DNA of 22,039 nucleotides from a virus, in IMG/VR virus record IMGVR_UViG_3300032050_009335, positions 1 through 22,039 of that record. One strand, given 5' to 3'. This document shows, piece by piece, positions 1-22,039 of the stretch (its first letter is position 1; each line of letters starts with the position of its first letter). The notes beneath the pieces are model-generated. The model searched no databases. It was not told the origin of the DNA and saw only the letters and a program-made list of their open reading frames with translations. The position numbers were made by a program, and so were the translations under genes.

Positions 1-54
1 GCAAATGATATGCGTTTTGGTTTCGAAATCACAATGTACATCGCAAATCGTTAA
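1..54 (+). CDS. C-terminal end of an upstream gene (partial)
   Basis: Frame 1 is open from the window edge and gives 17 residues ending MRFGFEITMYIANR before TAA at 52-54. The mix of aromatic and charged residues looks like real protein, and a strong intrinsic terminator follows 8 bases after the stop, as expected at the end of a transcription unit. Too little is present to identify the gene. A virion protein is possible given the T4-like context, but that is only a guess. Confidence 0.5.
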   Translation, partial: ANDMRFGFEITMYIANR

Positions 55-62
55 TCAGTAAA

Positions 63-94
63 AAAAGCGGCTACCAAGCCGCTTTTCCTTTTTT
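63..94. terminator. Bidirectional rho-independent terminator
   Basis: A perfect 10-bp stem (63-72 with 77-86, AAAAGCGGCT/AGCCGCTTTT) closes a 4-base loop and is followed by a T-rich run (87-94). On the other strand the A-run at 61-66 supplies the U tract. It sits between the + strand gene ending at 54 and the minus-strand gene ending at 71, so it probably ends both transcripts. The minus-strand stop codon lies inside the stem. Confidence 0.85.
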
Positions 95-268
95 GTTCAT
101 CAGCGCCAATCTGTAATCGGCATCATTTCTTTTATTTTTCAATGCAGCATTCACTTGAGTGGCTAACATACCATCACGTGTGACAAGAATTAAATTATTA
201 CCTACGTTTGTGAAAACATAGTAAAAAAGTTCATTGTCTAAAAACTCAATTTTTAGCATTGCCTTCAT
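71..268 (-). CDS. Small hypothetical protein (65 aa)
   Basis: Unrecognised small protein, the second gene of a two-gene minus-strand unit. It has an N-terminal half rich in hydrophobic and aromatic residues (IEFLDNELFYYVFTNVG, then NNLILVTRDGML) and a basic C-terminus (NKKGKAAW), with no clear signal peptide or full membrane span. The first ATG of the frame (268) is chosen. A TTG at 289 or the ATG at 259 are alternatives, and no start has a good ribosome site. The start overlaps the end of the upstream gene (246) by about 23 bases, which suggests coupled translation. The stop lies in the terminator stem. Confidence is moderate because the frame is short, but its placement between a gene and a terminator supports it. 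Confidence 0.55.
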   Translation of the reverse strand: MKAMLKIEFLDNELFYYVFTNVGNNLILVTRDGMLATQVNAALKNKRNDADYRLALMNKKGKAAW

Positions 269-1040
269 AGCCAGGAATTTCACAGTCAACCCATTTTAAA
301 TTGCTATAGTATTGGTATGGCCATTGACCTTTTGGTAGAAGACAACTACCAAGTTCGGGTTTTTCCATGATACGTATTTGTAATACTGACCATACTAATA
401 AAAACAAATAAAGAATGAAAACTGTTGCAATGCCATATTTCCAAGCCTCACATCTTATTTTTTGAAGTCTCTTTGCTTTTTTGGTTGCAGCAATTCTATC
501 GGCTTGTCTTTTTTTTGTCCATGCAATTGACTGCTCTTTCTTCATTTTCTCCATCATTGCATACACACGGGTATACAGATCACCTAATTCTGGAGGACAG
601 TTGTAAACCATAAGTTCACGAAGTTCTGCTTCCATCGCAGTTAAACGACTTTGCATCAGAACACGTTGTAATGCTCTTTTACCTAAACTTGTTTCTCCCG
701 TATACACTTCTTGAGAATGCTTTTCTTCTTCTTCAAAGATAGCAGAACACTTGGCGTAGTTTTCAAAGTAAACGCCCAACTCTTCCCCTATCTGGGTATA
801 GATATCGTTGGGTTGTTTCTTACTTAATTCAAGTATGCGGTTTTTTTCTTCTATGTACTGATTTTTTTCAGCAATAGTGGGCGGCTTGTCTTTATGACGA
901 GAATTGAATTGCGACTCTAAATCCGATAGAACACCTTTTACATCACCAGCAACACCAGCAATTTCTTTGTATAACTCACAACCTTTTTTTACCGCTTGGA
1001 CTGCACCATTTGCCAGAGCAAAAAGTGTAAACGGATCCAT
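246..1040 (-). CDS. Membrane-anchored coiled-coil phage protein, unknown function (264 aa)
   Basis: The N-terminal third contains MDPFTLFALANGAVQAVKKG, a small-residue-rich amphipathic stretch of a kind seen in phage proteins. Residues 55-195 are strongly charged and helical (EEKNRILELSKK, then lysine/arginine-rich segments around 165-195), suggesting a coiled coil. A single membrane segment spans about 203-222 (ATVFILYLFLLVWSVL), with basic residues before it, so the long N-terminal part should be cytoplasmic and the last 40 residues, which hold two Cys, outside. It is transcribed away from the large operon starting at 1162. The only minus-strand promoter candidate is CATAAATA at 1120-1113, similar to T4-type late elements. 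The function is not known to me. Similar proteins occur in uncultured T4-like phages as hypotheticals. Confidence 0.8.
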   Translation of the reverse strand: MDPFTLFALANGAVQAVKKGCELYKEIAGVAGDVKGVLSDLESQFNSRHKDKPPTIAEKNQYIEEKNRILELSKKQPNDIYTQIGEELGVYFENYAKCSAIFEEEEKHSQEVYTGETSLGKRALQRVLMQSRLTAMEAELRELMVYNCPPELGDLYTRVYAMMEKMKKEQSIAWTKKRQADRIAATKKAKRLQKIRCEAWKYGIATVFILYLFLLVWSVLQIRIMEKPELGSCLLPKGQWPYQYYSNLKWVDCEIPGYEGNAKN

Positions 1041-1097
1041 TTGTCTGTTTTGTGCCCTTTCTTATGCGAAACATAATTTGATTCAAAAAAGACAATC

Positions 1098-1127
1098 TTG
1101 ACAATCACAGACTATTTATGCTATACT
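1098..1127 (+). promoter_or_regulatory. Sigma70-type early promoter of the rnh operon
   Basis: TTGACA (1098-1103) and TATACT (1122-1127) are separated by 18 bases. The expected start near 1134 leaves a leader of about 28 bases containing GAGGT before the ATG at 1162. This is likely the host-RNA-polymerase promoter for the long + strand operon. A late-type CATAAATA on the opposite strand (1120-1113) lies in its spacer, so the two divergent units may compete. Confidence 0.8.
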
Positions 1128-1161
1128 ATGGTTTCATGAATAAATAGGGTCTGAGGTCATT

Positions 1162-2229
1162 ATGAACAGGTCAATTGACATTAAAGCAATCTTATCAAAT
1201 AACAAAGAACCCAAGTTTGTGGGTGAGTTGTCACAAACGCAACTAACTCAGGCCTTGAGTTGGTATGCTCAAAATCGTGATAGCAAAGATGCAATAAAAT
1301 ACGCTACCGAATACTTCAAAAAGAAACTCAAAATCCAAGCGCCGGACGGCTTAAAATCTCAGCCGAGTACATTCGGCTTCGTTTGTCGTATTGTGAACCT
1401 AGGAGGCGTCCTGAACGAATCCAACAATACGTGGTTCAATGACATAATCAAGAAGTTGCAAGAAGAAACTCCTGTTGTCAAACAAGCAACTGCTACCGTT
1501 GTCTCAATTCAGGATCATATTAAAAGAAAAGCAAGTGATTGTATCGGTGAACTAGAGGGTCAGATTGACGAATTGATAATATCTGAGTTCAAAGCAAATG
1601 TTTCACCTTATGCAACAATGACAGGTATGGATGCTAAAGGCGCTCATACAAAATTTATAATTGATCATTTTAAAACACGCCGTGCTGAGTATGATGTTGC
1701 TTTGACAACAGATGACGGTGATATCAAAGAAGCATATTCTAACTTTACAAAAACACAACTTAAAAAGTTGATATCATACTGTGACCAAGTAATTGTTGAC
1801 GGTATGAAACTGGCTGGTGAAGCGGTCAAAACACGCAAGCCAAGAAAGCGCAAAGCAAAGTCGGCGGATCAGTTGATTGCCAAGATGAACTATGCAAAAG
1901 ATTTTGCCGAATTAAAACTTGTATCAATTGATCCTAAGACAATCATTGGCGCATCATCGTTGTGGGTATACAATACGAAAACACGAAAACTTGGTGTGTA
2001 TCAAGCCGCTGATGCTGCTGGTTTAAATGTAAAAGGCTCTACGATACAAAACTTTGCCGAGAGTAAATCGGTAAGCAAAAAGTTACGCAAACCAGAAGTG
2101 ACAATACCTGAAGTGTTGAAAGGCGGTAAAGTTGCGTTGCGTAGTGTGTTAAATGATATTCGTGCCGTTGAAAGTGCATTGACAGGACGAATCAATACTG
2201 ATACAATATTACTGAGAACTGTAAAATGA
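1162..2229 (+). CDS. Conserved T4-like phage protein, unknown function (355 aa)
   Basis: First gene behind the 1098 promoter, with a good ribosome site (GAGGT, 4 bases before ATG). The protein is soluble and largely helical. A strongly basic stretch (TRKPRKRKAKSADQL, about residues 222-236) separates an N-terminal domain from a C-terminal domain with VYNTKTRKLGVYQA and SKKLRKPEVTIPEVLKGGK. The C-terminal part resembles hypothetical proteins I associate with cyanophages and other T4-like phages, but I know no assigned function. The basic patch may bind nucleic acid (inference). The stop overlaps the next start as ATGA, and the gene leads into rnh, so an early role around DNA metabolism is plausible but unproven. 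Confidence 0.85.
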   Translation: MNRSIDIKAILSNNKEPKFVGELSQTQLTQALSWYAQNRDSKDAIKYATEYFKKKLKIQAPDGLKSQPSTFGFVCRIVNLGGVLNESNNTWFNDIIKKLQEETPVVKQATATVVSIQDHIKRKASDCIGELEGQIDELIISEFKANVSPYATMTGMDAKGAHTKFIIDHFKTRRAEYDVALTTDDGDIKEAYSNFTKTQLKKLISYCDQVIVDGMKLAGEAVKTRKPRKRKAKSADQLIAKMNYAKDFAELKLVSIDPKTIIGASSLWVYNTKTRKLGVYQAADAAGLNVKGSTIQNFAESKSVSKKLRKPEVTIPEVLKGGKVALRSVLNDIRAVESALTGRINTDTILLRTVK

Positions 2230-2327
2230 CAATGCGTGGCTATTACTACCGCAAGTTTAAATTCCACTTGCGGGCTGCCTTTTTGTTTTTAATTAAAGGC
2301 ATTATTCTAGGACAACATGTAAAATGA
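2226..2327 (+). CDS. 33-residue micro-protein between two ATGA overlaps
   Basis: An ATG at 2226 overlaps the TGA of the previous gene (ATGA, 2226-2229), and its own TGA overlaps the rnh ATG (ATGA, 2324-2327). The frame exactly bridges the gap. The product has a basic aromatic N-terminus (MTMRGYYYRKFKF) and a hydrophobic stretch (AAFLFLIKGIILG), so it may be a small membrane or membrane-surface peptide. An 8-bp hairpin (2249-2256 with 2266-2273) lies inside it. That hairpin could be read as a terminator, but its T-run is interrupted and the double coupling suggests coding sequence. Unrecognised. It is too short for ordinary gene finders. Confidence 0.5.
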   Translation: MTMRGYYYRKFKFHLRAAFLFLIKGIILGQHVK

Positions 2328-3172
2328 TAATCTTTGACTACAATCAAGTAGCCATCTCTTCATTGATGGAACAAATCGGCTCATCTAAAAAGCCGGTTGA
2401 AGAGGCATTGGTACGACATATGATATTGAACGTGATTCGTACATATGTCAAAAAGTTCAAGTCTACACACGGACCAGAAGTCGTGATTGCTTGTGACAAT
2501 CGCAATTACTGGCGCCGTGAATTTTTTCCGCAGTACAAAGCGGGTCGCAAGAAAACACGTGATGCTTCTGGTCACGACTGGAATTCTATCTTTGAGTGCT
2601 TGCACAAAATCAAAGAAGAACTAAATGAACATTCTCCATATAAGGTCGTTGATGTTGATACTGCTGAGGCTGATGACATTATCGCCACACTGACGATACG
2701 ATATTCTGCACACCAGAAGGTGATGATTTTATCTTCCGACAAAGACTTTGCACAGTTGCAAAAGTTTGACAATGTTGAACAGTATTCGCCGATACTGAAG
2801 AAGTTCATCAAAGAACCTCTGCCGGCGGTGCAATTGAAACAGATGATTATTCGTGGTGATAAAGGTGATGGTATACCTAACATTCTATCTGCTGATGATA
2901 GCATTGTAAATGGTGTGCGACAAAAGCCAATTACTGAAGCCAAGATTATTAATTGGTTGAATCAGTCGCCAGAAGAATTCTGTGAAGGTGAAATGTTGCG
3001 TAATTACAAGCGCAACGAAATGATGATTGATTTGACCAAAGTACCAGAACCGCTTCAGAAAAGTATTATAGATACATATGAAAGTGCTGCTGGTCACACC
3101 AAACAGCATTTTATGAATTACATGATTGCAAACAAACTTAAAAATCTAATTGAGGTTATTGATGAGTTCTGA
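2324..3172 (+). CDS. rnh: RNase H / 5'-3' exonuclease (T4 Rnh, FEN-1 family)
   Basis: Removes RNA primers and short flaps from lagging-strand fragments during phage DNA replication, working with the gp32 encoded downstream. The FEN/T4 RNase H acidic residues are visible: D5 (IIFDYN), D58 within CDNRNYWRREFFPQYKAGRK, E115-D117-D118 (AEADDII), D139/D141 (SSDKDFAQL) and D179/D182 (RGDKGDGIPN), the last being the helix-hairpin-helix region that holds the DNA. At 282 residues it is close to the 305 of T4 Rnh. The start is coupled to the preceding micro-gene by ATGA. Its last bases overlap the next gene. In T4 this gene lies just before dsbA-33-59-32. Here about 15.5 kb separates it from gene 33. 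Confidence 0.93.
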   Translation: MIIFDYNQVAISSLMEQIGSSKKPVEEALVRHMILNVIRTYVKKFKSTHGPEVVIACDNRNYWRREFFPQYKAGRKKTRDASGHDWNSIFECLHKIKEELNEHSPYKVVDVDTAEADDIIATLTIRYSAHQKVMILSSDKDFAQLQKFDNVEQYSPILKKFIKEPLPAVQLKQMIIRGDKGDGIPNILSADDSIVNGVRQKPITEAKIINWLNQSPEEFCEGEMLRNYKRNEMMIDLTKVPEPLQKSIIDTYESAAGHTKQHFMNYMIANKLKNLIEVIDEF

Positions 3173-3593
3173 AAAGCTATACTCCGAAATATTTGAGGAG
3201 TTCGAAAAATTAACAACCAAACAAGAACGAATAAACTTTTTACGCAGTGAAGGCGATGAACGTTTTCGTTTCTTTCTCCAATTAGTATTCAATCCTGCCA
3301 TAGAGTTTGATATTGCGCTGCCTGATCGGTATCGACCAGCAAAAGAACCCGCTGGTTTGAACTATGCTTATCTGGACACACAGATGCCGAAAATGTATCG
3401 GTTCATCAAGGATCATCCTATGCGACCAGAAGGATTTACCGCAGAAAAGACTACACAACAACTTTTAGTTATGATAGAATCTTTACATAAAGATGAGGCT
3501 GCCATCATTCTTGATGTTCTACAAAAAAGATTCAAAGTAAAACAACTTACCGCCAATTTGGTTAAAGAAGCATTTCCTGATTTAGCAATATGA
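3162..3593 (+). CDS. DUF6433-type conserved T4-like phage protein (143 aa)
   Basis: The start at 3162 (MSSEKLYSEIFEEF) is preferred over the upstream in-frame Met because GAGGT lies 7 bases before it inside the end of rnh. The layout matches the DUF6433 family as I remember it: an N-terminal helix with TKQERINFLRSE, a middle FFLQLVFNPAIEFDIALP, and a C-terminal MIESLHKDEAAIILDVLQKRF followed by LTANLVKEAFPDL. The family is widespread in T4-like phages, has no known reaction, and is commonly next to replication genes. Its stop overlaps the next ATG (ATGA at 3590). The family name comes from memory of the sequence pattern and should be confirmed by a profile search. Confidence 0.8.
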   Translation: MSSEKLYSEIFEEFEKLTTKQERINFLRSEGDERFRFFLQLVFNPAIEFDIALPDRYRPAKEPAGLNYAYLDTQMPKMYRFIKDHPMRPEGFTAEKTTQQLLVMIESLHKDEAAIILDVLQKRFKVKQLTANLVKEAFPDLAI

Positions 3594-4030
3594 AAATAGT
3601 CGTTGTCTCTGGTGGATTTGATCCCATCCATTCGGGTCATCTTGCCTTGTTGCGTGAAGCATCGGGCATGGGTGACAAACTTATCGTAGGTGTAAACTCT
3701 GATGCATGGCTCACACGTAAGAAGGGTAAGCCATTCATGAATATTCACGAACGCAAAGCCATACTTGAATCAATTCGTTGGGTTGACGAAGTGTGGGAGT
3801 TTGATGATTCTGATGACACCGCATGTGAGTTACTTTATCGTGTAAGAAATCATTTCAATCAAACACTTCCGATTTTATCAAACTATTCAATCTGGTTTGC
3901 AAATGGTGGTGACCGCAACGAAACTAATAATGCGGAAGCAAGTGTACCAAATATCAACTTTGTGTATGGTGTAGGTGGCAGCAATAAAAAGAACTCTTCT
4001 TCTTGGTTACTAAGGAGTTGGAATGAGTGA
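3590..4030 (+). CDS. Cytidylyltransferase-like nucleotidyltransferase
   Basis: A compact member (146 aa) of the HxGH nucleotidyltransferase superfamily, the fold of glycerol-3-phosphate cytidylyltransferase (TagD) and the RfaE C-terminal domain, which activate a phosphorylated alcohol or sugar with CTP or ATP. The N-terminal GGFDPIHSGHL carries the HxGH signature (H14, H17). GVNSDAWLTRKKGKPFMNIHERKAIL matches the second conserved block of the family, which ends in the ER-x-AIL motif. It is the first gene of a sugar cassette (glycosyltransferase and two epimerases follow), so it probably makes an activated precursor for cell-surface glycans. The exact substrate cannot be read from the sequence. 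The start is coupled to the gene before, and the stop overlaps the next small gene by 8 bases. Confidence 0.85.
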   Translation: MKIVVVSGGFDPIHSGHLALLREASGMGDKLIVGVNSDAWLTRKKGKPFMNIHERKAILESIRWVDEVWEFDDSDDTACELLYRVRNHFNQTLPILSNYSIWFANGGDRNETNNAEASVPNINFVYGVGGSNKKNSSSWLLRSWNE

Positions 4031-4169
4031 CGGCGGAAAAGGTTCTAAGCCCAGACCAATTGAAATACCACGTGAAAAATTTGAACAAAACTGGAATGCA
4101 ATTTTTGGTAAAAAGGTGAAAAATGAAAGTAGCAGTCGTAACACCAACAATCGGCGCAAAAACACTTAG
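4023..4169 (+). CDS. Small conserved phage protein (48 aa, MSDGGKGS type)
   Basis: A 48-residue frame starting MSDGGKGSKPRPIEIPREKF, followed by EQNWNAIFGKK. The glycine/lysine/proline head followed by a short NW-IFGKK helix resembles small proteins I know as hypotheticals in many phages. It begins inside the nucleotidyltransferase stop region (GAATGAGTGA; GGAG lies just upstream) and overlaps the glycosyltransferase start at 4123 by 47 bases. The serine/asparagine-rich tail after residue 33 lies within that overlap and may be poorly conserved. Function unknown. It is below the length most gene callers accept. Confidence 0.6.
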   Translation: MSDGGKGSKPRPIEIPREKFEQNWNAIFGKKVKNESSSRNTNNRRKNT

Positions 4170-4878
4170 ACAGTGTATTGAATCTGTTGAAGCACAAACA
4201 TATGATGATGTGACACATTATATCGTTCTTGATGGTGAGGAAGAGCATGGCGACAAAATCTGGAATCAACTTCAAGTCCCATCAAAAGTCAAAACAATCC
4301 GTTTGCAAGAAAACATTGGCAAGGGTTGGTACGGTCATCGTGTATATGCTGCATGTGGTTATCTTGTCAATGCTGATGTTATATGTTACCTTGACGAGGA
4401 CAATTGGTTTGAGCCTAATCATGTTGAGAAACTTGTTGAGAGAATCAAAAAGGGTGTTGATTGGGCATACTCACTCAGAAAGATAGTTGACAAAGAAGGT
4501 AATTTTGTTGCTGAAGACAATTGCGAATCGTTAGGTCAATGGCCAATTTATTTCAACAAAGATGCATTTCACATTGACACCTCATCGTTTATGGTGAAAG
4601 CAGACATTGCACGAAAAATTGGTCAAGCATGGTATGGTCAATGGGGTGCAGATAGACAATTCTTCAATGCACTAAAACAATACTTTCCAAACTATTCATG
4701 CTCAAGGGAATATTCTTTGTGCTATCGTTTAGATGGTAATCCAAACTCAGTCAATGCCGAGTTCTTTGAAAAAGGTAATGCAGAAAACGAGAAACAATAT
4801 CCTGATGGCTTTCCCTGGAAGCAGCAATTCAAAGAGGAATACATTGTGGGACCTGGAATAACGATTGTGAGTGGCTAA
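4123..4878 (+). CDS. Family 2 (GT-A) glycosyltransferase
   Basis: A GT-A fold enzyme that transfers a sugar from a nucleotide sugar. It has the N-terminal nucleotide-binding strand (MKVAVVTPTIGAKTLRQCIE), then VLDG, and a DED metal-binding motif at residues 91-93 (ICYLDEDNWF), the DxD equivalent. At 251 residues it is the usual size for a one-domain GT2 enzyme. There is no membrane segment, so it should be cytoplasmic. GGTG lies before its ATG inside the preceding small gene. With the nucleotidyltransferase upstream and the RmlC- and GalE-like epimerases downstream it forms a surface-polysaccharide cassette, which could remodel host glycans to block superinfection or glycosylate a phage component. 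Donor and acceptor are unknown. Confidence 0.85.
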   Translation: MKVAVVTPTIGAKTLRQCIESVEAQTYDDVTHYIVLDGEEEHGDKIWNQLQVPSKVKTIRLQENIGKGWYGHRVYAACGYLVNADVICYLDEDNWFEPNHVEKLVERIKKGVDWAYSLRKIVDKEGNFVAEDNCESLGQWPIYFNKDAFHIDTSSFMVKADIARKIGQAWYGQWGADRQFFNALKQYFPNYSCSREYSLCYRLDGNPNSVNAEFFEKGNAENEKQYPDGFPWKQQFKEEYIVGPGITIVSG

Positions 4879-5063
4879 TGTCAGAAACACATAAAAGAAC
4901 GATAGCAAGAGCGGTCGTATGGAGAATTATTGCTACGTTAGTCACGGCAGCATTTACAGGACTGTCTGGTGCAATCATAATTAACATTTTTATGACAATT
5001 GCACATTACATTCACGAAAGAGTGTGGCTAAAAGTTGAATGGGGAAAGATGAATGATAATTGA
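4878..5063 (+). CDS. DUF2061 small membrane protein
   Basis: 61 residues in the DUF2061 pattern: a basic helix ending in AVVWRIIATLVTA, a first hydrophobic segment, a second (AIIINIFMTIAHY), then HERVWLKVEWG. The family is a two-helix inner-membrane protein of unknown biochemical role that often appears beside sulfate-assimilation or sugar-nucleotide genes and recurs in marine T4-like phages. It starts at the stop of the glycosyltransferase (TAATG) and overlaps the epimerase start by 11 bases, so all three are probably translated together. A scaffold or transport role for the sugar cassette is possible but only inferred from position. Confidence 0.8.
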   Translation: MSETHKRTIARAVVWRIIATLVTAAFTGLSGAIIINIFMTIAHYIHERVWLKVEWGKMNDN

Positions 5064-5544
5064 AGATACAAATCTTAAAGGCGTTAAACTTATCAAGCCA
5101 ACGGTACATGAAGATTATCGTGGCACAAACATTGAAGCATGGCACAAAGATAATTATGCACAGTTGGGTGTGAACTTTATTCTTGACAGTATTTCTACCT
5201 CACGCCGACACACTCTGCGTGGCATTCATGGTGATGATAGAACAACAAAATTAGTTTCTTGCTTACATGGTACAATCTATCAAATCGTAATTAATCTTGA
5301 TGAAGATTCTGATCAATATGGTCAATGGCAAGAGTTTACACTATCAGACCGCAATGGTTATCAAGTGTTGTTACCACCAAAACACGGTAACGCACATTTG
5401 GTAATGTCTGAGCAATGTGTATTCAGTTATAAACTTGACCAATACTATGACCGTGCTTCACAGTATACGGTAAAGTGGAATGATGATCGTTTCAACATTT
5501 ATTGGCCAATCAAAAACCCTATTCTTTCTGAAAGAGATAGATGA
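5053..5544 (+). CDS. rfbC: dTDP-4-dehydrorhamnose 3,5-epimerase-like protein (RmlC family)
   Basis: A cupin-fold sugar-nucleotide epimerase. Family landmarks are present in order: DYRGTNIEAW (residues 21-30, the DxRGxFxE block), STSRRHTLRGIHGD with the catalytic histidine at H59, KLVSCLHGTIYQIVINL (the K-V-x-G strand), LLPPKHGNAHLV, and YKLDQYYD, which holds the conserved tyrosine. At 163 residues it is slightly shorter than typical RmlC (about 180). RmlC converts dTDP-4-keto-6-deoxyglucose toward dTDP-L-rhamnose, but no rmlA, rmlB or rmlD is in the window. It may use a host intermediate or act on a related keto-sugar. Overlaps with both neighbours show a tightly coupled operon. Confidence 0.87.
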   Translation: MIIEDTNLKGVKLIKPTVHEDYRGTNIEAWHKDNYAQLGVNFILDSISTSRRHTLRGIHGDDRTTKLVSCLHGTIYQIVINLDEDSDQYGQWQEFTLSDRNGYQVLLPPKHGNAHLVMSEQCVFSYKLDQYYDRASQYTVKWNDDRFNIYWPIKNPILSERDR

Positions 5545-6503
5545 GAACAGCATTGGTAACTGGTGGTGCAGGTTATCTCGGAAGTCATTTGGCAAAAGCA
5601 CTGAAAAAAGCAGGCTACACTACAGTCTGCTTTGATATAAAATCGCCACGCAATATGGTCTATTGGAACGATGCGTTTATCGGCGATGTTCGTCAATCTA
5701 CCTTGGAAAAGCCGTTCAATCAATATCAGATTGATGTGGTGTTTCATCTGGCAGGCCGCATTGAAGTTGGTGAATCGGTTTTATATCCCGAAGAGTTTTG
5801 GGACATCAATGTGGGTGGCACATGCAACCTACTTAACATAATGAGAAAATTTGATGTTAGTAATATTGTTTATTCTTCTACTGCCGGCGTTTATCGTTCT
5901 CAGTTTACCAGCCTCTCTGAGAAATCGGAAATAGATAACAACAATCCGTATGCCAACAGCAAGTATGCTGCTGAGTGTGCGATTCGTGATGCAAAAGTGA
6001 ATTCTATTATTTTTCGTTTCTTTAATTTGGCTGGTGCTGATCCTGACTGTGAGATGGGTGAAGACCATCATCCAGAAACACATTTGATTCCGCTAATGTT
6101 CAAAAGTCTAAATAACGAAAAGTTCATCGTATATGGAAATGATTATCAAACGGTAGATGGCACATGCATTCGTGACTACGTTCATGTGTGTGATGTTGCT
6201 GAAGCACATTTGTTGGCTGATGAATATTTACAGAAAAAAGGAAACAATCAACCTAGCCTATTCAATCTAGGCACTGGTAAAGGCTATACTGTACTACAAG
6301 TGATTGATGCTGCTAAACAGGAACTAGGCGTTCCAATTCAATACACAATCGGTAAACGAAGAGAAGGTGACCCACGAAGGTTAGTCGCCAACTCTGATGC
6401 CGCCAAACATCATCTTAATTTCAAACCCAAGCATGATTTAAAATCCATTTTGAGAACGGCGTATAATTGGTATGAGCGACAAAGAGAACGAAATACAATT
6501 TGA
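5541..6503 (+). CDS. galE: UDP-glucose 4-epimerase-like NAD-dependent sugar epimerase
   Basis: An extended short-chain dehydrogenase/reductase. The NAD-binding motif GGAGYLG is at residues 8-14. The catalytic set is S/T114 (YSSTAGVY) with Y137 and K141 (NPYANSK). C-terminal signatures include GTCIRDYVHVCDVAEAH, FNLGTGKGYTVLQV and REGDPRRLVANS, all typical of GalE. Length 320 is close to bacterial GalE (about 338). It should interconvert UDP-glucose and UDP-galactose or the N-acetyl forms, feeding the glycosyltransferase encoded upstream. The start is coupled by ATGA to the RmlC gene. Its 3' end overlaps the ClpP-like gene by 32 bases. The precise sugar is uncertain, since SDR epimerases are hard to separate by sequence alone. 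Confidence 0.9.
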   Translation: MRTALVTGGAGYLGSHLAKALKKAGYTTVCFDIKSPRNMVYWNDAFIGDVRQSTLEKPFNQYQIDVVFHLAGRIEVGESVLYPEEFWDINVGGTCNLLNIMRKFDVSNIVYSSTAGVYRSQFTSLSEKSEIDNNNPYANSKYAAECAIRDAKVNSIIFRFFNLAGADPDCEMGEDHHPETHLIPLMFKSLNNEKFIVYGNDYQTVDGTCIRDYVHVCDVAEAHLLADEYLQKKGNNQPSLFNLGTGKGYTVLQVIDAAKQELGVPIQYTIGKRREGDPRRLVANSDAAKHHLNFKPKHDLKSILRTAYNWYERQRERNTI

Positions 6504-7005
6504 ACACTATACTCATTTTTTGTCTGGTAGCATTGAGCCAGCAGTTATTGAGTCGGCATCACGCTGGTTGCTATATGCCAAGTTCAACAAGATTGAAAAG
6601 CCACTGACCTTGAACATCAACTCTGAGGGCGGCAATCTGGGTGATGCAATAGGCCTTGCCGACTTAATGTTGGGTGTGGGCATGCCCGTTCGCACACTAG
6701 CGTATGGTAATCTAATGAGTGCTGCATTTGTAATATTTGCTGCTGGTGAAAAAGGTTATCGTGCTGTAGGCAAAAACACGACAATCATGATTCACCAATT
6801 CAACGATGAAATGGGTGGCAAGTATCATGATATGCGGGCTTATGCCAAAGAGTGTGATAGGTATCATCACAAAATGGCAAAGATTCTTTCCGACTGTTCT
6901 AAACTGTCGGTCAAAGATGTAAAATCCAAGTTTCTACGACCAACTGATGTTTGGCTGACCGCAGAAGACCTGGTAGAATATGGTATAGCAGATATTATCT
7001 TTTAG
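6472..7005 (+). CDS. clpP: ClpP-like serine protease
   Basis: A ClpP/crotonase-fold peptidase of 177 residues, near the size of mature ClpP (193). The catalytic triad aligns with the family: S83 in AYGNLMSAAF, H108 in TIMIHQF, and D159 in RPTDVWLTAEDLVEYG. The oxyanion glycine pair is in NSEGGNLGDA (53-54). ClpP forms double heptamers fed by a Clp ATPase. No ATPase is encoded here, so it would use the host ClpX or ClpA, or act alone. Because it sits after sugar genes and not in a head cluster, a prohead maturation role is less likely than altered host proteolysis. The co-encoded tmRNA makes proteins ending in LAA, a known ClpXP signal, which is a suggestive but unproven link. Confidence 0.88.
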   Translation: MSDKENEIQFEHYTHFLSGSIEPAVIESASRWLLYAKFNKIEKPLTLNINSEGGNLGDAIGLADLMLGVGMPVRTLAYGNLMSAAFVIFAAGEKGYRAVGKNTTIMIHQFNDEMGGKYHDMRAYAKECDRYHHKMAKILSDCSKLSVKDVKSKFLRPTDVWLTAEDLVEYGIADIIF

Positions 7006-7016
7006 GAGCAATAAAT

Positions 7017-7169
7017 ATGTTGTCTGGCGGTAAGAAATTTCAGAAACCGAAGAAAACCAAATTTCACAAAAACCGTGAGCAGTATGAGAATCATCCATTG
7101 AAGAATCAAAAGCATCATGATAAGTCTCTCTACCGCTTGCTCAAGCAGGAAAAAGATTATGTCATATAA
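7017..7169 (+). CDS. Small basic phage protein (50 aa)
   Basis: The start at 7017 is set by TAGGAG 7 bases upstream; the same frame continues upstream but only as a shadow inside the ClpP gene. The 50 residues are very basic (MLSGGKKFQKPKKTKFHKN, then NQKHHDKSLYRLLKQEKDYVI), with no Cys and little hydrophobic content, as in small nucleic-acid-binding phage proteins. I do not recognise a named family. It overlaps the next gene by 11 bases. Confidence 0.7.
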   Translation: MLSGGKKFQKPKKTKFHKNREQYENHPLKNQKHHDKSLYRLLKQEKDYVI

Positions 7170-7335
7170 AGAACAAATTAGAAAACGCATACGTGAACTT
7201 GAGGACAAGATTGCTGAGTCCAATGTAGACAAAGTTCAACTGGAAAGTCTGCGTTCCGAACTAGCCAGATTGAACATGCAGGAATTTGAAGAAGACCTGC
7301 GTTCCGAAGGTACACAACAACTCCTCAAAGGTTAA
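7159..7335 (+). CDS. Small coiled-coil protein (58 aa)
   Basis: The start MSYKEQIRKRIRELEDKI at 7159 is preferred because AGGA lies 8-11 bases upstream and because it overlaps the preceding stop by only 11 bases. Heptad-like spacing of I/L residues (IRKRIRELEDKI, then LESLRSELARLNM) suggests a short two-helix coiled coil, with a charged tail. Unrecognised. It is the last gene before the late promoter at 7354, so it probably ends the early operon, though no terminator hairpin is evident after it. Confidence 0.65.
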   Translation: MSYKEQIRKRIRELEDKIAESNVDKVQLESLRSELARLNMQEFEEDLRSEGTQQLLKG

Positions 7336-7353
7336 GGTCAAGTCTCCTGTTCG

Positions 7354-7361
7354 TATAAATA
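7354..7361 (+). promoter_or_regulatory. T4-type late promoter (TATAAATA)
   Basis: An exact match to the T4 late consensus TATAAATA lies 18 bases before the tail-fibre ATG (7380), with AGGAG between them. In T4 this element is recognised by host RNA polymerase carrying gp55 and the gp33 coactivator; a gp33-like protein is encoded at 18709. Placement directly before virion genes fits late expression. Confidence 0.8.
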
Positions 7362-7379
7362 AGCGAATAGGAGACTACT

Positions 7380-7949
7380 ATGCCATTAACAAGAATTCTA
7401 GCTGGTGCTTTGGCTGATGCTAATGTCACCACATCAAAATTGGCTGAGGCCAATGTTACCACATCAAAGCTAATTGATGCTGCCATTACTTCACCAAAGT
7501 TGGCACAAAATCTTAGCGTTTCCCTGACACGTGTTTTAGAAGAAGCAAACATTTCCACAATAGCGGTTGGTGGTAATGTTAATATTGACGTTGCTGATAG
7601 CACAGTGTATTTCTTTAATGCCAATACTACGGCCAATGTAACATTCAATCTCCGTGCAAATAGCACACATACTTTTGACTCCGCAACTACGATTGGTGAA
7701 ACTACTACAGTTGCCATAGCCGTAAAACACGGAACTCAAAGACATTCGGCAAACCTACACATTGATGGTGGACTGATAACTGGTCAGTTTTCCGGTACTC
7801 CCAATTCCATATTTTATGCAGCGAATACAAGACCTGCAAGTATCTCTATCGTAAATGGTGAAGTAAATCTGTTCAGTTATTCTATTTTTAAAACGGCAGC
7901 AAATGCGTATACAGTAATTGCAGCAAATACTTTATTTGGGTTGGGTTAA
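7380..7949 (+). CDS. Tail-fibre / virion appendage protein (189 aa)
   Basis: The N-terminal 40 residues consist of short repeats ending in SKL or PKL (ADANVTTSKLA, AEANVTTSKLI, IDAAITSPKLA), a pattern known from the shafts and hinges of phage tail fibres. The rest is Asn/Thr/Ala-rich beta structure (GGNVNIDVADSTVYFF, FNLRANSTHTF) like C-terminal fibre domains found in T4-like cyanophages. It has a good ribosome site (GGAG) behind the TATAAATA promoter and sits 2 bases before the large adhesin gene, so the two probably form one fibre, this being the shorter or base-proximal part. Receptor and assembly partner are not known. Confidence 0.75.
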   Translation: MPLTRILAGALADANVTTSKLAEANVTTSKLIDAAITSPKLAQNLSVSLTRVLEEANISTIAVGGNVNIDVADSTVYFFNANTTANVTFNLRANSTHTFDSATTIGETTTVAIAVKHGTQRHSANLHIDGGLITGQFSGTPNSIFYAANTRPASISIVNGEVNLFSYSIFKTAANAYTVIAANTLFGLG

Positions 7950-7951
7950 AA

Positions 7952-10429
7952 ATGCCTATTTTAGCATCTTTAAGTTCGAGTATTTTAGCATCATTTAAAC
8001 TTATTGGAAGAGAGGTCTCTACAGGTTCTACAGTAAGTAGAATATTCACCACAACAGGAATATGGACTGTACCCTCAGGTGTCACTCGGGTGGATTATGT
8101 TGTTGTCGCCGGTGGAGGTGGAGGTGGCCGTGGAGGTGGAGGTGGCGGTGCTGGTGGTTATCTTACCGGCGCCAGTTTCGGTGTAACACCTCTAGAGACA
8201 TATACCATCATAGTTGGTTCGGGTGGTGCAGGTGGAACATCCGATGCAACTGCTGCATCAAATGGAACGAATTCAGGATTTTATACATCGTCAACTTCAC
8301 TATGGTCTATTGGCGGTGGTGGCGGTGGTGGAAGAACACCATCCTCACCTACTCAAAACGGAGATGGTGCTTCTGGTGGTTCAGGGGGTGGTGCTGGTGT
8401 GGGGTTTACACGGAATGCCGGTTTAGGCACACCTGGCCAAGGGAATAATGGTGGTATAAATTGGGGTAGTAGTGGAAATTATGGTGCCGGTGGTGGTGGC
8501 GGTGCAGGTGCAGTTGGTGCAAATGGAACATCTAGTGTTGGTGGCAATGGTGGCGTAGGAATATTTTCAACATTTTCGGGATCAAACACAGGATATGCTG
8601 GTGGAGGTGGTGGGGGTGCTTTCCCAAGCACAGGTCCATCAGGTTTCGGTGGAACGGGTGGTGGTGGCAATGGAGGAACTCCAGCATCATTAACATCTGG
8701 AAGCACCAATAGAGGTGGTGGTGGAGGTGGAGGAAACGATACAATTAATGGTGCGGCCGGTGGTTCAGGTGTTGTCATTTTTCGTTATACTGAACCGCTC
8801 ACTGTCAACGGAATTTTTGTTTTTGCAAACACAGGACAAATTGTTCTTCCTAATGATGTTACAACGATTGATTATCTCGTTGTTGCTGGTGGTGGCGGTG
8901 GCGGTAGTGGCGGAGGTGGAGCCGGAGGACTTAGAAGTGGTACGGGATATCCAGTAAGTTTAAGAACACAATTTACTGTGGTGGTTGGCGGTGGTGGTGC
9001 TTTTTCAACAGCAGGTTCGAATAGTGGATTCTTTTTAACTCCATCGGGTGGAAGCGCCATTTGGACAACTGGTGGTGGTCGTGCCGCAACCGGAGGAAAC
9101 GGTGATGGTGCGGGTGGCTCAGGCGGTTCAGGTGGAGGTGCTTCGGGAGATGGTTGGCCAGGAAACTCTAGAGTAGGTGGCTCCGGTAATGCAGGAGGTT
9201 ACAATCCACCCGAAGGTTATGGTGGTGGAAATGGCACATTCTTTGGAGCGTTTAATGGAGGTGGTGCTGGTGGTGGCGGTGGTGCCGGTGCGGCAGGTGG
9301 TAGTGGATATGGACCGGGTGCCGACTTTGGTGGAAATGGCGGCGTAGGAATATTCTCCACAATTTCAGGATCAAACACAGGATACGCTGGTGGTGGTGCC
9401 GGTTACACAAGAGCCGGACCAGCAGCACTCGGCGGCGCCGGTGGCGGTGGCAATAGCAACCAACCTTCACCTGCACTTCCTGCTGCTAATGGAGTATCTC
9501 AAACTGGTGGTGGTGGCGGTGGTGGTAGCGGTGGAACAACTGGCGGTGGCGGCATTGTAATTATTAGAGCGAATCGTCCACAAAATAATTTTGTAATCTT
9601 TAATTCTACTGGAACATTTGCTCCACCTACAGGAGTCACTAATATAGAATATCTTGTGATTGCTGGTGGTGGCGGCGGAGGCGGAGGCACACCTGGCGGC
9701 AGAAGCGGTGGCGGAGGTGGCGCTGGTGGTGTACTATCGGGTTCCGGACTTTCTGTAAACTCTGAGATCACATATACAATTACAGTTGGTGGTGGAGGAG
9801 GAGTTTCAACTAACGGAACAAATTCATCAATTGTTGGACCAACACCATTTTCAAATGTAACTTCAATAGGTGGTGGCACCGGCGGCGGTAATGTGCAGGC
9901 GGGTGGACAAAATGGTGGTTCAGGTGGTGGAGGTAGGGCGGGTCCTTCTGGTACCGGTGGTGGCGCCGGGGTTTATCCTGGATCACCGTGGAATAGTGGA
10001 ACACGACAAGGCTTCAATGGTGGGGATGGACTTGGCACTAGTGAGCCTTATAATGCTGGTGGTGGCGGTGGTGCCGGTGGTGTGGGCGGTGGTGCTTTTG
10101 ATGCCAACGGAGGTATCGGTATTTTCTCTTCAATCACTGGTGCTAATGTTGCATATGCTGGTGGCGGTGGTGGTGGCAGAAACGCTAACCCTTCACCAAA
10201 TCCTCAAATGGGTCGGGGTGGTGGTGGCTACGCTTCTTATTCAAGCGGTTCACCTTGGTTAGGAACTCCTTTTGGTGGTGCAAATGGTGCCGTTGCTGGA
10301 GTAATAAGTCAGGCAGCTTCAGCAGCTATCAATAATACTGGCGGCGGTGGTGGAGGTTATGCTCAACAAGGTGGACAAGCCGCCAGTGCCGGTGGTTCAG
10401 GTGTTGTTATTGTCAAATGGAGTACATAA
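7952..10429 (+). CDS. Three-module polyglycine tail adhesin (825 aa)
   Basis: A receptor-binding tail protein made of three tandem copies of a glycine-rich domain, at about residues 30-277, 287-541 and 545-825. Each opens with a beta strand (GVTRVDYVVVAGG, DVTTIDYLVVAGG, GVTNIEYLVIAGG), runs through long GGGG/GGSGG tracts, contains a near-identical core (GGVGIFSTFSGSNTGYAGG, GGVGIFSTISGSNTGYAGG, GGIGIFSSITGANVAYAGG) and closes with a strand such as SGVVIFRY, GIVIIR or SGVVIVKW. Such tracts form packed polyglycine-II helices in the Salmonella phage S16 adhesin gp38, with loops between helices binding the receptor. The modules probably arose by duplication, and similarity persists at DNA level (around 8550 and 9340). 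Many spurious Pro-rich and Trp/Cys-rich frames in this region are shadows of the GGN codons. Confidence 0.88.
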   Translation: MPILASLSSSILASFKLIGREVSTGSTVSRIFTTTGIWTVPSGVTRVDYVVVAGGGGGGRGGGGGGAGGYLTGASFGVTPLETYTIIVGSGGAGGTSDATAASNGTNSGFYTSSTSLWSIGGGGGGGRTPSSPTQNGDGASGGSGGGAGVGFTRNAGLGTPGQGNNGGINWGSSGNYGAGGGGGAGAVGANGTSSVGGNGGVGIFSTFSGSNTGYAGGGGGGAFPSTGPSGFGGTGGGGNGGTPASLTSGSTNRGGGGGGGNDTINGAAGGSGVVIFRYTEPLTVNGIFVFANTGQIVLPNDVTTIDYLVVAGGGGGGSGGGGAGGLRSGTGYPVSLRTQFTVVVGGGGAFSTAGSNSGFFLTPSGGSAIWTTGGGRAATGGNGDGAGGSGGSGGGASGDGWPGNSRVGGSGNAGGYNPPEGYGGGNGTFFGAFNGGGAGGGGGAGAAGGSGYGPGADFGGNGGVGIFSTISGSNTGYAGGGAGYTRAGPAALGGAGGGGNSNQPSPALPAANGVSQTGGGGGGGSGGTTGGGGIVIIRANRPQNNFVIFNSTGTFAPPTGVTNIEYLVIAGGGGGGGGTPGGRSGGGGGAGGVLSGSGLSVNSEITYTITVGGGGGVSTNGTNSSIVGPTPFSNVTSIGGGTGGGNVQAGGQNGGSGGGGRAGPSGTGGGAGVYPGSPWNSGTRQGFNGGDGLGTSEPYNAGGGGGAGGVGGGAFDANGGIGIFSSITGANVAYAGGGGGGRNANPSPNPQMGRGGGGYASYSSGSPWLGTPFGGANGAVAGVISQAASAAINNTGGGGGGYAQQGGQAASAGGSGVVIVKWST

Positions 10430-10437
10430 AATAAAAT

Positions 10438-10455
10438 TGTTGTAGAAATACAACA
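10438..10455 (+). repeat. Hairpin with GAAA tetraloop after the adhesin gene
   Basis: A perfect 7-bp stem TGTTGTA/TACAACA closes a GAAA (GNRA) loop, 8 bases after the adhesin stop and 3 bases before the next -35 element. There is no U-run, so it is not a normal intrinsic terminator. It may stabilise the 3' end of the late message or lie within the promoter's upstream region. Confidence 0.5.
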
Positions 10456-10458
10456 CGC

Positions 10459-10487
10459 TTGACAGAAGGTAGGGTTTCTGGTATACT
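10459..10487 (+). promoter_or_regulatory. Sigma70-type promoter with almost no leader (SWIM gene)
   Basis: TTGACA (10459-10464), a 17-base spacer, then TATACT (10482-10487). The ATG at 10497 begins only 9 bases after the -10 box, so transcription should start at or within a few bases of the start codon, giving a leaderless or nearly leaderless message. No Shine-Dalgarno sequence is present. An 11-bp inverted repeat overlaps the -35 box and the early coding region. Confidence 0.85.
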
Positions 10488-10516
10488 ATATGTACTATGA
10501 AAACTCTACCTTCTGT
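10462..10516. repeat. 11-bp inverted repeat flanking promoter and start codon (candidate operator)
   Basis: ACAGAAGGTAG (10462-10472) and CTACCTTCTGT (10506-10516) are perfect reverse complements. The left arm shares three bases with the -35 box and the right arm is codons 4-7 of the SWIM gene. Their centres are 44 bp apart, close to four helical turns. Transcription should begin between the arms, so this is unlikely to be an RNA hairpin and better fits a DNA operator. Confidence 0.55.
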
Positions 10517-10853
10517 TGGTTCGACAGTCACCGTAGATTGTCAATATATTACTAAAGCGACAACTTTTACAGGTGTCGTGGTCAAACCATATCGTTGGCT
10601 AGATGCTAACGAATTCTGTTTACAAACTGATAGCAAAGAATTTCCAATATCAGTTATCAATCTTGCAAATGTTGTCAATCTGAAAATACTTAAAGGTACG
10701 ACAACAAATATCCGCAAGTTCAAAGTTGCCGGTACAAAAGGTGAATATTTGGTAACATTGTCAAATGAGCATTTTTCTTGTTCCTGCATTGGTTTCAAAT
10801 ATCACAACAAATGTAAGCATATCACAAAGGTAAAAGAGAAAATTACCTCTTGA
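10497..10853 (+). CDS. SWIM zinc-finger protein (118 aa)
   Basis: A small protein with a C-terminal SWIM-type zinc finger: C95-x-C97-x8-C106-x-H108 (FSCSCIGFKYHNKCKHI). SWIM domains bind DNA or proteins and usually form part of a larger protein. Here the finger follows a beta-rich N-terminal domain (GSTVTVDCQYITKATTFTGV, residues 8-27, then NIRKFKVAGTKGEYLVTLSN). The gene has its own strong promoter and no normal leader, and an inverted repeat spans its start, so self-regulation by binding that repeat is an attractive guess. It is followed closely by another promoter-driven gene. The role in infection is unknown. Takeover of host transcription or recombination would fit an early DNA-binding protein. 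Confidence 0.8.
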   Translation: MKTLPSVGSTVTVDCQYITKATTFTGVVVKPYRWLDANEFCLQTDSKEFPISVINLANVVNLKILKGTTTNIRKFKVAGTKGEYLVTLSNEHFSCSCIGFKYHNKCKHITKVKEKITS

Positions 10854-10878
10854 CAAGTGGCTCAACCCTTGATATAAT
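10850..10878 (+). promoter_or_regulatory. Perfect consensus sigma70 promoter with almost no leader
   Basis: TTGACA (10850-10855), a 17-base spacer, then TATAAT (10873-10878): both hexamers and the spacing match the bacterial consensus exactly. The ATG at 10888 begins 9 bases after the -10 box, so the message should be leaderless or nearly so, and no Shine-Dalgarno sequence is present. The -35 overlaps the stop of the SWIM gene. Confidence 0.88.
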
Positions 10879-10887
10879 GGTATTGTT

Positions 10888-11280
10888 ATGATGATCCGTA
10901 TCTATTCCAGTTCAAAGAAAAAGAAGTTGACAAAGAAGCAATTGCAAGAACAGCAAGACTTTATTGCTTCGGTCAACAAGATTCCACTGCCTTCTGGTGG
11001 TCGGTTTCCTGCTGCTGCACCTAAGAAAGTCACGGCTAAGCCACTGATGCCGAGTCGTGTGGTACGCAGCACCAAGCACATTCCGAGTCTTCCAGACACA
11101 CACAAGGGTGCTTTGACTAAGACTGGTATTATGAAAGATTTCCACAAACTCACCGCTTCCGACCGTGAGATTGTGGCTGATGTTGCATCCTGTACGGCAC
11201 CAATGCACAAGGGTAATTATGTCTATGTTACTCCTGGCATGAATCCTGCGGGTCTTGGTCGGAAAAACGAGGTACTGTAA
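10888..11280 (+). CDS. Conserved phage hypothetical protein (130 aa)
   Basis: The N-terminus is lysine-rich (SSSKKKKLTKKQLQEQQDF). A proline/arginine-rich linker (RFPAAAPKKVTAKPLMPSR) follows, then a block KTGIMKDFHKLTASDREIVADV and a glycine/methionine-rich end (YVYVTPGMNPAGLGRKNEVL). The last 50 residues resemble a phage family I know only as hypothetical. It is driven by a perfect consensus promoter with no leader, implying strong expression immediately after infection. There are two consecutive ATG codons (10888, 10891); without a ribosome site the first is taken. The basic disordered head could bind nucleic acid or an acidic host protein (inference). Confidence 0.78.
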   Translation: MMIRIYSSSKKKKLTKKQLQEQQDFIASVNKIPLPSGGRFPAAAPKKVTAKPLMPSRVVRSTKHIPSLPDTHKGALTKTGIMKDFHKLTASDREIVADVASCTAPMHKGNYVYVTPGMNPAGLGRKNEVL

Positions 11281-11283
11281 TGC

Positions 11284-11312
11284 TTGCCAAAGTTTCAGTA
11301 CCATGTTATCAT
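11284..11312 (+). promoter_or_regulatory. Weak sigma70-like promoter before the winged-helix-like gene
   Basis: TTGCCA (11284-11289) and TATCAT (11307-11312) are 17 bases apart, with a conventional leader of about 25 bases and a TAGGAG site before the ATG at 11345. The match is imperfect, but the position between two separately regulated early genes makes it plausible. Confidence 0.35.
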
Positions 11313-11344
11313 ATAGTTTCATTCGTTGAATAGGAGTTTTTATT

Positions 11345-11782
11345 ATGGCACGTACCAAATCAGGCGCTTTGCCTCCTTTTGTCAAACTGTTGACACTGTT
11401 GCAAGAAGGTGATGTTGTTACTAAAGATGAGATTGAATCTAAACTTGGTAGCGATATCTATACCTATCGTTTGTCAACCTATATCTGGCACATCAAAACC
11501 AATACTGATGGTGTTGTGAAAGTCATCAAAGATGGTCGTAATGTGACTGGCTATCAGATTACAAATCCTCAAGTTATCAAAGACTATCTAAAGTCTGTTG
11601 GTGCTGAGTCGTTTGTTCCTGGTCAGGTTACATTGAAACCTTCTGCCAGTAAGTTTGCAAGCAAGCCAGTGAAATCGTTGGCTGCTCTGAAAGCAAAACC
11701 TGCTAAGGCTGCAAAACCTGCTAAGGTTGCAGCACCAGTTGCACCTGTGATTGAGGATGAAGTAACCGAAATCACCGAATAA
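11345..11782 (+). CDS. Winged-helix-like early phage protein with Ala/Pro/Lys tail (145 aa)
   Basis: Residues 1-75 look like a small winged-helix domain: PPFVKLLTLLQEGDVVTKDEI is a helix-turn-helix start (compare MarR/ArsR-like layouts), followed by a helix with YRLSTYIWHIKT and a beta wing VVKVIKDGRNVTGYQI. The C-terminus is low-complexity Ala/Lys/Pro (KAKPAKAAKPAKVAAPVAP), like histone H1 tails, ending in acidic VIEDEVTEITE. It has a good ribosome site (TAGGAG, 9 bases before ATG). A DNA-binding or nucleoid-like role is inferred from the fold guess and tail. No close named family is recognised. Confidence 0.72.
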   Translation: MARTKSGALPPFVKLLTLLQEGDVVTKDEIESKLGSDIYTYRLSTYIWHIKTNTDGVVKVIKDGRNVTGYQITNPQVIKDYLKSVGAESFVPGQVTLKPSASKFASKPVKSLAALKAKPAKAAKPAKVAAPVAPVIEDEVTEITE

Positions 11783-11790
11783 TCAGTTTC

Positions 11791-11865
11791 GGGGTGGCTG
11801 CCGTCAGCGGTGCAATAGGCTAGCCATTAAACAACAATGAATGTCGGGAGACATCCACGTGCCCC
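11791..11865 (+). ncRNA. Structured leader RNA, candidate cis-regulatory element
   Basis: The 101-base gap before the next gene can fold as a multi-helix unit. GGGG (11791-11794) pairs with CCCC (11862-11865). TGGCT (11795-11799) pairs with AGCCA (11822-11826) and encloses a small CCG-TCAG-CGG hairpin (11801-11810). ATGTC-GGGA-GACAT (11841-11854) forms a 5-bp hairpin with a GNRA loop. A ribosome site (GAGGTG) and ATG follow 9-19 bases later. The layout resembles a three-way-junction riboswitch or leader, but it matches none that I can name. A complex terminator for the upstream gene is the alternative, since CCCC is followed by ATCTTTT. Confidence 0.45.
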
Positions 11866-11883
11866 ATCTTTTATGAGGTGAAA

Positions 11884-12126
11884 ATGTCAAAACTTAAACA
11901 GTGGCTTGCGGCCAAGTATCTACAACTTGAGCAACAGGCCGTTGATGCTATTGGCACTGCCAATTTTTATGGTAATTTATTTACTGATAGACAGAAGTTT
12001 AATATCGTAGTATTTTTTATGGGATTGTTTGCACTTTCTGGTTTACATGGTGCAGTTCAATTCATTGCGCTGGTTTATATTATGAGTAAGATGACACCGG
12101 AGGATAAAGATGAAGATAAAAAGTAA
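11884..12126 (+). CDS. Small membrane protein behind the structured leader (80 aa)
   Basis: The ATG at 11884 is preferred over the in-frame GTG at 11878 because GAGGTG (11875-11880) is the ribosome site. Residues 1-38 are amphipathic (MSKLKQWLAAKYLQLEQQ, then ANFYGNLFTDRQKFN). A hydrophobic region covers about 40-68 (VVFFMGLFALSGLHG, then VQFIALVYIMS), either one long or two short membrane helices with a glycine turn, and the tail is acidic and basic (TPEDKDEDKK). Unrecognised. It overlaps the following lipoprotein gene by 17 bases, so the two are probably made together and may cooperate at the envelope, for example in lysis. This is inferred from gene pairing only. Confidence 0.72.
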   Translation: MSKLKQWLAAKYLQLEQQAVDAIGTANFYGNLFTDRQKFNIVVFFMGLFALSGLHGAVQFIALVYIMSKMTPEDKDEDKK

Positions 12127-12385
12127 ATTGTTTTTTCTTGCGCCGTTATTGCTTCTGACGGCGTGTGGCACCACTGTTCGTGATCCTGTTATGAATCCAC
12201 GAAGCCTGAACGATCAAGAACTGCTGCGTGAGAAAATTGTTCGTGTTGAACAGTTGGAACGTGAAATGGAACGCCGTGAGTCAGAACTCAAGTATCAGCA
12301 CTTGAAAGAACTCACACATTTGCAAATTCAACAAAAAAATCGTCCTTCTGAAGGTCATGTAAGTTGTAAATTCTTTTGCTTCTGA
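12110..12385 (+). CDS. Small outer-membrane-type lipoprotein (91 aa)
   Basis: The N-terminus is a lipoprotein signal peptide: a basic start (MKIKSK), a hydrophobic core, then the lipobox LTAC with C19 as the lipidated residue (LLLLTACGTTV). The next residue is glycine, not aspartate, so export to the outer membrane is expected in a Gram-negative host. Residues 45-78 form a charged helix (REKIVRVEQLEREMERRES), a likely coiled coil. The product is short and starts within the gene before, as many o-spanins do, but it lacks the proline-rich region of classic Rz1. The o-spanin idea is therefore only a possibility. The final Cys-containing tail (VSCKFFCF) is unusual. Its stop overlaps the next start (TGATG). 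Confidence 0.75.
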   Translation: MKIKSKLFFLAPLLLLTACGTTVRDPVMNPRSLNDQELLREKIVRVEQLEREMERRESELKYQHLKELTHLQIQQKNRPSEGHVSCKFFCF

Positions 12386-12927
12386 TGAATATCTTTTATC
12401 TAGATCACGATCCGAAAACGTGTGCCGAACAACACTGCGATAAACACGTGGTGAAGATGATCATTGAGTACGCACAATTGTTATCAACGGCGCATCGGAT
12501 CCGTGACGGTCAAGAGTATTATGATTTGACTGCAAATAATCGTAAGATTAAACGCTGGCGTTTGCCCGATGACCGTGAACAACGATTGATGAAAGCATCA
12601 CATGTTAATCATCCATCAAACGTTTGGGCTAGGGCAAACCATTTGAATTACAAATGGCTGTACGAAATGTGGGTGCATTTACTAGACGAGTATACATATC
12701 GTTATGGCAAAGTACATGCGTGTGCAAGATTGAAAGACGATCTGGCTAAACTACCAGAAAAGATTCCTGTCGGGTTGAGTGAAACTGAACCAACACCAGC
12801 AATGCCTGATGACTGTAAAATAACCAATAATTCGTTGGCTTCATATCATAAATACTACAATGAAAAGAAAACACGTTTTGCACGATGGACAAAACGACCT
12901 GCACCTAATTGGTACATACCTGCATAA
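12385..12927 (+). CDS. Conserved phage protein, MNIFYLDHDPKTCAEQHCDKH type (180 aa)
   Basis: The start at 12385 is chosen because the family begins MNIFYLDHDPKTCAEQHCDK and because the ATG overlaps the preceding TGA. Conserved blocks are HCDKHVVKMIIEYAQLLSTAHR (residues 16-37), NHPSNVWARANHLNYKWLYE, a DEYTYRYGKVH stretch, AMPDDCK, and a C-terminal RFARWTKRPAPNWY. The Cys/His pattern (C12, C17, H20) and the helix after it suggest a metal-binding or redox site. I recall the family from many T4-like and other phages as a hypothetical, sometimes labelled a pyrimidine-dimer glycosylase, a label I cannot support from the sequence. It is probably a conserved early-gene product. Confidence 0.8.
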   Translation: MNIFYLDHDPKTCAEQHCDKHVVKMIIEYAQLLSTAHRIRDGQEYYDLTANNRKIKRWRLPDDREQRLMKASHVNHPSNVWARANHLNYKWLYEMWVHLLDEYTYRYGKVHACARLKDDLAKLPEKIPVGLSETEPTPAMPDDCKITNNSLASYHKYYNEKKTRFARWTKRPAPNWYIPA

Positions 12928-13232
12928 TGCCAACATACGATTTTTTAAATACTGAAACTGGTGAAACGTTTGAGAAACTTCTAAGCCTTTCCGGCAAAGA
13001 GGAATATCTCAAAGAAAATTCACACATTCAACAAATTCATCTTGGCGCCATGTCAATTGTCAGTGGCGTATCAATTACTGGTAAAGTACCAGACGGCTTT
13101 AAAGAAGTTCTAGCAAAAGTTTCCGAGAATCACAAACAATCTTCCGTTGCAAACAAACACGGCAAGAAATCTATCAGAGAATCACAAACACAACGTATCG
13201 TGGACAAGCATCTAGGAAAATTTGGGCAGTAA
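12927..13232 (+). CDS. Conserved phage protein, MPTYDFLNTETGE type (101 aa)
   Basis: The start at 12927 overlaps the previous stop (TAATG) and gives MPTYDFLNTETGETFEKLLS. This head resembles the first strand of the FmdB-type zinc ribbon (MPTYEY...), but the cysteines of that fold are absent, so any metal site is lost or was never there. The middle carries KENSHIQQIHLGAMSIVSGV, and the basic end (ANKHGKKSIRESQTQRIVDKHLGKFG) is helical. Similar proteins are hypotheticals in T4-like phages. The function is unknown, and a protein-binding adaptor is only a guess. Confidence 0.75.
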   Translation: MPTYDFLNTETGETFEKLLSLSGKEEYLKENSHIQQIHLGAMSIVSGVSITGKVPDGFKEVLAKVSENHKQSSVANKHGKKSIRESQTQRIVDKHLGKFGQ

Positions 13233-13265
13233 CTACATTATGCTAACTTTTACAAAGGGGCATAT

Positions 13266-13448
13266 ATGGCTAAAAAATCTTTGCAGAAAAAAGTAGCACT
13301 TCTGAATGAGTACATCACCAGAGAAATTGAAAAAGAAATGACCACAGAATTATCACAAATAGAAAAAGACAATATCACTGCAAAGATAGAAAAGAAGTAT
13401 CCTAGACAAAGTTATCCACACCACAGCCGAAATCACTACTTTACATAA
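13266..13448 (+). CDS. Small charged helical protein (60 aa)
   Basis: Has a strong ribosome site (AAAGGGG, 5 bases before ATG) after a 33-base gap. Residues 1-48 are an almost continuous charged helix (MAKKSLQKKVALLNEYITRE, then KDNITAKIEKK), followed by a His/Tyr/Arg-rich end (HHSRNHYF). Its stop overlaps the exonuclease start (TAATG), so it may be an accessory or regulator of that enzyme. Unrecognised. Confidence 0.7.
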   Translation: MAKKSLQKKVALLNEYITREIEKEMTTELSQIEKDNITAKIEKKYPRQSYPHHSRNHYFT

Positions 13449-14113
13449 TGCGAACATTTGAACATGTAATTTTACCCCAATTACAATTTGACTTAAAAGC
13501 AGAAACCACCGATAGTGGTAGATTGTATACTACGCCAGAAGGCAATCAGTATAGGTCTATCACTACGGTGCTTTCTCATTTCAACAAACAAGCAATCTAT
13601 GAGTGGCGACAGGCCGTAGGTGAAGAACGAGCAAACGAGATATCACGCAAGGCATCAAATCGTGGCACAAAGGTACACAAGATTTGTGAAGATTACATCA
13701 ACAATGAAATAAACGATTTTAGAATGCAAATGTTGATGCCTGATCTGAAGGAACTATTCTTCAAAATCAAGCCAATCATTGATGAGAATGTTGGTAATGT
13801 TTATTCACAAGAACAAGCACTATACTCTGACAAATACCGTATTGCTGGTCGTGTAGACTTGATTGCCGAATGGAATGGTAAGTTATCGGTCATTGACTTT
13901 AAGACTTCCACCAAGCAGAAGAACGAGCATTATATTCAGAATTACTTTATGCAGTGTACAGCATATGCACTAATGTTTGCTGAACGAACTGGTATTTGGA
14001 TTGATGATATTGTGGTATTGATTGCTACCGAAGAAGGACCAGCGCAAGTATTTGAAAAGCAGATTCACGATTATCGGCAACCATTGATTGAGATGATTAA
14101 TAAATATGCTTGA
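13448..14113 (+). CDS. PD-(D/E)XK exonuclease, MGME1-like
   Basis: A single-domain nuclease of the PD-(D/E)XK superfamily (221 aa). The core is visible: D137 in AGRVDLIAEW, then D150-x-K152 in LSVIDFKTS. A supporting helix with Q169 (NYFMQCTAYA) and an N-terminal block RGTKVHKICEDYI with H77 match the RecB-like/Cas4-like layout and especially the mitochondrial MGME1 type, which trims single-stranded DNA ends. Enzymes of this type recur in T4-like aquatic phages. It probably degrades or trims DNA during replication or recombination alongside rnh and gp32. It may also degrade host DNA. No iron-sulfur cysteine cluster is seen, which separates it from Cas4. The start is coupled to the preceding small gene. 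Confidence 0.87.
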   Translation: MRTFEHVILPQLQFDLKAETTDSGRLYTTPEGNQYRSITTVLSHFNKQAIYEWRQAVGEERANEISRKASNRGTKVHKICEDYINNEINDFRMQMLMPDLKELFFKIKPIIDENVGNVYSQEQALYSDKYRIAGRVDLIAEWNGKLSVIDFKTSTKQKNEHYIQNYFMQCTAYALMFAERTGIWIDDIVVLIATEEGPAQVFEKQIHDYRQPLIEMINKYA

Positions 14114-14128
14114 CATTTTGGGGGCATC

Positions 14129-14659
14129 ATGCTATCATTTAAACAACATACTCAATTAGATGAAGGTAACACGCTGGCAAGACTGGCTAAACACGCTGAA
14201 GAGGGTAGGCACTATGCTGTTATTTCCTCACAGCGACCACATGATGAAGTATCGCCAGAACAAAATAAGAAGCATCATGAAGAACTTAAAAAGAAACTGA
14301 CTGCACAAGGCTACACTCACAAAGAAGTTGAAGGTCATTGGGAAGGTGGTAAAGAAAAGTCTATATTGGTACATGCAAAAGGAAAAGGAGATGAACACGG
14401 CAAACAACTCCTCCATGATATTAAAAAACATGGAGAACATTATAATCAAGACTCAATCTTACATCACGATGGAAAAACAGCGACCCTACACGGAACAAAC
14501 AAAACAGGATTCCCAGGTCACGGCAAGACAGAGAATGTAGGCAAGATGGCTTTCAATAAGCCACATGCACCGTTTCAAACAGAAACAAAACCAAAATCTG
14601 ACAAGCCGCTGAAACCAGGAAGAACGAGCAAAGGTTCAGCAAGATTCACAACGGTGTGA
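14129..14659 (+). CDS. DUF3293-like protein with a possible capsid-targeting leader (176 aa)
   Basis: A strong ribosome site (GGGGG) precedes the ATG. The short head MLSFKQHTQLDE resembles the leader peptides that carry T4 internal head proteins into the prohead, where gp21 cuts after L/I-x-E. LDE at residues 10-12 fits that rule. The main domain (residues 28-120: HYAVISSQRPHDEVSPEQNK, a shared helix, WEGGKEKSILV, DSILHHDGKTATLHG) resembles DUF3293 as I recall it. The tail is Lys/Pro/His-rich and probably disordered. If both readings are right, it would be packaged and injected with the DNA. Neither is proven. A TTGACA-TATCAT match (14110-14138) overlaps the start but would make a transcript that begins inside the gene. 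Confidence 0.72.
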   Translation: MLSFKQHTQLDEGNTLARLAKHAEEGRHYAVISSQRPHDEVSPEQNKKHHEELKKKLTAQGYTHKEVEGHWEGGKEKSILVHAKGKGDEHGKQLLHDIKKHGEHYNQDSILHHDGKTATLHGTNKTGFPGHGKTENVGKMAFNKPHAPFQTETKPKSDKPLKPGRTSKGSARFTTV

Positions 14660-14660
14660 T

Positions 14661-14831
14661 ATGCAAATTACTGAAAAAGAATACGACCAAAAACTTGATG
14701 CGTACTTGAGAGAGCAAGGTCCTAATCCAGGTACTACTTTCTTTGGTTCATGGGGTTGGTATGCAGCAAAGAAAAATGAGTTTCAAAGAAAAATAGAACA
14801 AGAAGGGTTTGAAGTAATTTCTTCAAACTGA
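14661..14831 (+). CDS. Small phage protein with SWGWYAAKK motif (56 aa)
   Basis: A 56-residue frame filling the gap before the halogenase. It starts MQITEKEYDQKLDAYLRE and continues with GTTFFGSWGWYAAKKNEFQR. It begins 1 base after the previous stop, with only a weak upstream GGTG. The aromatic cluster between two charged helices looks like a real small domain, and I associate similar short proteins with T4-like phages. No function is known. It falls under usual gene-caller length limits. Confidence 0.62.
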   Translation: MQITEKEYDQKLDAYLREQGPNPGTTFFGSWGWYAAKKNEFQRKIEQEGFEVISSN

Positions 14832-14839
14832 TATAAACT

Positions 14840-16012
14840 ATGAAAAAAATAGCGATAGTTGGTAGAGGCACGGTTGGTTGCTTATCAGTAGCACATTATC
14901 TTAGATATACCAATTGGAATATAGATTGGATTTATGATCCTCTTATTGAAACTACTCCGGTAGGAGAAGGAACGAATTTAATATTTCCGAAATCTCTCAG
15001 AGAAACGTTAGGATTTAGTAGCGTTGACATGGATAATGTGAACTCTACTCCAAAACTGGGTATTTGGAAAAGAAACTGGGGTCAAGGCGAAGATTTTAAA
15101 CACACATTTCTTGCTGGTGACCATGGACTACATTTCAATGCAGTTCAGTTACAAGATTATATCTTTGAAAAAATGAGGAATGATCCAAGAGTTAATTTGA
15201 TAGAATCAAATATACCAACTCCTGATTCTGTTGATAGTGATTATGTTATGATGTGTACTGGATCACCTAAAGATTTGATGGAAGATTATACTGTTCATGA
15301 TCACATACCAGTAAATGCCGCTATGGTATTTCAGTGTCCTTGGGATATGCCGAAATTTTTTTATTCATTAACATTCGCCAAAAAATTTGGTTGGGTTTTT
15401 GGAATACCATTAAAAAATAGATGCGCCATAGGTTATGTTTATAATGATCAATATTGTACTGAAGAGGATATCATAACGGAAGTTCAGGACATACTTGATG
15501 AATTTAATTTGGTGCCAACGGCGACTAGAAAACTAAAATTTAGAAATTATTCCAGAAAACAAAATTTTGATGTTAGAGTTTGTTACAATGGTAACGCTTC
15601 TTATTTTCTTGAACCACTTGAGGCTACATCTACGGGATTTTCAGATTATATTAATAGACTTTCTTTTGATTATTGGTATACGAAAGAATTTAATCAAAAT
15701 GCAGTAAATGAATTCTATAAAAGAGAAATAACCGAAACTGAAGCAATGATATGCTTGCATTATTTTTCAGGCTCAGTATATAATAACGAGTTTTGGAAAT
15801 ATGCTCAAAAATTAGGTGAAAATATTATAAAAGAAAATTTTAAAAATAAAACTAAATTTTCTGAAATTATAAAAGTAGCTTTGGATGAAAAAACTTTAAA
15901 AAAACCACATACAGTTTCATTTGAAAGAAGCATAGGGTCTTGGCCAGTTCTAAGTTATGTGCAAAATATTAAAAATCTTGGAATAGAAGAACGTTTGAAA
16001 GAATTGTTGTAA
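14840..16012 (+). CDS. Flavin-dependent (tryptophan) halogenase-like protein
   Basis: The PF04820 layout is seen in order: FAD-binding GRGTVG (8-13), PVGEGTN (40-46, the G-x-G-E-x-T block), K72 in TPKLGIW where the catalytic lysine of PrnA/RebH lies, GWVFGIPL (184-191, a variant of the WxWxIP motif), and FLEPLEATSTGF with E261 at the site of the second catalytic glutamate. Active enzymes chlorinate or brominate tryptophan using FADH2 from a partner reductase. At 390 residues this one is much shorter than RebH or PrnA (about 530), so the substrate cap may be reduced. Similar genes are annotated in T4-like cyanophages. The gene is visibly more AT-rich than its neighbours and favours AGA for arginine and ATA, which suggests separate transfer. 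The stop is immediately before the tmRNA gene. Confidence 0.82.
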   Translation: MKKIAIVGRGTVGCLSVAHYLRYTNWNIDWIYDPLIETTPVGEGTNLIFPKSLRETLGFSSVDMDNVNSTPKLGIWKRNWGQGEDFKHTFLAGDHGLHFNAVQLQDYIFEKMRNDPRVNLIESNIPTPDSVDSDYVMMCTGSPKDLMEDYTVHDHIPVNAAMVFQCPWDMPKFFYSLTFAKKFGWVFGIPLKNRCAIGYVYNDQYCTEEDIITEVQDILDEFNLVPTATRKLKFRNYSRKQNFDVRVCYNGNASYFLEPLEATSTGFSDYINRLSFDYWYTKEFNQNAVNEFYKREITETEAMICLHYFSGSVYNNEFWKYAQKLGENIIKENFKNKTKFSEIIKVALDEKTLKKPHTVSFERSIGSWPVLSYVQNIKNLGIEERLKELL

Positions 16013-16067
16013 TCCCTTCAAAGTGAAGGCATTCTGGACGTGGGTTCGACTCCCACCTAGTCCACCA
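16013..16067 (+). ncRNA. ssrA: tmRNA acceptor piece
   Basis: Begins with a 5-bp hairpin (CCTTC-AAAGT-GAAGG, about 16015-16029), then the 3' strand of P2 (16030-16036), the T-arm GTGGG-TTCGACT-CCCAC (16040-16056), the acceptor 3' strand with U70 (16057-16063), discriminator A (16064) and CCA (16065-16067). The true 5' end after processing cannot be read. A tRNA search alone would probably miss it because there is no anticodon arm. Confidence 0.85.
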
Positions 16068-16154
16068 GAAGTGTTGTTTAGGGTGATATGTAAGAGTTTA
16101 ACAAGACTCTGAGGATTGGAATTCCCGACCTGTGAACAGCAGGACACTTCTGAT
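16068..16154 (+). other. Intervening segment of the permuted tmRNA precursor
   Basis: These 87 bases join the two tmRNA pieces and should be removed by processing. The ends pair: AGAAGTGT (16067-16074) with ACACTTCT (16145-16152), so the precursor forms one long hairpin that stacks on the acceptor stem, leaving CCA and the 5' end as an internal loop for RNase P and the 3' processing enzymes. There is no reading frame of note. Confidence 0.75.
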
Positions 16155-16330
16155 GGGCTAGACATGGTTTCGACAGGGTGAGATAGTGGAGAAGGCAACA
16201 CGATAGGCGATGATCGTTAATCAAGCAAATCTATAAATGCAAATGACGCATTTTACGGAGAAGAACGCCTAGCGGCTTAACTCTCATGGGGTTTTAGTGG
16301 AGTGTACCTTATTACCAAAACACTCTACAC
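16155..16330 (+). ncRNA. ssrA: tmRNA coding piece with tag ANDAFYGEERLAA
   Basis: The 5' end GGGCTAGACATGGTTTCGACAG has the invariant TTCGAC of tmRNA 5' halves. The resume codon is GCA at 16239, and the frame reads ANDAFYGEERLAA then TAA (16278-16280). It keeps the AND start and the LAA end recognised by ClpX and SspB-like adaptors. A 9-bp helix (16297-16305 with 16320-16328, one G-U) closes the 3' end. The middle of the tag is unlike the tags I know from E. coli (ANDENYALAA) or Caulobacter (ANDNFAEEFAVAA). Confidence 0.85.
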
Positions 16331-16345
16331 CAAATTCAATACATT

Positions 16346-17029
16346 ATGAAAATCTACAAATCAAATTATCGTAATCATTGGCTTTCTCCTTATGTTATAC
16401 TGGAGAAGATTTTCTTTTGGCGTGAGATTGAATATGATGAACCAATCATCAAAAAACTTTCCGACTTTCTGACCCCATTTAGCGTATCATGGCAAAAGTT
16501 TCTTGACTTTGTACATCCAAAAATAAACTATGTGAAGATTGACCGTTATGATACATGGTCAATGGATCATACATTGGCAGATATCATTCTACCGATGTTG
16601 AAACAACTGCGTGATACCAAACACGGTTCACCAATGGTTGATGTTGAAGATGTGCCAGAAGAACTGCGTATTGTTGGACATCAAGATGCTTCACCACAAC
16701 TTGAATTGGTGTTTGATGATCAAGGACAATACGAAAAAGATTCGTGGGAAATTACCCATCGTCGTTGGGAATGGGTATTGAATGAAATGATTTTTGCCTT
16801 TGAACATTTCGTTGATGATTCATGGGAAGAAGCATATCGTTCTGGTGAGATTGATACACATTCTGTTCCATGCGAATGGGATGAAAATGGTAAGCCAACA
16901 CTCTACACATTTGAAGATGGTCCCAATCACACATATGAATGTGACTACGATGGCATGAGAAAAGTTTACGACCGTATGGACAATGGTTTTCGTTTGTTTG
17001 GTAAATACTACCGTGGTCTCTGGGATTAA
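16346..17029 (+). CDS. Conserved phage protein, MKIYKSNYRNHW type (227 aa)
   Basis: Soluble, acidic and rich in Trp, Tyr and Asp. Landmarks are MKIYKSNYRNHWLSPYVILE, the block KIDRYDTWSMDHTLADIILP (about residues 64-83), DVEDVPEELR, a helix WEWVLNEMIFAFEHF, and a C-terminal NGFRLFGKYYRGLWD. I associate this set with a family spread over many unrelated phages as a hypothetical of near-constant length. No catalytic motif is evident, though the DxWSMDHTLAD block is a candidate site. It follows the tmRNA by about 15 bases and has no Shine-Dalgarno sequence, which is odd for a gene so conserved. Translation may depend on processing of the tmRNA transcript. Confidence 0.82.
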   Translation: MKIYKSNYRNHWLSPYVILEKIFFWREIEYDEPIIKKLSDFLTPFSVSWQKFLDFVHPKINYVKIDRYDTWSMDHTLADIILPMLKQLRDTKHGSPMVDVEDVPEELRIVGHQDASPQLELVFDDQGQYEKDSWEITHRRWEWVLNEMIFAFEHFVDDSWEEAYRSGEIDTHSVPCEWDENGKPTLYTFEDGPNHTYECDYDGMRKVYDRMDNGFRLFGKYYRGLWD

Positions 17030-17035
17030 AAGTAA

Positions 17036-17042
17036 CTAAATA
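17036..17042 (+). promoter_or_regulatory. Possible late-type promoter (CTAAATA)
   Basis: CTAAATA, a variant reported as a late element in T4-like cyanophages, lies 56 bases before the ATG at 17099. The match is short and could be chance. A TATACT at 17045 has no convincing -35 partner. Confidence 0.3.
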
Positions 17043-17046
17043 AGTA

Positions 17047-17074
17047 TACTGGCATCACACATAACCCGCCAGTA
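17047..17074 (+). repeat. 7-bp inverted repeat in the leader of the 17099 gene
   Basis: TACTGGC (17047-17053) and GCCAGTA (17068-17074) pair perfectly around a 14-base loop, 25 bases before the start codon. This is a candidate operator or leader hairpin. There is no U tract, so it is not a terminator. Confidence 0.4.
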
Positions 17075-17098
17075 AACACACACAACACAGGAGTAATT

Positions 17099-17371
17099 AT
17101 GAGTAATCTTACACCGTTTGAGATTCGTCTTGAACTTCTTAAAATGGCGAAAGACCTTTTATTGGAAGATTATGTTTCCAGTAAAGAACGCCTAATCAAT
17201 GAATGGCAAGTGAAGGTAGAGTCCGCTAAACTAAACGGGCAAGCAATACCAGATCATCCTGCCTTTCCAACTTATCCCACAGAAAATGAAATCATAGCCA
17301 AGGCACAAGCCTTGAATGGGTTCGTTTCAAATATCACAGCAGAAAAATCACAGAGCAAAAAGTCTGCCTGA
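17099..17371 (+). CDS. Small phage protein, unknown function (90 aa)
   Basis: Has a good ribosome site (GGAG, 7 bases before ATG) after a 69-base leader. An N-terminal helix (MSNLTPFEIRLELLKMAKDL), a second charged helix (YVSSKERLINEW), a proline-rich loop (IPDHPAFPTYPTENEI) and a short C-terminal helix with a Ser/Lys tail. No Cys, no membrane segment. This resembles short conserved proteins of T4-like aquatic phages, but no role is known to me. A UUCG hairpin follows the stop. Confidence 0.75.
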   Translation: MSNLTPFEIRLELLKMAKDLLLEDYVSSKERLINEWQVKVESAKLNGQAIPDHPAFPTYPTENEIIAKAQALNGFVSNITAEKSQSKKSA

Positions 17372-17378
17372 CGGGAAC

Positions 17379-17398
17379 GAAAGTGCTTCGGCACTTTC
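17379..17398 (+). repeat. C(UUCG)G intercistronic RNA hairpin
   Basis: A perfect 8-bp stem GAAAGTGC/GCACTTTC closes a TTCG loop (17387-17390) between C and G, the very stable tetraloop known to be common between T4 genes. No T-run follows, so it is more likely an mRNA stabiliser or partial attenuator than a terminator. It separates the 17099 gene from the lysis gene at 17418. Confidence 0.8.
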
Positions 17399-17417
17399 CT
17401 AACTTATAGGAGAAATA

Positions 17418-17969
17418 ATGCGTTACATCACACTATTACTTTGTAGTATATTTGCAGCATTTGTTGTTTACATTGGACACGCAGCAGCACAAATAAAAGT
17501 ACCGATTGAACCAAGAGTTCAACTACAAGATTTATCACCCGATGCTAGGGCTGAAGTAGAATGCCTTGCACAGAACATGTATTTTGAAGCAGGACTAGAA
17601 CCAAGATTAGGTCAACTTGCTGTAGCATTCGTTACACACAATCGGATGCAGTCTGGTGTATTTCCAGATACCTATTGCGGTGTTGTGAAACAAAAAGTTG
17701 GCACTGTTTGCCAATTCTCTTGGGTATGTGAAAATCGTCCTAAGGATATGATGCGAAAAGGCCTCTTGACACTAGAGAGCAATTCGTTGTATAATAGTGT
17801 TACTGAGTTAGCATTGGCGTTTTATCTTTATACTGAGAAGTTTAAAGATCCAACAAAAGGTGCTTTGTTCTTTCATGCAGACTATGTAAAACCAGGTTGG
17901 AATAATATGAGATACACTGTGCAAATCGGCAGACATTTATTCTATAATAAGGCAAAGAGAAGTTCATGA
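17418..17969 (+). CDS. SleB-type cell-wall hydrolase with signal peptide
   Basis: The core matches the SleB / Hydrolase_2 family, which cleaves peptidoglycan glycan strands: ECLAQNMYFEAGLEPRLGQLAVAFVTHNR contains the catalytic glutamate E57 (YFEAG), followed by the conserved CQFSWVC (98-104) and a C-terminal ALFFHADYVKPGW. Residues 1-25 form a signal peptide (hydrophobic LLLCSIFAAFVVYIG, cleavage likely after HAAA), so it would be exported by the host Sec system and would not need a large-hole holin. It has a good ribosome site (GGAG). Its stop overlaps the frame of the next small membrane protein. Together they look like a lysis pair. A virion role is less likely because of the signal peptide. 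Confidence 0.87.
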   Translation: MRYITLLLCSIFAAFVVYIGHAAAQIKVPIEPRVQLQDLSPDARAEVECLAQNMYFEAGLEPRLGQLAVAFVTHNRMQSGVFPDTYCGVVKQKVGTVCQFSWVCENRPKDMMRKGLLTLESNSLYNSVTELALAFYLYTEKFKDPTKGALFFHADYVKPGWNNMRYTVQIGRHLFYNKAKRSS

Positions 17970-17998
17970 GTATTTTATCAAGTAAAAAGGAGAAGATG

Positions 17999-18217
17999 AT
18001 GGAAAAAGGATTGAGTAGTATAACCACAGTTTCAGTTACTCTGGTTTTACTTTCAGTCGTTGCTGCGGCATGTATCTACGGTTTAAATGACCGTAAACTG
18101 ATGGCAGCAAATATTGAAAACGCTATTGCAAAAGGCATTGACCCATTGGCTGTACGGTGTTCATATGCCAAGAGTGATGATATTGTTTGTATTGCACACG
18201 CTGCTAATCGTAAATAA
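17999..18217 (+). CDS. Small one-helix membrane protein, holin candidate (72 aa)
   Basis: The ATG at 17999 is preferred because AAGGAG ends 6 bases before it. In-frame ATGs at 17996 and 17966 (which overlaps the previous stop as ATGA) are alternatives. One membrane segment covers about residues 8-28 (ITTVSVTLVLLSVVAAACIYG), then a charged 44-residue part with two Cys (RCSYAKSDDIVCIAHAA). Size, topology and position directly after a signal-peptide hydrolase fit a pinholin, an antiholin or another lysis regulator, but there is no diagnostic motif. Similar short proteins occur in other phages as hypotheticals. Confidence 0.7.
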   Translation: MEKGLSSITTVSVTLVLLSVVAAACIYGLNDRKLMAANIENAIAKGIDPLAVRCSYAKSDDIVCIAHAANRK

Positions 18218-18232
18218 AACGGAGAATATATT

Positions 18233-18709
18233 ATGAGTTATAATAGTGATGAACACAATTTCACATTTCGCTTCCATTCTGCTGAAGGTGAACGAGATTT
18301 AGAAATGAACTGCAACGCCTTGTATGTTGATGATGTACTTTCATTTATGAGAGACTTTTTGCAAGGTTGTGGTTACCAAATTGAAGGTACGATTGAAGTT
18401 GTGCCATACGAAACTTATGAAGAGTTTGAAAATGATCCCCCATTGAATTATAATGAGTATGATGGGTACGCACCAAAGCAAGATAAGTTTTCTATGGACC
18501 ACTTGCCTAACAATGGATGGCCATTTGGTGCTTTGAAAACTGAATCTATTTCTGCATTGACTACTGCTGATATAGCCGCTATTAAGCCGATTGATTTCTC
18601 TCAGATTAATCAGTATCCTACGATGGCGCCATTAACAACTGAACAGGCTTATTCTTGGTCGGCTGAATTGCCAAGCAGCACAGGCAGTAAAATTAAAGTT
18701 CAATTCTGA
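18233..18709 (+). CDS. Acidic phage protein, unknown function (158 aa)
   Basis: Has a clear ribosome site (GGAG, 8 bases before ATG). The N-terminal domain (HNFTFRFHSAEGERDLEMN, then YVDDVLSFMRDFLQGCGYQI) is a compact alpha/beta fold. The middle is acidic and aromatic (ETYEEFENDPPLNYNEYDGY), and the last 60 residues are Ser/Thr/Ala-rich and probably flexible. It is unrecognised, and no catalytic motif is seen. It ends by overlapping the ATG of the gp33-like gene (TGATG), so it is part of the 33-59-32 operon and may be early. Confidence 0.75.
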   Translation: MSYNSDEHNFTFRFHSAEGERDLEMNCNALYVDDVLSFMRDFLQGCGYQIEGTIEVVPYETYEEFENDPPLNYNEYDGYAPKQDKFSMDHLPNNGWPFGALKTESISALTTADIAAIKPIDFSQINQYPTMAPLTTEQAYSWSAELPSSTGSKIKVQF

Positions 18710-18933
18710 TGCCAACAAAAGATGAAATGCTGAAGTTCTCTTTGCAGATAGAACGGTTGGTAGCCAATACAGATTACACATATCTTGAGGCTATCACTGA
18801 ACACTGCAAAGGAACTGGTTTGGAAATTGAGGTTGCTGCTTCACTCATTACACCAAATCTGAAAGCAAAAATACATGAACAAGCAGAACGTTTAAATATG
18901 TTGAAGGTGAAAGGCAATCGTTTACCGATATGA
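18709..18933 (+). CDS. 33: gp33-like late transcription coactivator
   Basis: T4 gp33 bridges host RNA polymerase and the sliding clamp so that gp55-bound polymerase fires late promoters. This 74-residue protein aligns with the T4 core: IERLVANTDYTYLEAITEHC against IEKMVEEFGMSYLEATTAFL, then SLITPNLKAKIHEQAERLNML against FIPSGIIEKIQSEAIDENLL. It lacks the N-terminal extension of T4 gp33 (112 aa) and ends NRLPI, not the T4 clamp-binding LDFLL, so clamp contact may differ. Its neighbours support the call: gene 59 follows with an ATGA overlap and gene 32 is two genes on, as in T4. A late promoter is present at 7354. Confidence 0.8.
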   Translation: MPTKDEMLKFSLQIERLVANTDYTYLEAITEHCKGTGLEIEVAASLITPNLKAKIHEQAERLNMLKVKGNRLPI

Positions 18934-19541
18934 CGGGATATGAAACATTCTGTTTATACACTTCTCTTAAACTCCACTTCAATTCAGATTCTTACGATTA
19001 CTTTAAGTATAATGGTAAAGTAAGCACAAGCATTGGTGCATTTGAGAATCGCAAAGATAAGTGGCACTTTTACAAACTCAGCCGGAGATTCACAAATGAT
19101 GACATATGCCGTGATTATATTGTTGCTAATTTGGTGTTTAACCATGATGTATGGATAGGTCATCTTCTGACCAATGATGCTGATATTGAATATCGTAAGC
19201 GTCAGAAGATTATTCAGTCGTTGACATACACCTTTACAAATGAGATTGAATCATTGATGAGTCAGGAGAGTCCAAATGATTCATTAATGGTACAAGACGG
19301 TGAGTATCCAGTATTGCTACAGAAACTTTTACATAATGAAATTTCACTTGAATCAATTTGTATACTGAATAAGATACTCAACTTTTTGCCGTTATGGGAT
19401 AAGAAAATCGGTGACACGATTCATTATCCAAACATCAGTCGCAAGATAAAGAAGTACACACCATTCATACCATTTGAACCAACAAAATACAAACTTATAC
19501 TCAAAAAGGAATACGATGCGAATACAGAAAATATATCTTGA
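18930..19541 (+). CDS. 59: gp59-like replicative helicase loader
   Basis: T4 gp59 binds fork DNA and gp32 and loads the gp41 helicase. The 203-residue product is close to T4 gp59 (217). Matching blocks are YDYFKYNGKV (T4 YDVIKYNWCM), RKDKWHFYKLSRRF (T4 RRDKYFFQKLSEKY), IVANLVFNHDVWIGHL (T4 FISNLVANQDAWIGDI), and the C-terminal LLHNEISLESICILNKILNF (T4 LLQSNIISFETFILLDSFLN), with HYPNISRKIKKYTPF near the end. It lies between gene 33 and gene 32, as in T4 except for the HAD gene inserted after it. Helicase and primase genes are not in this window. Confidence 0.9.
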   Translation: MTGYETFCLYTSLKLHFNSDSYDYFKYNGKVSTSIGAFENRKDKWHFYKLSRRFTNDDICRDYIVANLVFNHDVWIGHLLTNDADIEYRKRQKIIQSLTYTFTNEIESLMSQESPNDSLMVQDGEYPVLLQKLLHNEISLESICILNKILNFLPLWDKKIGDTIHYPNISRKIKKYTPFIPFEPTKYKLILKKEYDANTENIS

Positions 19542-20058
19542 TATGGATGGTGTGTTGTCTGACTTCAATAAAAGATATAAAGAAGTTTTTAAACAAAATG
19601 CACTGAGTAGTCGTGAACGTGGTGAGAAACATGATGATAAATGGAACCAGTTCGTAGACGGCAACAACTTTGAAACCCTTGATTGGTATCCGGGTGGTAA
19701 AGAACTATTGAAGTACATTATCTCACTTGATATTCCTGTAGAGATACTTTCTTCTTCTGGCGGCCGTATGCACCATGAAGAGGTGAAGCGGCAGAAAAAG
19801 GTTTGGTTGAAAAGGCACCACATTGACTTTACAGCCAATATCGTACCTGGTCGTCATTTGAAAGCGAACTATGCCAAATCTGATATTATACTCATTGATG
19901 ACACACAAGATGTCATTGATGATTTTAATATGGCAGGCGGCATTGGTATACTTCACAAAGACACGGCTAAAACGATAAAAACTGTGCAGTCTGTACTTGA
20001 CGATACATATATAAAAGTATATAATGAATCATGTGGACAAGATGCACATACAATTTAA
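19516..20058 (+). CDS. HAD-superfamily phosphatase / 5'-nucleotidase-like
   Basis: The start at 19516 is set by AAGGA just upstream; the longer frame from 19474 is shadow sequence within gene 59. HAD motifs are present: I, YLDMDGVLSDFN with the nucleophile D9 and acid/base D11; II, EILSSSGGR; III, a lysine in the helix after it; IV, IILIDDTQDVIDDF. The cap is small, so a nucleotide or small phosphate ester is a likely substrate, as in phage 5'(3')-deoxyribonucleotidases. The gene overlaps 59 by 26 bases and contains the promoter of gene 32 in its 3' end. T4 has no gene here. The exact substrate is unknown. Confidence 0.82.
   Translation: MRIQKIYLDMDGVLSDFNKRYKEVFKQNALSSRERGEKHDDKWNQFVDGNNFETLDWYPGGKELLKYIISLDIPVEILSSSGGRMHHEEVKRQKKVWLKRHHIDFTANIVPGRHLKANYAKSDIILIDDTQDVIDDFNMAGGIGILHKDTAKTIKTVQSVLDDTYIKVYNESCGQDAHTI
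19997..20025 (+). promoter_or_regulatory. Sigma70-type promoter for gene 32, inside the HAD gene
   Basis: TTGACG (19997-20002), a 17-base spacer, then a perfect TATAAT (20020-20025). The predicted start near 20032 gives a leader of about 52 bases with GAGGT before the ATG at 20084. This lets gp32 be made in large amounts independently of the upstream operon, as a stoichiometric DNA-binding protein requires. Confidence 0.75.
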
Positions 20059-20083
20059 CATACTAACTTATACGAGGTAATAA

Positions 20084-20950
20084 ATGTCAGATTTTTCTTC
20101 TCTTAAACGCAACCGCAATTCGTTTGATAAACTCACCAAAGCGGTTGAATCAATCAATACCCCCACAGAAGGCTCCAAAGGTTCTAAAGGTGATGAACGT
20201 TTTTGGCAGCCAGAAGTAGATAAAGCAGGTAATGGTATGGCAGTCATTCGTTTTCTGCCAGGACCATCAGCCGATGGTGATGAAGCATTACCATGGGTTC
20301 GTTTGTTTGACCATGGCTTTCAAGGTCCAGGTGGCTGGTACATTGAAAACTCTTTGACCACTTTGAATCAGAAAGATCCAGTTTCAGAATACAACTCTGT
20401 TCTGTGGAATTCTGGTATTGAAGCAAACAAAGAAATTGCACGTAAACAGAAACGCCGTTTGTTTTATATTGCAAACATTTATGTTGTTTCTGATCCTAAA
20501 AATCCAGAAAACGAAGGTCAAGTCAGACTGTACAAGTTTGGTAAGAAAATCTTTGATAAGATTACAGAGGCAATGAATCCTCAGTTTGAGGATGAGAAGC
20601 CAATTAATCCGTTTGATTTCTGGGAAGGCGCAAACTTCAAACTGAAGATTCGTCAAGTTGAAGGCTATCGCAACTACGATAAGTCTGAATTTGAAAGTTC
20701 GTCACCTTTGCTTGATGGTGATGATGCTAAACTTGAAACATTGTGGAAAAAAGAATATTCACTGAAAGAGTTTCTTGATCCTAAAAACTTCAAGTCATAT
20801 GATGAACTGAAGTCTAAACTGGACAAAGTTTTGGGTCTAAGTGGTACTGCACCAGTATCAAAGACTAAGGCTGAAGACTTTACACCACGTTCTTCACCCG
20901 ATATTGAAGATGAAGAACTTGATTACTTTAAGTCTCTAGCAGAAGATTAA
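20084..20950 (+). CDS. 32: gp32 single-stranded DNA-binding protein, lacking zinc cysteines
   Basis: Coats single-stranded DNA and organises replication, recombination and repair. The N-terminus has the basic cooperativity segment (SLKRNRNSF, residues 6-14; T4 has KRKST). The OB-fold core keeps WVRLFDHGF, GGWYIENS, KRRLFYIANIYVVSDPKNP, KFGKKIFDKI and FWEGANFKLKIRQVEG. The tail is acidic (PDIEDEELDYFKSLAED), as needed for binding partners such as gp59. Unlike T4 gp32 (H64, C77, C87, C90) this protein contains no cysteine. H77 is kept, but the cysteines align with S90, a gap or Asp near 98, and S101. Cyanophage gp32 proteins as I recall them share this loss. Has its own promoter and a strong terminator. 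Confidence 0.95.
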   Translation: MSDFSSLKRNRNSFDKLTKAVESINTPTEGSKGSKGDERFWQPEVDKAGNGMAVIRFLPGPSADGDEALPWVRLFDHGFQGPGGWYIENSLTTLNQKDPVSEYNSVLWNSGIEANKEIARKQKRRLFYIANIYVVSDPKNPENEGQVRLYKFGKKIFDKITEAMNPQFEDEKPINPFDFWEGANFKLKIRQVEGYRNYDKSEFESSSPLLDGDDAKLETLWKKEYSLKEFLDPKNFKSYDELKSKLDKVLGLSGTAPVSKTKAEDFTPRSSPDIEDEELDYFKSLAED

Positions 20951-20971
20951 TCCTCTACTTAATCAACTGCC

Positions 20972-20997
20972 ACGCCACCTTCGGGTGGCGTTTTTTT
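20972..20997 (+). terminator. Strong UUCG rho-independent terminator after gene 32
   Basis: An 8-bp perfect stem ACGCCACC/GGTGGCGT (20972-20979 with 20984-20991) closes a TTCG loop and is followed directly by TTTTTT. It ends the + strand core operon. The convergent minus-strand gene stops at 20996, so the same hairpin may also protect that transcript's end, although it lacks a U tract in that direction. Confidence 0.93.
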
Positions 20998-22027
20998 ATG
21001 CTGTCGCTGGTATAATTTTTTCTTCTCTGATGATTGTAGTGTTGTTTGTTACACCAGCATTCACGACTGTAGGATTTTTTGGTTTCGATTGATTGCGCTG
21101 TTCAACTGCAATTTCATTTGATGATTTACCAATGTTGGCACCTTGAACAACCTTACCAGTTTCAACATCAACAGCATTTCCTTTTTTATCAGGTACTTCT
21201 TTATCATCAGGAGTTGGTGGTGCACCACCTACAGTAACGTGCCAATCTTCACCTTTGACATTACGAATCAGTCCGAATTTTTCTAACCAACCAGTAGGAT
21301 TATCTCTGGTGCCGGCAAGAACATTTAACCCATCAGGACCTTTACTATTGATATCAATACCAAGACCTTGCATGTGAACGCTGCCTTTTCCTTGACCCAA
21401 AGGAGCCATAGGCTGTGCCACTTTACCACTTGGCTTGCCGTTGTTTTTTGCTAAGTCTGCATCATATAGTTCTTTTTGTTTTTCGTTTGAACGATAACCA
21501 GATGTGATCAACAGCATTTTGCCAGTTTCTTGTTTAAATGCTGTGGCCATCAATTCAATCCGGCGCTGAAACTCACCGTTGAACTTTGATGTATCTACAC
21601 CAGGATCCGCTTTTTTTGTGATGCTGTCTAAGTTACCTGCTGGTTTAGTTACTGGTTGACCTGAAGGCACTTCACTAGGACTACCTTTAATTGGTGTTGC
21701 TAATGGTCCACCAGAAGGTGCTGCTTCTTTTGGTGCAAATATGGACTTATCTGATACTCGTTTTGTTGGTGTTATTGCTGGTGGTGGAGTGGGTGCTTCT
21801 CTTACTGCACGACCTTCTGCTTTTTCTTGTTCGTATTGTTTTTTCTTTTCGAGATATTCTTTGAGTGAAACGATTCTACCTTTGAGCAAAGAAATATCTT
21901 CATCAAGTGCTTTGATAGTTTCTACTGCATTGGCATACGGATCTTCTTCAAGTTCTTTTCTTCGTTCTTCTTTAACACCCTTTGTTTCTACACCAAGTCC
22001 TTTGTCAAGTGAACGACCAAAAGACAT
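20996..22027 (-). CDS. M15-type peptidoglycan peptidase domain protein, probably virion-associated
   Basis: Residues 150-265 match the D-Ala-D-Ala carboxypeptidase/VanY (M15) fold: LLITSGYRSNEKQKELYDADL, then SVHMQGLGIDI with zinc ligands H218 and D225, and EDWHV with H263. This would cut peptide bonds in the cell wall. The N-terminal 70 residues form a charged coiled coil (ALDEDISLLKGRIVSLKEYL), followed by an 80-residue Pro/Ser/Lys linker. The C-terminus ends in an Asn/Thr/Val-rich tail (NAGVTNNTTIIREE) like those of tail or baseplate proteins. There is no signal peptide. This suggests a tail-borne enzyme that opens the wall at entry. The frame stays open to the window edge (KEKL before Met) and no ribosome site is seen, so the real start may lie outside the window. 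Confidence 0.8.
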   Translation of the reverse strand: MSFGRSLDKGLGVETKGVKEERRKELEEDPYANAVETIKALDEDISLLKGRIVSLKEYLEKKKQYEQEKAEGRAVREAPTPPPAITPTKRVSDKSIFAPKEAAPSGGPLATPIKGSPSEVPSGQPVTKPAGNLDSITKKADPGVDTSKFNGEFQRRIELMATAFKQETGKMLLITSGYRSNEKQKELYDADLAKNNGKPSGKVAQPMAPLGQGKGSVHMQGLGIDINSKGPDGLNVLAGTRDNPTGWLEKFGLIRNVKGEDWHVTVGGAPPTPDDKEVPDKKGNAVDVETGKVVQGANIGKSSNEIAVEQRNQSKPKNPTVVNAGVTNNTTIIREEKIIPATA

Positions 22028-22039
22028 GAGTTTTTCTTT

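Follow-up and report, generated by a model that had tools for sequence, protein, structure and literature searches.

The window, by which we mean the whole stretch of 22,039 nucleotides of viral DNA analysed here, contains a complete circularly permuted tmRNA gene at positions 16005-16335 of the plus strand. Two Rfam models recognise it above their cut-offs, tmRNA_permuted (RF04321; 143.6 bits, E 9.9e-29, at 16005-16280, cut-off 47) and beta_tmRNA (RF01850; 139.2 bits, E 6.5e-43, at 15964-16338, cut-off 84); an earlier sequence-only reading of this DNA had proposed covariance models as a check, and its assignment passes on both. ARAGORN calls a single tmRNA gene in the window, in permuted form, at 15975-16371 of the plus strand including flanks, with the tag ANDAFYGEERLAA. 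The acceptor half lies upstream and the coding half downstream, an order that can be read from the window sequence, and the parts are the following:

16005-16067, plus strand: acceptor half of the permuted tmRNA, with strands of the P2-side helices, T-arm, acceptor 3' strand, discriminator and CCA (sequence, ARAGORN, Rfam, conserved pairing)
16030-16036, plus strand: P2 partner strand CAUUCUG (window sequence)
16040-16056, plus strand: T-arm (window sequence)
16057-16063, plus strand: acceptor 3' strand CTAGTCC (window sequence)
16064-16067, plus strand: discriminator and CCA, the encoded CCA being 16065-16067 (window sequence)
16068-16154, plus strand: intervening spacer, whose paired ends lengthen the acceptor stem (pairing, folding, comparison)
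16155-16238, plus strand: coding half, 5' part (sequence, Rfam, viral gene comparison)
16155-16161, plus strand: acceptor 5' strand GGGCTAG (window sequence)
16169-16174, plus strand: TTCGAC (window sequence)
16174-16180, plus strand: P2 5' strand CAGGGUG (window sequence)
16239-16277, plus strand: tag frame ANDAFYGEERLAA with resume codon GCA, followed by the stop codon TAA at 16278-16280 (ARAGORN)
16281-16335, plus strand: coding half, 3' part, including a hairpin of 9 bp between 16297-16305 and 16320-16328, the 3' limit being nominal (Rfam, folding)

The two halves meet in an acceptor stem of 7 bp (GGGCUAG with CUAGUCC), including the pair G3-U70, which we take to be the alanine determinant, and in a P2 helix of 7 bp (CAUUCUG with CAGGGUG), two pairs of which are U-G. 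The sequence-only reading had described both helices, together with the order of the halves and the parts within them, and in this it is borne out by the window sequence, ARAGORN and Rfam. It had also placed the gene at 16013-16330, which is the right locus but too short at its upstream end: because UGUUG at 16005-16009 pairs with CAACA at 16196-16200, the acceptor half must start at or before 16005, and it therefore overlaps the last codons of a halogenase-like reading frame (14840-16012). The 110-nt stretch formed by acceptor stem and spacer folds with a z of -4.18, none of 200 shuffles being equally stable, while the entire 336 nt gives a weaker signal (z -1.97; 2 of 100 shuffles equally stable). 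Promoter-like sites at the tmRNA locus are not above chance in a promoter scan, and a terminator scan found no terminator-like site there.

The neighbouring genes that bear upon the argument are these:

6472-7005, plus strand: ClpP-like protease (family match; aligned Ser, His and Asp positions kept)
14840-16012, plus strand: tryptophan-halogenase-like reading frame, directly upstream, its end overlapping the RNA (family match)
18709-18933, plus strand: gp33-like late-promoter regulator, a conserved downstream neighbour (family match, relatives)
20084-20950, plus strand: gp32 single-strand DNA-binding protein, a T4-like marker (family match)

Besides gp32, the gp33-like regulator and the ClpP-like protease, in which the aligned Ser, His and Asp presumably have catalytic roles, the gene families of the window include RNase H, gp59, sugar-nucleotide genes and an endolysin family. 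The T4-like assignment of the sequence-only reading holds, given the families of RNase H, gp32, the gp33-like regulator and gp59 in the window and the T4 capsid family Gp23 in L053, a 133-kb record that, like the 51-kb record L041, is identical to the window across the 17 segments compared. Moreover, ssrA lies near gp33, gp59 and gp32, in the same gene region as in T4-like phages; the locus is the permuted ssrA of a T4-like phage. Among the best 20 of 2,416 records matching gp32, HTVC008M, Mosig and cyanophages rank highest, with identities of about 57-64%. The window has no close relative among isolate phages, the matches among 50,697 phage records covering at most 23% of the query, and four plasmid records match it in part. 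The host may be a betaproteobacterium, judging from the lineage model that the gene fits (beta_tmRNA). Naming it through the nearest bacterial tmRNA was rejected as too weak, with matches in 11 of 399 genomes of one order; the nearest bacterial DNA in these 399 genomes is chromosomal and has 79-81% identity over about 87-113 nt. As to other features of the region, close relatives differ in the halogenase-like gene, which some have and several others lack, so that its site looks like an insertion hot spot, and the window also holds an 825-residue reading frame with long glycine runs (7952-10429).

Two-piece tmRNAs in T4-like phages are already in print, and what appears to be new here is the tag family and its exchange. 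The sequence-only reading had known of no well-described permuted ssrA in such a phage, a view that is superseded by the two-piece tmRNA reported for Melnitz, a T4-like OM43 phage (Methylophilales), in a source that also classes 53 of 133 phage tmRNA structures as two-piece (PMC9004378), and by the annotated ssrA of Mosig; phage tmRNAs as such have long been known (PMC4131195; PMC7162821). Both phages thus share with the window a permuted ssrA in a T4-like genome. However, the tmRNA of Melnitz is reported to be of alphaproteobacterial type and to come with a glutamine riboswitch (PMC9004378), whereas the gene of the window passes beta_tmRNA and the Rfam search reported no riboswitch family in the window. 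The Mosig gene lies between a nuclease gene and a gp33-like gene, upstream of gp59 and gp32, hence in the same region as in the window although the intervening genes differ, and its tag is GEDNFALAA (ARAGORN) instead of a member of the 13-residue family. With the betaproteobacterial two-piece tmRNA (RF01850) the window shares gene order, tRNA domain, P2 and G3-U70, but it stands apart by its 13-residue tag and by its spacer, which is 88 nt long, whereas 45 distinct genes from bacteria have spacers of 24-43 nt (the A of CCA being counted in both cases). The tmRNA-like RNA of mycobacteriophage DS6A is likewise a phage-encoded tRNA-like domain of tmRNA, yet without a tag frame, while the frame in the window appears to be under selection.

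The tag of the window belongs to the family ANDA(FY/YF)G(E/D)(E/D)RLAA, which a tag pattern search found in 73 viral contigs, many of them near-identical (eight loci are one phage); together with the window and its copy L001 these make 75 tag rows with 33 distinct codings. The same exact degenerate pattern has no match in a collection of bacterial and archaeal genomes from 84,980 species, represented by one genome per species and contigs of at least 3 kb. As a control, a tmRNA pattern of the 5' half without the tag finds 55 stretches in this collection; ARAGORN reads 53 genes in 52 of them, with 48 tags of the 10-residue type and 5 odd readings. The 5'-half pattern also finds 67 viral contigs, in 62 of which ARAGORN reads a permuted tmRNA: 22 have a 13-residue tag of one family, 37 a 10-residue tag (for example ANDERYALAA or ANDNYYAMAA) and three a 31-residue frame. 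Across the 115 viral genes called by ARAGORN, the tag starts with AND in 109 and ends with LAA, MAA or IAA in all; those of the 13-residue family number 53 including L001, or 42 distinct genes. ARAGORN missed 21 of the 73 tag contigs, but all 16 of these that were given to Rfam pass tmRNA_permuted (89.9-114.5 bits), 2 of them passing also beta_tmRNA and 11 alpha_tmRNA; by these model matches the 13-residue tag is borne by beta-like as well as alpha-like tmRNA bodies. It occurs also in the 207-kb record L181, which gives no match to Gp23 but carries families of ribonucleotide reductase and PstS-like proteins. A set of loci selected by gp32 includes none with the exact 13-residue family among its 22 ARAGORN genes (L128 has ANDDAFYGEVRLAA); this set contains no contig of the 5'-half search, though several of those match gp32 better, and consequently it is no random sample and is unfit for estimating the prevalence of the 13-residue tag. 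In the literature searched, which did not extend to the tmRNA database (79 phage sequences), the 13-residue tag strings appear in no paper, and we found no account of tags being switched or being confined to phages, nor any study testing degron function for Arg before LAA or for this linker.

Both the RNA and the peptide bear the marks of selection. From the 115 viral ARAGORN genes 94 could be cut into parts, 21 being dropped (3 truncated, 18 failing the parsing expression), and these reduce to 59 distinct genes, all with G3-U70, which comprise 8 types of T-stem and 8 types of acceptor, every one fully paired. The T-stem is paired in 100% of cells (shuffled maximum 83.4%), positions 4-7 of the acceptor in 100% (75.8%) and the spacer helix in 97.2% (86.9%), the last being computed over 55 of the 59 genes; when the 3' strands are re-dealt, none of 2000 shuffles reaches the observed pairing for any of these helices, under a control that leaves sequence relatedness in. 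The comparison indicates that pairing is maintained by compensating changes, that is, by structural selection. For the peptide, contigs were picked by the 5' half alone, regardless of tag: the 13-residue family shows a pS of 0.462 and a pN of 0.047, hence a pN/pS of 0.10 (21 genes, 14 distinct codings) that leaves out the mis-cut row L039 (0.27 with it), while the 10-residue class has a pN/pS of 0.29 (37 genes, 18 distinct codings). The tag peptide is thus preserved while its codons drift. The position of the gene is conserved too, with a permuted tmRNA in 21 of the 26 gp32-selected loci that span the site, 16 found by ARAGORN and 5 more by Rfam. The latter (L081, L089, L090, L101 and L121) come from 10 gp32-selected loci that ARAGORN had left blank, so that phage tmRNA counts based upon ARAGORN are too low.

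L010 has 92-98% DNA identity with the window in the exonuclease gene, the genes at 14129 and 17966, the endolysin, gp33, gp59 and nucleotidase genes; within the tmRNA, identity falls from 94% for the acceptor half through 88% for the 5' half to 60% for the tag, and the spacer is almost unmatched. The same record has 85% identity in gp32, 72% in gene 16346 and 64% in gene 18233, and it lacks the halogenase; indeed, genes 16346-17029 and 18233-18709 are also highly variable among close relatives, and the tag is not the sole variable part. L023 and L068 show a spacer 98-99% identical to that of the window next to a tag of just 55-62%, and near-identical copies of the spacer of the window occur in phages bearing other tags. 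On five trees of flanking proteins (61-93 rows, near-copies included, no shuffle control) at least 12 to 17 changes are required to explain the two tag classes. These classes require 16 on the tree of the tmRNA body (145 columns, 52 of 113 inner branches unresolved), at least 6 of them forced by strongly supported branches, and a single clade of the 13-residue rows is rejected there (p-AU 0.003), even if the clustering of the tag label exceeds that in each of 500 shuffles. On this tree, with the same open branches, the five rows nearest to the window are all viral and the label of phage or bacterium changes 4 times. In these comparisons 13-residue tags alternate with 10-residue tags among closely related phages, and tag and spacer look like exchangeable cassettes; recombination inside the tmRNA gene is probably the simplest reading, although assembly errors could account for single cases of exchange. 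The suggestion of a phage-chosen tag, made from the sequence alone, gains support from this alternation, from 73 viral contigs against no genome match and from the low pN/pS.

The reading that we favour, with a probability of roughly 0.7, is that the locus encodes a working permuted ssrA which depends on the host for processing, alanine charging and SmpB, and which serves both to rescue ribosomes and to attach a ClpXP degron shaped by the phage. The transcript would fold so that acceptor stem, T-arm and P2 meet across the self-paired spacer, which tRNA-processing enzymes of the host may then cut out, leaving a two-piece tmRNA held together by base pairs, as is reported for known permuted tmRNA transcripts (PMC11915505). 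The host enzyme would load alanine onto the acceptor with G3-U70, which would then work with host SmpB; a search of 19 records, fragments among them, found neither SmpB nor SspB in any, and host factors are assumed for this reason, a phage-encoded SmpB or SspB being set aside as partner with 0 of 19 records each. Phage pf16 is reported to carry SspB (PMC5587285). Ribosomes stalled on broken mRNAs during infection would thereby be rescued, the phage tag A-ANDAFYGEERLAA being added to their products; the likely use is ribosome recycling combined with rapid clearance of these products through a degron that is phage-shaped and no copy of the host's. Once the Ala contributed by the charged RNA is included, the tag becomes AANDAFYGEERLAA and, by comparison with AANDENYALAA of E. 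coli, keeps A1, A2, N3, D4 and Y7 (Phe at position 7 in the YF variants) as well as the LAA end, having four residues where E. coli has one, hence three more between the parts of the degron. In E. coli, AANDENY is reported to bind SspB and ALAA to bind ClpX (PMC8512704), and by analogy the tag would retain both parts of a ClpXP degron: AAND..Y at its start, to bind the adaptor, and LAA at its end, to bind ClpX. Adaptor and ClpX elements around a longer linker are likewise found in engineered, extended ssrA degrons, among them the lengthened AANDENYSENYALAA, described as efficient and well degraded (PMC8512704); these were tested in E. coli, while the phage linker GE(E/D)R belongs to a putative degron known from sequence. 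As for the protease, one may speculate that the ClpP-like protein of the window is tied to tagging; as a general partner of phage tmRNA it was rejected, being present in only 13 of 19 records searched and not found in 6.

The likeliest rival to a phage-shaped degron is that the gene works but the 13-residue tag is the hosts' own, copied from bacteria of a lineage that the genome collection does not include. The genome search had the narrow scope given above, and the 10-residue tags of phages do resemble bacterial ANDERFALAA, ANDESYALAA and ANDENFAMAA; yet the absence of any match in 84,980 species, the 10-residue type of 48 of the bacterial tags in 53 genes (5 being odd readings) and the presence of the 13-residue tag on beta-like and alpha-like bodies, in alternation with 10-residue tags among close relatives, make this unlikely. 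A working tag might instead protect or relocate proteins rather than deliver them to ClpXP, for example if binding to the host protease is weakened by the Arg that precedes LAA and by the longer linker. RLAA is indeed the end of 57 of the 115 viral tags and ALAA of 44 (near-copies counted), while Arg before the last three residues is not seen in the 10-residue tags of the 53 bacterial genes; against this, the terminal Ala-Ala, which is reported to count most for ClpXP in E. coli (PMC7652416), is kept in 115 of 115, and so is the AAND start, which belongs to the adaptor site, retained, so that we regard protection as rather improbable.

Two further explanations would deny the tag its function. 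The phage RNA could be a decoy soaking up SmpB or the alanyl-tRNA enzyme of the host, thus blocking its trans-translation as proposed for DS6A, and a molecule with the tRNA domain only is reported to inhibit tmRNA (PMC4131195; PMC11915505); but a decoy needs no tag, and here frame and stop are intact and the peptide is kept despite codon drift, which renders the idea decidedly improbable. That the gene is a non-functional relic of integration, or of accidental capture from a host, is scarcely credible, even if tmRNA genes are reported to serve often as integration sites (PMC11915505): the gene is complete, its pairing is kept through compensating changes and its position is conserved in 21 of 26 loci. 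No integrase was found in 19 of 19 records searched, which speaks against an attachment-site relic in particular, and taken together with the complete gene and the compensating changes has led us to discard it.

The usual view of phage tmRNAs is that they are genes captured from hosts. If the tag is indeed conserved in diverse phages, missing from bacterial genomes and swapped among close relatives, then trans-translation serves the phages themselves and selection acts on the degron. The working ssrA with a phage-shaped degron can be extended, tentatively and at somewhat less than even odds, to the wider view that phages own a degradation tag unlike all sampled bacterial tags, occurring both in T4-like phages and in one or more large phage records that lack a recognisable T4 capsid gene, that tag and spacer move as cassettes, and that phages switch between this tag and host-like ones, so that the virus would set the fate of stalled proteins. 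The 13-residue tag offers a direct test of the purpose of phage tmRNA, namely which protease and adaptor handle a tagged protein, and if the reading is true a natural degron with an extended linker joins the engineered ones.

Some related genes show other departures from the common form. A tag frame of 31 residues ending in ANESRFALAA is found, always on the minus strand, in L012 (8032-8468), L035 (2112-2547) and L059 (836-1272). The tmRNA of L157 (4326-4794, minus strand) has a spacer of 160 nt, inside which lies a frame of 47 residues (MKPTEIKDQETL...) that has an AAGGA-like start signal; this frame ends just before the acceptor 5' strand and is perhaps a small protein gene within the tmRNA gene. 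Among bacteria, Cupriavidus pinatubonensis HN-2 has five permuted tmRNA copies over the model cut-off in one genome (L200, L228, L237, L245, L257, L260, L265-L267), one with the tag ANDERFALAA and four with ANDEKFALAA, and the pattern matches on both chromosomes and on plasmid p2 suggest a mobile tmRNA.
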